Below are positions 1 to 64,000 of a DNA stretch of 64,000 bases, piece by piece. Location of the stretch: the NCBI RefSeq assembly GCF_021043605.1, contig NZ_JAJNFB010000004.1, forward strand, positions 23,024 through 87,023. The letters run 5' to 3'. The stretch is from Borreliella americana. Lineage in GTDB: Bacteria; Spirochaetota; Spirochaetia; Borreliales; Borreliaceae. The notes beneath the pieces were generated by a model. It did not search any database and was not told where the DNA came from. It was given only the letters and a program-made list of their open reading frames with translations. Positions within the stretch are counted from its first letter, which is position 1, and each line of letters opens with the position of its first letter. The translations under genes and the position numbers were made by a program.

Positions 1-1
1 T

Positions 2-739
2 GACATTGGAAATACTAGCATTGCTTTTGCTTTATTTAAAGATAATCAAGTTAATTTGTTTATTAAAATGAAAACAAATCTTATGTTAAGGTATGATGAA
101 GCTTATAGCTTTCTTGAAGAAAATTTTGATTTTAACGTAAATCAAGTTTTTATAAGCAGCGTTGTTCCTATTCTTAATGAAATATTTGAAAATGTCATTT
201 TTTCTTTTTTTAAAATAAAGCCCTTGTTTATTGGTTTTGATTTAAATTATGATTTGACATTTAATCCTTACAAAAGCGATAAATTTTTGCTAGGTTCAGA
301 TGTTTTTTCTAATCTTGTTGCAGCCATTGAAAATTATTCATTTGAAAATGTTTTAGTAGTAGATCTTGGAACAGCTTGTACCATTTTTGCTGTTAGTAGG
401 CAAGATGGAATACTTGGTGGTCTTATAAATTCTGGTCCTTTGATAAATTTTAATTCTTTATTAGATAATGCCTATCTTCTCAAGAAATTTCCTATTAGCA
501 CTCCAAATAATCTTTTAGAGAGAACTACATTCGGGAGTGTAAACAGCGGTTTGTTTTATCAATATAAGTATTTAATAGAAGGTGTTTATCGAGATATTAA
601 AAAGATGTATAAAAAAGAATTTAATTTAATAATTACTGGGGGCAATGCTGACTTAATTTTGCCGTTAATTGAGATAGAGTTTATTTTTAATATTCATTTA
701 ACTGTAGAGGGCGTTAGAATCTTAGGAAATTCTATTTAA
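2..739 (+). CDS. coaX: Type III pantothenate kinase, 5' end outside the window
   Basis: Phosphorylates pantothenate in the first step of coenzyme A synthesis in the cytoplasm. The open frame runs back to base 2, where it reads DIGNTSIAFAL. This is the N-terminal phosphate-binding signature of the CoaX (BAF) family, so only a few codons lie outside the window and the first internal ATG (base 62 or 65 region) is not the true start. The second ASKHA-type signature, VVDLGTACTIF, lies near the middle. GGLINSGP replaces the more usual GG.I.PG, and LGSDV holds the conserved Asp. The stop codon shares the bases TTAA with the stop of the convergent reductase gene. A later CoA gene, coaE, lies at about 20 kb. 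Family assignment is firm; the exact start is unseen. Confidence 0.9.
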   Translation, partial: DIGNTSIAFALFKDNQVNLFIKMKTNLMLRYDEAYSFLEENFDFNVNQVFISSVVPILNEIFENVIFSFFKIKPLFIGFDLNYDLTFNPYKSDKFLLGSDVFSNLVAAIENYSFENVLVVDLGTACTIFAVSRQDGILGGLINSGPLINFNSLLDNAYLLKKFPISTPNNLLERTTFGSVNSGLFYQYKYLIEGVYRDIKKMYKKEFNLIITGGNADLILPLIEIEFIFNIHLTVEGVRILGNSI

Positions 740-1650
740 GTTTGTTGATTGAAATTATCTAAAATTGATGTTATCTCTTCATATACTTTATCATTAATTT
801 CTGCTTTAAATGAATTCAAGTTTGATTCTACATAATTTTCTTTGCTGAAGCCCACTATAAATCCACTTAATTTTGTTTTTTTAAACCATGAATATGTTAA
901 TTCTAAAATTGTTAAGTTATTTGTCTTTGCTATCTCTTCAAGTTTATTTATGGTTTTCAAAGTATAAGGCCAAATTTCTTTTTTGAAAAGTATCAATTTT
1001 TCTGTTCTAATATCATTAAATTTGTTTTTATCTTTTATATTAGCTTTGGATAAAAGTCCTTGAGCAATTGTTGAATATGATGTGGTGGCAATATTGTTAT
1101 CTTCACAGTAGGGAATTACATCTTTTTCCTTATTTCTAAATAAGGGGTTGTATCCTATTTGGTTTACGTCAATTTTGCAAACTTTTTTTATGCTTTCCAT
1201 GTGTGATATTTCAAAATTGCTTACACCTACATATTTTATTTTTTCTTTTGCTCTCATTTCTTCAAGAAATGATGCAATTGGTCTTATGTCAGAATCGTTT
1301 TTAGGCCAGTGTATATAGTAAATATCTATATAATCAGTTTTTAAATTTTTAAGACTTTCATTAAAGTTCTTTGTATATTCTGAAATTTCCATTGGGTAGC
1401 ATTTACTCGCGATTAAAATATTTTCTCTTATTGTTGGATCTTCTTCTATTATTTCACCAATTATTTTTTCTGAAATTCCATTTCCATAAGCTCTTGCAGT
1501 ATCAATATTTCTGATCCCATGATTGTATGCTTTTTTTAATATTTTTTTAGCGGTTTCTTTTTCGACCTGTTTAAAGTATCCTCCTCCAAATTGCCAAGAC
1601 CCCAAAATTAATTTGCTATAAGTATTTATCTTTTCTTTAAGATTGTTCAT
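736..1650 (-). CDS. Aldo/keto reductase
   Basis: A 304-residue NADPH-dependent aldo/keto reductase, a cytoplasmic single-domain TIM barrel. The catalytic tetrad is complete: Asp50 and Tyr55 in NIDTARAYGNG, Lys83 in ASKCYP, and His114 in YYIHWP. SNFE at 144-147 follows the usual pattern. The start ATG is preceded by AAGGAG at good spacing. The true substrate cannot be told from sequence; old annotations call the Borrelia member an aldose reductase. It stands alone, convergent with coaX, and the two stops overlap by four bases. Confidence 0.9.
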   Translation of the reverse strand: MNNLKEKINTYSKLILGSWQFGGGYFKQVEKETAKKILKKAYNHGIRNIDTARAYGNGISEKIIGEIIEEDPTIRENILIASKCYPMEISEYTKNFNESLKNLKTDYIDIYYIHWPKNDSDIRPIASFLEEMRAKEKIKYVGVSNFEISHMESIKKVCKIDVNQIGYNPLFRNKEKDVIPYCEDNNIATTSYSTIAQGLLSKANIKDKNKFNDIRTEKLILFKKEIWPYTLKTINKLEEIAKTNNLTILELTYSWFKKTKLSGFIVGFSKENYVESNLNSFKAEINDKVYEEITSILDNFNQQT

Positions 1651-1738
1651 ATATTCTCCTTTTTATTTTATGATAAATTGGTATTTTTGTTTTAATGATT
1701 TAAGTATGTCTTATTTTAAATGTTTTATAAATAAAATT

Positions 1739-2548
1739 TTATAGTTTTTTAATGGTTTTTAACAATTTTTCTTTATTAAAATCTCTATTTATTCCAAATC
1801 TGGTTAAAGAGAAATCGTATTTTACAGGATCTTTATTATTTTCTTTTGAAAAATAGCTTGTAATTTTTATTGCTTTTTTAAGATTTACGTTTTTTAGTTC
1901 TTTGATTTTAAATAGTTTTGAAGCAATGTTTGTCATATGAGTATCCATTGGCACTATAAGCTGATTGGGATTGAATTTATTCCAAATGCCCAAATCGACG
2001 TCATCTTTGCGTATCATCCATCTTAAGAATAAAAAAAGTCTTTTACAAGAACTTCCCTTTGAAGGCTTTGGAAGCAGCATTCCGAATTCTCTTCCATTTA
2101 TTTTTTCCATATGTTTAATTAATTCATCTATGCTGAGTATAAAATTTTGGTTTTTATAATAAATACTGTAAAGAAGATTTTCAAGTGTATGGTGATATTC
2201 TTTTATTACTTTAAGGGTGCACAGTAGCCTTACAATATCTTTCCCTTTGAAAAATCTATAAACAAATCCTTTAAATATTTCTTTTAAATCTTTTTCATTT
2301 ACCAGTTTAAGGTTCTCAGAAGGGGATTTGCCAAGTGGTTTAAGTATTGTCTCGATTGCTTCTAAAATTTTTTCTACTCTTCCAAGTGCTAATGAAGAAC
2401 TAATTAGGCCTACAAGTTCAATGTCTTCTTTTTCTTTATACCTGTATAGAAATTCTAAAGGATCTGGATGTATAAATTTTTTTTTATTGTATTTTGAATA
2501 TATTTTTTCTAGAAAATCATATAGCGAGCTTTTAGCTTTTATTTGCAT
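1739..2548 (-). CDS. TIGR02757 / DUF2400 family protein
   Basis: A 269-residue conserved protein of the TIGR02757 (DUF2400) family, found in spirochaetes, Bacteroidetes and others, with no settled function. Residues 26-37 (HPDPLEFLYRY) and 161-189 (a basic KPSKGSSCKR stretch followed by WMIRKDD) are the conserved blocks. Residues 198-213 read LIVPMDTHMTNIASKL. This resembles the P-[VL]-D-T-H motif of helix-hairpin-helix GPD DNA glycosylases, with Asp202 in the position of the catalytic Asp. A link to DNA repair is therefore my inference. Its start overlaps the end of the upstream glucosaminidase gene by 17 bases, so the two are probably translated together. Confidence 0.8.
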   Translation of the reverse strand: MQIKAKSSLYDFLEKIYSKYNKKKFIHPDPLEFLYRYKEKEDIELVGLISSSLALGRVEKILEAIETILKPLGKSPSENLKLVNEKDLKEIFKGFVYRFFKGKDIVRLLCTLKVIKEYHHTLENLLYSIYYKNQNFILSIDELIKHMEKINGREFGMLLPKPSKGSSCKRLFLFLRWMIRKDDVDLGIWNKFNPNQLIVPMDTHMTNIASKLFKIKELKNVNLKKAIKITSYFSKENNKDPVKYDFSLTRFGINRDFNKEKLLKTIKKL

Positions 2549-3146
2549 TATTATATTCTAATAGTTCTAATAATATTTTTTTAAGTTTTTTATCGTAAAG
2601 TTTGTCTTTTGCCCATTTTCCAGTCAAATCATATATTGTTGGAGCAGATCCTCTTTTAACAAGGTAAAATCTAGGATCAACCATATTTGATTTGATATTT
2701 TGTTTTGAAGCATAAGCTTTTAAATGTTGAATATGAGCCTTAATTCCTTCTTTAATATTGGAAAAAGAATTTCCTTTTGTAAGATTATTAGTAGCGCCTA
2801 TTCCTGAAAAATTGTGTTGCTCTTTTGAAACTATTCCATTAAATTTTAGAGCTCCTGTTTCTAGTAGCATTTGAGCATAGGCGATGTCGTAATTAACCCC
2901 TTCAATCAAAGATTCGTCTATATAGGTTTTAGCCACAGTGCTTACATAATTTTTGTCAAGGTCTGGATTTATTTCTAAAGTATATTTTACAAGGTCTTCC
3001 AGTTGAGTTTTTCCTCTACTTATTAAAAAGGGAATATATTTTTCTTTTTGTATTTCAGTACTTATTTCGATTATCTCTACATTACTATGAGCTTCATTTG
3101 TTAGAAAGATATTGATCATTGCAAATAGCAAGAATTTTTTTATCAT
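2532..3146 (-). CDS. Exported glucosaminidase-domain peptidoglycan hydrolase
   Basis: A 204-residue protein with an N-terminal signal peptide (about residues 1-21) and a mannosyl-glycoprotein endo-beta-N-acetylglucosaminidase domain like that of FlgJ and Bax. The catalytic motif AQMLLETGAL places the general acid Glu at residue 96, followed by HNFSGIGAT at 111-119, the typical [NF]-x-G-[IL] block. It should cut glycan strands in the periplasm, perhaps for division or flagellar assembly. It lies 2 bases after the membrane protein gene and overlaps the next gene by 17 bases, so the three form one minus-strand unit. Confidence 0.82.
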   Translation of the reverse strand: MIKKFLLFAMINIFLTNEAHSNVEIIEISTEIQKEKYIPFLISRGKTQLEDLVKYTLEINPDLDKNYVSTVAKTYIDESLIEGVNYDIAYAQMLLETGALKFNGIVSKEQHNFSGIGATNNLTKGNSFSNIKEGIKAHIQHLKAYASKQNIKSNMVDPRFYLVKRGSAPTIYDLTGKWAKDKLYDKKLKKILLELLEYNNANKS

Positions 3147-3148
3147 TA

Positions 3149-4444
3149 TTATTTTTCCTCTTCAATAAATTTATTAATTTCATTAACTATAGAATTAAAT
3201 TTTGATAACATTGATTTTTTGTTTTTTAAAAAATTAAAACTTTTTAAATAGTTTCTGCTAAAAATAAGATCAGAAATTTCTGCAATATTGCTTATATCTG
3301 TTAGCTTTATAGAGTTTATATTAACAACTTTTGTGTGGAGGTTCTTTTCATTTTCTTTTAGAATTAGTTGTAAGTTTTTTAAATTTCTTATTGTTTGTAG
3401 TTTTCCTCCTATATTGATATATTTTGTTATGTTTATGTTTTTTTCAAGGATAAAATTAGCAATATTTGCTTGATTTCCTAGTGTAATTAACGTTAGTTTA
3501 TTAAGGTTCATTTTTGAATTTAAAAACTTTAAATTTTGACTTGATTTTGCTAGTTCAATAATGCTTTGAATATCATTTTCAGTAGATGCAATATCAGCTT
3601 TTTCATTAAGAATATTGGCAGGCTCAATTAAATAGCTAATACTTTTATTGATTACATAGCTGAATATACTTTTATGGCTATTTTTAATAAAATCGTAGCT
3701 TTTCATATGTTTATATTTTGGTGAATATAAATAAACAATTTTTCCTTTCTTAACAAGCCTGCTAATTAAAGATTTAAACATTGAATCGTGAGAATAATAA
3801 GGAAGTATAAGCAAAACAGAATCGTATAGTTTTTGGTTATTGCTAATAAGGGCTTGTTTATATATGTTATTTTCTTTTGGTAAATAATTCATTTCGTTTA
3901 TGAAAAAAGGATTAAATTCGTATAAAAGAAATGGATTTTGTTTTTTAAGGCCCAATGTTGAGCTTACAGGGTACCAAATCGATAAGTTTAAATCATTTTT
4001 GTGATCTTTAATTCTTGCAAATCCAATCTGATAGCTGCTATTGTTTTCGTCTTTAGGATAATTTATAAAAAGTGCTAAGTATGAAAAAATGGTTGCAATA
4101 ATAACGGTTAAAATAGCAGGCATTACAAGTACTGTTTTTAGCAAAATTGAAAGAAATATTCTTTTTGATTGTTTTGTAGACCTGTTGCTTATTCTTCTTC
4201 TTCTATTTACTATTGTTTTTATGTTTTTAAAAAAGATGATTATCATAAAGATTAAGAATATACTACCAATATATAACATTAGTGGTCTGATTTCTGTAAA
4301 GTATAAGGTTATTACAAAAAACGTACCTGGAAATATTATGAAGTAGTCTTCATAAGTAAATTCTTTTTTAAAATTAAATAAATTTACTATTAAAAATATG
4401 CTAAAACTGGTTAAGAAAATGAGTTCATAAATTTGCGTATCCAT
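3149..4444 (-). CDS. Membrane protein with degenerate alpha/beta-hydrolase (PAF-acetylhydrolase-like) domain
   Basis: A 431-residue protein. Four hydrophobic segments lie at about 6-23, 34-50, 54-72 and 97-127. A soluble C-terminal half then begins IGFARIKDHKNDLNLSIWYP, the way PAF-acetylhydrolase and dienelactone-hydrolase-like enzymes begin (G, then D...R.L.V.IWYP). VLLILPYYSHD and LVKKGKIVYLYSP match the strand before the oxyanion loop and the LASHG-Y-V segment. At the nucleophile elbow, GHSxGG is replaced by GNQANI (323-328), so the Ser is missing, and no His is seen at the later H..FSD position. I infer a pseudo-enzyme. A TATAAT on the minus strand at 4467-4472 could be its -10 box. Function unknown. 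Confidence 0.6.
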   Translation of the reverse strand: MDTQIYELIFLTSFSIFLIVNLFNFKKEFTYEDYFIIFPGTFFVITLYFTEIRPLMLYIGSIFLIFMIIIFFKNIKTIVNRRRRISNRSTKQSKRIFLSILLKTVLVMPAILTVIIATIFSYLALFINYPKDENNSSYQIGFARIKDHKNDLNLSIWYPVSSTLGLKKQNPFLLYEFNPFFINEMNYLPKENNIYKQALISNNQKLYDSVLLILPYYSHDSMFKSLISRLVKKGKIVYLYSPKYKHMKSYDFIKNSHKSIFSYVINKSISYLIEPANILNEKADIASTENDIQSIIELAKSSQNLKFLNSKMNLNKLTLITLGNQANIANFILEKNINITKYINIGGKLQTIRNLKNLQLILKENEKNLHTKVVNINSIKLTDISNIAEISDLIFSRNYLKSFNFLKNKKSMLSKFNSIVNEINKFIEEEK

Positions 4445-4576
4445 AAAAATAATTTTTCCTTAAATAATTATAAGCATAAAAGCAATTTTTCCAAAATAGT
4501 TTACAGAATTGATTATTAAATAGTGTTAATCTAATTTTAGATTTAAGAGGAGTTGTTTAATTAAGAGAGTTTATTT

Positions 4577-4605
4577 TTGTTTAATATAAAATGTTGTGTT
4601 AAAAT
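4577..4605 (+). promoter_or_regulatory. Probable sigma70 promoter for the phnP-like gene
   Basis: TTGTTT at 4577-4582 and TAAAAT at 4600-4605 are separated by exactly 17 bases, about 34 bases upstream of the start ATG at 4639. The intergenic region is divergent, so a promoter is expected here. Not tested. Confidence 0.5.
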
Positions 4606-4638
4606 AGATTATGCTTTACAGGCGAAAGGTAGCAACAT

Positions 4639-5400
4639 ATGGTCGGAACCTTTTTGGGAACTGGTGCCTCAAGTGGTGTTCCTATGTTAAATTGTAGCTG
4701 TAGAGTCTGTACTTCAAGTTCTAGTAAAAATAAAAGATTGAGAAGTTCTTTTTTTCTTGAGGCATCTTCTGGGGTTAAATTGTTGATTGATACAGGTCCT
4801 GATATTAGACAACAACTTTTAAGAGAAAATATAGACAAACTTGATTTAGTACTTTATACCCATGAACATTATGATCATATTATGGGTTTTGATGATATTA
4901 AGTTTTATACACGAGCTGCTCCTTTAAACATTTATGCTAGAGATACTGCCATAGTTCATATAATGAATGCTTTTTCGCATAATTTTTCATCCAAACCTTC
5001 TTTAAGTGGAAAGGCAGACATTATTCCTAATGTGGCTAAAGATTTTAAGCCTATTTTTTTTAAAGGTCTAAAAATAGTGCCAATTCCTTTGATTCATGGA
5101 GATATAGTTAGTTTGGGTTATAGGGTAAACAATCTAGCGTATCTTACTGATGTTAAATTTATTCCTGAATCGTCTTATGATTATTTAAAAAATTTAGATT
5201 TACTTATAATAGATGCCATGAGGATTAAGCCTCATCCGACTCATCTAAATTTTTCAGAGGCTATTCGCGAGATTAAAAAAATCAATCCCAAAATTTCTTA
5301 CTTTACACATATTGCACACGATATAATGCATGAAGAATTTGATTATTTAGAAAAAGACAATATCTATTTAGCTTATGATGGATTAAAGATTTATATTTGA
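4639..5400 (+). CDS. MBL-fold phosphodiesterase, PhnP-like
   Basis: A 253-residue metallo-beta-lactamase-fold hydrolase resembling PhnP (cyclic phosphodiesterase). The dinuclear metal motif HEHYDH is at 75-80, and further metal-ligand positions are in LIHGD, AYLTD and DAMRIKPHPTHLN. Three Cys (19, 21 and 24) near the N-terminus match the structural zinc site of E. coli PhnP. There is no phosphonate C-P lyase operon nearby, so the substrate is probably another cyclic or phosphodiester metabolite; that part is inference. It is followed 20 bases later by exoA. Confidence 0.85.
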   Translation: MVGTFLGTGASSGVPMLNCSCRVCTSSSSKNKRLRSSFFLEASSGVKLLIDTGPDIRQQLLRENIDKLDLVLYTHEHYDHIMGFDDIKFYTRAAPLNIYARDTAIVHIMNAFSHNFSSKPSLSGKADIIPNVAKDFKPIFFKGLKIVPIPLIHGDIVSLGYRVNNLAYLTDVKFIPESSYDYLKNLDLLIIDAMRIKPHPTHLNFSEAIREIKKINPKISYFTHIAHDIMHEEFDYLEKDNIYLAYDGLKIYI

Positions 5401-5420
5401 TTTAAATTTAAAGAGGATTT

Positions 5421-6188
5421 ATGAAATTAATTTCATGGAATGTAAATGGAATTAGAGCTGTTTTAAAAAAGGGTTTTCTTGAGTTTGTAAAAGAATATAC
5501 TCCAGATATTTTGTGTGTTCAGGAAACTAAAGCCTTAAGAGAACAGTTGCCAAAGGAATTGATTCTTGAGGATTATTATTCTTATTTTTCAAAGTCAAAG
5601 ATTAAAGGCTATAGTGGTGTTTGTATTTACTCTAAAGTTAGGCCTATTTCTGTAAATTTACTTGGAAAAGAAATTTTTGACAATGAAGGGAGGGGGCTTG
5701 TAGCATACTATGATAATTTTGTATTAATTAATGGTTATTTTCCCAATTCTCAAGCTTTAAGAAGAAGACTCAGTTATAAACTTGATTTTTTATCTTATGT
5801 TGAAAATCTTATAGATTCACTTGTGAGGGGTGGTAAAAATGTAGTAATTTGTGGTGATTTTAATATTGCTCACACTGAGATTGACCTTGTAAATCCTGAT
5901 TCTAATAGAGACTTGCCCGGATATTATGTTGAAGAAACGGATTGGCTAGATAGCTTTTTAAACAAAGGATATGTGGATACATTTAGGATATTTAATAAGG
6001 AGCCTGGTTGTTATACTTGGTGGAGCTATATAGCAAGAGCTAGGGAGAGAAATATGGGTTGGAGAATTGATTATTTTGTTGTTAATGAATTTTTTAAGAG
6101 AAATGTTAAAAAATCTCTAATTTTAGACAAAGTAATGGGAAGTGATCATTGTCCTGTTTTTTTAGAGTTGGCTGATGTAGTTAGCTAA
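5421..6188 (+). CDS. exoA: Exodeoxyribonuclease III / AP endonuclease
   Basis: A 255-residue member of the exonuclease-endonuclease-phosphatase fold that cleaves DNA 5' to abasic sites and trims 3' ends in base-excision repair. The motifs are intact: LISWNVNGIRA at 3-13, QETK with Glu35, GYSGVCIYSK, NGYFPN, CGDFNIAH with Asp146 and Asn148, and GSDHCPV with Asp242 and His243 near the C-terminus. AGAGGA lies 6 bases before the ATG. It is the main AP endonuclease candidate in this window. Confidence 0.95.
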   Translation: MKLISWNVNGIRAVLKKGFLEFVKEYTPDILCVQETKALREQLPKELILEDYYSYFSKSKIKGYSGVCIYSKVRPISVNLLGKEIFDNEGRGLVAYYDNFVLINGYFPNSQALRRRLSYKLDFLSYVENLIDSLVRGGKNVVICGDFNIAHTEIDLVNPDSNRDLPGYYVEETDWLDSFLNKGYVDTFRIFNKEPGCYTWWSYIARARERNMGWRIDYFVVNEFFKRNVKKSLILDKVMGSDHCPVFLELADVVS

Positions 6189-6203
6189 AGGGAGGAGGCT
6201 AGA

Positions 6204-6989
6204 TTGAAAAAAAACATTGTAATTTTTTATTTAATATTTATTGTTAATTTTAGTTTTGGCATTGATTTAAATGATCTAGATTTTTATCGTAATCTTGAAA
6301 AGGAAGAATTGATATTTTTTATTAATTTATTAAAGAGGGAGCAACTTGTTTTGGGAAATAGCTGTGCTTTAGAGTATATTGAATTGGCTTATAGGGCATT
6401 AAAAGAAAAAAACATAAATTTATTATTAAAAAATGACAAAGAATTATTAGTAGATAATAATACCGAGCACTTAGAGCGATCTAAGGCATATAACAATGCA
6501 AGGCTTATCTTTAAGGCTACAAAGGATTTAAATGCTTTGGTTCATATTAGCAGGGATGGACTTTTAAAGACTTTAGATGGTAGAAAGGTAGGGGTTAAGG
6601 ATAACAAATTTATTATTTTAGATTCTTTTTTGAATAACGATTTTTATGATGATGTTCCAAGCGAATATACTACTATTGAAATTTATAATAAAAGCATTTT
6701 AACGCCCAATTTAAATAAGTTTCTTCTAGATAAGCATTCAAATCCTTTTATTTATCTTGAAGATTTTAATAAAAAAGTTTACTTAAATGATATTCCAAAA
6801 TTAAGCAAAGAAGAGTTGTTATTTTTATTTTATGAGCTATTTCCAGTTTCTAAGCTAAAGAGTTTGAAAGATTGGAATGATTTTGGATTTTCATCTATTT
6901 CAAAAGCATTGAATAAAATTTATTCTAAAAAAATAAATTCAATAAGAGGGAATGCAAATGAATTATCAAAGAATAAAAAATTATTGTAA
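6204..6989 (+). CDS. Exported protein of unknown function
   Basis: A 261-residue protein that I do not recognise. The start is TTG, chosen because GGGAGGAGG lies just upstream and the resulting N-terminus is a good signal peptide ending near FSFG. The mature part is charged and mostly helical, with no Cys after the signal, so it is probably soluble in the periplasm. Its last 38 bases overlap the nominal start of the M16 protease gene, which implies translational coupling and perhaps a related role in the envelope. Confidence 0.7.
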   Translation: MKKNIVIFYLIFIVNFSFGIDLNDLDFYRNLEKEELIFFINLLKREQLVLGNSCALEYIELAYRALKEKNINLLLKNDKELLVDNNTEHLERSKAYNNARLIFKATKDLNALVHISRDGLLKTLDGRKVGVKDNKFIILDSFLNNDFYDDVPSEYTTIEIYNKSILTPNLNKFLLDKHSNPFIYLEDFNKKVYLNDIPKLSKEELLFLFYELFPVSKLKSLKDWNDFGFSSISKALNKIYSKKINSIRGNANELSKNKKLL

Positions 6990-9759
6990 ATTTACAAGCG
7001 TTTTTCTATTTTTTTTGTTTTCCTGTGTTTCTAATGAGTTAAAGTTAGATCAAAGTTTAGTAAAAGGAAAACTTGTTAATGGGCTAAGGTATTATATTTA
7101 TAAAAATCAAACCCCAAAGAATGCCGTTAATATGGGAATTGTTTTTAATGTAGGTTCTCTTAATGAAGAAGATAATGAGAGGGGAATAGCGCATTATCTT
7201 GAACATATGGCTTTTAATGGTACAAAAGATTACCCAGGGAATTCTATAGTTGATGTTCTTAAAAAATTTGGAATGCAATTTGGTGCGGACATTAATGCTG
7301 CTACTAGTTTTGATTTCACTTATTATAGACTTGATTTGTCAGATGGTAAGAATAAAGGTGAAATTGATGAATCTATGAATATTTTGAGAAACTGGGCTTC
7401 TCAAATTAGCTTCATGAAAGAAGAAGTAGATCTAGAGCGAAATATTATTATTGAGGAAAAAAAGCTTGGTGAGACTTATCCTAGAAGAATTTATAAAAAA
7501 ATGTATAAGTTTTTGACAAGTGGAAGTCTTTATGAATTTAGAAATCCTATTGGCCTTGAAGAGCAGATTTTATCTTTTCAACCAGAGGATTTTAAAAAAT
7601 TTTATGGAAAGTGGTATAGGCCAGAACTTGCAAGTGTTATTGTGGTGGGAGATATTGATCCTATAGAAATTGAAGAGAAAATAAAGAAGCAATTTATTTC
7701 TTGGAAAAATCCAACCGATAAAATTAAAGAAGTAAAAGTAAGTTTAGACGTAGAGCTTAAAGATAAGTTTTTACTTTTAGAAGATTTGGAAGTTGGAGAA
7801 CCCAGTTTAATGTTCTTTAAAAAGGAAATTATTAACTTTATAAATACCAAAGATGATGTTTTAAATGATATTAAAAGGTCTTTATTGGCTGCTCTTTTTG
7901 AAAATAGATTTTCTGAATTAAAGACCACCGGGGTAAAGCATTTTAAAAATGTTTCAAATAAAGATTTTTTTTCATTTAAATCAGATAACAATACTATTGT
8001 TGCAAGATCTATTTCTTTAAACTTTAATCCAGATCATTTGAATGAAGGAATTCAAGATTTTTTTTATGAGCTTGAGAGGATAAGAAAATTTGGATTTACT
8101 CAAGGTGAGTTTGAAAAAGTTAGATCTCAATTTTTTAAATCTTTAGAATCAAGGAAAAGGAATATAAATAAAACAAATTCATGGTCTATTTTTGAAGATT
8201 TAATAGAAATTGCTATTTATGGTTCTAATAAATTTGATATGAATGAATATTATGACCTTTCTTTTCAATATTTGGGAAAGATTGATTTAAAAACAATAAA
8301 CAATCTTGTAGGAAGAGAGTTTGATGTAAAAAATTGCGCAATTTTTTATTCTTACCATGGAGGAGCACATCCTGTTTTATCTTTTGAAGATATTGGGAAT
8401 CTTCAAAAAATAGCTTTAAAAAAAGAGTTAAAGTCTTATGAGAATTTTTCAATTAAGAATAAATTTTTTAATAATTCTTTAGATGATAAAGATATTATTA
8501 GAGAAAATGAGTTTGAAAATGGAATTTCATCATTTGTTCTTGAAAACGGGGTTGAAGTTTATTTTAAATATAATGATCAAAAAAAGGGTTTAATTGATTT
8601 TAGTGCAACTTCTTGGGGAGGTTTGCTCAATGAGGATTTAAAACTTATTCCTGTTTTATCTTTTGCGCCCGGAGTAGTATCTGGTTCAGGTTACGGTGAT
8701 TATTCTGCATTGCAGACTGAAAAATATTTATCAGACAAAGCTGTTTCTTTAAGTGTTTCTGTTGGGTCTCAAGAATCGTATATTAATGGAAGTTCAGATA
8801 AAAAAGATCTTGAAACTCTTTTTCAGCTTATATATTTTACTTTTAAGGAACCCAAAATTGATGATGTTTCTTTGCAAAATGCTATTAATAATATAAAAGC
8901 ATTAATAAAGAGCAATGAAAATAGTTCTGATTATCATTTTCATAAAGCCATTAGTAAATTTTTAAATAATAATGATCCTAGATTTGAAGATATAAAAGAT
9001 AGTGATTTGCAATATTTTACAAAAGAAAATATTTTGTCTTTTTATAAGAAAAGGTTTACTTATGTAAATAATTTTAAGTTTGTCTTTGCTGGAGACTCAG
9101 ATATTCAGACAATAAAGGCTTATTCAAAGAAATATTTAGGCAATCTTAACTTTAAAGAAATAAATGAGTATAAAGATTTAGATTACTCTTACAGTAAAGA
9201 TTTTAATAAAATAGTTGTAAGGAAAGGAAAAAATTCAACTAGTTTTGCTTATGTAATTTATCCTTTTAAATTTAATTATTTAGAAAAAATTTCGTTAAAT
9301 TTAAATGCTTTAGCAGATCTATTAACGGATGGGCTTATAAAAAATATTAGAGAAAAAATGTCTAGTGTTTATTCAATTCAAGCCTTTTTTGACTCCAATG
9401 TAAGGAAAAATGTAGATTCCGATGGTATTTTGTCTATTTTTTTTACTACCGAGCCTAAAGAGCTTGATAATGTTTTAAATTCTATTAATCGCTATATGAT
9501 CGAAAGGCAAAAAATAGATTTTAATGATAAAGATTTTTCTTATATTAAGAAGAATTATATTAAAAATACAAAAATAAATTCAGAGAAGAATGATTATTGG
9601 ATTTCAAATATATTGGCAGCAGTATCCTGGTATGGAGTATTTAAAAATAATTTTGGTGTTAAGTTTATAGAGACAAGCTTAAATAAAGATTTAATAAATG
9701 AATTTTTTAAAAAAATTAATCTTGACGAAAGAGCAGAGATATTGTTAATACCCGAATAA
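6958..9759 (+). CDS. M16 family zinc protease, lipoprotein (pitrilysin/insulinase type)
   Basis: A protein of about 933 residues with two homologous M16 halves. The inverted zinc motif HYLEHMAF gives His79, Glu82 and His83, and a downstream ERNIIIEEKK block supplies the third ligand Glu. The C-terminal half lacks a zinc motif, as is usual. An ATG at 6952 is in frame but only one base from AGAGGG, so I take the ATG at 6958, seven bases away. The N-terminus then has a hydrophobic stretch ending FLFSC, a relaxed spirochaetal lipobox, so lipidation at Cys23 is likely. By position this is BB_0536. It should degrade peptides in the periplasm or at the cell surface. Confidence 0.9.
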   Translation: MNYQRIKNYCKFTSVFLFFLFSCVSNELKLDQSLVKGKLVNGLRYYIYKNQTPKNAVNMGIVFNVGSLNEEDNERGIAHYLEHMAFNGTKDYPGNSIVDVLKKFGMQFGADINAATSFDFTYYRLDLSDGKNKGEIDESMNILRNWASQISFMKEEVDLERNIIIEEKKLGETYPRRIYKKMYKFLTSGSLYEFRNPIGLEEQILSFQPEDFKKFYGKWYRPELASVIVVGDIDPIEIEEKIKKQFISWKNPTDKIKEVKVSLDVELKDKFLLLEDLEVGEPSLMFFKKEIINFINTKDDVLNDIKRSLLAALFENRFSELKTTGVKHFKNVSNKDFFSFKSDNNTIVARSISLNFNPDHLNEGIQDFFYELERIRKFGFTQGEFEKVRSQFFKSLESRKRNINKTNSWSIFEDLIEIAIYGSNKFDMNEYYDLSFQYLGKIDLKTINNLVGREFDVKNCAIFYSYHGGAHPVLSFEDIGNLQKIALKKELKSYENFSIKNKFFNNSLDDKDIIRENEFENGISSFVLENGVEVYFKYNDQKKGLIDFSATSWGGLLNEDLKLIPVLSFAPGVVSGSGYGDYSALQTEKYLSDKAVSLSVSVGSQESYINGSSDKKDLETLFQLIYFTFKEPKIDDVSLQNAINNIKALIKSNENSSDYHFHKAISKFLNNNDPRFEDIKDSDLQYFTKENILSFYKKRFTYVNNFKFVFAGDSDIQTIKAYSKKYLGNLNFKEINEYKDLDYSYSKDFNKIVVRKGKNSTSFAYVIYPFKFNYLEKISLNLNALADLLTDGLIKNIREKMSSVYSIQAFFDSNVRKNVDSDGILSIFFTTEPKELDNVLNSINRYMIERQKIDFNDKDFSYIKKNYIKNTKINSEKNDYWISNILAAVSWYGVFKNNFGVKFIETSLNKDLINEFFKKINLDERAEILLIPE

Positions 9760-9774
9760 TATGTGTTTACTTAA

Positions 9775-9819
9775 AAACCATTCTTGTTTTCTGGGTTTAC
9801 TAGAAAGCAAGAATGGTTT
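9775..9819. terminator. Strong bidirectional hairpin terminator
   Basis: An 18-base-pair stem (9775-9792 with 9802-9819, including one G-T pair) closes a 9-base loop. A-rich and T-rich flanks lie on both sides. It sits between the plus-strand protease gene and the minus-strand tRNA genes, so it can stop transcription from either side. Confidence 0.8.
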
Positions 9820-9841
9820 ATTTAATTTCTTCTTAGCAAGA

Positions 9842-9913
9842 CATCCTCTAGGGGAATCGAACCCCTCTTGCCAGGATGAAAACCTGGAGTCCTAACCGAT
9901 AGACGAAGAGGAC
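9842..9913 (-). tRNA. tRNA-Glu (TTC)
   Basis: Folds as a 72-base cloverleaf. The acceptor arm is GTCCTCT with AGAGGAT, the anticodon stem is CCAGG/CCTGG around TTTTCAT (anticodon TTC), and the T loop is GGTTCGATTCC. The discriminator is G and CCA is not encoded. It is four bases downstream of tRNA-Lys(TTT), so the two are surely one transcript. Confidence 0.95.
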
Positions 9914-9918
9914 AAAAG

Positions 9919-9991
9919 TGAGCTCAGTAGGACTCGAACCTACGACAAACGCCTTAAAAGGGCGCTGCTCTACCACCTGAGCTATGAGCCC
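9919..9991 (-). tRNA. tRNA-Lys (TTT)
   Basis: A 73-base cloverleaf. The acceptor is GGGCTCA with TGAGCTC, the anticodon loop is CTTTTAA (anticodon TTT), and the T loop is GTTCGAGTC. The discriminator is A and CCA is not encoded. A near-consensus promoter lies just upstream at 10020-10048. Confidence 0.95.
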
Positions 9992-10019
9992 AAAAGTCAT
10001 TTTATGACCATTAGAAATA

Positions 10020-10048
10020 ATAATATATTTATTTTCCAATAATGTCAA
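10020..10048 (-). promoter_or_regulatory. Sigma70 promoter of the tRNA-Lys(TTT)/tRNA-Glu operon
   Basis: On the minus strand, TTGACA (10048-10043) and TATTAT (10025-10020) are separated by exactly 17 bases. This is a consensus -35 and a five-of-six -10. The predicted start, near 10013, lies about 22 bases before the tRNA. Confidence 0.8.
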
Positions 10049-10056
10049 GCTAAATT

Positions 10057-10080
10057 GGTATAAAATTAATAATTTATACC
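10057..10080. terminator. Hairpin between the two tRNA-Lys genes, possible terminator
   Basis: GGTATAAA at 10057-10064 pairs with TTTATACC at 10073-10080 around an 8-base A/T loop. It lies downstream of tRNA-Lys(CTT) and upstream of the next tRNA promoter. The T-tract after it is short, so terminator strength is uncertain. Confidence 0.45.
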
Positions 10081-10099
10081 CAAAATGTATTTAACAATT

Positions 10100-10172
10100 T
10101 GAGCTGCACAGGACTTGAACCTGTAACCAGCGGATTAAGAGTCCGATGCTCTACCACTTGAGCTAGCAGCCC
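10100..10172 (-). tRNA. tRNA-Lys (CTT)
   Basis: A 73-base cloverleaf. The acceptor is GGGCTGC with GCAGCTC, the anticodon loop is CTCTTAA (anticodon CTT), and the T loop is GTTCAAGTC. The discriminator is A and CCA is not encoded. It has its own promoter at 10196-10224. Confidence 0.95.
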
Positions 10173-10195
10173 AGTTTATTAATTTGCTAACAATA

Positions 10196-10224
10196 AGAAT
10201 AAGTTTTTATAAATTTAATGTCAA
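10196..10224 (-). promoter_or_regulatory. Sigma70 promoter of tRNA-Lys(CTT)
   Basis: On the minus strand, TTGACA (10224-10219), a 17-base spacer and TATTCT (10201-10196). The -35 box overlaps the TGA stop codon of the upstream TPR gene, so promoter and coding end share bases. Confidence 0.75.
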
Positions 10225-10865
10225 GGTTTGCTGTTGCTTTTTTTTAATTCTTCTAGTAAATTTTTTGCTTCTATATTATTAGGAGAGATTGTAAGAAGTT
10301 TAATTAGTGCTTCTTCTGCCAATATTTTATTTTTTGCATTTATTCTTGATCTTGCTAATTTTATTAATAGATTTTGGTTATTAGGAGAAAATCGTAATGC
10401 ATGTTCGTATGCAAAATCTGCTTCATTGTATCTTTTTAGCTCATAGAAAGAATCTGCAATCAAATTATAAACTTTTATTATTCTTGCTCCTTTAGAATCA
10501 AGGCTAATGTATTCTTGAAAATATTTTAATGCATTTTCATAATTTTTTTGAAAAAAATAAGCTTCTCCTAGTGCTTGAATAATTCTTATGTCATATTTTT
10601 TAATACCAAGCCCTATAATCGCCTCTTTTTCAGCTCTCTTGTATTCTCCTATGGCTATTAGGCTCCATATCAATATTATCCTAGCATCTAAGTTGTTAGG
10701 ATTTAGTCGAATTTCTTCTAAAGTGTTTAAAATAGCTTCTTTAAATCTTCCTTCTTTATACATAAGAAGAGAGTCTTCTTTTTCTTTAGGTGGTGATTGT
10801 CCAAATAATAAGCTTGAATTGGATAGCATAATTAAAGTTATTTGTAATAGAAAAAAAAATTTCAT
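10221..10865 (-). CDS. Exported TPR protein
   Basis: A 214-residue protein with an N-terminal signal peptide ending near LLFG, then about four to five tetratricopeptide repeats from residue 30 on. Examples are the A-x-G-E-Y-x-x-A-E-K-E pattern, the NYENALKYF repeat and RYNEADFAYEHAL. It probably works as a periplasmic protein-binding scaffold; partner unknown. Its ATG overlaps the stop of the bactofilin gene in ATGA fashion, so the two are translationally coupled. The TGA stop is part of the -35 box of the next tRNA promoter. Confidence 0.8.
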   Translation of the reverse strand: MKFFFLLQITLIMLSNSSLLFGQSPPKEKEDSLLMYKEGRFKEAILNTLEEIRLNPNNLDARIILIWSLIAIGEYKRAEKEAIIGLGIKKYDIRIIQALGEAYFFQKNYENALKYFQEYISLDSKGARIIKVYNLIADSFYELKRYNEADFAYEHALRFSPNNQNLLIKLARSRINAKNKILAEEALIKLLTISPNNIEAKNLLEELKKSNSKP

Positions 10866-11218
10866 TCTTCTAAATCCTCCATTTCACAATTTCCTTTAAA
10901 TATTGCTCCAGAATCAATAAAAAGCTCTTTGGTTTTAATGTTTCCTATTAATTTGCCAGTTTTGTAGATTTTAATTGTTTTTAAAGCCTCAATATTTCCT
11001 TTTATTTTGCCATGATTTAGCAAATGTTGGCATTTTATTTCAGCTTTAACATCAGCTTTTTCCCTTAGATAGATTGAGTTTGATGAGTTTATTAAACCTT
11101 TAAGCTTTCCCTCTATTATTATTGGCTTATTGCTTTCAATATATCCTTCAAACTCAAAATTTTTTTTTATTATATTTTGAGTGCTACTTTCTTCGAATTC
11201 TAAGCTATCTATACTCAT
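10862..11218 (-). CDS. Bactofilin (polymer-forming cytoskeletal protein)
   Basis: A 118-residue bactofilin. The core has the regular beta-helix repeats of the family, with I-x-G-x-L-x-G patterns: IIIEGKLKGLINS, LNHGKIKGNIEA, YKTGKLIGNIKT and IDSGAIFKGNCEM. Short polar tails flank the core. It should form filaments at the inner membrane and organise wall synthesis. The SD sequence AGAGG is directly preceded by a 32-base palindrome that separates it from the yccA-like gene. It is coupled to the downstream exported TPR gene, a possible partner. Confidence 0.85.
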   Translation of the reverse strand: MSIDSLEFEESSTQNIIKKNFEFEGYIESNKPIIIEGKLKGLINSSNSIYLREKADVKAEIKCQHLLNHGKIKGNIEALKTIKIYKTGKLIGNIKTKELFIDSGAIFKGNCEMEDLEE

Positions 11219-11231
11219 AAGAGACCTCTAA

Positions 11232-11263
11232 AAATGAATGCTTTAAATTTAAAGCATTCATTT
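11232..11263. terminator. Perfect 32-base palindrome between yccA-like gene and bactofilin
   Basis: Bases 11232-11247 and 11248-11263 are exact reverse complements (16 pairs less the turn). On the minus strand the hairpin is followed by TTTTT and, at once, by the AGAGG ribosome site of the bactofilin gene. It could be a terminator, an attenuator or a 5' stabiliser. Confidence 0.65.
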
Positions 11264-11296
11264 GTGATTGAATTTTTATGATTTTTTATTATTTTA

Positions 11297-11995
11297 TTAG
11301 TCGTTTCTTCTTTGGCCCAAAAATCTTAGAAGATATAAGAATAAATTTATAAAATCTAAATAAAGTTTAAGTGAGGCCACAACCGCCATTCTGTTTTTTA
11401 TTTCAGTGTCGTCTTGTAGCATTTTATCCATTTTAGAAATATTTTGAACGTCATAAGCTGTTAGGCCTGTAAATATGACTACGCCCAAAATAGATATAAG
11501 GAAATTAAGACCCGAGCTTCTAAAAAACATATTAACAAGAGATGCAATAATGATTCCCCATAATCCCATTATTAGATAGCTTCCCATTTTTGTTAGATCT
11601 GTTGTTGTAGTGTATCCATAAACAGACATTCCAAGAAATGTTCCGGCAGTAATTCCAAATGTAAATACTATTGATCCTTGTGTATAAATCATAAATATAG
11701 AAGATAATGTTACGCCTGTTAGTGCTGAGTAGAGCAAGAAAAGAGCTGTTGCAGTATTGCTTGATATTTTATTAAGAGCACCACTTATTGCATATACAAG
11801 CCCAAATTGTATAAGTATTATAGCCATAAATGACATTGAATTTGAGAATATTATTGCTTTGATTGTTTGATTTTCTGAGGTTGCATATGCAAACATTGCC
11901 GAGATTAAAAGTCCAATTGACATAAGTCCAAAAACTTTGGCTAAAAACTTGTTTTTTATTAGTATTTCTTGTTTTTCTTGTGTTAAATCGATCAT
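11297..11995 (-). CDS. Bax inhibitor-1 / YccA family membrane protein
   Basis: A 232-residue integral membrane protein with seven hydrophobic segments from residue 18 to the end and a C-terminal YDVQNISKM motif, typical of the BI-1/YccA family. Bacterial members bind the FtsH protease or leak ions; which applies here cannot be told. An AAGGAGG site lies about 8 bases before the ATG. It follows the EF-G gene with a 23-base gap and probably reads from the same promoter, with the palindrome downstream reducing read-through. Confidence 0.88.
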   Translation of the reverse strand: MIDLTQEKQEILIKNKFLAKVFGLMSIGLLISAMFAYATSENQTIKAIIFSNSMSFMAIILIQFGLVYAISGALNKISSNTATALFLLYSALTGVTLSSIFMIYTQGSIVFTFGITAGTFLGMSVYGYTTTTDLTKMGSYLIMGLWGIIIASLVNMFFRSSGLNFLISILGVVIFTGLTAYDVQNISKMDKMLQDDTEIKNRMAVVASLKLYLDFINLFLYLLRFLGQRRND

Positions 11996-12018
11996 AATAA
12001 AGCCTCCTTATTATTTTA

Positions 12019-14100
12019 TTAAGATTTGTTTTGATCGTTAAATTTTTTGCGAAGTTCATCAAATATAGCGCTTGGAACTTTTCCGTATTTTAAGAATTCC
12101 ATTGAGAATTCTGCTTTTCCTTGGGTAGAGGATCTAAGGACTGTTGAAAATCCAAACATTTCGCTTAAAGGTACCTCAGCCTCAACTTTTGAAAAACTTC
12201 CATCTTCTATCGAACCTGTTATTATTCCTCTTCTTTGGTTTAAAAGTCCAAACATATTTCCTTGGAATTCAGTAGGTCCTTCAAGGGTAACTTTCATTAT
12301 TGGCTCAAGGATTGTAGGCTTTGCTTTTTCATAAGCTTCTCTAAAAGCACCAATTGCTGCCAATTGGAATGCAATATCAGATGAGTCAACAATGTGATAT
12401 TGGCCATCATTGATTGTAATTTTTATGTCAACTATTGGAAAGCCAATTAATGTTCCCCTTTCCATTGCTTTTTGGAATCCTTTATCACATGATGGGATAT
12501 ATTCTGTTGGGATTACTCCCCCCTTTATTAGGTTAACAAATTCGTATGTTTCTCCTTCTTTATGAAGAGGTTCCATAAACCCTGCAACTCGTCCAAACTG
12601 ACCAGCTCCTCCAGATTGCTTTTTGTGAGTATAGTTAAATTCAGCTTTTCTTGTAATCGTTTCTCTATAGGCCACTTGTGGCATTCCAGTTTCAACTTCT
12701 GCCTTGAATTCTCTTTTCATTCTTTCAATGTAAACTTCTAAGTGTAGTTCTCCCATGCCTTGAATTATTGTTTCGTTTGATTCAATGTCAACATAAGTTT
12801 TAAATGTTGGATCTTCTTTTGTAAATCTTCCAAGGGCTTTGGCCATATTGTCAGCAGATTTTTTGTCTTTTGGCTTTACAGAAAGAGAAATTACTGGATC
12901 TGGAATAAACATTGATGTCATTGAATAGTTGATCGATGGATCACAAAACGTATCTCCTGATGCGCATTCTATTCCAAATAAAGCAACAATGTCACCACTT
13001 CCTCCAAATTCAATGTCTTCTGTATTATTAGCGTGCATTCTGATAAGTCTTCCGACTTTGAATTTTTTAGAAGTTCTTGAGTTAATAAGTTCTTGTCCTT
13101 TTTTTAAAATTCCTTGATAGATTCTGACGTAAGTTAACTGTCCGTATTGTCCGTCTTCAAGTTTAAATGCAAGAGCGACAGTTGGGAGTTCGTTGTCAAT
13201 TTTAAGATCGATTTCTTTCTCATTATTATTAAGGTCAAGGGCGGTGTTTTTTATATCATGAGGGGATGGTAAAAATCTGGTTACAGCATCTAAGAGTAAT
13301 TGCACTCCTTTATTTTTATAAGCAGATCCCATAAATACAGGACATAATTTTAAAGCTAATGTTCCTGTTCTAGTTGCATTGTATATTATTTCAGTAGGAA
13401 CATCTTTTCCTTCCATGTGCAATTCCATAAGTTCGTCATTAAAGTCGGCAAGGGCATCAAGCATTATTTCTCGTTTGCTTTTTGCTTCTTCTAAAAGATC
13501 TGAGGGTATTTCTTTTTCAATTATTTCTGTTCCATCTTTTCCTTCAAAATAGTAGGCTTTCATTAATACAAGGTCTATCACTCCAGTATGCTTGTCTTCT
13601 AATCCAATGGGAATTTGCATTAAAACAGAGTTTAAGTCAAGTTTTGATCTTAGTTGATCTTTTACATTGTAGGGATTTGCTCCGGTTTTATCGCACTTGT
13701 TTACAAATGCAAGTCGCGGCACACTATATCTTTTAAGTTGTCGATCAACAGTTATTGATTGGGATTGAACTCCTGCAACAGAATCAAGAACCAATATTGC
13801 TCCGTCAAGCACTCTAAGAGATCTTTCAACTTCAATTGTAAAATCTACGTGTCCAGGTGTATCAATAATATTTATTGGAAAATCTTTCCATTCAACGTGA
13901 GTTGCAGCTGATGCTATTGTGATTCCTCTTTCTCTTTCAAGTTCCATTGAGTCCATTGTTGCACCAACTCCATCTTTACCCTTTACTTCGTGAATTGCAT
14001 GAATTTTATTACAATAAAAAAGAATGCGTTCTGTAAGAGTAGTTTTTCCTGAGTCGATGTGCGCGCTAATACCTATGTTTCGTAATTTATTGTAGTCCAT
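12019..14100 (-). CDS. fusA: Elongation factor G (mitochondrial EF-G1-like type)
   Basis: A 693-residue translation GTPase. G1 is AHIDSGKT (14-21), G3 is DTPGHVDF (80-87) and G4 is NKCD (134-137). All five EF-G domains are present at normal length. Residues 37-60 contain [19 protein letters not shown], where E. coli EF-G has ATMDWMEQEQER. From memory, the variant seen here is that of human mitochondrial GFM1 and the spirochaete spdEFG1 group. By position this is BB_0540, the translocation EF-G; the recycling EF-G lies elsewhere. The start has AGGAGG upstream. Confidence 0.93.
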
Positions 14101-14405
14101 TAGACTTTGTCCCTCCTGATGATATGTGACTAGAAGATTAACTATCTTAGTAATTTTACAAAATTTTTTTTTAAAAATCTATCTTATATCGGTTTATAAT
14201 ATTAAATATTCGGAAGTTTAAATCATTTTATATGATATTTGACAGATTGCTTGATTAAATTTGTATTAATGTATATCCTTATCTTAGGGAATATATCATT
14301 TAGTAGATTTTGATTTTATTGATTAAAACTTTTTATTTTTTATTTAGTGAATTAACTCTTACTTTATTATTATACTCCTAAGATAATTATTTGGAGGAAT
14401 TTGAG
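14101..14405. other. Divergent intergenic region without a gene
   Basis: About 305 bases of A/T-rich DNA between fusA (minus) and the KTSC gene (plus). It must hold promoters for both. I see TATAAT- and TATACT-like boxes (for example around 14194 and 14371) but no convincing -35 at the right distance, no ORF and no RNA fold. Confidence 0.5.
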
Positions 14406-14633
14406 TTGGAAACTTTAACAATATCTAATGAATTGAGCAAAATATCACAGGTAGGTTACGATTCTTCTGTTTCTGAGCTTTCTGTGTTTTTTAAGGATGG
14501 AAGAGCTTATAAGTATTTTAAGATTGAACCAAGACACTTTAGTGCAATATCTAAACTTGTTGAGGATAGAAGATCAGTTGGTAAATATTTAACAGAAAAT
14601 GTATTTAACAAATATGACCAAGAAAAGCTTTAA
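14406..14633 (+). CDS. Small KTSC-domain protein
   Basis: A 75-residue stand-alone KTSC domain, named after the C-terminus of some lysyl-tRNA synthetases. The visible pattern is S-x-I-x-x-V-G-Y-D at the N-terminus, LSVFFKDGRAYKYF in the middle and SVGKYLTENV near the end. The start is the TTG at 14406: GGAGG at 14393-14397 is eight bases away, whereas an earlier in-frame TTG at 14391 overlaps that site. Function of stand-alone KTSC proteins is unknown; nucleic-acid binding is a guess. Confidence 0.8.
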   Translation: METLTISNELSKISQVGYDSSVSELSVFFKDGRAYKYFKIEPRHFSAISKLVEDRRSVGKYLTENVFNKYDQEKL

Positions 14634-14655
14634 TTTGTTTTTTAGATAGTATTAA

Positions 14656-14687
14656 AAGCCCTTTTGTTTTTAAAGCAGGAAGGGCTT
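14656..14687 (+). terminator. Hairpin terminator after the KTSC gene
   Basis: AAGCCCTT (14656-14663) pairs with AAGGGCTT (14680-14687) around a 16-base loop, followed by an A/T-rich tail. It lies 23 bases after the stop codon. Confidence 0.6.
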
Positions 14688-14820
14688 ATTTATATTTATG
14701 ATTAGCTTTTAGAGTAGTAAATTTTGTTTTATAGTCGTCAAGATGGTTTATTGAATTTTAAAATTCAACAGCAATGAAGTTTTGTATTTTTATTATTAGT
14801 TTTAGTATTATTTTGTTGCT

Positions 14821-15399
14821 TTGAATAATTTAAATGGTATAAGTAGTATTAAGGAATCAAGTAAATTTTTTATGTATAAATTGTTATTTATTATTGTTTT
14901 TGTTTTGTCTTGCAGCTCCATTTTTAAGGAATATCAAAACATATCAGGTGAATATTATAAGCTTGCTAAATTAAATGAAGAGCTTGGTAATGATGAGACT
15001 TCTGTTTTGCTTTATGAAAAATCTATTAAATTCAATATTAATGCTGATGATGATTCAAGTTACAATTTTATTTTAGCTTGCATTAATTTGAAAAAATATG
15101 CAGAGGCTGAGTTGAAACTCAATTCTATTATAAAAGAAGATCCAGAAAATATTTTGTTAATTAATCTTAAGGGATATTTGCTATTTAAGAAAAATGATTT
15201 GGACAATGCTTTGATTTATTATTTAAAAACTCTAGAATTTGCGCCTGCAAATAAAGAGGCTCTATTTAATATTTTTTACATTTATCATTTAAAGAGCGAC
15301 AAAAAAAATGCAAAAGAATATATCTCAAAATATAAAGAGTTAAATCATCCTATACCAAGTGGTGTGGAAGAAATAGTTTCTTCTGTTCTTAAGAATTAA
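14821..15399 (+). CDS. TPR lipoprotein
   Basis: A 192-residue protein if translation starts at the TTG at 14821, or 175 residues from the ATG at 14872. Neither has a good ribosome site. A hydrophobic stretch ending VLSCSS gives a lipobox-like Cys (31 or 14). Three or so TPR units follow, for example GNDETSVLLYEKSI, KYAEAELKLNSII and DLDNALIYYLKTLEFAPAN. It is probably anchored to a membrane and facing the periplasm; partner unknown. Confidence 0.7.
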   Translation: MNNLNGISSIKESSKFFMYKLLFIIVFVLSCSSIFKEYQNISGEYYKLAKLNEELGNDETSVLLYEKSIKFNINADDDSSYNFILACINLKKYAEAELKLNSIIKEDPENILLINLKGYLLFKKNDLDNALIYYLKTLEFAPANKEALFNIFYIYHLKSDKKNAKEYISKYKELNHPIPSGVEEIVSSVLKN

Positions 15400-15425
15400 G
15401 TTTTTAGTTTTTTGTTTGCCTTTTA

Positions 15426-15460
15426 CTTTGTGGTAATCTTTGTGGTAATTATTATATAAT
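15426..15460 (+). promoter_or_regulatory. Tandem 12-base repeat before a -10-like box
   Basis: CTTTGTGGTAAT occurs twice back to back (15426-15437 and 15438-15449). TATAAT follows at 15455-15460, 57 bases before the next start codon. The repeat sits where the -35 region would be, so it may be an operator. No -35 consensus is visible. Confidence 0.35.
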
Positions 15461-15516
15461 AAGGTATGCAATATAAACCCTGTTTTATTTTTCATAAATT
15501 TTTGTAGGAGAGTTTT

Positions 15517-16167
15517 ATGATGAGGCTGAAAGTTTTAATTTTGTATTTGTTTGGGATTATTGTGACCAATGGTTTTACAGATACTAATTTTGAATTCAAT
15601 TTTGGTGGTGGGGTTGCTTTTCCTGTTAGTCCCTTTTCAAGCTTTTACAATGAAGCTTTAGAGATTAATGCAAAGCTTAAGCAAAATTTGCCTTCAGATT
15701 TATCCCCAATAGGAAAAGAAGAGATAGTTCAAAATTTTTCCGATTTAGCTAATATTGCTAAAGCTGGAATAAGATATGGAACTTATGCTCAATTTGGTGC
15801 CAAATTTGACGATTTTATTTCTATTGGATTTGAGCTTTTATTTGACATGAATCTTCTTAAAGTAATAAAGCGTTCAGATGGAACTGCAAATGAAAATTTC
15901 TCATTTATTATGGCAATAACACCGAGATTTTATACAAAATTAGATTTTTTTGTGTTAGCTTTAGCGTTTTTCACAGGGCCTAAGATCAATATAGCGACTT
16001 CTTCTGCAGATTCTGTTTTGGCAGAGCTTGGAACAATGGGTTGGGATATTGGTGCTAGACTTTCATTCTCTTTTTTAATTCTTGAAGGTTACTATGTTTG
16101 GAATATTAAAAATCCTAAATTTTCTGATTTCAAGTTTGGAATAGGTTTTGAATTTGGAATTGTGTAG
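15517..16167 (+). CDS. Exported barrel-like protein, possibly DUF3996-related
   Basis: A 216-residue protein with a signal peptide ending near NGFT. The mature part is rich in alternating aromatic and glycine strands (FEFNFGGGVAFPVSP at the start, FKFGIGFEFGIV at the end), which suggests a small outer-membrane barrel. Its architecture resembles the three exported proteins at 37.5-39.4 kb, and it may be a distant paralogue. GGAGAG precedes the ATG; ATG codons at 15517 and 15520 are both possible. Function unknown. Confidence 0.65.
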   Translation: MMRLKVLILYLFGIIVTNGFTDTNFEFNFGGGVAFPVSPFSSFYNEALEINAKLKQNLPSDLSPIGKEEIVQNFSDLANIAKAGIRYGTYAQFGAKFDDFISIGFELLFDMNLLKVIKRSDGTANENFSFIMAITPRFYTKLDFFVLALAFFTGPKINIATSSADSVLAELGTMGWDIGARLSFSFLILEGYYVWNIKNPKFSDFKFGIGFEFGIV

Positions 16168-16366
16168 TTTATTTAATTTTGTTTTTAGGATTATGTATAA
16201 TATTTGTTATTATTAATAAAATTTTTCAATTTTTATTTTTATTATTAAAGCTAAAATATTTTAATGGCCTTGCTTTAAAAAATTTTAGTTATTTTCGTGT
16301 GTATAAGTTTTATTAATTATTAAATTAAGATTGTTAAGATTCTTAAAAAAAAGAACGAGGAATTGG

Positions 16367-17587
16367 GTGAATTTACTTAAAAAAAAATCAATAGGAATTA
16401 TTGCTTGTCCTGGGGGCAAGGTTTTTGCTAGTAAAATAATAGAAGAGCTTGACAGAATATTTATAAATATTGAAAATGAAATTGTAGATAGTATATGCCA
16501 AGATTCTAAGGCCTTAAAGGAAGAAATTTTTAAGATTGAAAAAGTTTTATCTCCTTTTCTAGAAGGACTTAGTTTATCTACTCTTAAAAGCAAAGAGCCT
16601 TTAGAAATTCCTGTAAAATTTGTTAAGTTTGCCAATGGTGAATTTAAAACAGAAATTTTAAAAACAATCAGGAATAAGGATATTTTTATTGTTCAAGATG
16701 TTGCTAATGCTTATGAAGTTGAAATAAACAGTAGTGAAAAAATAATTATGACAGTTAATGATCATATAATGAATTTAATGACAACAATAGATGCTTGTAT
16801 GCAGGCCAAAGCCAATTCCGTTAGTGTTATTATTCCTTCTTATCCTTATTCAAGGCAAGATAAAAAGCATTCAAGAGAATGTTTAACAGCAAGTCTTATT
16901 GGAAGATTTTTAGAAGAGTTGGGCATTAGGCATATTTTAACCCTGGATATGCATTCAAAGGCTATTGAAAATGTATTTAGGAAAGTTTATTTTGAAAATT
17001 TAAATGTTTCTTATGAAATCTTTAATTCTCTTAAAGATTTAATCGATATTAGGGATTCTAATTTAGTTATTGTTTCCCCCGATACAGGTGCTGTAAGTAG
17101 AAATAAATTTTTTGCATCAAGTCTTAAGAGTCCTCTGGCTTTGCTTTACAAGGAAAGAGATTATTCAAGAGTTTCAAATGATGTTGCTGATTCAAATATT
17201 TCTGTAACCAAGCTTTTAGGAGATGTTGAAGGTAAGAATGTTTTTATGAGTGACGACATGTTAGCTACTGGAGGAACTCTAATTAAGGCAATGAAATTGC
17301 TTAAAAGCATGGGTGCTAAAAAGATTATATGTGGAATTAGTTTGCCGTTTTTTAATGGAGATGCTATTAAATATTTTGATAAAGCTTATGAGGAGGGATA
17401 TTTTTATAAAATAATTGGAACAAATGCTGTTTGTCATAATGATGAATTAATAAATAAACCTTGGTATCATGAGGCTAATGTTGCGCCTCTTTTTGCGGAG
17501 GCAATATTTGCAATTTATAATAAAGTTGGTTTACAAAAAATTCTTGATAGAAAGGACGATATTCAAAAATTGATTACCAAGGGTTAA
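16367..17587 (+). CDS. prs: Ribose-phosphate pyrophosphokinase, long form
   Basis: Makes PRPP from ribose 5-phosphate and ATP. The PRPP-binding loop MSDDMLATGGTL and the catalytic flexible-loop region YPYSRQDKKHS are visible. At 406 residues it is about 90 longer than the usual 315. Extra sequence lies between the first strand and KFANGEF (about 25-85), and again after IFIVQDV. The start chosen is GTG at 16367, with GAGG six bases upstream; an in-frame TTG at 16331 has no ribosome site. The next gene starts three bases later. Confidence 0.9.
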   Translation: MNLLKKKSIGIIACPGGKVFASKIIEELDRIFINIENEIVDSICQDSKALKEEIFKIEKVLSPFLEGLSLSTLKSKEPLEIPVKFVKFANGEFKTEILKTIRNKDIFIVQDVANAYEVEINSSEKIIMTVNDHIMNLMTTIDACMQAKANSVSVIIPSYPYSRQDKKHSRECLTASLIGRFLEELGIRHILTLDMHSKAIENVFRKVYFENLNVSYEIFNSLKDLIDIRDSNLVIVSPDTGAVSRNKFFASSLKSPLALLYKERDYSRVSNDVADSNISVTKLLGDVEGKNVFMSDDMLATGGTLIKAMKLLKSMGAKKIICGISLPFFNGDAIKYFDKAYEEGYFYKIIGTNAVCHNDELINKPWYHEANVAPLFAEAIFAIYNKVGLQKILDRKDDIQKLITKG

Positions 17588-17590
17588 TTT

Positions 17591-18955
17591 ATGAATACTC
17601 TTAGCATTGATATTGGGACCAGTGTTTTAAAGGCAGCATTAGTTAGTTCTAAAAATGGAGTTTTAAGTTATATTGATATTAGTTACTCAGATTATTTTGA
17701 TGTTGATTTCGAAAATTTTGACTTTAATATATGGCTTTTTTCTTTTAAGAAAGCTATATCCAATTTTCAGCCTAGCAAAATAGATTGCATTTCTATTAGT
17801 GGTATTTCACCATGTTTGATTGCTTTAAATTCAAATTTAATTCCTTTGGAAGTGTTACATTGGAATTCCCTTAAAATTAAGCCTTGTTTTAGGGGTAGGT
17901 CTGTATTTTTACCATATGTACTTAGTACAGTTGAAAGAGGAACATATTCTAAAATAAGCTATTTTGTTTCTTGTTTTGAGTATTTTATTTATTTGCTTAC
18001 AGGAAAGCTTTTTACAAGCTTTCCAAGCATGGAGTATATCCCTTTTATTTGGGATGATATAGAGATAAAAAAATATGGACTTAACAAGAATAAATTTCCT
18101 CCGTTCATAAAAATGGGAGAAAATATTGGTGTTGTAACTTATAAAGCAGGAATTGAATTTGGGCTAAATAGCGGAATTAGTGTAATTAATGCAGGATCAG
18201 ATTATTTAAATGCTTTGGTTGGAAGCGGTGCTTTTCAAGAAGGAATTGTGTCAAATAGAATGGGTACAAGTGAAGGGTTTAATTTTGTTTCAAGTACATA
18301 TTTGCCAGGATTTTCTTTAGAATATCCTTATTTTTTAGAAGGATATTTTATTATTGGGAGAATTGTTCCTTTTGGATATTTGATTCAATTATTAAAAGAC
18401 AGTTTTTATAAAAAAAGTTTAACTTTTGAGTTACTCTTAAAAAAGATTGTTAAAAGTGCCACATTAAATAATGTATACTTTTATCCAAGCAAAATTAAAC
18501 TTTTTAATGATTTATTTATTTTAGATCCTTGTCTTTGCAAAGATTTAAGTAAAGGAATTTTTGGTAGTATTAGAAATCCATTAGAGATTGGTTTATCAAT
18601 GCTTGAGTTTGTATGTTTTGCTTTTTACAACAGATTGGTAGAGCTAAAAGCCTATAAAAAAGAAATTTTAAGTATTTTTGTTAGTGGATCTAATTCTGAT
18701 AATTTGCTCTTAAATCAAATAAAAGCAAATATTCTTGGCAAAGATTTAAAGATTTTTGATTTTAAGCATTCAGAGATTATTGGAGGAGCAATTCAAGCAT
18801 TCTATTCTTTAAGAGAATTTGGCAGCTTAAATGATTCTTTTTTAAAGCTTACAAAGATTAAGCATGTTGTTTCGCCTATTATTGAGGTTCATGAGGAATA
18901 TTTAGAAAAGTATCAAAAATATATTAATAATTATAGTCTATTTGTTAACGGGTAG
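17591..18955 (+). CDS. xylB: FGGY-family carbohydrate kinase (annotated as xylulokinase)
   Basis: A 454-residue sugar kinase of the ASKHA fold. The N-terminal phosphate loop is LSIDIGTSVLKAAL, with ISISGISPC and NAGSDYLNALVGSG as later family blocks and a C-terminal FVSGSNSDN adenosine motif. Which pentose or polyol it phosphorylates cannot be decided; the xylB name follows older annotation of BB_0545. It probably shares a transcript with prs, with a 3-base gap. Its last 18 bases overlap the end of the convergent SPOR gene. Confidence 0.8.
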   Translation: MNTLSIDIGTSVLKAALVSSKNGVLSYIDISYSDYFDVDFENFDFNIWLFSFKKAISNFQPSKIDCISISGISPCLIALNSNLIPLEVLHWNSLKIKPCFRGRSVFLPYVLSTVERGTYSKISYFVSCFEYFIYLLTGKLFTSFPSMEYIPFIWDDIEIKKYGLNKNKFPPFIKMGENIGVVTYKAGIEFGLNSGISVINAGSDYLNALVGSGAFQEGIVSNRMGTSEGFNFVSSTYLPGFSLEYPYFLEGYFIIGRIVPFGYLIQLLKDSFYKKSLTFELLLKKIVKSATLNNVYFYPSKIKLFNDLFILDPCLCKDLSKGIFGSIRNPLEIGLSMLEFVCFAFYNRLVELKAYKKEILSIFVSGSNSDNLLLNQIKANILGKDLKIFDFKHSEIIGGAIQAFYSLREFGSLNDSFLKLTKIKHVVSPIIEVHEEYLEKYQKYINNYSLFVNG

Positions 18956-19681
18956 TATGTAAGTTTCTTTAAATTCGCCTATCCCTGCTATTTTTTTAAA
19001 GTCAGCTTTTGCTTCTGATTTTGTTTTATAAGGACCAGATCTTACCCTGTAAATATCTTTATTATCTACTGTTGCAGAATATATTTTAGCAACTATATTA
19101 TATTTGAGTAATTTTTGAATATAGTTGTCTGCATTGATTGGATCTGAGAGTGATACAAATTGTATGTAATATTCTGTATTAGGATCATAAATGTTATCAG
19201 TATTTAAAGTTTTTTGGGTTGTGGGTTGAGATTTTTCAATAATTTTTGATTTCTGAGAAGTATTAGGTATTTTTTGGGTTGTGGGTTGAGATTTTTCAAT
19301 AATTTTTGATTTCTGAGAAGTATTAGGTATTTTTTGGGTTGTGGGTTGAGATTTTTCAATGGTTTTTGATTTCTTATAAGTACTAGAGGTTTTGTTTGTA
19401 GGGTTTTTTTCTTTATTTAAATCCTGTGTTAAATCTATAATTATTTCATTTTGAGTTTCAGATACCTTTAAAGATTTTTCATTTTGATCAACGTTTTCTA
19501 AGGTGTTTTGATCTTTATCTTCTTCTAAAACAATATTTTTTTCTGCAATGTCTGAGGCCAAATTTTTGTTTGGAAAAAAAATAATTGTTCCAAGAAATAT
19601 TATGATACAAACTGTTGCAATCGAGGTTAATGCTACAAAAAATCCTTTGTTATTGTCATTGTTTTCATTCAAATCTTTCAT
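18938..19681 (-). CDS. Membrane-anchored SPOR-domain protein with 20-residue repeats
   Basis: A 247-residue protein with a short cytoplasmic N-terminus, one membrane span (about 13-34), a low-complexity linker and a C-terminal SPOR domain (about 170-247; YYIQFVSL, YRVRSGPYKTKSEA). SPOR domains bind denuded peptidoglycan at division sites. The linker holds three copies of a 20-residue unit containing EKSQPTTQKIPNTSQKS, encoded by 60-base direct repeats. It overlaps coaE by 17 bases. The linker length may vary between strains. Confidence 0.85.
   Translation of the reverse strand: MKDLNENNDNNKGFFVALTSIATVCIIIFLGTIIFFPNKNLASDIAEKNIVLEEDKDQNTLENVDQNEKSLKVSETQNEIIIDLTQDLNKEKNPTNKTSSTYKKSKTIEKSQPTTQKIPNTSQKSKIIEKSQPTTQKIPNTSQKSKIIEKSQPTTQKTLNTDNIYDPNTEYYIQFVSLSDPINADNYIQKLLKYNIVAKIYSATVDNKDIYRVRSGPYKTKSEAKADFKKIAGIGEFKETYILPVNK
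19211..19390. repeat. Three tandem 60-base repeats inside the SPOR gene
   Basis: Units at 19211-19270 and 19271-19330 are identical by eye; the third, 19331-19390, differs at a few bases towards its end. The period is a multiple of three, so copy changes keep the reading frame. Confidence 0.95.
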
Positions 19682-20282
19682 AGTTAATTATCTCCTGCAT
19701 TTTTTTTTCAATTTCTTTTTCTAGATATGCATAATTCTTGTTATTAATTATATTGACTATTTTTAAGTTTATAATATTTTTTTTAAAAAAAATATCTTTT
19801 TGGATTGTAAGTATTTTATTGATTATATTTGAGTCAATGTTTGGCATAGAATATAATAATCTGTTTTTTATTATAGAATTCTTTGCTTTAAGCACAATTA
19901 TATAGTCGCAAAGTTTTTCTAAATTCATTTTAAAAAGCAAAGCAGCATTAATTATTATTTTTGTAGATTGGCTTTGGATTAGGATTTTTTTTATTTTACT
20001 GAGTATGATTGGGTGCGATATGCCTTCAAGTTTTTTTAATTCTTTATTGTCATTAAATACAAGATTTCTTAGCAAAATTTTGTCTATTCCATTTTTAGTA
20101 TTTAATATTTTTTGACCAAATATTTTAACTATTTCTTCTTTTTTTTCATGTAATACTGAATGTCCAAGCTTGTCTGCATTTATTTCTAAAAATCCATATT
20201 TATTGCTAATTATTTTTGAAGCAGTATCTTTGCCAGATGCAATTTTTCCTGCTACTCCAATGATTAATGGATTTCTCCCCAC
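19665..20282 (-). CDS. coaE: Dephospho-CoA kinase
   Basis: A 205-residue P-loop kinase for the last step of CoA synthesis. The Walker A is GVAGKIASGKDT at the N-terminus, followed by INADKLGHSVL (the substrate Asp) and HPIILSKI, all characteristic of CoaE. It overlaps polA by 19 bases and the SPOR gene by 17, so the three are read as one unit. With coaX at the window start it completes two steps of the CoA pathway. Confidence 0.92.
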   Translation of the reverse strand: MGRNPLIIGVAGKIASGKDTASKIISNKYGFLEINADKLGHSVLHEKKEEIVKIFGQKILNTKNGIDKILLRNLVFNDNKELKKLEGISHPIILSKIKKILIQSQSTKIIINAALLFKMNLEKLCDYIIVLKAKNSIIKNRLLYSMPNIDSNIINKILTIQKDIFFKKNIINLKIVNIINNKNYAYLEKEIEKKMQEIINYERFE

Positions 20283-22990
20283 GATTTACCCGTCTCAATA
20301 TTTGCTCTTAAAGGCAGATTTAATGTGTAAGCGGTTTCCATCATAATTTTTAATATTTTTTTCACTTCATTTTCTTCTTCAATAGGAGATTCAATGAGCA
20401 TTTCATCATGTACCTGTAGCAATATTTTTGATTTCATTTTTTTATTTTTAAATTCATTAAATACTTTGACCATTGCAATTTTCATGATGTCGGCGGCACT
20501 TCCCTGAATTGTACTATTTATTGCTATTCTTTCAGCAGCAGATCTTTCTAGATAATTATTGCTATTAATTTCTTTTATATATCTTCTTCTTTTTAAGATG
20601 GTTTCGCTATATCCAGCATTTCTTACGAAGTTTATTTGATTTATTATAAATTCTTTGATTTTGGGATAAGAGTCAAAGTAAGAGTTTATAAATCCTTTTG
20701 CCTCTTCTTTTGTGATGCCCAGTTCTTTTGCAAGTCTAAAATCTGACATTCTATAAATTATTCCAAAATTAATAGATTTTGCTATTCTTCTTAAGTTAGG
20801 AGTAATTTCTTTTTCCTCTATTTTGAAGAGCTTAGAAGCAGTTTCTGTATGAATATCTTTATTGTTTTCAAATGCTTTAATAAGGACCTTATCTTGTGAT
20901 AAATGAGCAAGTATAGCAAGCTCAATTTGAGAATAATCAGCCGAAATAAAAATATTTCCATTTTCTGGTTTAAATGCTTTTCTTATTTTTCGCCCTTTTT
21001 CATCTTTTATTGGTATGTTTTGCAAATTGGGGTTTATGCTAGTGATTCTACCAGTTGCTGTTTTTGTTTGTATGAAGCTTGTGTGCAGTCTGTTTGTTTT
21101 ATAGTTTATTAGTTCTATTAAATTATCTGTGTAAGTGCTCTTCAATTTTGCAATTTGTCTGTATTTTATTAGATTTTCAATTGATTCATGCTGTTCTCTT
21201 AGAGATTCAAGCACCTTTATATCAGTTGAATCTTTTTTCATTTTTTCCGATAACTTTAGATTTAATTTTTCAAATAAAATTTCATGCATTTGTTTTGGAG
21301 AATTTAGATTAAAATCAATTCCTATGCTTTTTATTATTTCGTTTTCGATTACTTCTAATTCTTTTCCAAGTTCTTTCCCATATTCTTTTAAATATTCTTT
21401 ATCAAGGTAAATGCCATTTTCTTCCATTTCTATAATTACCTTGTTAAAAGGCATTTCTATTTCGTGCATTAACTTGTCGAGTTTATCTTCTTTTAATTTT
21501 TTGGTAAATATATTAAATAATCTAAATGTAATATCAGCATCTTCAGATGAATAGCTTGTTGCCATTTCTAAAGATATATTTGCAAAGTTATCATTTTTTT
21601 GTATCACATCTTCATATTTAATATTTTTATGCATTAAATATTTTTCTGCAAGAAAATCAAGCGATACTTTTGAGTTTGTATCAATAAGGTATGCGGCAAT
21701 CATTGTGTCAAAATAAGGTGGTATAGGGCTAAATCCATTATTTTTAAGTATTTTATAGTCAAATTTATAGTTTTGACCAATTATTTTTGGATTTGATTCA
21801 AAAAGATTGTTAAATTTTTGTATTATATAATTTTTTTCTATGTAAATTTTTCCTTTGGCTTCGATTGGAATATAGTAACCTTCAAATTCTTTAAATGAAA
21901 TTGAAATCCCAATTAATTTTGCCGTGTAAGTGTCAAGCGAAGATGTTTCTGTGTCTATTGATATGTATTTAGCCTTTTTAAGGCTTTCTATTAAATCGTC
22001 TAGCTCTATTTTTGTTGTTATTGAGTGGTATTTAACATTTTCTGTGTCAATTGTATTTATGTTATCTGGGCTGTTAGTAATAGGTTCTTGTTTGAATAGG
22101 CTTTTTTGGTCTGCATTTTCTTTTTCTTGTTTTAAGATATCTTTTTTATAAGTTTTTATCAGGGAAATTGCTGAGTGTTTTTCAAACAAAGATATTATCT
22201 CTTCGCTAAAATTTTTTAAGGCGAAGTTTTCAATTTCTGGAATTTTTAAATTTTCTTCAAGACTTATAAGTTCGTAGCTTAAAAAAGCATTTTCTTTTTC
22301 TTTGATTAAAAGTTCTTGGTGTTTTTTATTTATTAGTTTTAAATTTGAATATATCCCTTTTAGGGTTTTAAATTCTCTTAATAAATTTGCTGCTCCTTTT
22401 GGGCCAATGCCTTTTATTCCAGGTATATTATCAGACCTGTCTCCAACAATAGCTAAATAATCTTTTATTTGAAAGCTATTTACTCCAAATTTTTTTATTA
22501 CGTACTCATTATCCATTTCAATAAAGCTGTTGTTTTCAATTTTAAGTATTTTTATGTACTCTGACATTGTTTGCAGTAAGTCTTTGTCAGGAGAAATAAT
22601 GTAAGTTAAATAGTTATTCTTTGCAGCCTTTTTAGCAAAACTAGCTAAAAGATCATCAGCTTCGTAGCCTTCAAGCTCAAAGATTGGTATTTTTGCCTTT
22701 AAAAGGCCTTCTTTTATCCATCCAATTTGAGGTATTAAATCGTCCGGAGGTAAGTCCCTTGTTGCTTTGTAGCTTGGATATTTTTGTTTTCTGAAAGTTG
22801 GTACCTCTGAGTCAAAGGTAATAATCAAATGTTTGGGATTTTTTTCTTTTATTATGAAAAATAATGTTTTGAAAAAGCCAATAAATGCGTTTACATTTTC
22901 TCCTTGTGTGTTTAAAAGTGGATAATTTTTCATTACGTGATAATTTCTAAATATTATGTTTAGTGCATCAATTAGATAAAGTTCTTTCAT
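20264..22990 (-). CDS. polA: DNA polymerase I
   Basis: A 908-residue three-domain enzyme for Okazaki fragment processing and repair. The 5' nuclease occupies about 1-290 (EGYEADDLLASFA and a helix-hairpin-helix PGIKGIGPKGA). The 3'-5' exonuclease has its acidic residues in place (ISIDTETSSLD near 345, YSSEDADITFRL), so proofreading should work. The polymerase has motif A SADYSQIEL near 683, motif B RRIAKSINFGIIY near 740 and motif C QVHDEML near 860. It overlaps the small upstream gene by 4 bases and coaE by 19. Confidence 0.96.
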   Translation of the reverse strand: MKELYLIDALNIIFRNYHVMKNYPLLNTQGENVNAFIGFFKTLFFIIKEKNPKHLIITFDSEVPTFRKQKYPSYKATRDLPPDDLIPQIGWIKEGLLKAKIPIFELEGYEADDLLASFAKKAAKNNYLTYIISPDKDLLQTMSEYIKILKIENNSFIEMDNEYVIKKFGVNSFQIKDYLAIVGDRSDNIPGIKGIGPKGAANLLREFKTLKGIYSNLKLINKKHQELLIKEKENAFLSYELISLEENLKIPEIENFALKNFSEEIISLFEKHSAISLIKTYKKDILKQEKENADQKSLFKQEPITNSPDNINTIDTENVKYHSITTKIELDDLIESLKKAKYISIDTETSSLDTYTAKLIGISISFKEFEGYYIPIEAKGKIYIEKNYIIQKFNNLFESNPKIIGQNYKFDYKILKNNGFSPIPPYFDTMIAAYLIDTNSKVSLDFLAEKYLMHKNIKYEDVIQKNDNFANISLEMATSYSSEDADITFRLFNIFTKKLKEDKLDKLMHEIEMPFNKVIIEMEENGIYLDKEYLKEYGKELGKELEVIENEIIKSIGIDFNLNSPKQMHEILFEKLNLKLSEKMKKDSTDIKVLESLREQHESIENLIKYRQIAKLKSTYTDNLIELINYKTNRLHTSFIQTKTATGRITSINPNLQNIPIKDEKGRKIRKAFKPENGNIFISADYSQIELAILAHLSQDKVLIKAFENNKDIHTETASKLFKIEEKEITPNLRRIAKSINFGIIYRMSDFRLAKELGITKEEAKGFINSYFDSYPKIKEFIINQINFVRNAGYSETILKRRRYIKEINSNNYLERSAAERIAINSTIQGSAADIMKIAMVKVFNEFKNKKMKSKILLQVHDEMLIESPIEEENEVKKILKIMMETAYTLNLPLRANIETGKSWGEIH

Positions 22991-23385
22991 ATTTTAATAT
23001 CTAACATTATAGGTGAATTATTTACTGCAAGGTTTTGGTGTTTTTTAATTTTTGGAATTTTTCTTTTTGCATTTGCAATTTTCTGTAAGATTTCACAACA
23101 AATTTGATATTTAATGTATATTTCTTCTTTTAGTAGATTAATTTCTTTAATTAAGTAATCGAAATTATCCAATTTTTGATTTTTAGATTTCAACCATGCA
23201 TTTATTGTTTTATAATAGTTTTTGATTGATTCTAATATTAAATCTTTCTTAGGATTGGTTATATTTAATATTCTTATTTCTTCTTTTTGTAATTCATCAC
23301 TTTCTATTGTTAATATTAATTTCAATTCTTTTAATTCCAATAATAAATTTCTAAAATGTTTTTTTAAAATTTCATTAGCCGACAA
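22987..23385 (-). CDS. Small helical protein, FlgN/FliT-like by context
   Basis: A 132-residue, highly charged helical protein without recognised motifs. The arrangement of long helices (LLLELKELKLILTIESDEL, then a K-rich turn and a second amphipathic helix) recalls FlgN- or FliT-type flagellar export chaperones. It directly follows fliS with an 11-base overlap. That assignment is inference from shape and neighbours. It overlaps polA by 4 bases (ATGA). Confidence 0.5.
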   Translation of the reverse strand: MSANEILKKHFRNLLLELKELKLILTIESDELQKEEIRILNITNPKKDLILESIKNYYKTINAWLKSKNQKLDNFDYLIKEINLLKEEIYIKYQICCEILQKIANAKRKIPKIKKHQNLAVNNSPIMLDIKI

Positions 23386-23794
23386 TATTGATTCCTAATT
23401 TACTTTGAGTAATATTATTTTCTTTTTTGCTTAATTTTTTCCAAGCAAAGCTTAATATTTGCAGTTGTTTTATGACATTGTCAATTTTGTGTATTTCTTT
23501 TTTCAAAAGAACATTTTCTAGCTCTTTATTTAGAAACAAGTATATCGAGAGTAAGTTTGTAGAAATGCTTCCGCCTTGCTCAAAATTTAAGGTTGACATT
23601 AATTCAGTAATGATTTCTTGTGCGTGAAAGATTTTTTCATTAGCTTTAACTGCATTTTGCCAATTTTCATCTTTTATAAGCTCTTTTGCAACTTTTAAAT
23701 CCTGTATTGCTTTCTCATAAAGCATTATCAATATTGATAGGGGATTTGATGTGTTTATTTGTGTTTGTTTGTATATTTTTTCTTTTTCTATCAA
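23375..23794 (-). CDS. fliS: Flagellar export chaperone FliS
   Basis: A 139-residue FliS-type chaperone that keeps flagellin unfolded for export. Family marks are YKQTQINTSNPLSILIMLY at 8-26, KANEKIFHAQEIITEL in the middle and GGSISTNLLSIYLF later. It is the second gene of the cheY1 unit, eight bases after the regulator. In Borrelia the flagella are periplasmic and also shape the cell. Confidence 0.88.
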   Translation of the reverse strand: MIEKEKIYKQTQINTSNPLSILIMLYEKAIQDLKVAKELIKDENWQNAVKANEKIFHAQEIITELMSTLNFEQGGSISTNLLSIYLFLNKELENVLLKKEIHKIDNVIKQLQILSFAWKKLSKKENNITQSKLGINIVG

Positions 23795-23802
23795 AATTTC
23801 CT

Positions 23803-24183
23803 CTAATCCAAAAGTTTAATTTGCTCTATTATTTGTTCTTTTTTAAAAGGTTTTGTAATATATCCTCTAGCTCCAAGAGATAAAGCTTTTTGTATTAATT
23901 CTTGTTTTCCAATAGCTGTAACCATTAATATATTAACTTTTTTAAGCAATTTTTTATTAATTTCATGCATTCTCTCAAGAGCTGTGATTCCATCCATTCC
24001 CATCATTGTTATATCGAGTGTTATTAAATCAATATTATTTTGTTTTTCAAATTCTTTAACAGCCTGAATGCCATCTTCTGCTTCTAAAAATTCTTTAAAT
24101 CCCAATTGACTTAAGATTTTTATTAGGTTTTTTCTCATAAAAAGTGAGTCATCAGCTATTAAAGCTTTTTTGCTTTCTTCCAA
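23803..24183 (-). CDS. cheY1: CheY-type response regulator (CheY1)
   Basis: A 126-residue single-domain receiver. The acid pocket is Asp11-Asp12, the phosphorylation site Asp57 in LDITM, Thr89 in MVTA and Lys111 in TKPF. I choose the TTG start at 24183 because AAAGGAG lies seven bases upstream; the ATG at 24204 would put that site inside the gene. By position it is BB_0551. It heads the minus-strand unit with fliS, the FlgN-like gene, polA, coaE and the SPOR gene. Confidence 0.88.
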   Translation of the reverse strand: MEESKKALIADDSLFMRKNLIKILSQLGFKEFLEAEDGIQAVKEFEKQNNIDLITLDITMMGMDGITALERMHEINKKLLKKVNILMVTAIGKQELIQKALSLGARGYITKPFKKEQIIEQIKLLD

Positions 24184-24423
24184 ACTAGCGCTCCTTTTAT
24201 CCATTTTAACATATTAAAATATCTTTAACGACAATTAAAATATAATTCACATTTTTATAATATTGTCTTTTTGATTGATATTTTTCTTTAAAGATTATTT
24301 TAATTTGAACATAAATAAAATAACATGCATTTTTTGTGATACTTTATAGTTTGTATAGTAAGTCGGTTTTTGCTTGCTAGAATTGTTTGATAAAATAATA
24401 ACTAATATGTTAAATTTTACCCT

Positions 24424-26406
24424 ATGAACAGCAAAGTACAGCAAGAAATTGCAGATTTAAAGAAGTTGATTAGAAAGTGGGATAAAGAGTATTATGTTGA
24501 TTCTTTGCCCAGTGTTGAAGATTTTGTATATGATCAGCATGTTTTAAGGCTTCAAGAGCTAGAAAGTAAGTATCCCGAATATAAAACCTTAGATTCTCCT
24601 ACTCTTAGATTTGGTAGTGATCTTTTAAACGACTTTAAAGAGGTCAAACATTCTGCTCCTATATTAAGTCTTGATAAGGTTTATGATCTTAATTTGCTAA
24701 AATCATGGATATATAAGATTGATTTTAATAATTCTTTTAATATTTCTGTTGAGCCAAAGATTGATGGATGTTCTATTGTTCTTTATTATAAAGATGGCGT
24801 CCTTGAAAAAGCTCTTACTAGGGGTAATGGAAAATTTGGCAATGACGTTACTAAAAACATTAGAACTATTAGATATATTCCTTTACTTCTTGATGAAAAA
24901 GTTGATTTAGTATTAAGGGGCGAAGTTTATATTACTAAAGAAAATTTTTTAAAAATAAATAAGTTTTTGGGAAAGCCTTATACCAATTCTAGAAATTTGG
25001 CTTCGGGAATACTTAGAAGGGTTGATAGTAGAGAGGTTGCTAATTTTCCTTTAAATATTTTCATTTATGATTTTTTGAATGCTGGATTGGAGTTTAAAAC
25101 AAATGATTTGGCTATTGCAAGACTTAAGAAATTGGGTTTTAAAGTCAATCCTTTGATTAGGTTTTTTGATCAAAAAAGTTCGCTTGGAGAAGTTTTAAGC
25201 TATATAGCAGATATAACAAAAAAAAGAGATTCTTTTGAATATGAAATAGATGGTGTTGTTCTTAAGGTTAGTGATTTTGCCTTAAGAGAAAGGTTAGGGT
25301 ATACTGTGCATCATCCTAAATGGGCAATGGCTTACAAATTTGAAGCACTTTCGGGTTTTAGTAGAGTAAATAGCATTGTTTTACAGGTGGGACGTAGTGG
25401 TAAAATTACTCCGGTTGCTAATATTGATAAAGTTTTTGTTTCAGGAGCTTTTATTACTAGCGCAACATTACACAATCAAGATTATATAACTTCTATTGGT
25501 TTGAATGTTGGTGATGTTGTTAAAGTTTCAAGAAGAGGAGATGTAATTCCTGCTGTTGAAATGGTGATAAATAAATTTTCAACAGGATTTTTTAAAGTTC
25601 CTAATAATTGTCCAGCTTGCGAAACGGCTGTAGTAAAAGAGGGGGCACATTTTTTTTGTCCAAATAATAATTGTCCTTCAGTAGCAGTTGAGAGAATAAA
25701 ATATTTTTGTAGTAAAAATTGTATGGATATTGAAGGATTTTCCGACAAGATAATTTCTTTTCTTTTTGAAAAAAAATTTATTTCTTCAGAAATTGATCTT
25801 TATACATTTGATTTTTATAAACTTCTTGAATTTAAAGGGTTTAAAGATAGAAAGATAAATAATTTGATAAATTCAATTGAAGCTAGCAAAAAAAAGCCAT
25901 TTAGTAAATTGCTTCTTAGCATGGGAATTAAAGATTTAGGGGAAAACACAATAAGGTTGTTATTTCTTAATAATTTAAATTCATTTTCAAAGCTTTTTAA
26001 GCTTTGTCAAGACAGAGATTTTGCATTTTCAACATTGCTTAAAATTAAAGGCATAGGAGAAAAAATTGCTCTAAATATTATTGGAGCTTTTAATGATTCA
26101 ATAATGATTAATAAGTTTAAATTTTTTGAAAATTTGAAATTTAAAATGGAAGAGTTTATTGCGATTGATGATGAAAATAAGTTATTGGTCGGCAAAAAGT
26201 TTTGCATTACTGGAGCTTTTAATGGTTATTCCAGGGCTATTGTTATTGACAAGCTAAAAAATAAAGGAGCAATTTTTAACACTTGTGTGACCAGGAGTTT
26301 GGATTTTCTTGTTGTAGGAGAAAAAGCTGGATCAAAGCTTAAGAAAGCTTTGAGTTTAAATATAAAAATTATGTCTTTTGAAGACATAAAAAGTTGCTTG
26401 GATTAG
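24424..26406 (+). CDS. ligA: NAD-dependent DNA ligase
   Basis: A 660-residue ligase with the adenylated Lys112 in EPKIDG (KxDG). An OB-fold (VGRSGKITPVAN), a four-Cys zinc finger (CPAC ... CPNNNCP) and helix-hairpin-helix repeats (MGIKDLGENT, KIKGIGEKIA) follow, with a C-terminal BRCT domain (KKFCITGAFNGYSR). All parts of a bacterial LigA are present. The start codon lacks a visible ribosome site: the bases before ATG read TTTTACCCT. Confidence 0.96.
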   Translation: MNSKVQQEIADLKKLIRKWDKEYYVDSLPSVEDFVYDQHVLRLQELESKYPEYKTLDSPTLRFGSDLLNDFKEVKHSAPILSLDKVYDLNLLKSWIYKIDFNNSFNISVEPKIDGCSIVLYYKDGVLEKALTRGNGKFGNDVTKNIRTIRYIPLLLDEKVDLVLRGEVYITKENFLKINKFLGKPYTNSRNLASGILRRVDSREVANFPLNIFIYDFLNAGLEFKTNDLAIARLKKLGFKVNPLIRFFDQKSSLGEVLSYIADITKKRDSFEYEIDGVVLKVSDFALRERLGYTVHHPKWAMAYKFEALSGFSRVNSIVLQVGRSGKITPVANIDKVFVSGAFITSATLHNQDYITSIGLNVGDVVKVSRRGDVIPAVEMVINKFSTGFFKVPNNCPACETAVVKEGAHFFCPNNNCPSVAVERIKYFCSKNCMDIEGFSDKIISFLFEKKFISSEIDLYTFDFYKLLEFKGFKDRKINNLINSIEASKKKPFSKLLLSMGIKDLGENTIRLLFLNNLNSFSKLFKLCQDRDFAFSTLLKIKGIGEKIALNIIGAFNDSIMINKFKFFENLKFKMEEFIAIDDENKLLVGKKFCITGAFNGYSRAIVIDKLKNKGAIFNTCVTRSLDFLVVGEKAGSKLKKALSLNIKIMSFEDIKSCLD

Positions 26407-26425
26407 TTGTAAAAAGTGCTTATTT

Positions 26426-27919
26426 TTATTTAATTATTTTTATTTGCTTAAATGCAGGCTTTAGGTTTTTATACATAATTCCTAGTTCGTGGATATTTTT
26501 GACTTCTATTAAGTTTCTAAAAAATTCTTCTTTATTTTTTAGAGTAGGGTTAATAAAATATTTTTCAAATTTATATTTTGAAATTATTTCATGATTTTTT
26601 AAAGCTTCATTCAAATTGTTAGTTGGATCTATTTCAATATAGTATGTATTTTCTTTTTTAAATGCAAATTGATTTCCCCTTTCTTTAAATTTATAGTTAT
26701 TAAGATATATATCGGGATAAATTTGAAAATCGGCTGTTTTGATCATAGTTGTTTTTGGGATGCTTTTAGTATTTTCTTCTAGATTTTGGCTTTCATTTTT
26801 TTCTATGGGCTTTAAATATTCTTTTTCTAATTTTTTATTTTCTCCTAAGTCGTCATTTTTATTTGTAATACTTGGAATGAAAGTTTCTTCGTTTAAGGGT
26901 TTTTGATAAATTTCTTTTTTTTTAAAATTTTTTAATTCTTTTTGAAGTTTTAAAATAGTCTCTTCATTCTCCTTTATTTTGTCTTCTAATTCTTTGAATT
27001 TGTGTTTATCGGTTCTTATTTTTCTTTGATTTTCTTTGTTTATTGCTTCATTTGCGCTGATTTTTCTTTTTAGATCATTGATTATTCTTCCTATTGAAGA
27101 TAAGTTTTCCTCAATTTCTTCTAAGTTTTTATCTGAGTTATCTTTTTTTTTTAAATTTCTTAATTCTCTTTGCAAGTCTAAAATAGTGTTTTCATTTTCG
27201 TTGATTCTGTCTTCAAGGTCATCGATGTTTTTTTCGTTAATAGCATAATATTTTTCGTTTTCATGAAGATTTTCTTTTAGATTTTTTATTATTCCTTCAT
27301 TAGAAGGATAATTGTCCTCATTTGCTTCTTCAGTTCCATCATTATATTCATAATTGTCTTCAAAATCATCATCATCATCCTCTTCTTCAATGCTTTCAAT
27401 ATCTATTTTTTCGTAATTTTCATCTTCTTTGGGCTTGTTTTTTTTATTAAGGAGCTTTTTTATTTCTACTATTTCATTTTTTAATTTATTGGTTAAAATT
27501 TCATATTTTTTTGCTTTTTTTTCGATTGATTCTATTTTTTTATTTTCATTTTCCAATGTTTTTTGATTTTTGGTTTTTAAAAGCTTTTCTATATTTTTAA
27601 TTTTATTTTCATAATTTTCAATTACAGATTTTAGATCATTTTCGTCCATTCTTTTTTTAGGCAGGTTTTTGTCTCTTATATTTTCTGGCAATTTTAGATC
27701 TTTGCCCTTTTTAAGGTCTTCATAAGAAACTGTGTTTTTGTTTAAATGTTTTAAGGTATTTATTTGATCGCTTTTATTCCCAGAATTTTTAAATTCTTCA
27801 CTTAAGTCTTCTAGAGGAATTTCAATGCTAGAGTAACTTATTGTATTATTAGCCCCAAATAATGATATACATAAAAGTATTATAAAATACTTAAAGCTTC
27901 GATTTTTTGTTTTATTCAT
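26426..27919 (-). CDS. Exported acidic coiled-coil protein
   Basis: A 497-residue protein with a signal-like N-terminus (about 1-29) and long lysine- and glutamate-rich heptads from 90 to 360. A very acidic patch with five Asp in a row lies at about 185-200. Two similar cassettes, NENENTILDLQRELRNLKKK and KENEETILKLQKELKNFKKK, show an internal duplication. The last 90 residues form a small separate domain (YYIEIDPTNNLNEAL). I do not recognise the family. It may span the periplasm as a structural rod; this is inference. Confidence 0.65.
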   Translation of the reverse strand: MNKTKNRSFKYFIILLCISLFGANNTISYSSIEIPLEDLSEEFKNSGNKSDQINTLKHLNKNTVSYEDLKKGKDLKLPENIRDKNLPKKRMDENDLKSVIENYENKIKNIEKLLKTKNQKTLENENKKIESIEKKAKKYEILTNKLKNEIVEIKKLLNKKNKPKEDENYEKIDIESIEEEDDDDDFEDNYEYNDGTEEANEDNYPSNEGIIKNLKENLHENEKYYAINEKNIDDLEDRINENENTILDLQRELRNLKKKDNSDKNLEEIEENLSSIGRIINDLKRKISANEAINKENQRKIRTDKHKFKELEDKIKENEETILKLQKELKNFKKKEIYQKPLNEETFIPSITNKNDDLGENKKLEKEYLKPIEKNESQNLEENTKSIPKTTMIKTADFQIYPDIYLNNYKFKERGNQFAFKKENTYYIEIDPTNNLNEALKNHEIISKYKFEKYFINPTLKNKEEFFRNLIEVKNIHELGIMYKNLKPAFKQIKIIK

Positions 27920-28187
27920 AAGGTCCTTGTTTTTATTTAGAAAACATCTATAATTTATAATGTTAGCATAATTTGTCCATTTATCAAAAGGGATAGAAAA
28001 TCACGGGGGTAGGGCTATTTTTATTGACAAATAGTGTTGATTTCGAATTAGTTTTAAGTGAATTTTTATTAAGTTGTTTTAAGATTATTGCATATGTTTG
28101 TAAGGTTAGATGTTTTTGAGATTTTAGTTTTTTAGTCCTTTTTATTTATGCAACATTGGGTTCTTGCTAATTTAATTTTTTTGTTTA

Positions 28188-30065
28188 GTGGGGTTTGTGA
28201 GTTTGACAAATGTGGATGCGCATGAATTTTGGGCTTTGCCAGTTTGCTGCAATGTTAAAGATTCTTTTATTGAAGATTTTAGTTTTGTAGATGAACATGT
28301 AAATTCAATTTTTAGCATCAGCTATAAAGATAATATAACTTTAAAGTTTAGAGATTTTGTTGATTCTAATGAATTTAATTTAAAGCTTTTTGATAATAAA
28401 ATAAGCTTTAAAGGTCAAGTTCCTTTGGTTTTGTATTCAGATAATTTGGATTATTTGCTAAAAGCAGAAAAAAGTGTTCTTTTTAATCTAAGAGTTGGCG
28501 ATGTGAGTAATAGTTATTCTTCTGGATTTACAAAGAAAGAATCTGAAACTTGCAATGTTTTGAATGCTTGTTATGAATTTAGTGATTACAATAGTTTTTC
28601 AAACGACTTTATTTTAGTTAAAACATTTTTTGATTCTGAAAATTTAATTATTGATGCCAATGTAGACAATATTTCTTTTTTAAAATTTTTTATTAGTGAA
28701 AATTTTGGTATAAGTAAAGATAAAATAAAAATCAATTCTCTTGATAATTACTGGTCTAGCTCTATTTTTCCTATTTCTTTTAATGCAATTTTACAAGGCA
28801 TTGCAATTTCAAAAAAGATTAATAAAAAGGTTAATGTTGTTTACTACAAAAGACATTTTGGAATTTTAGATAATTTAAGTTTAACTTTTTCAGTTTCTAA
28901 TTGTTTATTGGCAGATAATAAGCTTTCAAAGATTATTTTAGAAGTTATAATAAATAGACCTTTAAATTTTTTATATAAGTTTTATTTTAAATTTATTAAT
29001 AATATTTTTAAAAATTTGTTTTTTGATGGGTTTTTAGAAATTTTTTTTGTTGAGAATAAAAGTGATTTTGTCTTTTTTTATGACAATCTTTTGGCATTTG
29101 AGACTTCTGTTTATAATTTTATTTATTCCAATTTTTATAATATTGCTTTATCGATGTCTTGTGAGCCAATAGGTTATTTACTTACGCAGATTAAAGGCGA
29201 TTATACTAGTTTTTTGAAAATTTTTAAAAAACTAGATTTAAAAAATTCTTTAATAAAGAAATCTTCTGTTTTAAGTGTTAATAAGGATTATGATATTTTT
29301 GATACTAGTCGAAGGGGAGTCGGTTTTGCTTATGCAAGTTCAAACACCTATTTTTTAAGTGAAGAGCAATATGTTGTTGCTTTCTTGTATAAGGATGAAT
29401 TAAATGTATTTTTGCCCTACAGTATTATTGACAACAATTTAAGCAACTATTTGAAAAATAGCTTAGCCAAAACACTGGACTTGACCTATAGCAGTGTAAA
29501 TTTTTTGATAGACGAGAGCGTATTAGATTTTGATAATTTTTATAATCTTCTTTTTAAAGATCCTTATTTAATTGAAAAAGCAATTTTAAGCATTAAGGAC
29601 AATTTTTCTTCTTTGATAGATGCAGATTTTATAAATGAATATCCTATAGTTTTTAAGGAAAAAATATCTATTGGTGGTGTTAATGATTGTGTGCTTGGGT
29701 GTTCTGTTGAACTTAAATTTGAATTTTATTCTCTTAGTACTGTTTTTAGCAATGTAAGCTTTTTTGTAGAGCAAGGCAAATTTACCAAGCTTAAGTTAAA
29801 TAACAAGAGAATTCGTACAATATTTGGATTGGCAGTTGATTATGTATTTTGCCGTGCTAATGTAAGTTGTGATATTAAAGATTGTTTAAGTCTAGAGTTT
29901 ATTGAAGATGGCGAGTTTATTTTTTCTTTTAGAAGTGTTTTTGTTGTTTCTGTTTCTGCAATTCGAACTGCTTTGATTCAGGTATTTAATTTCAATGTAA
30001 GCAGCACCCCTCTTGATTTTGAAGAAATTTTAAATAGTTGGAGTATAAAAATTGACGCTAATTAA
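28188..30065 (+). CDS. Degenerate molybdopterin (large) subunit of xanthine dehydrogenase family
   Basis: A 625-residue protein, usually called hypothetical. I match it by eye to the large subunit of molybdenum hydroxylases. The start has the hammerhead-like layout. ISFLKFFISENFGISKDKI mirrors the segment before the GGGFGGK loop, but the glycine loop itself is gone. SRRGVGFAY sits in the position of GRGIA. The end, AIRTALIQVFNFNVSSTPLD, matches the A(I/V)..A(I/V).......P.T.E.(V/I) tail. The GEPP motif with the catalytic Glu is replaced by SFRS. It is shorter than the usual 700-770. The start is uncertain (GTG at 28188 or 28197, TTG at 28203). It overlaps the next gene by 14 bases. Confidence 0.6.
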   Translation: MGFVSLTNVDAHEFWALPVCCNVKDSFIEDFSFVDEHVNSIFSISYKDNITLKFRDFVDSNEFNLKLFDNKISFKGQVPLVLYSDNLDYLLKAEKSVLFNLRVGDVSNSYSSGFTKKESETCNVLNACYEFSDYNSFSNDFILVKTFFDSENLIIDANVDNISFLKFFISENFGISKDKIKINSLDNYWSSSIFPISFNAILQGIAISKKINKKVNVVYYKRHFGILDNLSLTFSVSNCLLADNKLSKIILEVIINRPLNFLYKFYFKFINNIFKNLFFDGFLEIFFVENKSDFVFFYDNLLAFETSVYNFIYSNFYNIALSMSCEPIGYLLTQIKGDYTSFLKIFKKLDLKNSLIKKSSVLSVNKDYDIFDTSRRGVGFAYASSNTYFLSEEQYVVAFLYKDELNVFLPYSIIDNNLSNYLKNSLAKTLDLTYSSVNFLIDESVLDFDNFYNLLFKDPYLIEKAILSIKDNFSSLIDADFINEYPIVFKEKISIGGVNDCVLGCSVELKFEFYSLSTVFSNVSFFVEQGKFTKLKLNNKRIRTIFGLAVDYVFCRANVSCDIKDCLSLEFIEDGEFIFSFRSVFVVSVSAIRTALIQVFNFNVSSTPLDFEEILNSWSIKIDAN

Positions 30066-30519
30066 TTTTAATTTAAATGGAGAGAGTATTTCAAAAAAGA
30101 TTAGTCTTTCTTTGGGGACCAGGAATCTTTTGGATTCTGTTTTTTTTGCTAATAGCAATAGTTTGGAGTATATTGTTAACAACAGATTTTTTTTAATTTT
30201 ATTGGATTTCAAACTTGTTTATTCTGATTTAATTCCTGCTTTTATTTTAAATGGTCGGAGTGTAGTTACCTTTGAAGGACTTAAGAAAAAAAGGTTTTAT
30301 AAGCACGTGCAAAAGATTTTATTAGAAGACGATTTTAATTTTTGTAGCAATTGTTTTGAATCCAATGTTTTGTTGTTTTATTACTTTTTGGAAAACGAGA
30401 TTGTAAGCAAATCAGATATTTTAGGCTATAGAAAGTCATTAAAATGCAATTGTATGGATGTTGATACTTTTTTATCTCTCTATTTGAAAGCTGAAGAATT
30501 GTATAGAAAAAATGGCTAA
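30052..30519 (+). CDS. Iron-sulphur (small) subunit of xanthine dehydrogenase family, one cluster site lost
   Basis: A 155-residue protein with the layout of CoxS/XdhC-type small subunits. The N-terminal INFNLNGESISKKIS is the beta-grasp start, and IPAFILNGRSVVTFEGL matches the S-C-L-x-P ... V-x-T-I-E-G-L block. The plant-type [2Fe-2S] cysteines are all absent. The second, helical cluster site is kept: Cys98-x2-Cys101 and Cys132-x-Cys134. The TTG start has GGAG eight bases upstream, inside the end of the large-subunit gene. It overlaps the third gene by 8 bases. Confidence 0.65.
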   Translation: MTLINFNLNGESISKKISLSLGTRNLLDSVFFANSNSLEYIVNNRFFLILLDFKLVYSDLIPAFILNGRSVVTFEGLKKKRFYKHVQKILLEDDFNFCSNCFESNVLLFYYFLENEIVSKSDILGYRKSLKCNCMDVDTFLSLYLKAEELYRKNG

Positions 30520-31381
30520 TGTTAAGGTTTATTACCCCGAAAGTTTTAATATACTATCTAATTTATTTAACAAAAATTTAAATAATTATATCATTTATAA
30601 TGAGCTAGATTTTAAAAAAAATCCCAATTTGTTTAATAGAGAAACACCTATTGATAATTTTTTTGTTGTTGGTAATTTTGAAAAATTCAATAAGGTATCT
30701 TTAAGGGGTAATTTTCTTGAGATGGGACCTTGTGTTACTTACAACGAGATACTTCAGATTGGTAAGAAAAATATTCCAAGTTTGTTTTATGAATTTATTT
30801 CAAAATTTAATGATAAAATATATTTAAATAGTATTAACCTTGCAAATGGGTTTTATTATAAAAACACTGTTTTTGATATTTATCCCTTGTTGCTAAGTCT
30901 TGATGCTCAAATTGAGTTTAAAAATGTTTTAACCAAAAAAACATATGTTTTTAGTGCTTATAATTTAAATAGAACTGAGTATATTGCAAATCGAAACACT
31001 GTTCTTGTTACTAAATTTAAATTTCCAATGATGAATTTATGGAACAGAAGCTTTTATCATAAAATATTTTTCAATACCTTGTCTTTTGACATTTTAGAAG
31101 AAGCAGACATTATTTTTATATGTATTCTTTTAAACATAAAAAGAGTCATTATAAATGATTTTTTGTTAAAGATATTTTATGATGACAAAGTGATAGTCAT
31201 AAAGGATTTCCAGATTTTGCTTTTAAACAAATCTTTGCCGCTTTCATTTTCTGAGATAGAAAATTCTCTTAAAATGTTAGATAGAAATATAAGAGATTCT
31301 AAAAATTTCAATATAGGAGAGAGAAATTTAAAGCTAATAAAGAATTTTTATTTAGACATATTAATGGGTTGTAATTTTTAA
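30512..31381 (+). CDS. Degenerate FAD-binding (medium) subunit of xanthine dehydrogenase family
   Basis: A 289-residue protein with the CoxM/XdhB pattern. LEMGPCVTYNEI (69-80) stands for L.IGA.VTH.EI, SINLANG (107-113) for TIGGN(I/L), DIYPLLLSLDAQIEF (122-136) for D..P.LLAL.A.V, and VLVTKFKFP for the later strand. The glycine pairs of both FAD loops are replaced, so flavin binding is doubtful. The C-terminal CO-dehydrogenase-like domain is recognisable only by length. The three genes are intact and coupled, which argues for selection rather than decay. Confidence 0.6.
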   Translation: MANVKVYYPESFNILSNLFNKNLNNYIIYNELDFKKNPNLFNRETPIDNFFVVGNFEKFNKVSLRGNFLEMGPCVTYNEILQIGKKNIPSLFYEFISKFNDKIYLNSINLANGFYYKNTVFDIYPLLLSLDAQIEFKNVLTKKTYVFSAYNLNRTEYIANRNTVLVTKFKFPMMNLWNRSFYHKIFFNTLSFDILEEADIIFICILLNIKRVIINDFLLKIFYDDKVIVIKDFQILLLNKSLPLSFSEIENSLKMLDRNIRDSKNFNIGERNLKLIKNFYLDILMGCNF

Positions 31382-31517
31382 TTGTTCGAATAAGTTTAAT
31401 TACTATCTTTAGTATGTTATATTTCTTATATAAAGGGAATATATAATTTATTTTTATGTATTATAATGTAAAAAGTTAATCAAAAAATAATATTCATAAT
31501 GAGGGGTTTCTGTACTT

Positions 31518-31778
31518 ATGGTAAAAAAAGAAGCAATTATTAAGGCTGTAAACGGTTTGCATGTTAGGCCTGCATCAACTTTTGTAAAAAAAGCTAAAGA
31601 GTATTCTAGCGAGATAACAATAGAATCCGATGGAAAGTCTGTTAGCGGGAAAAGTTTGTTCAGGCTTCAAACTTTGGAATTATCATCAGGTAAAAAGCTT
31701 TTGATATGTGCTGATGGTGAGGATGAGGAGATTGCTGCTTCAGAGCTTGCAGAGCTTATCGAATCTTTTAAGGAATGA
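31518..31778 (+). CDS. ptsH: PTS phosphocarrier HPr
   Basis: An 86-residue HPr. NGLHVRPAS gives the phosphorylated His15, and Ser46 in GKSLFRL lies at the regulatory serine position. It carries phosphate from enzyme I to sugar-specific EIIA proteins. It is the first gene of a ptsH-ptsI-crr operon; GAGGGG lies upstream of the ATG. HPr kinase is not in the window. Confidence 0.96.
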   Translation: MVKKEAIIKAVNGLHVRPASTFVKKAKEYSSEITIESDGKSVSGKSLFRLQTLELSSGKKLLICADGEDEEIAASELAELIESFKE

Positions 31779-31798
31779 ATTTTAGAAGGATTTAAGTT

Positions 31799-33520
31799 AT
31801 GACTTTATCGGGCAAAAGAATATCCAAAGGTATAGGCATTGGAGAAGTTCTTTGTATTAGTAAAAATTTTGATAAAATTATAAGTAGAGAAAAAATAGAT
31901 TTTTCTCAGATTGATAGTGAAATATCAAAATTCAATAAAGCCAAGTCAAAAGCAATTCAAGCTCTTAAGGATCTTGAAAAAAAAGCCGTGCTTCAATTTG
32001 GAGATGATAAAAAAGGCATTTTTGAAGGGCAAGTGTTGATTGTTGAAGACGATGAACTTTCTGAGTTTGTTATTGAGCTTATTACAAAGGAAAATTATAG
32101 CGCCGCTTATTCTATTTATTTAGCGTTTGAAAATTTGGTTAAAAGTGTAGAAGATTATAAAGATCCTTATTTAAAAGAAAGAGCGTCTGATTATAAGGAC
32201 ATTATAAATAGATTAATTTCTATCATTTTAGGCCAAGTATCCGATTTTTCTGAGATTAATAAAGATATTATTCTTGTTACCGAAGAATTAACCCCATCTG
32301 ATACCATGCAATTTGACTTAAATTATGTTAAAGGGTTTTTAACTGCTGTTGGAGGAGAAACTTCTCATGCTGCTATTTTAGCAAGAACAATGGGGCTTCC
32401 AGCGCTTGTTATGACTTTGTCAGATATTGATGCGTTAAAGGATGGTGATAAAATAGTAATTGATGCAATATCTTCTATTGTTATTAAAAATCCTTCTTCT
32501 GATGAGATTGATCTTTATGAAGGTAAGATTTTGCGTCAAGTGGAAATGGAAAAAGAGCTTTTTTCTTTAAAAGATAAAGATGCTGAAACAAAAGATGGTA
32601 TAAAGGTGTTTTTAAAGGCAAATATTGGAACACCTGTTGATATTACCTATGTTAATAAATATGGTGTTGAGGGAATAGGTCTTTTTAGAACAGAGTTCTT
32701 ATATATGAGATCTTTACAACCTCCAACAGAAGATGAGCAGTTTGAAACTTATAAGAGAGTTATAGAAACAATGGAAAAGAAAGGGGTTGTTACTATTCGT
32801 ACTCTTGATGTTGGCGGGGATAAAGAAATTCCTTATCTTAATTTTAAGAAAGAGGAAAATCCCTTTTTGGGCTTTCGAGCGCTTAGGATGTATAAGGAAT
32901 ATGAGGAATTAATCCAAGCACAGTTTAATGCTATTTTTAGAGCCAGTCATTATGGGAAGATAAGGGTAATGGTTCCTATGCTTACCAGATATGAAGAGAT
33001 TGAAACAATAGAATATTTTGTGAATAATGCAAAAATCAACTTAAAGTCTAGAGGATTGCCTTTTGATGAAAATTTGGAAGTGGGTTGCATGATAGAAGTT
33101 CCTTCTGCGGCTTTAATTCCCTCTAAACTTGCCAATAAATTGAAATTTTTTAGCATAGGAACTAACGATTTAACCCAATATGTTTTAGCTGTTGATCGTG
33201 GTAATCAAAAAATATCAAATTTATATGACAAGTATAATCCTGCTGTGTTGAAATTAATCAAAAAGGTTTTTGATGATGGGGTTAGTTCTGGAATTGATGT
33301 GTCTGTTTGTGGTGAGCTTGGAGGAGATGATGCTGGAGCGTTGCTTCTTGTAGGCCTTGGGTTTAGGTCTTTGAGTATGATTCCTAGTGCTACACTTAGA
33401 ATTAAATATTTGCTCAAAAAGTATACAATAATGGAATTGGAAGAATTGGCAAATAAGGTTTTAAATAGTGATTCCGAGCAAAAAACTTTAAGTTATTTTG
33501 ATAAATTTATAGGAGATTAA
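31799..33520 (+). CDS. ptsI: PTS enzyme I
   Basis: A 573-residue phosphoenolpyruvate-protein phosphotransferase. The active His190 is in GGETSHAAILART. The PEP-binding block LFRTEFLYM and the C-terminal CGELGGDDAG with its reactive Cys are both intact. Length is typical. It lies 20 bases after ptsH and is followed two bases later by crr. Confidence 0.97.
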   Translation: MTLSGKRISKGIGIGEVLCISKNFDKIISREKIDFSQIDSEISKFNKAKSKAIQALKDLEKKAVLQFGDDKKGIFEGQVLIVEDDELSEFVIELITKENYSAAYSIYLAFENLVKSVEDYKDPYLKERASDYKDIINRLISIILGQVSDFSEINKDIILVTEELTPSDTMQFDLNYVKGFLTAVGGETSHAAILARTMGLPALVMTLSDIDALKDGDKIVIDAISSIVIKNPSSDEIDLYEGKILRQVEMEKELFSLKDKDAETKDGIKVFLKANIGTPVDITYVNKYGVEGIGLFRTEFLYMRSLQPPTEDEQFETYKRVIETMEKKGVVTIRTLDVGGDKEIPYLNFKKEENPFLGFRALRMYKEYEELIQAQFNAIFRASHYGKIRVMVPMLTRYEEIETIEYFVNNAKINLKSRGLPFDENLEVGCMIEVPSAALIPSKLANKLKFFSIGTNDLTQYVLAVDRGNQKISNLYDKYNPAVLKLIKKVFDDGVSSGIDVSVCGELGGDDAGALLLVGLGFRSLSMIPSATLRIKYLLKKYTIMELEELANKVLNSDSEQKTLSYFDKFIGD

Positions 33521-33522
33521 TT

Positions 33523-34092
33523 ATGGGTTTTTTAGATTTTTTTAAAAAAACCGCTACATTGGATTTGATTGCTCCGATTAGTGGAAAAGTTATGTCAATT
33601 GATAAGGTTCCCGATGAAGCTTTTGCTGAAAAAATAGTTGGCGATGGAATTGCAATTCTTCCAACAAGTAATGAGTTGCTAGCGCCTTGTGATGGGAAAA
33701 TAGGTAAAATTTTTAAAACCAATCATGCCTTTAGTCTTGAAACTAAAGAAGGCGTTGAAATTTTTGTCCATTTTGGAATTAATACTCTTAATTTAAATGG
33801 CAAGGGTTTTACAAGAGTTGCTGAAGAGGGCATTAATGTTAAGCAAGGCGAAGTTATTATTAGACTTGATCTTGAATATTTAAAAGAGCATTCAGAATCT
33901 GTTATTACTCCGGTTGTTATTGCAAATTCTGATGAAGTTTCAAGCATAGAATATTCTTTTGGAAGGCTTGAAAATGATTCTGAATATATTTTGTTATCCT
34001 CGACTGTTTTAACAGAAGAAATTAGGCATAAAATATCTCAAACAAAGCCTGTTACAGCAGGCAAAGATTTGGTATTGCGAGTTAAAAAGTAA
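33523..34092 (+). CDS. crr: PTS glucose-type EIIA
   Basis: A 189-residue soluble EIIA of the glucose family, the phosphate donor to EIIBC proteins encoded elsewhere. His83 in EIFVHFGI is the phosphorylated residue and His68 in TNHAF its partner, matching His90 and His75 of E. coli. The N-terminal tail is amphipathic (MGFLDFFKK), as in other free EIIA-Glc proteins. The stop codon lies inside the terminator stem. Confidence 0.94.
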   Translation: MGFLDFFKKTATLDLIAPISGKVMSIDKVPDEAFAEKIVGDGIAILPTSNELLAPCDGKIGKIFKTNHAFSLETKEGVEIFVHFGINTLNLNGKGFTRVAEEGINVKQGEVIIRLDLEYLKEHSESVITPVVIANSDEVSSIEYSFGRLENDSEYILLSSTVLTEEIRHKISQTKPVTAGKDLVLRVKK

Positions 34093-34123
34093 AAAGAGAG
34101 AGCTTAAAACTCTCTCTTTTTAC
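34089..34123. terminator. Perfect 14-bp hairpin terminator after crr
   Basis: GTAAAAAGAGAGAG (34089-34102) pairs with 34110-34123 around a 7-base loop, followed by T-rich sequence on the plus strand. It contains the crr stop codon and also ends just past the stop of the convergent htpG gene, so it can serve both. Confidence 0.9.
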
Positions 34124-34129
34124 TTTTAA

Positions 34130-35980
34130 TTATAGGAAGTCTTTTTCTATAAATTCGTTTATTATATTTATGAATTTTCCTGGATTTTTGCTGGGCATTC
34201 CTGAAGTTAACATAGCTTCTTCAAAAAGGAGAATGCTTATTTTTTCTAATTTTTCAGGCTCTAGATTTTTTAAATTTTGGACTATTTTATTATTAGGATT
34301 TAATTCAAGTATTGGTTTAATTTCTTTTACTTCTTGTCCCATTGACAGCATAATTTTTTGCATTTGGTAAGTTGGATCATTGCTATCAATTATTATTGCT
34401 GAGGGCTCTTTTATCAATGTTGCTGATAGATTGACTTCTTTTATATGATCCTTAAGGATTTCTTTTACTTTGATAAGGATGTCTTTGAATTCTTCTTCAA
34501 TTTTTTTGAAATTTTCATCTTTTAATTCATTACTAGTTTCGTTTTTATTTATTGCTTTTAGTTTTAATCCTTCGTATTCTGGAATTAGATTTAATATAGC
34601 CTCATCAAGTTCATCGTCCATGATTAGGATTTCAAATCCTTTTTCTTTATAAGCAGCTACTATTGGGTTTTCTTTTAATATATTTTCTTTACCACCTGTT
34701 ATATAGTAAATGCTTTTTTGGCCTTCATTCATTCTTTCCTTATACTCTTTAAAAGATACAAACCCATCCGCGCTTGAGGATTTAAATCTTATTAATGAGA
34801 TAAGCTTCTCTCTGTTTTCAAAGTCAGAATAAACACCTTCTTTAATACATCTTCCAAATTCTTTAGAAAACTCTGAAAATTTTTCATGATTTTTTTCACT
34901 TAGCTTTTCAAGCTCGCTTAGTATTTTTTTTGCAGAAGATGACTTTATTTTGGACAAAATTTTATTTTGCTGTAAAATTTCTCTACTTACATTGAGCGGT
35001 AAATCTTGGCAGTCTATAATTCCTTTTATAAATCTTAGATAGTTTGGAAGCAAGCTGCCTTCAGAATCTGTAATAAATATTCTATTTATAAATAGCTTTA
35101 CCCCAGGTTTAGTGTTTGGGTAATATAGATCATAGGGAGCTTTACTTGGGACGTAAAATAAATTTGTATATTCTAAATTTCCTTCCGCTTTTGTATGAAT
35201 ATGCATTAATGGATTTTCATAATCAAAGGTTGTATTTTTATAAAATTCATTGTATTCTTCTTCTTTAATTTCGCTTTTATTTTTTGTCCAAAGAGCAGTA
35301 GTTTCATTTAATTTTTCTTCTTTTTCTTCTATTCCCTCTTGTTTTCCATCCTTCATTATATGTTCGCTATATTTAATATAAATGGGATAATTTATGTGAT
35401 TTGAATATTTTTTGATAATTTCTTGAATTTTCCATTTATTGGCATATTCAAGGCCTTCTTTATTAAGATATAGCTTTATTTCTGTGCCTGTATCTTCTTT
35501 TTTTGCTTTTTCTATTTCATATCCTGTTTTACCGTCGCTAGACCAAATATAAGCATCACTTTCTAGTGCTTTTTTTGATGTAACTTCTACTTTTTCTGAT
35601 ACTATGAATGCACTGTAGAATCCAACCCCAAACTGGCCAATTAGGCTTGCAGATTTTTTTTCATCTTGTTTTAAATTGTTAATAAATTCTTTAGTTCCTG
35701 ATTTTGCAATTACGCCAAGATGATTAGTTAAATCTTGTTCATCCATTCCGATTCCATTATCTTTAATTAGGATGCTTTTATCATCAAATGATATTTCTAT
35801 TTTTGGTTCTAGAGCAATGTTTTTGAATTTTTCATTTGTCAAGCTTAAAAACTTGAGTTTATCAATGGCGTCAGACGCATTTGATATCAATTCTCTTAAA
35901 AATATTTCTTTGTGGGAGTAAAGAGAGTGTATGATTAAATAAAGCAAATCATTTACTTCTGTATCAAATTGTTTTTTCAT
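34130..35980 (-). CDS. htpG: Chaperone HtpG (Hsp90)
   Basis: A 616-residue Hsp90 with the GHKL ATP site (ELISNASDAIDKL, DNGIGM, GQFGVGFYSAF) and the middle and dimerisation domains. The open frame extends 34 codons upstream, but AAGGA lies just before the ATG at 35980, where the protein begins MKKQFDTEVNDLL as family members do. No CIRCE-type inverted repeat is visible upstream. It is divergent from gnd with 112 bases between. Confidence 0.96.
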   Translation of the reverse strand: MKKQFDTEVNDLLYLIIHSLYSHKEIFLRELISNASDAIDKLKFLSLTNEKFKNIALEPKIEISFDDKSILIKDNGIGMDEQDLTNHLGVIAKSGTKEFINNLKQDEKKSASLIGQFGVGFYSAFIVSEKVEVTSKKALESDAYIWSSDGKTGYEIEKAKKEDTGTEIKLYLNKEGLEYANKWKIQEIIKKYSNHINYPIYIKYSEHIMKDGKQEGIEEKEEKLNETTALWTKNKSEIKEEEYNEFYKNTTFDYENPLMHIHTKAEGNLEYTNLFYVPSKAPYDLYYPNTKPGVKLFINRIFITDSEGSLLPNYLRFIKGIIDCQDLPLNVSREILQQNKILSKIKSSSAKKILSELEKLSEKNHEKFSEFSKEFGRCIKEGVYSDFENREKLISLIRFKSSSADGFVSFKEYKERMNEGQKSIYYITGGKENILKENPIVAAYKEKGFEILIMDDELDEAILNLIPEYEGLKLKAINKNETSNELKDENFKKIEEEFKDILIKVKEILKDHIKEVNLSATLIKEPSAIIIDSNDPTYQMQKIMLSMGQEVKEIKPILELNPNNKIVQNLKNLEPEKLEKISILLFEEAMLTSGMPSKNPGKFINIINEFIEKDFL

Positions 35981-36092
35981 GTAACTTTTCCTTTTTAATT
36001 TAATCTTTACTTTTTTTATAATATAACATAATCTAAAAATAATAAATAAAGCAATTTGTTTAAAATAGAAAATTAGAATCAAGGAGAATGCA

Positions 36093-37487
36093 ATGGATGT
36101 AGGAATTTATGGACTTGGTGTTATGGGTAGTAATTTAGCTCTAAATATTGCTGATAACGGTTTTAATGTTTCTGTTTACAATAGAGATAATGAAAAAACT
36201 GAAATTTTTGTTAAACAAAATTCTCATAAAAAGATAAATGGTTTTAAAGATGTTGAATCTTTTGTTAAAAGCTTGAAAGCTCCAAAAAAAGTCATCTTAA
36301 TGGTGACAAGTTCCGCTATAGAAAAGGTTATTGAGCAAATTTTACCCTTTATGAATAAATCAGACATAATTATTGATGGTGGAAATTCTCATTATAAGAA
36401 CACAATGAGATTGGAAAAAGAATTGTTTGCTAAGGACATTTATTTTGTAGGACTTGGAATTTCCGGGGGGGAGAGAGGAGCAAGATTTGGTCCTGCGCTA
36501 ATGTATGGAGGAAGCAAATCAGCTTATGAAATTCTTGAGCCCATGTTAAATAAAATTGCAGCTAAAACTAAAAACAATGATATTTGTTCGGCTTATATTG
36601 GAGAGAACGGCTCTGGGCACTATGTTAAAATGATACATAATGGGGTGGAATACGCTGATATGCAGCTTATCAGCGAGGTTTATTTTTTCATGAAAAAATC
36701 TTTCAATTTAGATAATTTGAAAATTTCTGAAGTTTTTGAAAAATGGAATGAAGGCGATCTTTCAGGGTATTTACTAGAAATAACTTCTAAGATTCTTAGA
36801 TACAAGGAAAATAATGAATATTTAGTTGATAAGATTTTAGATATTGCAAATCAAAAAGGTACTGGTGTTTGGACATCTATTGATGCTCTTGAATTTGGTA
36901 TGCCTGTAAATTTAATTGTTGAATCCGTTTTTTCAAGATTTATGTCGGGGTTAAAACACGAAAGAATTATTGCTAGCGATTTGCTTAAGATGGACACTTC
37001 TTCTTTTGAGTTTGAGCTTAGTGATTGGATTTTAGATCTTTATTATGCTCTTTTAGTTTCAAAAATAGTAGCTTATGCTCAAGGTTTTATGATGCTTAAG
37101 ACTGCGTCTGTGAATTATGGTTGGGATTTAAATTTAGGTAAAATTTCTTTGGTTTGGAGAGAAGGCTGTATTATTCGTAGCAGTTTTTTAGATAAAATTA
37201 AATTGGCTTATGATAAGAATCCTCATCTTATTAATTTGCTTTTTGATGATTATTTTTTAGATTTGCTAAAAAATAATCACAAATCTTTAAGAAGAATAAT
37301 TTCAAAGGCTAGTGAAATTGGGATTCCTTTGCCTGCATTTTATGCTAGTCTTTCGTTTTTAGATTCTTATTCTACTAATTATTTACCTTCTAATCTAATT
37401 CAAGCACAAAGAGATTTTTTTGGTGCTCATTCTTTTGAAAGATTAGACTCAAAACGAGGTGAATTTTTTCATAGTGCTTGGCAATAA
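36093..37487 (+). CDS. gnd: 6-phosphogluconate dehydrogenase (decarboxylating)
   Basis: A 464-residue enzyme of the oxidative pentose phosphate path, making ribulose 5-phosphate and NADPH. The Rossmann motif is GLGVMGSNLALN at 7-18. Substrate and catalytic residues lie in GGNSHYKNT and GHYVKMIHNGVEY, and FFGAHSFERLD near the end matches the C-terminal tail. AAGGAGA lies eight bases upstream of ATG. It feeds ribose phosphate to prs. Confidence 0.96.
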   Translation: MDVGIYGLGVMGSNLALNIADNGFNVSVYNRDNEKTEIFVKQNSHKKINGFKDVESFVKSLKAPKKVILMVTSSAIEKVIEQILPFMNKSDIIIDGGNSHYKNTMRLEKELFAKDIYFVGLGISGGERGARFGPALMYGGSKSAYEILEPMLNKIAAKTKNNDICSAYIGENGSGHYVKMIHNGVEYADMQLISEVYFFMKKSFNLDNLKISEVFEKWNEGDLSGYLLEITSKILRYKENNEYLVDKILDIANQKGTGVWTSIDALEFGMPVNLIVESVFSRFMSGLKHERIIASDLLKMDTSSFEFELSDWILDLYYALLVSKIVAYAQGFMMLKTASVNYGWDLNLGKISLVWREGCIIRSSFLDKIKLAYDKNPHLINLLFDDYFLDLLKNNHKSLRRIISKASEIGIPLPAFYASLSFLDSYSTNYLPSNLIQAQRDFFGAHSFERLDSKRGEFFHSAWQ

Positions 37488-37513
37488 ATTTAATAAGTTA
37501 GAATGAATTAGCA

Positions 37514-38056
37514 CTAAAAGATATAGTACTTAGCAAATATTCCTCCAGCAAAGTTTGATTTTATGCCTGAATAGGTTCTGTGTTGTGCAAGAGATCTTGT
37601 ATTTGAGATGAATTCTATTGAAGGTGCTATTTTCATGCCTATTTCTAAATTTTCTGTAATGTCATAAAAAATAACCAATGGAATTCTTATTCCAAATCCT
37701 AATTCTACATTTATTAATTTAGATGTGTGAGATGATATGCTTATATTTCCTCCTATTCCAATTCCTAAATTTAAATTTTTTATCAAAGATATTGTAAAAA
37801 TGAAATCAAGTGCTGCTATTGCTAATAAATTAAAATCATAAAATTTTGATTCAAGTTTGGGGCCTGATAAATTTATTCCATTACTACCACCATAGCCTAT
37901 TTCAAAATCAATAAAAGGAAGTGACATTATTAAGTTAATAATTGGATTTCCAATACTTGCTCCAAAGCCAATTCCTCTATTTAAATACGAATCTTTTGCA
38001 AAACCATTTGTAGATATGTTTGCAATCATGATAAATAACATAAAAATTTTTTTCAC
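37514..38056 (-). CDS. DUF3996 exported protein, position of BB0562 (reported lipase)
   Basis: A 180-residue protein with a signal peptide ending near NGFA. It starts with GTG behind GGGAGA. The mature part is glycine-rich with alternating strands. GASIG at about residues 32-36 fits the G-x-S-x-G pattern of serine lipases. By order it is BB_0562, which I recall as reported to have lipase activity needed in low-fatty-acid settings. The strand pattern also fits a small barrel, so mechanism is open. It is the last of three tandem paralogues. Confidence 0.75.
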   Translation of the reverse strand: MKKIFMLFIMIANISTNGFAKDSYLNRGIGFGASIGNPIINLIMSLPFIDFEIGYGGSNGINLSGPKLESKFYDFNLLAIAALDFIFTISLIKNLNLGIGIGGNISISSHTSKLINVELGFGIRIPLVIFYDITENLEIGMKIAPSIEFISNTRSLAQHRTYSGIKSNFAGGIFAKYYIF

Positions 38057-38211
38057 CGTTGTCTCCCAAATTTTGTTTTATTATTTTATTTTTGAATTTT
38101 AAAAAAATAAAAACAAGACCTTACCTCTTAAATCTTATGTTTAAGTTTTGGGGACTAGGTTTGATTTTCAACAATTGTTCTTTTTTAAAAAAAATTAAAA
38201 AAATTTTATTT

Positions 38212-38730
38212 TTAAGTAAACCAGAATCTCATTCCTAATCCTGCGAATACTTCCCACCTAAATCCAATTCCATTACTCCAAATGTTCATTCCAAGTCCCG
38301 GAGCTATTCGTAAAAATATGTCGAATTTCTTTCTAAATACTTCAATATTTAAAGCTAAAGGCAATCTTGCTCCGATGCTCATTGGCCCTGAGCCTGACTT
38401 GTTGCCTTCAAATCTTGAAAACCATATTGTCCCATATCCCCCTGCGCCAACTGAAAAATCCAAAATATTAGCAGCTCCTGGGAATGTATATATATAGAAA
38501 ATATAGTCCAATGCTATAAACAATGTTTTCCAGTCTGAAAATAAATTATTTACTCCGCTGTAAAGACCAATGTCAAGATCAAAGTTTCCTATATTAATCT
38601 GTAGAGCAATTGGTAATGGAAGTATAATTCCTACTCCAAATTTACCTCTTGCAGATTCATTTGAATTTGAAAATCCTGAGATTGGGGCCAATAAAATAAT
38701 GATTGACATAATAATTATTTTTGTTCTCAT
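38212..38730 (-). CDS. DUF3996 exported protein, second paralogue
   Basis: A 172-residue protein. AGGAGA lies ten bases before the ATG at 38730, which begins MRTKIIIMSI and gives a clean signal peptide ending near GFSN. An upstream ATG at 38757 has no ribosome site. The mature part shows FGVGIILPLPIALQINIG, DFSVGAGGYG and FRWEVFAGLGMRFWF, a strand-rich pattern shared with its two neighbours. It lacks the GASIG motif. Function unknown. Confidence 0.7.
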   Translation of the reverse strand: MRTKIIIMSIIILLAPISGFSNSNESARGKFGVGIILPLPIALQINIGNFDLDIGLYSGVNNLFSDWKTLFIALDYIFYIYTFPGAANILDFSVGAGGYGTIWFSRFEGNKSGSGPMSIGARLPLALNIEVFRKKFDIFLRIAPGLGMNIWSNGIGFRWEVFAGLGMRFWFT

Positions 38731-38812
38731 CGCTTTATTATCTCCTAAACATAACATTCTAGTCTTTAGAAAAATTTTAGTTCAATAATTTTTTTTATCT
38801 AAAAAGTGAAAA

Positions 38813-39421
38813 CTATATCTTAAGAGAGCCTTTTATTCCAATAGAAAAGTTACCTTTTATTGGAAATATTAAATTTCCGTTAGGCATTTGGCCAATAAAA
38901 ATTGATGGTGTTGTTTTTATTATTATTTCAATAATGTCATAATAAGCTTCATATATTATTCCCAAGGGCAGACCTACTCCGATTTTATAGGTAATCCCAG
39001 AAGAAACATTTATTGAATTTGATGGGCTTGTAATTTTGCCTATTTCAAAAAATAGGCCAGATCCCAAGAAAAAGAAGAAATTTGAATTTTTAATTCTTGA
39101 ATTTAAAAATATATAATCACAATATGTTTTAAATAGCAATGTTATTGGTGATTTTGGAAAAAATTCTGAGGCACTCAATATTGTTACTCCTACCCCAATG
39201 TCAAAGTTATTGATGCTGAATTCTATTGCAGTAGGGTAAGGCATAATAAAACCAAATTTTATTTCAGTTTTTGTTTTTAAGCTTTCTATTTTTGGAGCAG
39301 GCATACTGTTTTGAGTAGCTATATTGTTTTTAGATTTTTCGTTTGTGAAAATATTCTCAACATTGAAAAATAATGTAATAATAATTATTAATAATCTGAT
39401 TAGTTTGTTTTTACTTTGCAT
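38813..39421 (-). CDS. DUF3996 exported protein, third paralogue
   Basis: A 202-residue protein with a signal peptide (about 1-26), a polar linker and then the same fold pattern (IKFGFIMPYPTAIEFSINNF, SSGITYKIGVGLPLGIIYEA). It also lacks a G-x-S-x-G motif. No strong ribosome site is seen before the ATG. As first gene of the minus-strand trio it may carry the promoter; the 212 bases upstream are A/T-rich and shared with the divergent chemotaxis operon. Confidence 0.7.
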   Translation of the reverse strand: MQSKNKLIRLLIIIITLFFNVENIFTNEKSKNNIATQNSMPAPKIESLKTKTEIKFGFIMPYPTAIEFSINNFDIGVGVTILSASEFFPKSPITLLFKTYCDYIFLNSRIKNSNFFFFLGSGLFFEIGKITSPSNSINVSSGITYKIGVGLPLGIIYEAYYDIIEIIIKTTPSIFIGQMPNGNLIFPIKGNFSIGIKGSLKI

Positions 39422-39633
39422 TGTTAACTTTTTTTGTATGAAATTTAATTTAAATATACCACAACTTTCTACCTTAAATTATAAGATGGAATTCTTCTAA
39501 AATTATATTTTTTATTGTTTTTGGGAAATTAAATTTTATTAACTTCTAATTTGTATTTATGAATATATGAGGTAATATTAATCTTGATATTAGCATTCTA
39601 TTTGTGATTTAAATTACATTTAAAGGGGCGTTT

Positions 39634-40176
39634 ATGGGCATAGATGCAGATTTGCAAGATTCTTTAAGCCAATATCTTTTATTTAGTTTGGACGAACTTT
39701 ATGCTATTGAGATTAAATATGTTGTTGAGGTTTTAGAATATACTAAGATATCAAAAATCCCAAGAACTCCCAATTACATGGCAGGAATAATAAATAATAG
39801 GGGTAAAATCGTTCCAATAATTGATATTCGAAAACAATTTGGAATGAGCGATCGTGCTGTTGATGAGGATGAGAAAAAGAGAAATAAGGGAGTTAACATT
39901 TCAAATATTATTATATTAAATTTAGCTTACGAGGGGGATGAATTTAATCTTGGAATTTTAGTAGATTATGTCAATGAAGTTCTTGAATTAGATCCATTTA
40001 GTATTGATGATGCTCCCAAGATTGGATCAGGGTTTAATTCAAAATTTATTTCAGGAATTGGCAAAAGTAATGATAAGTTTATTATTATTTTAAATGTAGA
40101 AAATTTATTTGACGTTAGAGAGCTTTCTAAATTTAGAAATACAACAATATATGATCCTGAGTATCAGCAGCAATAG
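39634..40176 (+). CDS. cheW2: Chemotaxis coupling protein CheW2
   Basis: A 180-residue CheW that links receptors to CheA. The core shows LLFSLDELYAIEIKYVVEVL, ISKIPRTPNYMAGIINNRG and VPIIDIRKQFG, the conserved receptor-facing block. AAAGGGGCG lies before the ATG. It is the first gene of a six-gene chemotaxis operon and by position is BB_0565. Confidence 0.93.
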   Translation: MGIDADLQDSLSQYLLFSLDELYAIEIKYVVEVLEYTKISKIPRTPNYMAGIINNRGKIVPIIDIRKQFGMSDRAVDEDEKKRNKGVNISNIIILNLAYEGDEFNLGILVDYVNEVLELDPFSIDDAPKIGSGFNSKFISGIGKSNDKFIIILNVENLFDVRELSKFRNTTIYDPEYQQQ

Positions 40177-40187
40177 GAGTTTTAGTC

Positions 40188-40499
40188 ATGATTTATAGGC
40201 CGGAAGGAGAGCTTGTAATAAATAGTATTTTTAAGGTAAAAGAAGATTTGTTGCATATTTTTAAAAAAATGAAAGAAGGGGATACTCTTACCATTGACCT
40301 TTCAAATGTTGAAAAAATAGATATTACCTTTATACAAATTTTGTATGCATCTAATAAATATGCTAAGAATAGAAATTTGTTTGTAAAAATTGAGTATCCA
40401 TCCGACGAGGTTTTAAGTTCATTAATATATGGTGGGTTTTTAGTCGATATTGAGGATGTTGATAGCTTTGATTTGGGACTTAATTTAGTTGGATTTTAG
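40188..40499 (+). CDS. STAS-domain protein (anti-sigma antagonist type)
   Basis: A 103-residue single STAS domain. LTIDLSNVEKIDITFIQIL aligns with the DLS.V..IDSSGL block of SpoIIAA-like proteins. The usual D-S-S is D45-I46-T47, so only Thr47 could take phosphate. It sits between cheW2 and cheA1 with gaps of 11 and 15 bases. No sigma-factor kinase gene is near, so a role in the chemosensory complex is the likelier reading. Confidence 0.8.
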   Translation: MIYRPEGELVINSIFKVKEDLLHIFKKMKEGDTLTIDLSNVEKIDITFIQILYASNKYAKNRNLFVKIEYPSDEVLSSLIYGGFLVDIEDVDSFDLGLNLVGF

Positions 40500-40514
40500 A
40501 TTTAAGGAAAGCTT

Positions 40515-42659
40515 ATGGATAGTAGTGATGTTATTGACAAATTTAAGAATTCCTTTAAGGAAGAATCGATAGAAAATATTTCAGATATTGAGCAAGCACT
40601 TCTTAATCTTGAGGTAAGTTCAGATCAAGATATTATTAATTCTATTTTTAGAAATTTACATACCATAAAGGGAAGTTCTGGTATGTTCGGCTTTAATTTT
40701 ACAGCATCGCTTGTCCACGAAATAGAAACAGTTCTTGATGTTGTAAAAAATGGTAAAGCCACTTTTAATCAGGCTGCTATTGATGCTACCTTAATGTCTG
40801 TTGATTTTATTAGAGAGCTTATTGAAGGTGATGAAGTAATTTCTGAGATTGACTTTGATAAGCGCAAACAATTTTTGGTAAATGAAATTAAAAAGGCTTT
40901 TGAAAGTTCTAATGATGTTAAGAGCACTTTTCAAGAAGTTTTAGAAAATGATTTTTCAAAGTCTGATAACAGTTCGGTTTTAGAAGAATCTGTTAAATTA
41001 AATTCAGAGGATAAATTTGATGATGAGGCTTTGCGGTCTGAATTTAAGAGCTATAAAATTCTTTTTTCTCCAGCTAAGGGCATTTTGTTTCATGGTCACA
41101 AGCCCATAAATTTATTGAGCAAGTTGATTAATTTAGGTAGCGGTTATGTGAGGGCCAAAGTAGATAACATTCCTGATTTAGAGCTTATTTCTCCTGACAA
41201 TGTTTATGTTGATTGGGAAATAAAGCTAGATACAGAAGAGAGCAGAGAGAGTATTGAAGATATTTTTACATTTTTAGATTCTCAATCAAAAATTGATATT
41301 CAAGAGTTGGATAAGTGTTTGGAAGTAGATGAAGGAAATAATGTAGGGTCTAAAAATTTTAATTTATTAGGCTTAGATAGAAGCAGCAAAGATTCTTCTA
41401 ATTCTTCATTGGAAAAATCGGAATTTGTTGGAAAATCCTTTTTCAATGGAGATAAAAATAGGTCTAATGTTCAAGATGATACTGCTAGAAGCAAGGTTAA
41501 TATTGCTAGTATTAAGGTGGATTCTAAAAAACTTGATCATTTGGTAAATCTTGTGGGAGAACTTGTTACAATACAATCAAAACTTTCAAAAGAAGCTGAA
41601 AATAGAAATAGCAATATTTTAAATTCAATATCAGCAGAATTTTCTTTGCTTATTAATGAGCTTAGAGATTATACAACAGGGCTTAGAACAGTTCCTATTG
41701 AAATTTTGTTTGTAAAATTTCAAAGAATAGTAAAAGATCTGTCTACTAGCCTTGGGAAGTCAATTCTTTATCATTCTTATGGAGGCGATACTGTTCTTGA
41801 TAAAAGTATTATTGAAAAGCTAAATGAACCTTTAGTTCATTTAATTCGCAACTCAATAGATCATGGAATTGAATCGTCTCAAGAGAGAGAAAGTTTAGGT
41901 AAAGACCCCAAAGGCATTATTAAGCTTTCAGCGTGTCAATCTGGGGATTCTGTTATTGTTATTATCGAGGATGATGGAAGAGGGCTTGATAAGAATAAAA
42001 TACTTAAAAAAGCTATAGAACGCAATATAATTTCTGATTCAGTTGCTAAAACTTTATCAGATATTGATGTTTATAATTTAATTTTTGAGCCTGGATTTTC
42101 AACTGCAAGTTCCGTGACTGATATATCAGGTCGTGGAGTTGGCATGGATGTTGTTAAAAAACAGGTTGAATCCTTAAGGGGAAATGTTTTACTTGAAAGT
42201 GAATTTGGCAAATATACTAGAATTAAGTTAATTTTTCCATTGACCTTAGCTATTATTGAAGGTTGGCTTGTCAGAGTAAAAGATGAGCATTTTATTGTTC
42301 CTCTTTCTAATGTTGAGTCTTGTTTAGAATCTAATAAGTTAATTTCTCAAATAGATGGGATTGAGACTAAAAGCAATGTAATGAATTATAGGGGCAGTAT
42401 GATTAGTTATATTAGGCTTAGAGAGTTTTTTCAGGTTTCTAGTGAGAAGAGTTTAAATGAGCAAGTTGTTGTTGTAAATACAAATAGCGGGAAAATGGGC
42501 ATTGTGGTTGACGAAGTTTTAGGGCAACATCAAACTGTTATAAAATCTTTGGGGAAAATTTATTCTCGAGTAGAAGGGGTTTCTGGAGCTACTATACTTG
42601 GTGATGGAAGTTTGGCTTTAGTTGTTGATATAGATGCAATAACCAAGCTTATAAAATAA
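40515..42659 (+). CDS. cheA1: Chemotaxis histidine kinase CheA1
   Basis: A 714-residue CheA. The P1 domain has phospho-accepting His49 in LHTIKGSSGMFGF. A second domain (about 178-275, ILFHGHKPINLL) resembles the CheY-binding type. P3 dimerisation helices, the P4 kinase (LIRNSIDHGIES, DDGRGLDK, DISGRGVGMDVVKKQ) and a CheW-like P5 follow. All catalytic parts look intact. As I recall, CheA2 rather than this kinase drives chemotaxis in vitro. Confidence 0.95.
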   Translation: MDSSDVIDKFKNSFKEESIENISDIEQALLNLEVSSDQDIINSIFRNLHTIKGSSGMFGFNFTASLVHEIETVLDVVKNGKATFNQAAIDATLMSVDFIRELIEGDEVISEIDFDKRKQFLVNEIKKAFESSNDVKSTFQEVLENDFSKSDNSSVLEESVKLNSEDKFDDEALRSEFKSYKILFSPAKGILFHGHKPINLLSKLINLGSGYVRAKVDNIPDLELISPDNVYVDWEIKLDTEESRESIEDIFTFLDSQSKIDIQELDKCLEVDEGNNVGSKNFNLLGLDRSSKDSSNSSLEKSEFVGKSFFNGDKNRSNVQDDTARSKVNIASIKVDSKKLDHLVNLVGELVTIQSKLSKEAENRNSNILNSISAEFSLLINELRDYTTGLRTVPIEILFVKFQRIVKDLSTSLGKSILYHSYGGDTVLDKSIIEKLNEPLVHLIRNSIDHGIESSQERESLGKDPKGIIKLSACQSGDSVIVIIEDDGRGLDKNKILKKAIERNIISDSVAKTLSDIDVYNLIFEPGFSTASSVTDISGRGVGMDVVKKQVESLRGNVLLESEFGKYTRIKLIFPLTLAIIEGWLVRVKDEHFIVPLSNVESCLESNKLISQIDGIETKSNVMNYRGSMISYIRLREFFQVSSEKSLNEQVVVVNTNSGKMGIVVDEVLGQHQTVIKSLGKIYSRVEGVSGATILGDGSLALVVDIDAITKLIK

Positions 42660-42716
42660 AGAAAATAGAAAATGTAGATTTTTGGTTTTAAGGATTAAAA
42701 ATATTAAAATATAATA

Positions 42717-43874
42717 ATGAAGATATTGATAATTGATATTCAAGGTCTTATAAAGCAGGTTTTTGTTAGAGCTTTTTCTAAAGATAATGATGTTGAGATA
42801 TTAAATGCTGGTTTTAATTCTTTAAATCTTATTAATGTATTTTTACAAAAGTTCCCAGATTTAGTTATTATTGATGAGAATACTGCAAGATCTAATTTTG
42901 GGAATTCTTTAAACAATGTTCTTAATAACATATCTCTTCCGGTTGTATTTATTGCACAAAATGAAATGTTTCCAAATTTTGGATGTCTTGAGCAAAGCAA
43001 GGAAAAGGTTAGATTAATAATAAATAAACTTAATTTTAAGCTTACAGTTAATTTATTTCGCAGTAAGTATTTAGCTTTAATAAAGCTTGAGTTGAAAAAT
43101 CTAGGCAAAAATAAATTTATATCTTCTTTTGATGTTAAAAGAATTCAAGCACCCGATTTTTCTAGTAATTCTAAAGTAGAGCTGAGGGAAAATAGTTTAA
43201 ATGATTCAAGTATAAGAAAAAGTTATAAAGTTTCTGATGTTATTAATTTTGCTCCCAAAAATGATCCGGATGTTATTATTAAATATCAAGGGCTTATCAA
43301 TAAGCATAGAACCGGTAAAATTATTGTTGTAGGCTCTTCAACGGGCGGTACAGAGGCTTTAAGAATTTTTTTAAGGTCTTTTAAAAAAGATTCTCCCCCA
43401 ATTATTATTGTCCAGCATATGCCTGGAGGATTTACAAAATCTTTTGCGAAAAATCTAAACAATGAATTTAATATTGATATTAAAGAAGCTGAGGATGGAG
43501 ACATTCTTCGTCCAGGTCTTGTAATAATTGCTAATGGAAGTTATCATTTGATTGTAAAATATAGTAGCGGAAATTATTTTGTAAACCTATTAGATGGACC
43601 TCTTGTTAGTAGACATAAACCTTCTGTAAATGTACTTTTTAGGTCTGCTGCAATGTATGCTGGCTCTAATGCTATTGGAGTTATCCTTACAGGCATGGGA
43701 GATGACGGTGCTGTTTGTATGCTTGAAATGAAAAAAAATGGCGCTTATACTATTGCTCAGGATCAAGAAACTTCTGTTGTTTTTGGTATGCCAATGGAAG
43801 CTATAAAAATAGGGGCTGTAGACAAAATCCTTCCTTTAAGCGCAATAGCAGATCATGTTCTAAGGAGATCTTAA
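42717..43874 (+). CDS. cheB1: Chemotaxis methylesterase CheB1 with degenerate receiver
   Basis: A 385-residue protein. The C-terminal methylesterase is intact: Ser208 in VGSSTGGTEAL, His234 in VQHMPGGF and Asp330 in LTGMGDDGA. The N-terminal receiver is worn: a single Asp (7) where two acids are expected, IIDENT with Asp53 at the phospho-site, and no K-P motif. A long linker (110-200) joins the halves. No clear ribosome site precedes the ATG. It follows cheA1 by 57 bases. Confidence 0.9.
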   Translation: MKILIIDIQGLIKQVFVRAFSKDNDVEILNAGFNSLNLINVFLQKFPDLVIIDENTARSNFGNSLNNVLNNISLPVVFIAQNEMFPNFGCLEQSKEKVRLIINKLNFKLTVNLFRSKYLALIKLELKNLGKNKFISSFDVKRIQAPDFSSNSKVELRENSLNDSSIRKSYKVSDVINFAPKNDPDVIIKYQGLINKHRTGKIIVVGSSTGGTEALRIFLRSFKKDSPPIIIVQHMPGGFTKSFAKNLNNEFNIDIKEAEDGDILRPGLVIIANGSYHLIVKYSSGNYFVNLLDGPLVSRHKPSVNVLFRSAAMYAGSNAIGVILTGMGDDGAVCMLEMKKNGAYTIAQDQETSVVFGMPMEAIKIGAVDKILPLSAIADHVLRRS

Positions 43875-43876
43875 TA

Positions 43877-45652
43877 ATGGATAATGGCAATAATGGTTTT
43901 TTTGATGTCAACGGTTATTTGGCAACCTTATTTCATAAACTTGAAGCTTTTGATGAGAGCACAAGGCATATTTATTCAAATTTAAGTAAATTAATTCCTA
44001 AATTAATAGAAAAAATTTCTAAAGATTCTAAGGATTTGTCCTTTAGCATTGATTTGATTTCCAATCTCGATCTTGATAATGATGCTTCTTTGAATAATTT
44101 TATAGCTAAAATTATAGGAGCATTAGATGATTTTGTTGCTTACTTTAATTCTTCAACAACTTCTCTTGAATCTCAATTTAGCATAATACAGAGTAAGGTC
44201 AAAGATATAGAAATACTTGAAGATGTGATTGAAAGAATGAAAAAAAGTTCTCTTGATATGGAAATAATGTCTATTAATACGCTAACAGTTGCTATGAGAG
44301 CGGGTAAGGCTGGTGGAGCCTTTTCTTATATTACAAGTGAAATTAAGGTTTTAACCCAATCTATGATCAAACAGGCAGACCAACTTACAAGCAAAGGGCG
44401 AGAAGTTAAAATTGGTTTAGATAGAGCTAAAAATCAAGTATATGAAAGCAATACAGCCGAAAATAAAATTCTTGAAGAATTTAGAGATAATTTAATGAAA
44501 AAAATAGATGCTTTTTCAGATGGAATAGGAAGTGTTATTGCTCTTTACGATGATATTTTAAAAGTTTTATCTGAATTTAAGTTTAAACTTGTAAATTCTA
44601 TTTCTTATCTTCAGTTCCAAGACAGGCTAACTCAATCTTTGCAACATTTAAATATTATGTATTCTAATATTGATGTTTTTAAATTTAGAGATATAAGTGA
44701 GATCCAAAAATTAAAAATTTTATCAGTTTTTACTGATACATCAAAAGTTATAGTAAAAGATGTTCTTGAAAAGCTTGAAAAAAATTATACTGTTTTTGAG
44801 AAATTTATTGATTCCTCTCTTAGTTCTATTCAAACCATTAATGATTTAAGGTCTGATAATTCTTTATACACAGACATTCCTAAAATAATAGAACAATTTT
44901 CTAGCATTTTGTCTGATTTGCTTAGAAGAATTGATGATGTTGAGAAGAATAATTCTAATTTTTTGAATTTATATTATGAACAGGTTAAGCTTATAAAATC
45001 ATTAGAATTAATGTTTTCAAATATTTCAGCTATTTCTGCTAGGTTTCAAAATATTAATATAGCCTCAAAGATAGAAGTTGTTAAAAGATCGGAACTTAAA
45101 GCTATGGAGGGGAATATTTCAGAAATGTCTAAGATTATAAAAGAAATTGATTCCAATATTACTAAGGGAATAGAATTTTTAGATCAAATAATCTTTTTTC
45201 TTGAAAAAGTTGTTAAAGATTATGACAATAGATTTTATCTTGAAAAGAATTATTTTAATAAATTTAAAAAATTATTTATAGAAATTAAAAACGATATTCT
45301 TGATATTAAAAATATAGCTATTGATAATATTTTGTCTTATGAAGTTTTTTCAATTGAATTTATGGAAATATTTGAGGAAATGAAATTAGAAGTCTACAAT
45401 GTTAGAAATTTAAAAAATTTTCTTTTAGATATCGATAACTTTTTAAGCAATATGGAAAGCAAAATAAATTTCAATCTTAATCTAGAATTATCTAAAATTG
45501 GAATTCAATCTATTGAGATTGAAGATAAAGAATTTATTAATAGAATTGCTAATAGATTTACTTTATTTGTTCATAAAAAACACTTATTATCTTTGATAGA
45601 GGAAGCCGAGGATGTTCATTCCTTTGATGAGGGTAGTGTAATTTTGTTTTAA
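43877..45652 (+). CDS. Soluble helical protein with two MCP-tip-like segments
   Basis: A 591-residue, almost wholly helical protein without membrane spans. Residues 129-160 (IMSINTLTVAMRAGKAGGAF, then a helix ending EIKVLTQ) parallel the MCP hairpin tip (LLALNAAIEAARAGE.G.GFAVVA.EV..LA). A second, weaker copy lies near 377-425 (ISARFQNINIASKIEVVK). It starts two bases after cheB1. It may dock to CheA1/CheW2 or act as a receptor-like adaptor. By position it is BB_0569, annotated hypothetical. Confidence 0.65.
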   Translation: MDNGNNGFFDVNGYLATLFHKLEAFDESTRHIYSNLSKLIPKLIEKISKDSKDLSFSIDLISNLDLDNDASLNNFIAKIIGALDDFVAYFNSSTTSLESQFSIIQSKVKDIEILEDVIERMKKSSLDMEIMSINTLTVAMRAGKAGGAFSYITSEIKVLTQSMIKQADQLTSKGREVKIGLDRAKNQVYESNTAENKILEEFRDNLMKKIDAFSDGIGSVIALYDDILKVLSEFKFKLVNSISYLQFQDRLTQSLQHLNIMYSNIDVFKFRDISEIQKLKILSVFTDTSKVIVKDVLEKLEKNYTVFEKFIDSSLSSIQTINDLRSDNSLYTDIPKIIEQFSSILSDLLRRIDDVEKNNSNFLNLYYEQVKLIKSLELMFSNISAISARFQNINIASKIEVVKRSELKAMEGNISEMSKIIKEIDSNITKGIEFLDQIIFFLEKVVKDYDNRFYLEKNYFNKFKKLFIEIKNDILDIKNIAIDNILSYEVFSIEFMEIFEEMKLEVYNVRNLKNFLLDIDNFLSNMESKINFNLNLELSKIGIQSIEIEDKEFINRIANRFTLFVHKKHLLSLIEEAEDVHSFDEGSVILF

Positions 45653-45692
45653 TTCTTATATACTTTTTAGGAGGGTTTTAGGAGAAAATTAG

Positions 45693-46067
45693 ATGAAAAA
45701 AAGAATTTTAGTTATTGATGACAATAGAGCAATAAGGCAAAGCGTTGCTTATATTTTAGAGCAAAATGGTTTTGGAGTTTCAGAAGCAAAGGATGGTTTA
45801 GAAGGGGTTTTGCAGTTTAAAGAAGCAGTTGGACAAGGAGATAAAGATTTTGACCTTGTTATTACAGATATCAATATGCCTAATTTAGACGGCATTGGGG
45901 TTATTAAGCAGATAAGAGAATTTGGCAGCTTTGTTCCTATACTTGTTCTTACCACCGAATCTGAGCAATCTAAGGTTGATGAGGGTCGTAAAGCGGGTGC
46001 TACTGGTTGGCTTGTTAAACCCTTTAATCCTGAAGCTTTAATGAAAACAATCTCAAAGATATTTTAA
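45693..46067 (+). CDS. cheY2: Response regulator CheY2
   Basis: A 124-residue receiver with Asp9-Asp10, phosphorylated Asp59 in VITDINMP, VLTTES, and Lys in LVKPF. An AGGAG site lies ahead of the ATG. It is the last gene of the cheW2 operon. As I recall, the B31 orthologue (BB_0570) is dispensable for swimming and chemotaxis but needed in the infection cycle, so its output may not be the flagellar motor. Confidence 0.93.
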   Translation: MKKRILVIDDNRAIRQSVAYILEQNGFGVSEAKDGLEGVLQFKEAVGQGDKDFDLVITDINMPNLDGIGVIKQIREFGSFVPILVLTTESEQSKVDEGRKAGATGWLVKPFNPEALMKTISKIF

Positions 46068-46141
46068 GTTTATATTTGCAATTAATCTGTAGACCTTAAA
46101 GTTTTATTATAATTAAAATGATTTTCAATATTCTATTTTAG

Positions 46142-46181
46142 AATAAAGATAACATATTAAAAGGGATATTTTATCTTTATT
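46142..46181. other. 11-bp inverted repeat downstream of cheY2
   Basis: AATAAAGATAA (46142-46152) and TTATCTTTATT (46171-46181) are exact reverse complements around an 18-base loop. No T-tract follows. It may be a weak terminator for the chemotaxis operon or a protein site. The rest of the 271-base gap to the tRNA shows nothing else. Confidence 0.35.
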
Positions 46182-46338
46182 GTGATAATAGTATTAAATT
46201 TTATTAACCATAAAGCTTATATGTAAATTTTTATTAGTATAAACAAGTAATTTATGAAAGAAAATTTTGTTTAAAAGAAGCAATTATTTTATTAATAATG
46301 CTTGATAATTTTGAAGTTTCTAAAAAAATCAATTAAAA

Positions 46339-46422
46339 TACCGGTAGTCGGAGTCGAACCGACACGAAGTTGCCCTCACCAGATTTTGAGTCTGACGCGT
46401 CTACCAATTCCGCCATACCGGC
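46339..46422 (-). tRNA. tRNA-Leu (CAA)
   Basis: An 84-base class II tRNA with a long variable arm. The acceptor is GCCGGTA with TACCGGT, the anticodon loop is CTCAAAA (anticodon CAA), and the T loop is GTTCGACTC. The discriminator is A and CCA is not encoded. It starts 8 bases after the pyrH stop codon, so it is probably cut from the pyrH transcript. Confidence 0.95.
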
Positions 46423-46430
46423 ATTAACTT

Positions 46431-47120
46431 TCATTTTACTATAACAGTGCCAAAAAAATCATTATTTTTGTTAAAAACTTTTTCTAAGTTTTCAATGTTA
46501 TTTCCATTTACTATGTAAAGGGTAAGTCCAAGTTTTGAAGAGAGTTTTGTTGCTATTGGATCAAAAGGTAAATTTAAGCCTGGATTCCACTTTTGGCCCA
46601 CAATGTTTTGTAATTGTTTCCAATTTAATTTTTTAAAAGCTGTTGCGTTTTTAAATTTTTTTGGATCTTTATCATAAACTTGATTTACGTTTGTTATATT
46701 TATAATATCTTTTTTATTAAATTTTTCTGCAAACTTTACGGCAATGTAATCTGTTGAAAATCCCGATTTCCATCCGGAAGCAATTAATATTTTCCCTTTA
46801 AAAGAAAAATTTTTTAAGGGATTGGTAACAATTTTGTCTTTACAAAGGGGATTCATTACTTTACACAGAAATTCTGCGTTTAATTTTGTTGACATTATTC
46901 CAATCTCATCAAGTTCATGAACTTTAAAATCAGGATTGATTTTTTTATAGGCGTCTTGGTATTCTCTTGCAACTCTTCCTCCACCAACTATTAAAATGAT
47001 TTTTCTTTTTTCATTTTCTAGTAGCCATTTAAAAATGAAGCTTTTAAAGTTTTTGATAAATTCTATGTTGATTTGGTTTGAATTTATTACTCCTCCTCCA
47101 AGACTTATTATTTCAAGCAT
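46431..47120 (-). CDS. pyrH: UMP kinase, archaeal-like type
   Basis: A 229-residue amino-acid-kinase-fold enzyme that makes UDP. It has SLGGG at 6-10, IVGGGRVAREY (44-54), DEIGIMSTKLNA (71-82), GWKSGFSTDYIA (116-127) and TNVNQVYDKDPK (143-154). The G..SG.STD block and the missing K-L-S-G-E start resemble archaeal PyrH (TIGR02076) rather than the E. coli form. SD GGAG precedes the ATG. It feeds UTP to pyrG at 50.3 kb. Confidence 0.88.
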   Translation of the reverse strand: MLEIISLGGGVINSNQINIEFIKNFKSFIFKWLLENEKRKIILIVGGGRVAREYQDAYKKINPDFKVHELDEIGIMSTKLNAEFLCKVMNPLCKDKIVTNPLKNFSFKGKILIASGWKSGFSTDYIAVKFAEKFNKKDIINITNVNQVYDKDPKKFKNATAFKKLNWKQLQNIVGQKWNPGLNLPFDPIATKLSSKLGLTLYIVNGNNIENLEKVFNKNNDFFGTVIVK

Positions 47121-47331
47121 TCAAGCTCCTTATTTGGGTTGATGTTTTTTAAATTTTTTACTTTTAATAATATAGCAATTTCTGCTAAACTTTTCATTAA
47201 AATAAGTTTGAAACAATACAAACTTGTTAATTATATATTACAATTTAATTGTTATGCAAAAAATTAAAAGAATTTGTTGTGAAGTGTTTTAGCTTTGATT
47301 TTGCTTAGCAGTTTTTATTTTGGAGGATATT

Positions 47332-48396
47332 GTGCATAAGTATAAAGTTTCTGTTATTATTTGTTTTTTTAATTCGGCTGAAACTCTTGATGCAATGATA
47401 AAGGATGCTGTTAATCAAACATTAAAAGATAAAGAAATTATATTAATTGATGATGGTTCTTATGATGGTAGTTTAGAGATAGCAGAAAAATATGCCAATA
47501 AGTATAGCTTTATTAAGATTTTTAGTCAAAAAAATATGGGTCTTTCTGCTTCTAGAGACAAAGGACTTTCTGAGGCTCAAGGGGAATATGTTATTTATTG
47601 GGATGGTGATGATTCTGTAGAGAGCACCATGCTTGAAGTTCTATATAACAGAGCAAAAGCAGATAATTCTGATATTGTTTGTTCTCAATTTTATATTTAT
47701 TTTCTTGCAATAAATGTGAAAAGAAAATCTCTTCTTCCTTTTCCCAATTATCCATTAACAGGCAAGGAGGCGTTTAAAAATTTGCTTTTTACTGTTTATG
47801 CGACTTTTGGAAGGAAAAATTTTGTTGTTGGAACGTTATGGGATAAATTGATTAGACGGGAATTAATCTTAAAGAATAATATTCGTCAGCAAAATGTAGT
47901 ATTTGAAGATATAGTTTTTGTTATGCAAATTTTTTTAAAAGCTTCTAAAGTTTCTTTTGTAAATAATTATTTTTATACTAATTTCCAAAGAATGGGAAGC
48001 ATGAGTTCTTCTATTAGTGTTTTACATAAATCTAAATTATCTCTTAATACAATGGAAACTTTGTTAAAAAGAGAAGGTATTTTTAGCGAATGCGAACATT
48101 TGTATAAAAGATTTTTCTTGCAATTTTATTATTTTATTTCTTTTAAGCAAATTTATATTATTAGCTGGAATATTTCCGATAAACTTGTTTATAAGGCTTA
48201 TAAAGAAAAGCTTATTTCTGTTCTTGATGAGATTAAAGGATTATCTGAATTTCAAGATTGTTATGAATATGCAAAAAGTTTTGGATTTAATGAAATTCAA
48301 ATTTTACCTAGAATTATGCTAAAAGTTTGGAATTTTAGTTCAAGACTTTATGTAAATTTTTCTATATTTATTTATAAGTTTTTCATAAAAAATTGA
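47332..48396 (+). CDS. Family 2 glycosyltransferase
   Basis: A 354-residue GT-A glycosyltransferase. VSVIICFFNSAETL is the nucleotide-binding start, LIDDGSYDGS the first acid pair and YWDGDDS the metal-binding DxD. The GTG at 47332 is chosen because GGAGG (47322-47326) lies five bases upstream; the in-frame TTG at 47320 overlaps that site. It probably adds a hexose to a glycolipid in the membrane. Donor and acceptor cannot be read from sequence. Confidence 0.85.
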   Translation: MHKYKVSVIICFFNSAETLDAMIKDAVNQTLKDKEIILIDDGSYDGSLEIAEKYANKYSFIKIFSQKNMGLSASRDKGLSEAQGEYVIYWDGDDSVESTMLEVLYNRAKADNSDIVCSQFYIYFLAINVKRKSLLPFPNYPLTGKEAFKNLLFTVYATFGRKNFVVGTLWDKLIRRELILKNNIRQQNVVFEDIVFVMQIFLKASKVSFVNNYFYTNFQRMGSMSSSISVLHKSKLSLNTMETLLKREGIFSECEHLYKRFFLQFYYFISFKQIYIISWNISDKLVYKAYKEKLISVLDEIKGLSEFQDCYEYAKSFGFNEIQILPRIMLKVWNFSSRLYVNFSIFIYKFFIKN

Positions 48397-48457
48397 ATTT
48401 ATATTTTTAATTTAATTATTTTTTATGTTTTGATTTTTAATTTATTAAGGAGTGTTT

Positions 48458-49267
48458 ATGGCTATTGAGGCTGTTAATGTAAAATTTTCCTATAAGAAAA
48501 AAGAAGTATATTCGGATTTAAATTTAAACATTAATACTTCTCAAGCCTATTTGCTTCTTGGTAAAAATGGAGTTGGAAAAACAACTTTGCTTAAACTTGT
48601 AAGTGGGCTTTTGGAGCCTCTAAAAGGGAGAATTTTATTTAACTCTTTGGCAACTTTTCCAAGAGATCCTTTGAATTTAGTAAATTTGTTTTTTATTCCT
48701 GAAGAATTTTCACTTCCTAGATTGTCTTTAGCCGAATATAGTAAAGCTTTATCTATATTTTATCCAAATTTTAATAAAGCAGATTTTAAAAAATATTTAT
48801 CGAATTTTGATCTTGATATTTCTCTTGATCTATCTTCAGCTTCTTTTGGACAGAAGAAAAAAAGTATTATTGCATTCTCTTTAGCTTCAAATGCTTCTTG
48901 TTTGTTGTTTGACGAGCCAACAAATAGTCTTGATATTGTTTCAAAAAATGTTTTTAGGAATATGCTTTCTAATTTAAAAGACAGAATCATTTTTATTACA
49001 GGTCACAATGTAAGGGATTTGGCAGGAATTGTGGATTATTTAATTATTGTTGGGGAAAAATCAATTCTTTTTTCCAATTCAGTATCTTATATTAATAAAA
49101 ATTATAAGATTAAAATTATCAGTGAACTAAACGGAAATGAATTATATTATGAAAATAATAAGGGTGGATTTAAGGCACTTTATTTTGAAAGTAGCAATGG
49201 AACTGAAGCTGTTGATATTGAGTTTTTCTTTTTGTATATTACTGAAAATAAAAGGGAGAGGCAATAA
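48458..49267 (+). CDS. ABC transporter ATP-binding protein
   Basis: A 269-residue ATPase. Walker A is GKNGVGKTT, Walker B is CLLFDEPTNSLD and the switch His is in FITGHN. The signature is the variant SFGQKK. The ATG at 48458 has AAGGAG five bases upstream; a GTG at 48452 overlaps it. It pairs with the membrane protein that starts three bases later. Substrate unknown. The single short membrane partner suggests an export-type ABC-2 system. Confidence 0.9.
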   Translation: MAIEAVNVKFSYKKKEVYSDLNLNINTSQAYLLLGKNGVGKTTLLKLVSGLLEPLKGRILFNSLATFPRDPLNLVNLFFIPEEFSLPRLSLAEYSKALSIFYPNFNKADFKKYLSNFDLDISLDLSSASFGQKKKSIIAFSLASNASCLLFDEPTNSLDIVSKNVFRNMLSNLKDRIIFITGHNVRDLAGIVDYLIIVGEKSILFSNSVSYINKNYKIKIISELNGNELYYENNKGGFKALYFESSNGTEAVDIEFFFLYITENKRERQ

Positions 49268-49270
49268 AAG

Positions 49271-50122
49271 ATGTTTAGCTTAAAAAGATTTTTAAGTTTA
49301 TTTTATTTTGATTTTATTTACAATAAAAAATTCTATACTTTGTTGATAATTCAAATTTTAGGAATGATATTTATATCTTATTTACTTGTTAGATTTTATT
49401 GGAATTTTTCAGCAACTGATTTTTTAAAATTTTTTGCTCCTAAAATTTTTATTTTAACCTTGATTATATCGATTTTTACTATGTGTGATTATTACAAAGT
49501 AATTCACGATCCGTTTAGAAATATTCTTTATTTATCTTTGCCCGTTTCAACTTTTGAACATTATTTTTTCAATTTAATTAAATATTTATTTGCACTACCT
49601 TTGATTTTAATATTTATTTATTATTTTGGGGTTAATATTTTTTTATTCCTAGATAATGTCTTCTTTTTAAGAGGCGAGAATACTGTATTCTTAGAATTAA
49701 GATATCTTTCTGATTTTTTATTTTTTCGTTATTTTAATTTTTTATCTATTTTTCCAATTTTCATGTTTTTTAGAGTATCTTTTAAAACGCATCCTTTTGT
49801 TAGGCTTTTGATATTCTTTTTAGGGACTATTGTGTTATTGTTTTTTTTCACTTCTTTTTTTTATTTGGGTTTTAAATATGTTCCATGTTCTTTGGATTTA
49901 ATTTTTTCTTTTGATAGATTTTTACTTGACCTGTTTTTTAAAATAGTTTATAGTTTGGGATTTTTTTTGTATTTAGCTTCATATTTTAAGATAGTAGAGC
50001 TTGGAAGTATTAGGAAAAAAAGCAATTTGTTTGCTATTCTTGGGTTTTTGGTTTTTTTGGCAATGTTTAATTATTACTATTTAACCAAAGGTTTATTATA
50101 TTGTTTTGTTGATTATAATTAA
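49271..50122 (+). CDS. ABC transporter membrane subunit (ABC-2-like)
   Basis: A 283-residue, very hydrophobic protein with about six membrane spans (for example around 20-42, 55-75, 95-125, 150-165, 173-195, 230-280). It has few charged residues outside short loops. It directly follows the ATPase gene, so the two form one exporter. No family motif beyond this layout is visible. Confidence 0.75.
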   Translation: MFSLKRFLSLFYFDFIYNKKFYTLLIIQILGMIFISYLLVRFYWNFSATDFLKFFAPKIFILTLIISIFTMCDYYKVIHDPFRNILYLSLPVSTFEHYFFNLIKYLFALPLILIFIYYFGVNIFLFLDNVFFLRGENTVFLELRYLSDFLFFRYFNFLSIFPIFMFFRVSFKTHPFVRLLIFFLGTIVLLFFFTSFFYLGFKYVPCSLDLIFSFDRFLLDLFFKIVYSLGFFLYLASYFKIVELGSIRKKSNLFAILGFLVFLAMFNYYYLTKGLLYCFVDYN

Positions 50123-50308
50123 AATATTTCAAAAGATTTAAAACAATGGCTTAGAAATAGCTTTGTAGCCAAGCATTAATAATTTTTATTTTAGTTTAAT
50201 GTTTTTGTTTGTTTTAATGCGTGTAAGTATTTTTATTATTATTTGTGAGCTCTTCTTAAGTGTAAGCTTATTTGGATTGAAATTTAAATTTTTAATTTTG
50301 GGGTATAC

Positions 50309-51910
50309 ATGAAAAAAAACTTAAAGATTTTAGTAATAACAGGAGGCGTGATCTCTGGAATTGGCAAGGGAGTTACATCGGCAAGTATTGCAAGGTTATT
50401 TAGATATGATTTTAGAGTTATTCCAATTAAATGTGATGGGTATTTAAATACTGATCCTGGGACTATTAATCCTGTTGAGCACGGAGAAGTTTTTGTGCTT
50501 GATGATGGAGGAGAGGTTGATATGGATTTTGGTCATTACGAGAGGTTTTTAAATCTTAATGCGAATTCTAGTTGGAACATTACAATGGGCAAAATATACA
50601 AAAAAATACTTGAAAATGAGCGAAAGGGCAAATATTTGGGAAGAACAGTTCAGCTTATTCCTCATGTTACTGATGAGATCAAGTCTACAATTTTTCAGAT
50701 TGCAAGTTCTGAGAATAGTGACATGTTGATAATTGAAATTGGTGGAACTGTAGGAGATATGGAAAATATTTTATTTATTGAAACAGTAAGGCAAATAAGA
50801 CAGGAGATTGGAAGTGGCAATATTTCTTTTATTCATTTAACCTATGTGCCAAGTCCAGCTGGAATTAATGAGCAAAAGTCTAAACCCACTCAACAGAGCG
50901 TTAAAACCTTAAATAAAGCAGGCATTTTTCCCGATTTAATTATTGCTAGAAGTTCGCAAGTATTAACAGATCAAATCAGAAAAAAAGTGGCAATGTTTTG
51001 TAATGTTGAGAGCACTTCTATTATTGACAATGTTGATGTTTCTACTATTTATGAAATTCCTATATCTTTTTACAAGCAAGGCGTACATGAAATTTTAAGC
51101 TCTAAGTTAAATATTAAGGTTGATCCAAAAATAGAAGAGCTTTCAAATCTTGTAGGAGTTATAAAATCCAATTTTTTTGCGCCTAAAAAAATTGTTAATA
51201 TAGCTGTTTGTGGTAAATATGCTGAACTTGATGATTCTTATGCATCAATTAGAGAGTCCTTGATTCATGTTGCAGCTCATTTGGACTTGCTTATTAAAAG
51301 CACCTTAATTGATTCTAATGATTTAAATGAGAGCTGTTTAAAAGAGTTTGATGGCATTATTGTTCCTGGTGGTTTTGGAGGCAAAGGGTATGAAGGTAAA
51401 ATTATGGCTATTAAATATGCTCGTGAGAATAATATTCCCTTTCTTGGAATTTGTCTTGGTTTGCAACTTGCTGTAATAGAATTTGCTCGCAATGTTTGTG
51501 GAATACTTGATGCTGATACGGAAGAAAATTTAGTAAAGGACAAACCTTTAAAAAATCCTGTTATTCATTTACTTCCTGATCAAAGGGGAATTAAAGATAA
51601 GGGCGCTACAATGAGGCTTGGGGGATATCCTGTGATTCTTAAAAAAAATACAATAGCTTTTAAACTTTATGGCCAAGACCGAATAATTGAAAGATTTAGA
51701 CATAGGTATGAAGTTAATAATGATTATATAGATTTATTTGAAAAAAATGGGCTTATAGTATCTGGATTTTCAAGTGATTTTAAAATGGCAAAATTAATAG
51801 AAATTCCTAAAAATAAATTTTTTGTGGCTTGTCAGTTTCATCCAGAACTTATTACAAGAATAGAAAATCCAGCTAAACTTTTTTTAGGACTAATTAAAGC
51901 TTGCATTTGA
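50309..51910 (+). CDS. pyrG: CTP synthase
   Basis: A 533-residue enzyme making CTP from UTP and glutamine. The N-terminal synthetase has [19 protein letters not shown], the P-loop form. The glutaminase domain has the nucleophile Cys382 in GICLGLQLA and the FHPEL His-Glu pair at the end. Length is typical. It stands alone, convergent with the membrane protein gene 16 bases downstream. Confidence 0.96.
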
Positions 51911-51926
51911 GTGTGTATTTGGGTAC

Positions 51927-52451
51927 TTAGTGAGTAGGCAGGTTCTCAAAATTAATGTTTGTAGCTTTTTCAAATTGTAATATTTTATAGCTTAAAAATA
52001 ATTTAGAAAATATGGTTAGTAATATTATTATTAAAAGGTCAAAAAAAGCATTAGCCATTGTTAAATTAAATGGTCTTTTTTCATAGATTATATCGTTTAT
52101 TACTTTGGACAAGCTAAATGCAAGCCAAGTTATGCTAGATATTAATATTGCAGATAATATATTATAATTTAAGCCCGTTAAGCTTCCAAGAGAGTTGTTA
52201 GTAAGAATTATTAAATTGTTAAATAAATTGATAAGAGCATTTATTAAAAAACTTTGTAATAAATGATTTAAAGCTAAAACAAAGATAATAATTGTTTTAT
52301 ATTGTTTTTTTTGAATATTTAATGTGTCAGCGCCAGTAATTATTTTTTTAAATAATATTTTTCGGTATATTATTTCTAATAATATTTTAAATAAAGTCAT
52401 GCTGACTATTAATATTAGATTAATATTCGAGAACATAATTTTGATTAACAT
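51927..52451 (-). CDS. Integral membrane protein of unknown function
   Basis: A 174-residue protein with four hydrophobic segments and basic loops. AAAGGA lies six bases before the ATG at 52451; an upstream TTG at 52475 would place that site inside the gene. LNHLLQSFLINALINL and ITWLAFSLSKVINDIIYEKR are parts of the spans. I do not recognise the family. It shares the 142-base gap upstream with the divergent gene at 52594. Confidence 0.65.
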   Translation of the reverse strand: MLIKIMFSNINLILIVSMTLFKILLEIIYRKILFKKIITGADTLNIQKKQYKTIIIFVLALNHLLQSFLINALINLFNNLIILTNNSLGSLTGLNYNILSAILISSITWLAFSLSKVINDIIYEKRPFNLTMANAFFDLLIIILLTIFSKLFLSYKILQFEKATNINFENLPTH

Positions 52452-52593
52452 AATTTTTCCTTTCATTTTCGGCAATGATTTAATTATAATTAGTATATAA
52501 TAAAATATTTTGATTTCTTTAATAATATTTGGATTTTATTATACTTATATAATAATAGCTTTAATTTTTGGCAATTTTTGTTAGGAGGATTGA

Positions 52594-53181
52594 ATGAAAG
52601 AAGAAGACATTAGAAAAACAATTTTAATGAAAAGGCTAGTTAAATATTTTTTTGATGAACTTAAGTATAGAATGAAGATTCCTTGTCTTAGAATGAACAA
52701 TAAAGAGATGAGTACTAAGTATATACTTCTTAATCTTTTTAGGAAAATTGCAAATCTTCCCTTTAATAAGCAATATGAGATAGAAGAGCAGTTTGCTCTT
52801 GAAGTTTGCGAGAGAGTTGTGCTTACAGATGCTGTTTTGATTAAAAGAATTGGTCATGAAAGGTGTGTTATTGTTGGAATTATTGAAGCAAGAACGGACC
52901 AAGTTGATCTTGATTATGAATTTAATAGATTTTTTATTCAGGACAAAAAAAACAACGTTCTTTTTTGGCAGCCCAAAAAAGTTATCCTCAAGCAAGATGA
53001 TAAATTATTTAAAGCAGAATCAGACGATATTTTTAATTTTGACAATGATTTTAACTTGCCAAAAGTTAAGGCTAAATTAGAAGAGTTTATAGATATTTTT
53101 TTATGCTTTTTTTCTTACAGAGATGTTCTTTTTGAGTATAATAAGGTTAGTGGGCGGTATTCTTGGGTAAAAAGAAAGTAA
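52594..53181 (+). CDS. Conserved protein of unknown function
   Basis: A 195-residue soluble protein behind a good site (AGGAGG before ATG). It is basic in the first third, with mixed strands and helices after that (VVLTDAVLIKRIGHERCVIVGIIEA cut short here). No signal peptide, membrane span or known motif. By position it is BB_0577. Nothing in the context points to a role. Confidence 0.65.
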   Translation: MKEEDIRKTILMKRLVKYFFDELKYRMKIPCLRMNNKEMSTKYILLNLFRKIANLPFNKQYEIEEQFALEVCERVVLTDAVLIKRIGHERCVIVGIIEARTDQVDLDYEFNRFFIQDKKNNVLFWQPKKVILKQDDKLFKAESDDIFNFDNDFNLPKVKAKLEEFIDIFLCFFSYRDVLFEYNKVSGRYSWVKRK

Positions 53182-53421
53182 ATTTAATTTAAAGTTAGTT
53201 TTAAATTTTATTAAATGAGGAGAATGATTTGTATCTTTAGATGGTTGTATGGTTTAAGATGAAAGCTTAAATTTATTTCAAAGTGATTAATTTTTACCAT
53301 TTAAATGTAAAAATATTTTTTGTTTATTGAGTATTTGATTTGATATTAAAGTTGGAATAATGTGTCAAATTAAGTACTAGTGACTCTATTCAAAAAAAAG
53401 TTTTTATGTTAAAATCCCTTT

Positions 53422-54588
53422 ATGAAAAAATTTTCGTTTTTTAAAAAAAAGAAAAAAGTTGTTGATTTGAATCTTTTAAATGTTGTTGAAAACAAAAAAG
53501 ATTTGAGTACTTATGAATATAAGGCTCCTGTTAAGGAAATGCTAAAGGGATTTTATCATACCAAAGCTTCCATTTCTACTCTAAAAGTAGGGTTTGAGTC
53601 ATTACAAAGAATTTTGTTTTCTGGAATAGAAGATTTTGATCGGATATTTTCCACTCTTGTTGAGATGACAAATAATGCTCGTGATCAGATAAGCGTTATT
53701 TTTAGTGATCTTGGTAAAAATAATAAGGAAAAATTAAATCAAATATCTTCTGTTATTGTTGGAATTCAAGGTAGCTTAGAAACAATAAGTAATTTTTTGG
53801 GTGCTACTAATATGATCTCTCTTAATGCAAAGCTTGAGGCTGCAAGAGCTAAAGAATATGGTAAAGGATTTTCTGTTGTTGCAGATGAGATCAAGCGACT
53901 TTCTGATCAGGCAAAAGGTGTTATGAATATGATTTCTGTAAAGGAAATTGAGGAGGTTTCTAAAGATTTAATTTCTCATAACCTTAAGGATTTGCAGATT
54001 GATATTGATAAGTTCTTTGCCGAGATTCTTGAACAGCTTAATTATCTTGAGGTCATATTTAAGCGCTTTTCAAAAAGTCAAGAGGAATTTTCTTCTTTGA
54101 TTGAAAGTCTTGAGAGTATAGATACCAATATTACTTATTATTCAAGAAATTGTGATTCTTTGATTGGTTCTGATACTTTTATGCTGTCTAATGATGAGTT
54201 TTTAAAAACGCTAGAATATATCATCTCAGAGCAATTTTCTTGGAGTAATAATTTAAGATTACTTGTTGAGGGGCAAAGGACAATATTTATTCAGACGGAT
54301 GCTTACAAGTATGGGTTTGGATTGTTTTATAAAGCATTGTCTCCCAAGAATGATGCTATTAGGCAGTTGTGGGAAGAGGTATACATTCCTTATTTAAATA
54401 TTAATAAGCTTGCAGCTGAAATTTTGATTATATTTAGGGCAGAGAATCGTAATGATAGTGGTTTAAGGCAAGCTAAAGATTTTTTATCTCAAGCTGAAAA
54501 TTTATCTGAAGAAATTGTTAGAAAGCTTGAGCACATTAAAAAGATGGTAATTGAATTAGATAATCAAGGAATTAGTATTTTTTCTTGA
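53422..54588 (+). CDS. mcp1: Soluble methyl-accepting chemotaxis protein with CZB-like C-terminus
   Basis: A 388-residue receptor without membrane spans. The signalling tip is NMISLNAKLEAARAKEYGKG at 130-149, followed by FSVVADEIKRLSDQA. The C-terminal 120 residues follow the CZB zinc-binding pattern, but every ligand is changed: Gln271 for His in HxxW, Tyr297 for Cys in CxFGKW, and IPYLNIN where the H..H pair belongs. The N-terminus is very lysine-rich. No ribosome site is seen: a TAAAAT box lies only a few bases before the ATG. Confidence 0.8.
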   Translation: MKKFSFFKKKKKVVDLNLLNVVENKKDLSTYEYKAPVKEMLKGFYHTKASISTLKVGFESLQRILFSGIEDFDRIFSTLVEMTNNARDQISVIFSDLGKNNKEKLNQISSVIVGIQGSLETISNFLGATNMISLNAKLEAARAKEYGKGFSVVADEIKRLSDQAKGVMNMISVKEIEEVSKDLISHNLKDLQIDIDKFFAEILEQLNYLEVIFKRFSKSQEEFSSLIESLESIDTNITYYSRNCDSLIGSDTFMLSNDEFLKTLEYIISEQFSWSNNLRLLVEGQRTIFIQTDAYKYGFGLFYKALSPKNDAIRQLWEEVYIPYLNINKLAAEILIIFRAENRNDSGLRQAKDFLSQAENLSEEIVRKLEHIKKMVIELDNQGISIFS

Positions 54589-54718
54589 TTATTTTGATAA
54601 GATTTTTTGAAATATATTTAAATTAGAGATTTAAAATTATGATGACTTTTTAAGTTTTTATTTATTTAACTAAGGTTTGTTAAAAATCAAGTTTTATTTT
54701 GATAAAATAATTTTAGGT

Positions 54719-57700
54719 ATGAGTTTTAGGGCTAGGTTTATTCATCTCCATGTTCATTCAGATTATTCTCTTTTGGATGGAGCTGCAAAAATATCAGATA
54801 TTATATCAAAAGCAAAAAAATGCAATATGTCGCATATTGCATTAACAGATCATGGCAATCTTTTTGGGGCTATTAAATTTTATAAAGAAGCTAAAAAAGC
54901 AGGGATTAAGCCAATAATTGGCATTGAAGCCTATATGGCAAAGACTTCTAAGTTTTTAAAAAAACAGGATGATCTTGGAAAAATGTCTTACCATTTGATT
55001 TTGCTTGCCAAGAATGAGCTGGGTTATAAAAACTTATTAAAGTTAACAAGCATTTCTTATCTTGAAGGGTTTTATTATCGTCCAAGGATAGATAAAGAGG
55101 ATCTTGAAAAATATTCAGAGGGTTTGATTTGTACTTCAGCTTGCATTGGGGGACTTATTCCAAGACTTATTTTGGCCAATAGATTTGAAGATGCTAAGAA
55201 TGAAATTCTTTGGTTTAAAAAAATTTTTGGCAATGATTTTTATCTTGAGCTTCAAAGGCACGGAATTAAAGATCAAGACATTGTAAATGAAAGACTGGTT
55301 GAGTATTCTAGGGAGCTTGGAGTTCCTTTAACAGCAGCTAATGATTCTCATTATGTTAACAGAGAAGATGCAGCTGCTCAAGACATCATTGTTTGTATTG
55401 GTACTGGTGCTAAGAAAAGCGATGAGAATAGATTAAAAATGGAAACCAATGAATTTTATATCAAATCTCAAGAGGAAATGTGTGAACTTTTTAGTGATTT
55501 GCCTGAAGCTTTAGAAAATACTGTAAGGATTGCAGAAAAGTGCGATGATTTTAAAATAACTTTTCCAGGCCCTATTTTGCCTGATTATCAAATTCCTGTT
55601 GAATTTAATACTCTTGGTGAATATTTGGAATATCTCACTCTTGAGGGGTTAAAATTTAGATATAAAAATTTGACAAGCAAAATAAAAGATAGAGCTTTTT
55701 ATGAATTGAGTGTAATAATTGGAATGAGTTTTGAAGGATATTTTTTGATTGTTTGGGATTTTATTAAATTTGCTCATGATAACGATATTCCTGTTGGAGC
55801 TGGGCGTGGTTCTGGTGCTGGTTCAATTGTAGCTTATGCTCTTAGAATTACTGATATTGATCCTTTAAAGTATAATTTACTTTTTGAGAGATTTTTGAAT
55901 CCTGAGCGTATTTCTATGCCCGATTTTGATATTGATTTTTGTTTTGAAGGCAGAGATGAGATCATAAAATATGTTACCAATAAATATGGAGAAGATAAGG
56001 TAGCTCAAATAATTACTTTTGGAACTTTAAAGCCTAAGGCTGTAGTTAAGGATGTGGCTAGAGTTTTAGATATTCCGTTTGCTGAATCAAATGAACTTAC
56101 TAAGTTTATTCCCGATGGTCCTAAAGTTTCTTTAAAAGAGGTTTTAGATGACAATTCTTTAAAAGAGTATTTTACTGGCAAGTCTGTTTATAAAGAATTA
56201 ATGAATGCTGCATTGGTTCTTGAGGGAATGAATAGGCATGCTTCAACTCATGCTGCAGGAATTGTAATTTCTAAAACCCCATTAACCGACTATGTGCCTC
56301 TTTATAAGGATTATAAACAAGGCTCTGTTTCTACTCAATACACAATGGATTTGCTTGAAGAATGTGGGCTTGTTAAGATGGATTTTCTTGGTTTGAAAAC
56401 ATTAACGTTAATAAAAAATGCGGAAAATCTTATTAGAAGTGTAAATCCAAATTTTAAAATAAAAAATATTCCAGACAATGATGTTAAGACTTTCAAGATG
56501 CTAGGAGAAGGGAGAAGTGCATCTGTTTTTCAGTTTGAATCTGAAGGAATGCAGCAAATTCTAAAAGATGCAAAGCCCGACAGCATTGAAGATTTAATAG
56601 CCTTAAATGCTCTTTATAGGCCAGGTCCTATGCAATTTATTCCTCAATTTATTGCTGCTAAAAAAGGTGTTAAGAGAATTAAATATCCTCATCCGGATTT
56701 AAAGGAAGTTTTAAGGCCAACTTATGGGGTTATTGTTTATCAAGAGCAGGTAATGGAAGTCGCAAAAATAATTGGGGGCTTTTCTCTTGGCAAGGCCGAT
56801 ATTTTAAGACGTGCTATGGGTAAAAAGAAAGAAGACGAGATGAATGAAATGAAAGTAGATTTTTTAAGAGGCGCTATTGAGAAAGGATATGACAAAGAAA
56901 TTGCTAGTGAAATTTTTGAACTTTTAAAGCCTTTTTCGGGATATGGATTTAACAAATCGCATGCAGCGGCGTATTCTTTAATAGCATATCAAACTGCTTA
57001 TCTTAAGGCTAATTACCCTGAATATTTTATGGCTGCCAATTTGACTAATGAAATTAATAATAATGATAAGCTTTCTTATTACATTGAAGAGTCAAAAACC
57101 ATAGGTATAAACGTACTCAAGCCCGATATAAATCGATCATTTAGGGAATTTCGTGTAACTGATTCTGGAATTTCTTATGGGCTTAATGGGATTAAAAATC
57201 TTGGAGGAATTGTTGTTGATTTAATAATTGATGAGAGAGAAAAAAATGGCAAATATAGTTCTTTTGAAGATTTTATAAGGCGTGTAGATGATAAAGTAAT
57301 TAATAAGAAATTTTTAGAATCTGCAATAAAATCTGGACTTTTTGATAGTTTGGATCAAAATAGAAAAACTTTATTTGAAAATCTTGATCGTTTGATTGAA
57401 ATTGTTTCAGAAGATAAAAATAATAAAAAACTTGGTCAAAACAGCTTATTTGGTGCTTTTAGTCAAGATCCAATTCAGCAAAGTTTTAATTATCAAACTT
57501 TTAAAGAGTATTCTTATTCTGAGCTTTTAGGATTTGAAAAAGAGCTTTTAGGATTTTATGTGTCAGGGCATCCCCTTGATCCTTATAAAAAGGCAATTGA
57601 TAGTTTTTCCAGTTTAAATGTTTTAAAAGATCTTGCTGCCAAAAAAGATAGCATTGTTCAATTTGCTGGCATTTTAAATTCAGTAAAAGTTATTCAAACT

Positions 57701-58159
57701 AAAAGAAATAATGCAAAAATGGCTTTTGGCATTATAGAAGATTTTAAGGGTGCAATAGATATTGTAGTTTTTACAGAAAGCTATGAAAGGTATAGAAATT
57801 TTTTACTTGAAGGCAATGTTATTGGGGTTGTAGGTAGGCTTACGTTTAACAGAGACAAATTTTCAATTGTAGTTGAAAAAGTTGTAAATATTGAGAGACT
57901 TTTCGAAGATAAAATAAATAATATTCATATTAAATTTTTAAATAATAAATTAAATGACTTACAATTACTTAATTCTTTAAAGGAAAGTATAAGTAATTTT
58001 GAGGATAATTCTGGATTTTCAAATGTTTATTTTTATTTAAGGGAAAATGGTAAGGATTTAAAGTTAAAAATGAATTCAATTTTAAATTTTGTGCCAGATG
58101 AAGACAAGCTTGATAAGTTGAGAAAGTGTGTGATAGTTGAAGATGTTTGGGTTGATTAG
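54719..58159 (+). CDS. dnaE: DNA polymerase III alpha subunit
   Basis: A 1146-residue replicative polymerase. The PHP domain begins FIHLHVHSDYSLLDGA with His11 and His13, then LTDHGN (Asp44) and AANDSHYV; these metal ligands are kept, so PHP activity is possible. The catalytic core has GRGSGAGSIVAYAL and the acidic PDFDIDF near residue 402. Helix-hairpin-helix and OB domains end the protein. The frame opens at 54677, but the ATG at 54719 gives the family N-terminus. Confidence 0.96.
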   Translation: MSFRARFIHLHVHSDYSLLDGAAKISDIISKAKKCNMSHIALTDHGNLFGAIKFYKEAKKAGIKPIIGIEAYMAKTSKFLKKQDDLGKMSYHLILLAKNELGYKNLLKLTSISYLEGFYYRPRIDKEDLEKYSEGLICTSACIGGLIPRLILANRFEDAKNEILWFKKIFGNDFYLELQRHGIKDQDIVNERLVEYSRELGVPLTAANDSHYVNREDAAAQDIIVCIGTGAKKSDENRLKMETNEFYIKSQEEMCELFSDLPEALENTVRIAEKCDDFKITFPGPILPDYQIPVEFNTLGEYLEYLTLEGLKFRYKNLTSKIKDRAFYELSVIIGMSFEGYFLIVWDFIKFAHDNDIPVGAGRGSGAGSIVAYALRITDIDPLKYNLLFERFLNPERISMPDFDIDFCFEGRDEIIKYVTNKYGEDKVAQIITFGTLKPKAVVKDVARVLDIPFAESNELTKFIPDGPKVSLKEVLDDNSLKEYFTGKSVYKELMNAALVLEGMNRHASTHAAGIVISKTPLTDYVPLYKDYKQGSVSTQYTMDLLEECGLVKMDFLGLKTLTLIKNAENLIRSVNPNFKIKNIPDNDVKTFKMLGEGRSASVFQFESEGMQQILKDAKPDSIEDLIALNALYRPGPMQFIPQFIAAKKGVKRIKYPHPDLKEVLRPTYGVIVYQEQVMEVAKIIGGFSLGKADILRRAMGKKKEDEMNEMKVDFLRGAIEKGYDKEIASEIFELLKPFSGYGFNKSHAAAYSLIAYQTAYLKANYPEYFMAANLTNEINNNDKLSYYIEESKTIGINVLKPDINRSFREFRVTDSGISYGLNGIKNLGGIVVDLIIDEREKNGKYSSFEDFIRRVDDKVINKKFLESAIKSGLFDSLDQNRKTLFENLDRLIEIVSEDKNNKKLGQNSLFGAFSQDPIQQSFNYQTFKEYSYSELLGFEKELLGFYVSGHPLDPYKKAIDSFSSLNVLKDLAAKKDSIVQFAGILNSVKVIQTKRNNAKMAFGIIEDFKGAIDIVVFTESYERYRNFLLEGNVIGVVGRLTFNRDKFSIVVEKVVNIERLFEDKINNIHIKFLNNKLNDLQLLNSLKESISNFEDNSGFSNVYFYLRENGKDLKLKMNSILNFVPDEDKLDKLRKCVIVEDVWVD

Positions 58160-58168
58160 GAGGTGGTT

Positions 58169-58750
58169 GTGTTGGTTGTTTTAATAGAAATTTTGATGGT
58201 ATTTTTGCAGATTTATAGGATTTTAATTTTAATTAGGATCCTTCTTAGCTGGCTTGTGTCTTCAGGGATTAATACCAATGTATTTTTCAGATTTATACAT
58301 ATTGTCACAGAACCATTTTTATCTTTTTTTAGAAGAATTCCTTTTTTTACATTTGGTATGTTTGATTTTTCTCCAATTGCAGCTTTAATAACTTTAACTA
58401 TTTTTGAAAGAATGTTGGCTTATGGGAATTATAAGCTTTCCACATTTATTATTTTATTCATTGTTGAAGTTTGGGGAATATTTAGAAGCATTTTTATTGC
58501 TATAGTTTTCTTTTTATTGTTGAGATTATTATTATTGCTTTTGAATTTGTTCCAAGGCTCAGACTTTTTAAAAACAGTCGATTCATTTTTACTTCCTTTA
58601 TCTACCAGGATAAGTGGTGTGATTACTGACAAACATATGTCTTATGCTTTACGTTTGATTATTGGGAGTGCTTTAATGGTAGCATTTATAATTATTATTG
58701 AACAGGTTGTATTTGCTATTAGAGTTTTAGGAACATATTTGCCTTTTTAG
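58169..58750 (+). CDS. YggT family membrane protein
   Basis: About 193 residues with two YGGT repeats. Each has a hydrophobic start (LQIYRILILIRILLSWL) and the P(F/L)L...RR.P...G..D(F/L)SPI block, seen as RIPFFTFGMFDFSPIAAL. AGGAGG overlaps the dnaE stop. Starts at GTG 58163, GTG 58169 or TTG 58172 are all in frame; spacing favours 58169 or 58172. YggT proteins sit near the division machinery in many bacteria, but function is unsettled. Confidence 0.8.
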   Translation: MLVVLIEILMVFLQIYRILILIRILLSWLVSSGINTNVFFRFIHIVTEPFLSFFRRIPFFTFGMFDFSPIAALITLTIFERMLAYGNYKLSTFIILFIVEVWGIFRSIFIAIVFFLLLRLLLLLLNLFQGSDFLKTVDSFLLPLSTRISGVITDKHMSYALRLIIGSALMVAFIIIIEQVVFAIRVLGTYLPF

Positions 58751-58759
58751 GAGATTAAA

Positions 58760-60820
58760 ATGTTTTTACATGAGTTTGAATATGAGCTTAAAGGTATAGG
58801 TGGTCTTGGTGAAAAAGGAGTTGAAAGGTTAAATAATCTACAAATTTTTAATGTTAAAGATCTTATTGAATTTTTTCCTGTAAAATATGAAGATCGTCAA
58901 AATATACAAACTTTTCCGGATTTTTCTAAGGTGAAAAGTTGCGATATGATGACGGTGTTCACTGTTGTGGGGCATAAAAAATTTGGGGATAGTTCTAAAA
59001 AAAATTTAAAGTTAACTGCCATAAGTGTAAATGATGAGTCTTTTGAAATTTTACTTTTTAATAGGGCTTTTTTAGAGAATGTTTTTAAAATAGATAAAAA
59101 ATTCTATATTTATTCTAAATTTACTTATAACGATTATAGTGGTTTGTGGAGTTGTTCTAATTTTGACAGTGAAGTTTATAGTGACAAACCCGAAAGGTTT
59201 AAAAAAATTCTTCCAGTTTACTCTTTGACAGAGGGATTAACATCAAAGAAAATTTCATTATATGTAAGAGAAGCTCTTGAATATTTTTTTAAGTTTGGTC
59301 AAACAGATATTCCTAAATTTTTAATAGAAAAGTATTCTTTATTATCGTTAAGTGATGCTTTAAAAGAAATACACTTTCCAAGTTCATTAGAAATGCTTGA
59401 AAAGGCAAAAAAAACTTTAATTTATAGAGAGATTTTCTTGCTTCAGTTTTTTTCAAGGTATAGATCATCCAAGGTTCTTTTTCGAGAAAAAAGGTATTTA
59501 TCAAAAGATTTGCTTGAAAGGGTTATTTCGAGTTTGCCCTTTGAACTTACAGAAGATCAAAAAATTTCTGTTGATGAAATATTTTCAGATCTTAACTCTT
59601 CTAAGCCAATGAATAGATTGCTTCAAGGTGATGTTGGAAGTGGCAAAACCCTTGTTGCTTTACTTTCGGGGCTTCCTTTAATTGAAGCTGGATATCAGGT
59701 GGCGTTTATGGCTCCTACCGATCTTTTGGCTCGTCAGCATTATGATAATTTATCTAACATACTGTCGTCTTTTAACATTTCAATAACTCTTTTGACTGGT
59801 AGTTTAAAAAAGAAGGATAAGGAGCAAGCATTAGAAAGTATTAAAAGTGGCGCCTCTGGCTTAATAGTTGGAACACATGCTATTTTTTATGAAAGTACAG
59901 AATTTAAAAGACTAGCATATGTTATTATTGACGAGCAGCATAAATTTGGAGTTGTTCAAAGAGAAGAGCTCAAGAACAAAGGAGAGGGGGTAGACATGCT
60001 TTTAATGTCTGCAACGCCTATTCCTAGAAGTTTTGCGTTAACACTTTTTGGTGATCTTGAAGTTTCTTTTATTAAAACCTTGCCTAAGGGTCGTTTGCCT
60101 ATTACTACTTATTTAGCAAGGCATGGTAATGAAGATAAAGTTTATGAGTTTTTAAGAAAAGAGCTCTTAAAAGGGCATCAGGTTTATTTTGTTTATCCAT
60201 TAATTTCATCTTCAGAAAAATTTGAATTAAAAGATGTTAATAATATGTGTTTAAAATTAAAGGAAGTATTTAGCGAATATGTTGTAGATATGCTTCATTC
60301 CAAGTTGCCATCCGATTTAAAAGAAGAAATTATGAAAAATTTTTATTCAAAAAAAGTAGATATTTTGGTAACTACTAGTGTTATTGAAGTTGGAATTGAT
60401 TGTCCAAATGCAACTTGTATGGTGGTAGAACATGCTGAGCGTTTTGGACTTTCTACTTTACATCAAATTAGAGGTCGTGTTGGTAGAAGTAATTTACAAT
60501 CTTTTTTCTTTTTGCTTTATAAAGAACCTTTGACAAGTGCTGGAAAATTTAGATTGAAAACTATAAAAGAAAATTTGGATGGATTTAAAATAGCAGAAGA
60601 AGATTTAAGGTTAAGGGGGCCCGGTAATTTATTTGGACTTGAACAAGCAGGATATTTAAAATTAAAAATAGCTAATTTTGTTGATGATAGAGATGTTATA
60701 GTATTGATTAGAGAAGAACTCGATTTATTTTTTTATGATAATTCTGCTTATGACAAGCTTGATATTGATTTGCTAGATAATCTTTTTTGCTCTTATTTGA
60801 ATGTCGGACGAAGTATTTAG
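58760..60820 (+). CDS. recG: ATP-dependent DNA helicase RecG
   Basis: A 686-residue helicase that reverses stalled replication forks. An N-terminal wedge/OB domain comes first. Walker A is LLQGDVGSGKT near 290, the box II is DEQHKFG, motif III is SATPIPRS, and the C-terminal motifs are TTSVIEVGIDCPNAT and QIRGRVGRS. It follows the YggT gene by 9 bases. Its stop overlaps that of the convergent carboxypeptidase by four bases. Confidence 0.96.
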   Translation: MFLHEFEYELKGIGGLGEKGVERLNNLQIFNVKDLIEFFPVKYEDRQNIQTFPDFSKVKSCDMMTVFTVVGHKKFGDSSKKNLKLTAISVNDESFEILLFNRAFLENVFKIDKKFYIYSKFTYNDYSGLWSCSNFDSEVYSDKPERFKKILPVYSLTEGLTSKKISLYVREALEYFFKFGQTDIPKFLIEKYSLLSLSDALKEIHFPSSLEMLEKAKKTLIYREIFLLQFFSRYRSSKVLFREKRYLSKDLLERVISSLPFELTEDQKISVDEIFSDLNSSKPMNRLLQGDVGSGKTLVALLSGLPLIEAGYQVAFMAPTDLLARQHYDNLSNILSSFNISITLLTGSLKKKDKEQALESIKSGASGLIVGTHAIFYESTEFKRLAYVIIDEQHKFGVVQREELKNKGEGVDMLLMSATPIPRSFALTLFGDLEVSFIKTLPKGRLPITTYLARHGNEDKVYEFLRKELLKGHQVYFVYPLISSSEKFELKDVNNMCLKLKEVFSEYVVDMLHSKLPSDLKEEIMKNFYSKKVDILVTTSVIEVGIDCPNATCMVVEHAERFGLSTLHQIRGRVGRSNLQSFFFLLYKEPLTSAGKFRLKTIKENLDGFKIAEEDLRLRGPGNLFGLEQAGYLKLKIANFVDDRDVIVLIREELDLFFYDNSAYDKLDIDLLDNLFCSYLNVGRSI

Positions 60821-61605
60821 TTTGCGTATTTTTCAATTAGGTTGATAAGATTTGTTTTGTTATGGTGCCAAAATTCAAGAAGCTTATGTTGTAAGTTATT
60901 AAAATATTTTTTCTGAATCAAGCACGGCTTAGGTCCTATGTATAAGTAGTGCCAAGGCTCTGCTTTATATCCGGTTTCTATTTCATATCCTTTTGGATAT
61001 GAAATAGAAAATCCATATTTTAAAGAATTTTCATAAAGCCATTTTCCTTCTTTTGTGTTTAGTAAATTATCATCTATATTTATAAAATCTATTGCTGTTC
61101 CCATATGATGTTGAGAATGACCTGGAATTGCTGATTGAGTTTCTGCAACTTTTCTGCCATAAGTTTTGACATTGTAATCAAATAAAAATTTTTGGTACTT
61201 TTGTGTTCTGTAAGCGGATTTAATTTTAATTTTAATTCCAATTTTTTTTGCATCTTTTATTAGTTGAATTAAATCTTTTATTAATATTTTTCTTACTTTA
61301 ATAGTCTTTGTTCCAATATTTTTAAGATCTTCAAAATCATTAATATTTACCAGATCAGGTATTGTATAATTTATAGGAATTGGTATTTTTTTATTTATTA
61401 GAGTTAGAAGGTTATTTTTTTCTGCATCTACTAAGGGCTTTATTCCTTTTAAGAACTGAATAGGATTTTTTTCAATAAAATTTTTGCATTCCTTATTCAT
61501 TGTTTGGACAATCTTTAGCAGTATTTCTAAATCTTTTTTTGAAATGTTGTTAGCTAACAAAGATAGGTTAATAAATAGAAGTAGTAAAACATAAATTGAT
61601 TTCAT
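60817..61605 (-). CDS. VanY-like D-alanyl-D-alanine carboxypeptidase (M15B)
   Basis: A 262-residue exported metallopeptidase with a signal peptide ending near SLLA. The zinc site is complete: His166 and Asp173 in HHMGTAIDF (HxxGxAxD pattern), Glu216 and His219 in EPWHY. KSAYRTQKYQ gives the substrate-binding Arg. It should trim the terminal D-Ala of peptidoglycan stems in the periplasm. No vancomycin-resistance genes lie nearby, so it is a wall-maintenance enzyme. Confidence 0.88.
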   Translation of the reverse strand: MKSIYVLLLLFINLSLLANNISKKDLEILLKIVQTMNKECKNFIEKNPIQFLKGIKPLVDAEKNNLLTLINKKIPIPINYTIPDLVNINDFEDLKNIGTKTIKVRKILIKDLIQLIKDAKKIGIKIKIKSAYRTQKYQKFLFDYNVKTYGRKVAETQSAIPGHSQHHMGTAIDFINIDDNLLNTKEGKWLYENSLKYGFSISYPKGYEIETGYKAEPWHYLYIGPKPCLIQKKYFNNLQHKLLEFWHHNKTNLINLIEKYAN

Positions 61606-61723
61606 ATTATTTAATTATAATATATTTTAGTATAATTAATAGTTAATTCTAAATATATACATATTCTAGATTGGCTTAAATTTAGTTAAAAGTAATAAAT
61701 AAAGGAGACTGTATATAAGTAAT

Positions 61724-63073
61724 ATGATCAAAAAGTTTAAAAATTATAATCAGATAATAAAAGAGTTATTTATTATAGCTATTCCCACAGCTTTTGAATC
61801 GCTTTTATTTCAAATGGTAACTTTTTTTGATAATTTTATGATCTCCTATTTGGGCTCTTTTCACGTTACGGGAGTTTCTTTGGCAAATAGAGTAACTTTT
61901 CTTTTTTTTATTATTGTATTTGGACTTGGTACAGCTTTAAGCGCGTACGTGTCCCAAGCAATTGCAAAAAAGAAGTTTCTTCAAGTAAGACAATCTTTTG
62001 CTTATATATTGTCAATTGGAACTGTAATAGGAATAATTTTTTTTATATTTTCGTTTCTTTTCCCAAGAAAAATTATAAAGCTATTTACAGCTAATCAAAC
62101 TTCTTTAAATTTTGGATCGGAGTATTTAAAAATTATTTCATGGTCTTACTTGTTAATGGCATATTCTTTTTTATCGGCTATGGGTTTTAAGAGTGCCAAA
62201 GAAGTCAAAATACCCTTATGTGTTACTTCTATTGTTGTTTTAATAAATATTGTTTTTAATTATATTTTTATTTTTAGTTTTAGTATGGGAATAAAAGGTG
62301 CTGCATATGCTACTGTGCTTGCTAGAATTATTGAGTTTGTTTTTTATTTTTTATATAGTCTGATAAGCAATAATTCGTATTATAGGATTAAGTTTAGCGA
62401 TTTTTTTGTTTCAAAGGTAGTTACTAGGGCTAATTTGAAACTAATTATACCTGTTTTGTCTCACGAGATTTTTTGGGTTTTGAGTATAACTATTTTGCAT
62501 GCATTTTATGCTCGTGTTGGGAGCATCGAATACGCTTCATTTGCTGTTGCATCAAATCTTTTTGACATTTGTTTTGTATTGCTTCATGGTATGGGGCTTG
62601 CAACAGGGGTTGTTATGGGGCATTTAATGATTTATGATAAAAAACATGTCAGATCGGTTGGATTTTTTTTATCTTTTTTGGGATTTCTTTTGGGCATTTT
62701 TGTAATTATTTTGCTTATTGGAATATCGAGATTTGCACCTTATATTTTTAGTAATTTAGATTATCCCGAACTTGTTAGCGTGTTTATTTATGTTTTTGCA
62801 AGCATTGTAGTTTTTAAAGCTTTTACTGCACAAGTTCTTGTTGGGGTTTTTAGGGCTGGGGGGATACCAAATGTTTGTTTTTTTATTGAATCGGGAGTAA
62901 TTGTTTTTTATACGCTTCCAGTTGCTTATTTATTAGTGTTTTATACAAATTTAAGTTTACCAATAGTGATTTTTATTGTAAATCTGGAAGAGATCATTAA
63001 AAACATATTTATCATAATTGAATTTTTTCACGATGATTGGATACGAGAGATTGAGTATGAAGAGCTTGCTTGA
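61724..63073 (+). CDS. MATE-family efflux transporter
   Basis: A 449-residue transporter with twelve hydrophobic segments in two related halves. IAIPTAFESLLFQMVTFFDN at the start and ISYLGSFHVTGVSLANRV soon after are the MATE signature. The second half begins IPVLSHEIFWVLSIT. It exchanges drugs or metabolites for cations at the inner membrane; substrate unknown. GGAGA lies 16 bases before the ATG, rather far. A second MATE gene follows. Confidence 0.9.
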   Translation: MIKKFKNYNQIIKELFIIAIPTAFESLLFQMVTFFDNFMISYLGSFHVTGVSLANRVTFLFFIIVFGLGTALSAYVSQAIAKKKFLQVRQSFAYILSIGTVIGIIFFIFSFLFPRKIIKLFTANQTSLNFGSEYLKIISWSYLLMAYSFLSAMGFKSAKEVKIPLCVTSIVVLINIVFNYIFIFSFSMGIKGAAYATVLARIIEFVFYFLYSLISNNSYYRIKFSDFFVSKVVTRANLKLIIPVLSHEIFWVLSITILHAFYARVGSIEYASFAVASNLFDICFVLLHGMGLATGVVMGHLMIYDKKHVRSVGFFLSFLGFLLGIFVIILLIGISRFAPYIFSNLDYPELVSVFIYVFASIVVFKAFTAQVLVGVFRAGGIPNVCFFIESGVIVFYTLPVAYLLVFYTNLSLPIVIFIVNLEEIIKNIFIIIEFFHDDWIREIEYEELA

Positions 63074-63075
63074 GT

Positions 63076-63186
63076 ATGGGGCAGCGTGATATATTTAGTG
63101 TTAATAAAAATTTTAATAATCTTGGTGAATCCAAAATTCATTCTGATTATGCTGATTTAAAAGTAATTCCTTTTGTTTTATTGTAG
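63076..63186 (+). CDS. Possible 36-residue ORF between two MATE genes
   Basis: ATG at 63076 lies two bases after the TGA stop of the first MATE gene and runs 36 codons to TAG. It begins MGQRDIFSVNKNFNN. There is no good ribosome site. It could be a coupled small protein or chance; I cannot decide. Confidence 0.25.
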   Translation: MGQRDIFSVNKNFNNLGESKIHSDYADLKVIPFVLL

Positions 63187-63238
63187 ATCCCTGGTATTTG
63201 TCTTTGCAAAAATATTGATTTTTTATTTGGAGAATTTT

Positions 63239-64000
63239 ATGTATTCATTAAGTGCATCAAAAAAGGATAAAATTTATAAAGATCTTTTAAAAATTGCAAT
63301 TCCAACTGCTATTGAATTTTTTTTATTTAATTTTATTTCTCTTACAGATAATGCCATGGTTGCATATCTTGGTGATTATCCTGTTGCAGGAGTTTCTCTT
63401 GCAAATAAATTTTTTGAACTGTTTGTTACTATTGGGTTTGCTATGGTAGGAGCTTATAATATAATCGCTACAAGGCAATACAATCAGGGCGATTTTAAGA
63501 GTTTTAGAAATACATTTTTTATTAGTATATTAATTATTATTTTATTTTCTTTTCCATTTATAGTTATTTCTAGATTGAATCCCCTTTTTTTACTCAGATT
63601 AATTTCTAATGATGCGAAGGCAGTTTATTATGGGGCTATATATTTAAACATAGCTATTTTTTCTTTCGTATTTGCAATTATAAAAGGGCTCGTTGCTAAT
63701 GCTCTTAAGGTTATTGAAATTGTTAAATTCCAAGTTTACATTTCTATTTTTGCAGTTTTTTTAAATTTAATATTAAATTATATTTTTATTTTTGTTTTTA
63801 ATATGGGGGTAGTTGGGGCTGCTATTGCAACAACAGTTGTTCGTACTGTAGAGCTTATTGTTTATCTTTTTTATACAGTGTTTAATAAGAATTCGATTTT
63901 AAACCTTAAGCTTGATGATTTAAGTGTTAATGTTAATTTGTTTTTTCAGCTAATTAAATTTTTTATTCCAATTATTTTAAATGATTTTATTTGGTTTTTT
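63239..64000 (+). CDS. Second MATE-family transporter, 3' end outside the window
   Basis: The frame is open from ATG 63239 to the window end (254 codons). GGAGA lies five bases upstream. LLKIAIPTAIEFFLFNFISL and VAYLGDYPVAGVSLANKFFE repeat the MATE signature of the gene just before, so the two are tandem paralogues; the spacing of 165 bases suggests one transcript. They may also work as a pair. The second half lies outside. Confidence 0.88.
   Translation, partial: MYSLSASKKDKIYKDLLKIAIPTAIEFFLFNFISLTDNAMVAYLGDYPVAGVSLANKFFELFVTIGFAMVGAYNIIATRQYNQGDFKSFRNTFFISILIIILFSFPFIVISRLNPLFLLRLISNDAKAVYYGAIYLNIAIFSFVFAIIKGLVANALKVIEIVKFQVYISIFAVFLNLILNYIFIFVFNMGVVGAAIATTVVRTVELIVYLFYTVFNKNSILNLKLDDLSVNVNLFFQLIKFFIPIILNDFIWFF

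What the first reader, a model, noticed from the sequence alone, without database searches (positions are those of the whole stretch)
28188..31381. Three coupled genes look like a molybdenum hydroxylase stripped of its cofactors
The three 'hypothetical' genes match, in order, the large, iron-sulphur and flavin subunits of the xanthine dehydrogenase family. The match is read from block patterns (C-terminal A-I-R-T-A-L tail, CxxC/CxC, D..PLLLSLDA). The glycine loops for molybdopterin and FAD and the catalytic Glu site are gone, yet all three frames are intact and overlap. Borrelia is thought to use little iron, and I see no molybdenum cofactor genes here. A kept protein complex with lost chemistry suggests a new role, such as purine sensing or binding.
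Basis: partly seen in the sequence, partly recalled or inferred. Interest (0 to 1): 0.85.

Follow-up and report, generated by a model that had tools for sequence, protein, structure and literature searches.

The report
Hollowed-out xanthine dehydrogenase of Lyme spirochaetes
Three overlapping genes of Lyme-disease bacteria are distant relatives of the three subunits of xanthine dehydrogenase that have lost the motifs for holding molybdenum and flavin but keep one invariant four-cysteine motif, so the likely complex, reported to help the cell survive peroxide, is predicted to be a redox-responsive scaffold and not the purine-oxidising enzyme that its published name implies.

The parts
28188..30065 (+). 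Large subunit L (625 aa, orthologue of BB_0554): molybdenum-hydroxylase L fold without the Moco-loop motifs; the start codon is uncertain (GTG at residue 1, further GTG/TTG at residues 4, 6, 9)
28737..28766 (+). Part of L (about residues 184-193) that aligns near the Moco loop GG.FGGK of canonical L; none of the motif is left (alignment uncertain here: most loop columns are gaps in Borreliaceae)
   Evidence: loop Gly 20/20 canonical, 0/57 Spirochaetia family, 0/24 Borreliaceae
29910..29915 (+). Gly575-Glu576 of L, aligned near the catalytic Glu of xanthine oxidoreductase but in a loop of different length; undecided
   Evidence: Glu 23/24 in Borreliaceae
30052..30519 (+). Small subunit S (155 aa, orthologue of BB_0555): [2Fe-2S] subunit that lost the N-terminal ferredoxin cluster cysteines
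30343..30453 (+). Cys98-x2-Cys101 ... Cys132-x-Cys134 of S: the Fe/S-I motif (name recalled), the only cysteines in the protein, invariant in 10 of 10 Borreliaceae
30512..31381 (+). Medium subunit M (289 aa, orthologue of BB_0556): FAD_binding_5-type subunit without its FAD glycine motifs
30596..30607 (+). M residues 29-32 (YNEL) in place of FAD glycine motif I (AGGT/AGGxS)
   Evidence: motif Gly 52/55 in the Spirochaetia family, 0/17 in Borreliaceae
30836..30847 (+). M residues 109-112 (NLAN) in place of FAD glycine motif II (TIGG); lies in the most conserved 20-residue block of M (0.93)
   Evidence: Gly-Gly 53/55 in the family, 0/17 in Borreliaceae

Best explanation
The operon encodes divergent large, iron-sulphur and flavin subunits of the molybdenum-hydroxylase (xanthine dehydrogenase) family in which the molybdenum-cofactor, FAD and N-terminal [2Fe-2S] motifs are gone and the four-cysteine Fe/S-I motif remains; it likely forms a three-subunit complex that is predicted to act as a redox-responsive metal-site scaffold, not as a hydroxylase, and would in that way help the cell survive peroxide. 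Shown: homology of all three subunits, coupled gene order, loss and retention of motifs, purifying selection, L in all 36 Borreliaceae genomes searched and L-S-M in the 30 loci read, and an L-S-M family across Spirochaetia whose L lacks the Moco-loop Gly and the AFRGFG Arg. Reported by others: transposon mutants drop out in peroxide screens and are listed in a larval-tick screen. Inferred: that L, S and M assemble, that the four cysteines hold a [2Fe-2S] cluster (zinc is the alternative), and that oxidation of this site is what matters. The likely history is stepwise: an ancestral L-S-M complex of spirochaetes lost molybdenum but kept the FAD and Fe-S motifs (as in most of the relatives), the N-terminal Fe-S cluster was then lost in some lines (a T. 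pallidum-sized genome, Borreliaceae) and, in Borreliaceae, the FAD motifs as well.
Against: No metal, flavin or complex has been measured. Borreliaceae keep only 3 of 23 residues that mark the Spirochaetia L family and their branch is very long (3.41), so L could have drifted from another start. In the Spirochaetia family the end of the Moco loop is still partly there (Gly 44/57, Lys 39/57). The sets are selected: 20 family loci came from 30 genomes that I picked for few and mostly weak MoCoBD_1 hits, 5 of which have MoaC; the 20 canonical rows are the best-scoring loci. Missing MoaC/MoeA is not proof of no molybdenum use: family f9 has canonical L proteins yet almost no MoaC and no MoeA match. 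The window's own genome shows no NifU_N match. A C-terminal-only L of 349 aa stands for 21 member sequences (P0026), so some strains may have a broken L. Published work names the locus a xanthine dehydrogenase.
Confidence: 0.5

Rival explanations
1. It is a working xanthine dehydrogenase that makes uric acid as an antioxidant, as the published name xdhACB implies, with cofactors bound in an unusual way or taken up from the host.
For: Subunit homology; a review says that bb_0554-0556 (xdhACB) encodes a xanthine dehydrogenase with a role in ROS resistance (PMC10566445, passage); the primary paper (Phelan 2023, PMC9993122) is not held, and that it used uric acid and allopurinol is recalled only. 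A Gly-Glu pair aligns near the catalytic Glu. Spirochaetia family f9 shows canonical L proteins almost without MoaC and without MoeA matches.
Against: Moco-loop Gly, AFRGFG Arg and GQ Gln absent in 24 of 24 Borreliaceae L; FAD motifs absent in 17 of 17 M; one of two Fe-S motifs absent; no MoaC in 36 of 36 genomes. The electron path Mo to Fe-S to FAD has no end points left.
Confidence: 0.07
2. The complex still binds a purine (or urate) and works as a purine sensor or carrier.
For: Purine salvage matters to B. burgdorferi (title and abstract listing of PMC2764106); the L fold is predicted to be kept and the locus is selectively maintained.
Against: The Mo cofactor and its neighbours line the substrate pocket in a relative (PMC8305194 passages) and their motifs are gone; nothing in gene order ties it to purine genes: nearby genes here are ligA, ptsH and ptsI, and the relatives' neighbours are often sugar genes.
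Confidence: 0.13
3. The Spirochaetia L-S-M complex is an enzyme with another active site, for instance a flavin/Fe-S oxidoreductase on a nucleotide sugar; Borreliaceae keep a remodelled version with an unknown ligand.
For: A DegT aminotransferase match lies in 42 and a CapD 4,6-dehydratase match in 43 of 57 loci (49 of 57 have at least one), usually upstream of L; family-specific conserved residues such as Trp 54/57 and Lys 57/57 differ from canonical L; the block that replaced FAD motif II is the best conserved of Borrelia M.
Against: Neither a full-length CapD nor a full-length DegT match in 36 Borreliaceae: only weak partial matches in frames of about 360 and 430 aa, yet the operon stays; most family signature residues are changed in Borrelia.
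Confidence: 0.22
4. A decaying relic with no function.
For: Most ancestral motifs lost; a C-terminal-only L exists in 21 member sequences (P0026).
Against: dN/dS 0.09-0.28 in all three genes, 30 of 30 loci intact and coupled, peroxide and tick screens.
Confidence: 0.03

Closest known systems
Xanthine dehydrogenase / molybdenum hydroxylases (XDH, CoxLMS, QorLMS, KdhLMS)
   Same: Three subunits homologous to L, S and M; predicted L fold over its whole length; Fe/S-I CxxC...CxC motif.
   Different: No Moco-loop Gly, no AFRGFG arginine, no FAD glycine motifs, no N-terminal [2Fe-2S] cysteines in the Borreliaceae rows; Borreliaceae lack MoaC.
Spirochaetia L-S-M operons (e.g. Treponema putidum L071; T. 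pallidum-sized genome L051, cf. TPASS_0079 and TPASS_0081 predicted as xanthine dehydrogenase in PMC4403809, passage)
   Same: Same gene order, nearest profile relatives of S and M outside Borreliaceae, Moco-loop Gly and AFRGFG Arg absent.
   Different: They mostly keep FAD and both Fe-S motifs and often the DegT/CapD neighbours.
B. burgdorferi BB_0554-0556 / xdhACB
   Same: The orthologous locus: L 93 % identical to a cluster named B. burgdorferi (P0001); the locus numbers rest on recalled gene order and the papers.
   Different: Published as a putative xanthine dehydrogenase; by its motifs it lacks that chemistry.

Membership tests
Molybdenum hydroxylase / xanthine dehydrogenase (functional enzyme) | L, S and M subunit homology and fold | tested here: met
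Molybdenum hydroxylase / xanthine dehydrogenase (functional enzyme) | Moco-binding motifs of L (GG.FGGK, AFRGFG, GQ) | tested here: not met
   20/20 canonical against 0/24 Borreliaceae for the loop Gly, Arg and Gln
Molybdenum hydroxylase / xanthine dehydrogenase (functional enzyme) | Catalytic Glu | tested here: inconclusive
   Gly-Glu aligned in 23/24 but in a loop of different length
Molybdenum hydroxylase / xanthine dehydrogenase (functional enzyme) | Two FAD glycine motifs in M | tested here: not met
   0/17
Molybdenum hydroxylase / xanthine dehydrogenase (functional enzyme) | Two [2Fe-2S] four-cysteine motifs in S | tested here: not met
   Fe/S-I 10/10, N-terminal cluster 0/10
Molybdenum hydroxylase / xanthine dehydrogenase (functional enzyme) | Moco biosynthesis in the genome | tested here: not met
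   MoaC 0/36 Borreliaceae; no MoeA match in the window's family among the 78 positives; MoaA, MoaE, MogA not searched
Molybdenum hydroxylase / xanthine dehydrogenase (functional enzyme) | Xanthine-dependent activity | not testable with these tools
   needs biochemistry
Spirochaetia Mo-free L-S-M branch (defined here) | L-S-M gene order | tested here: met
   30/30 Borreliaceae loci; 35/37 named Spirochaetota loci, the other two stop at a contig end
Spirochaetia Mo-free L-S-M branch (defined here) | Moco-loop Gly and AFRGFG Arg lost; not inside the canonical clade | tested here: met
   (the 20 canonical rows are one side of a branch, SH-aLRT 100; Borreliaceae on a long branch)
Spirochaetia Mo-free L-S-M branch (defined here) | Family signature residues of L | tested here: inconclusive
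   3 of 23 signature columns kept in at least 22/24 Borreliaceae

The most novel reading that the evidence does not exclude
Spirochaetes own a class-wide, molybdenum-free branch of the molybdenum-hydroxylase family, kept even by tiny Treponema pallidum-type and Borrelia genomes and tied by gene order to nucleotide-sugar synthesis in most lineages; it does new chemistry in treponemes, and in Borrelia the same three-subunit frame has been emptied to a single four-cysteine site and turned into a redox-responsive complex. The published Borrelia 'xanthine dehydrogenase' would then be a pseudoenzyme.
Probability: 0.5. Interest if true: 0.85.

Novelty: new variant of a known kind. Interest (0 to 1): 0.68.

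Why it matters
A locus found in peroxide and tick screens of the Lyme agent carries the name of an enzyme that it cannot plausibly be by its motifs; that changes which experiments make sense. More widely, a large three-subunit redox complex that lost its metal, then its flavin, in steps that can still be read in living spirochaetes would be a rare series from enzyme to pseudoenzyme. It also asks what a bacterium reputed to need little iron does with a perfectly kept Fe-S cysteine site.

Tried and rejected
A Borreliaceae-only model of L was poor (pLDDT 51), though its 50 Foldseek rows shown were all Mo hydroxylases. Promoter scan not informative (33 found, shuffles 24.1, sd 5.5).

Considered and rejected: 'catalytic Glu gone' as a firm claim; 'MoaC absent, hence no Mo enzyme' as a general rule (family f9); a Borrelia-specific origin of the Mo loss; 'Borrelia is the most stripped of all', since L063 and L070 lost all or nearly all Fe-S cysteines.

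Corrections on the way: three of 20 canonical L (L002, L003, L011) were read in a wrong frame; one search repeats the count with the right frames. Rows used: A1 the window and 23 of 34 proteins, A2 the window and 9 of 15, A3 the window and 16 of 21 (fragments and near-copies left out). The tree used 8 of 24 Borreliaceae rows. The family set of 57 L is 20 unnamed + 37 named loci from overlapping collections; near-copies are present, so rows are not independent. S and M counts are 55 of these 57, as two contigs end after L. The three non-spirochaete loci (L108-L110) were left out. The named loci were found with patterns from four sequences (A8), which favours that side of the family.

Literature: primary papers Phelan 2023 (PMC9993122) and George 2024 (PMC11659052) are not held; seen only as reference-list entries. 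PMC5333916 passages and section 8; PMC6516651, PMC10566445, PMC6117026, PMC11784157, PMC6711536, PMC11411949, PMC4403809, PMC5015957, PMC8305194 passages only; PMC2764106 listing only. Searches listed no paper whose title or abstract start tells of a molybdenum-free L-S-M family of spirochaetes; the library lacks most subscription journals.
Full report
What is there. Three frames, L 28188-30065 (625 aa), S 30052-30519 (155 aa) and M 30512-31381 (289 aa), overlap by 14 and 8 nt between a minus-strand 497-aa gene and ptsH-ptsI, with ligA beyond. By gene order (recalled) and by 93 % identity of L to a cluster named B. burgdorferi they are the orthologues of BB_0554, BB_0555 and BB_0556. A whole-database search gave 34, 15 and 21 proteins; all named rows are Borrelia or Borreliella, and some already call M 'xanthine dehydrogenase family protein subunit M'.

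Is the family assignment real? Single-sequence evidence is thin: nothing for L, Fer2_2 E 0.1 and pucE 3.4e-5 for S, FAD_binding_5 E 0.0042 and xanthine_xdhA 2.7e-4 for M, all below curated cut-offs; scanned one by one, 16 of 17 Borreliaceae M match FAD_binding_5 at E<=1, best 2.1e-5, and 5 of 10 S match Fer2_2, best 0.009. I therefore looked for intermediates. A search of 248 Spirochaetia genomes with MoCoBD_1 gave matches in 209. Many gave few, weak hits. I picked 30 such genomes by hand and took 16-17 kb around 20 of them (L051-L070). L, S and M lie in that order in these loci by position and alignment; the Borreliaceae profiles recognise S at E<=0.001 in 17 of 20 and M in 14 of 20 (best 6.5e-16 and 1.6e-19; L070 fails for both). 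Profile-profile comparison of L gave probability 98.3, E 1.5e-14 over 576 columns; eight column shuffles gave 0.37-0.86 and a reversal 0.11. The Spirochaetia profiles hit solved Mo hydroxylases: L at 1.5e-64, S at 5.9e-39, M at 1.4e-29 (the S and M profiles include three Borreliaceae rows each).

Which motifs are left? A scan of public genomes brought 40 named loci, 37 from Spirochaetota (L071-L107; e.g. Treponema putidum, T. porcinum, Brucepastera; L087 is titled only 'bacterium'); S and M follow L in 35, and two stop at a contig end. Counts are given as canonical L of Spirochaetia (20, the best-scoring loci) / this family (57) / Borreliaceae (24): Moco-loop glycine 20 / 0 / 0, its Phe 20 / 2 / 0, AFRGFG arginine 20 / 0 / 0, GQ glutamine 20 / 1 / 0, GQG glycine 20 / 5 / 0. 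The end of the loop survives partly in the family (Gly 44, Lys 39 of 57) and not in Borreliaceae, where most loop columns are gaps. In a solved relative, Phe269 and Arg383 stabilise the Mo cofactor and the AYR/AFR loop lies about 4 A from Mo (PMC8305194 passages; matching Phe269 to the loop Phe is mine). S: N-terminal cluster cysteines 52 of 55 in the family, 0 of 10 in Borreliaceae; Fe/S-I cysteines 52-53 of 55 and 10 of 10. The window's S has exactly four cysteines, 98, 101, 132 and 134, and they are these. M: AGG(T) motif glycine 52 of 55 against 0 of 17, TIGG glycines 53 of 55 against 0 of 17 (motifs named in PMC8305194). The catalytic Glu is undecided: Glu 20 / 29 (12 Asp, 6 Asn) / 23, with a loop of different length in Borrelia.

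So losses come in steps. The family lacks the Moco-loop Gly and the Arg throughout. The genome G108 (one contig of 1,139,633 bases; by recalled size T. pallidum Nichols) keeps FAD_binding_5 (3.6e-37) and Fer2_2 (2.5e-18) but shows no Fer2 match. Borreliaceae have lost the FAD motifs too. L063 and L070 lost Fe/S-I and N-terminal cysteines but keep TIGG, an independent decay. A tree of 85 rows puts the 20 canonical L on one side of a branch with full support and everything else on the other, with Borreliaceae on a branch of 3.41 (the tool warns of long branches, and the family without Borreliaceae is not one side of a branch). Borreliaceae keep only 3 of 23 family signature columns, so they are best called descendants or sisters of that branch, not ordinary members.

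Is it used? L is present once in each of 36 of 36 Borreliaceae genomes; in one (G001) the match holds a TGA, but a 616-aa frame starts 12 bases into it. L-S-M is intact and coupled in 30 of 30 loci read (30 of 36 had loci). Median dN/dS in the Lyme group is 0.17, 0.125 and 0.092 for L, S, M and in the relapsing-fever group 0.28, 0.15 and 0.14. Against this, a C-terminal-only L of 349 aa stands for 21 member sequences. [quoted passage not shown] in the table of hits under 0.33 only bb0556 stands, ratio 0.274, hydrogen peroxide), and bb0554 and bb0555 are in the larval-tick table (PMC5333916, PMC6516651). A review names the cluster xdhACB, encoding a xanthine dehydrogenase.

Cofactor supply. MoaC: 0 of 36 Borreliaceae, 5 of the 30 picked genomes, 87 of 248 Spirochaetia. 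MoeA: 78 of 248, none in the window's family. MoCoBD_1 0 of 36 Borreliaceae. Fer2 absent from the window's own genome. A caution: family f9 has canonical L proteins but, G113 apart, no MoaC, and no MoeA match. Borreliaceae carry a weak NifU_N match (33 of 36; over the cut-off in 21; not in the window's own genome) beside a frame of about 430 aa with a weak aminotransferase match that I read as SufS-like, so Fe-S assembly is possible but not shown.

Gene order as a lead. In the relatives, L often follows a DegT sugar aminotransferase and a CapD-type 4,6-dehydratase: DegT in 42, CapD in 43, both in 36, at least one in 49 of 57 loci, some of them cut by contig ends. Borreliaceae have neither at full length (only weak partial matches). 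So the ancestral role may lie in nucleotide-sugar chemistry and not in purines; Borrelia would use the complex without it.

Mechanism. I commit to a redox-responsive scaffold: L and M hold S, whose Cys4 site (likely [2Fe-2S], possibly zinc) is the one ancestral redox motif left, and its oxidation would matter in peroxide defence. The homology of the family and the motif counts are shown; assembly, metal and sensing are inferred. The published XDH reading is the least compatible with the sequence, short of no function at all.

Noticed in passing
Spirochaetia family f9 (G043, G068, G086, G101, G123, G151 = L019 and others): These genomes mostly have 4-7 strong MoCoBD_1 matches (G191 has 3, G171 two weak ones), and L019 has an intact GGGFGGK loop, yet apart from G113 they show no MoaC match and none shows MoeA: either an unusual Moco route or molybdenum-free use.
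   Followed up: no
L051-L107, around L-S-M: A DegT aminotransferase and a CapD 4,6-dehydratase match lie in most Spirochaetia loci, and DnaE downstream in 10 of 57; a NusG/KOW protein lies upstream in L057.
   Followed up: partly
L063 (G061) and L070 (G171), small subunits: Both lost most Fe/S-I and N-terminal cluster cysteines although the L-S-M order is kept: independent further decay outside Borrelia.
   Followed up: no
Borreliaceae genomes, about 79-82 kb on the chromosome (e.g. G017:C1:81475-82791): A frame of about 430 aa with a weak aminotransferase match (read as SufS/NifS-like) sits beside a weak NifU_N match: a possible minimal sulphur or Fe-S pair in bacteria said to need little iron.
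   Followed up: no
P0026: A 349-aa C-terminal-only version of L stands for 21 member sequences and starts at window residue 277; in those records the upstream part of the frame seems to be broken or missed.
   Followed up: partly
window 26426-27919, minus strand: 497-aa protein rich in Lys, Glu and Asn with coiled-coil-like stretches and no Pfam match at E<=0.001, between ligA and this operon.
   Followed up: no
orthologue of window 30512-31381 in B. burgdorferi: PMC6117026 (passage) lists ncRNA0083, placed at BB_0556 and the BB_0556/BB_0557 gap, in a table of its BadR section.
   Followed up: no
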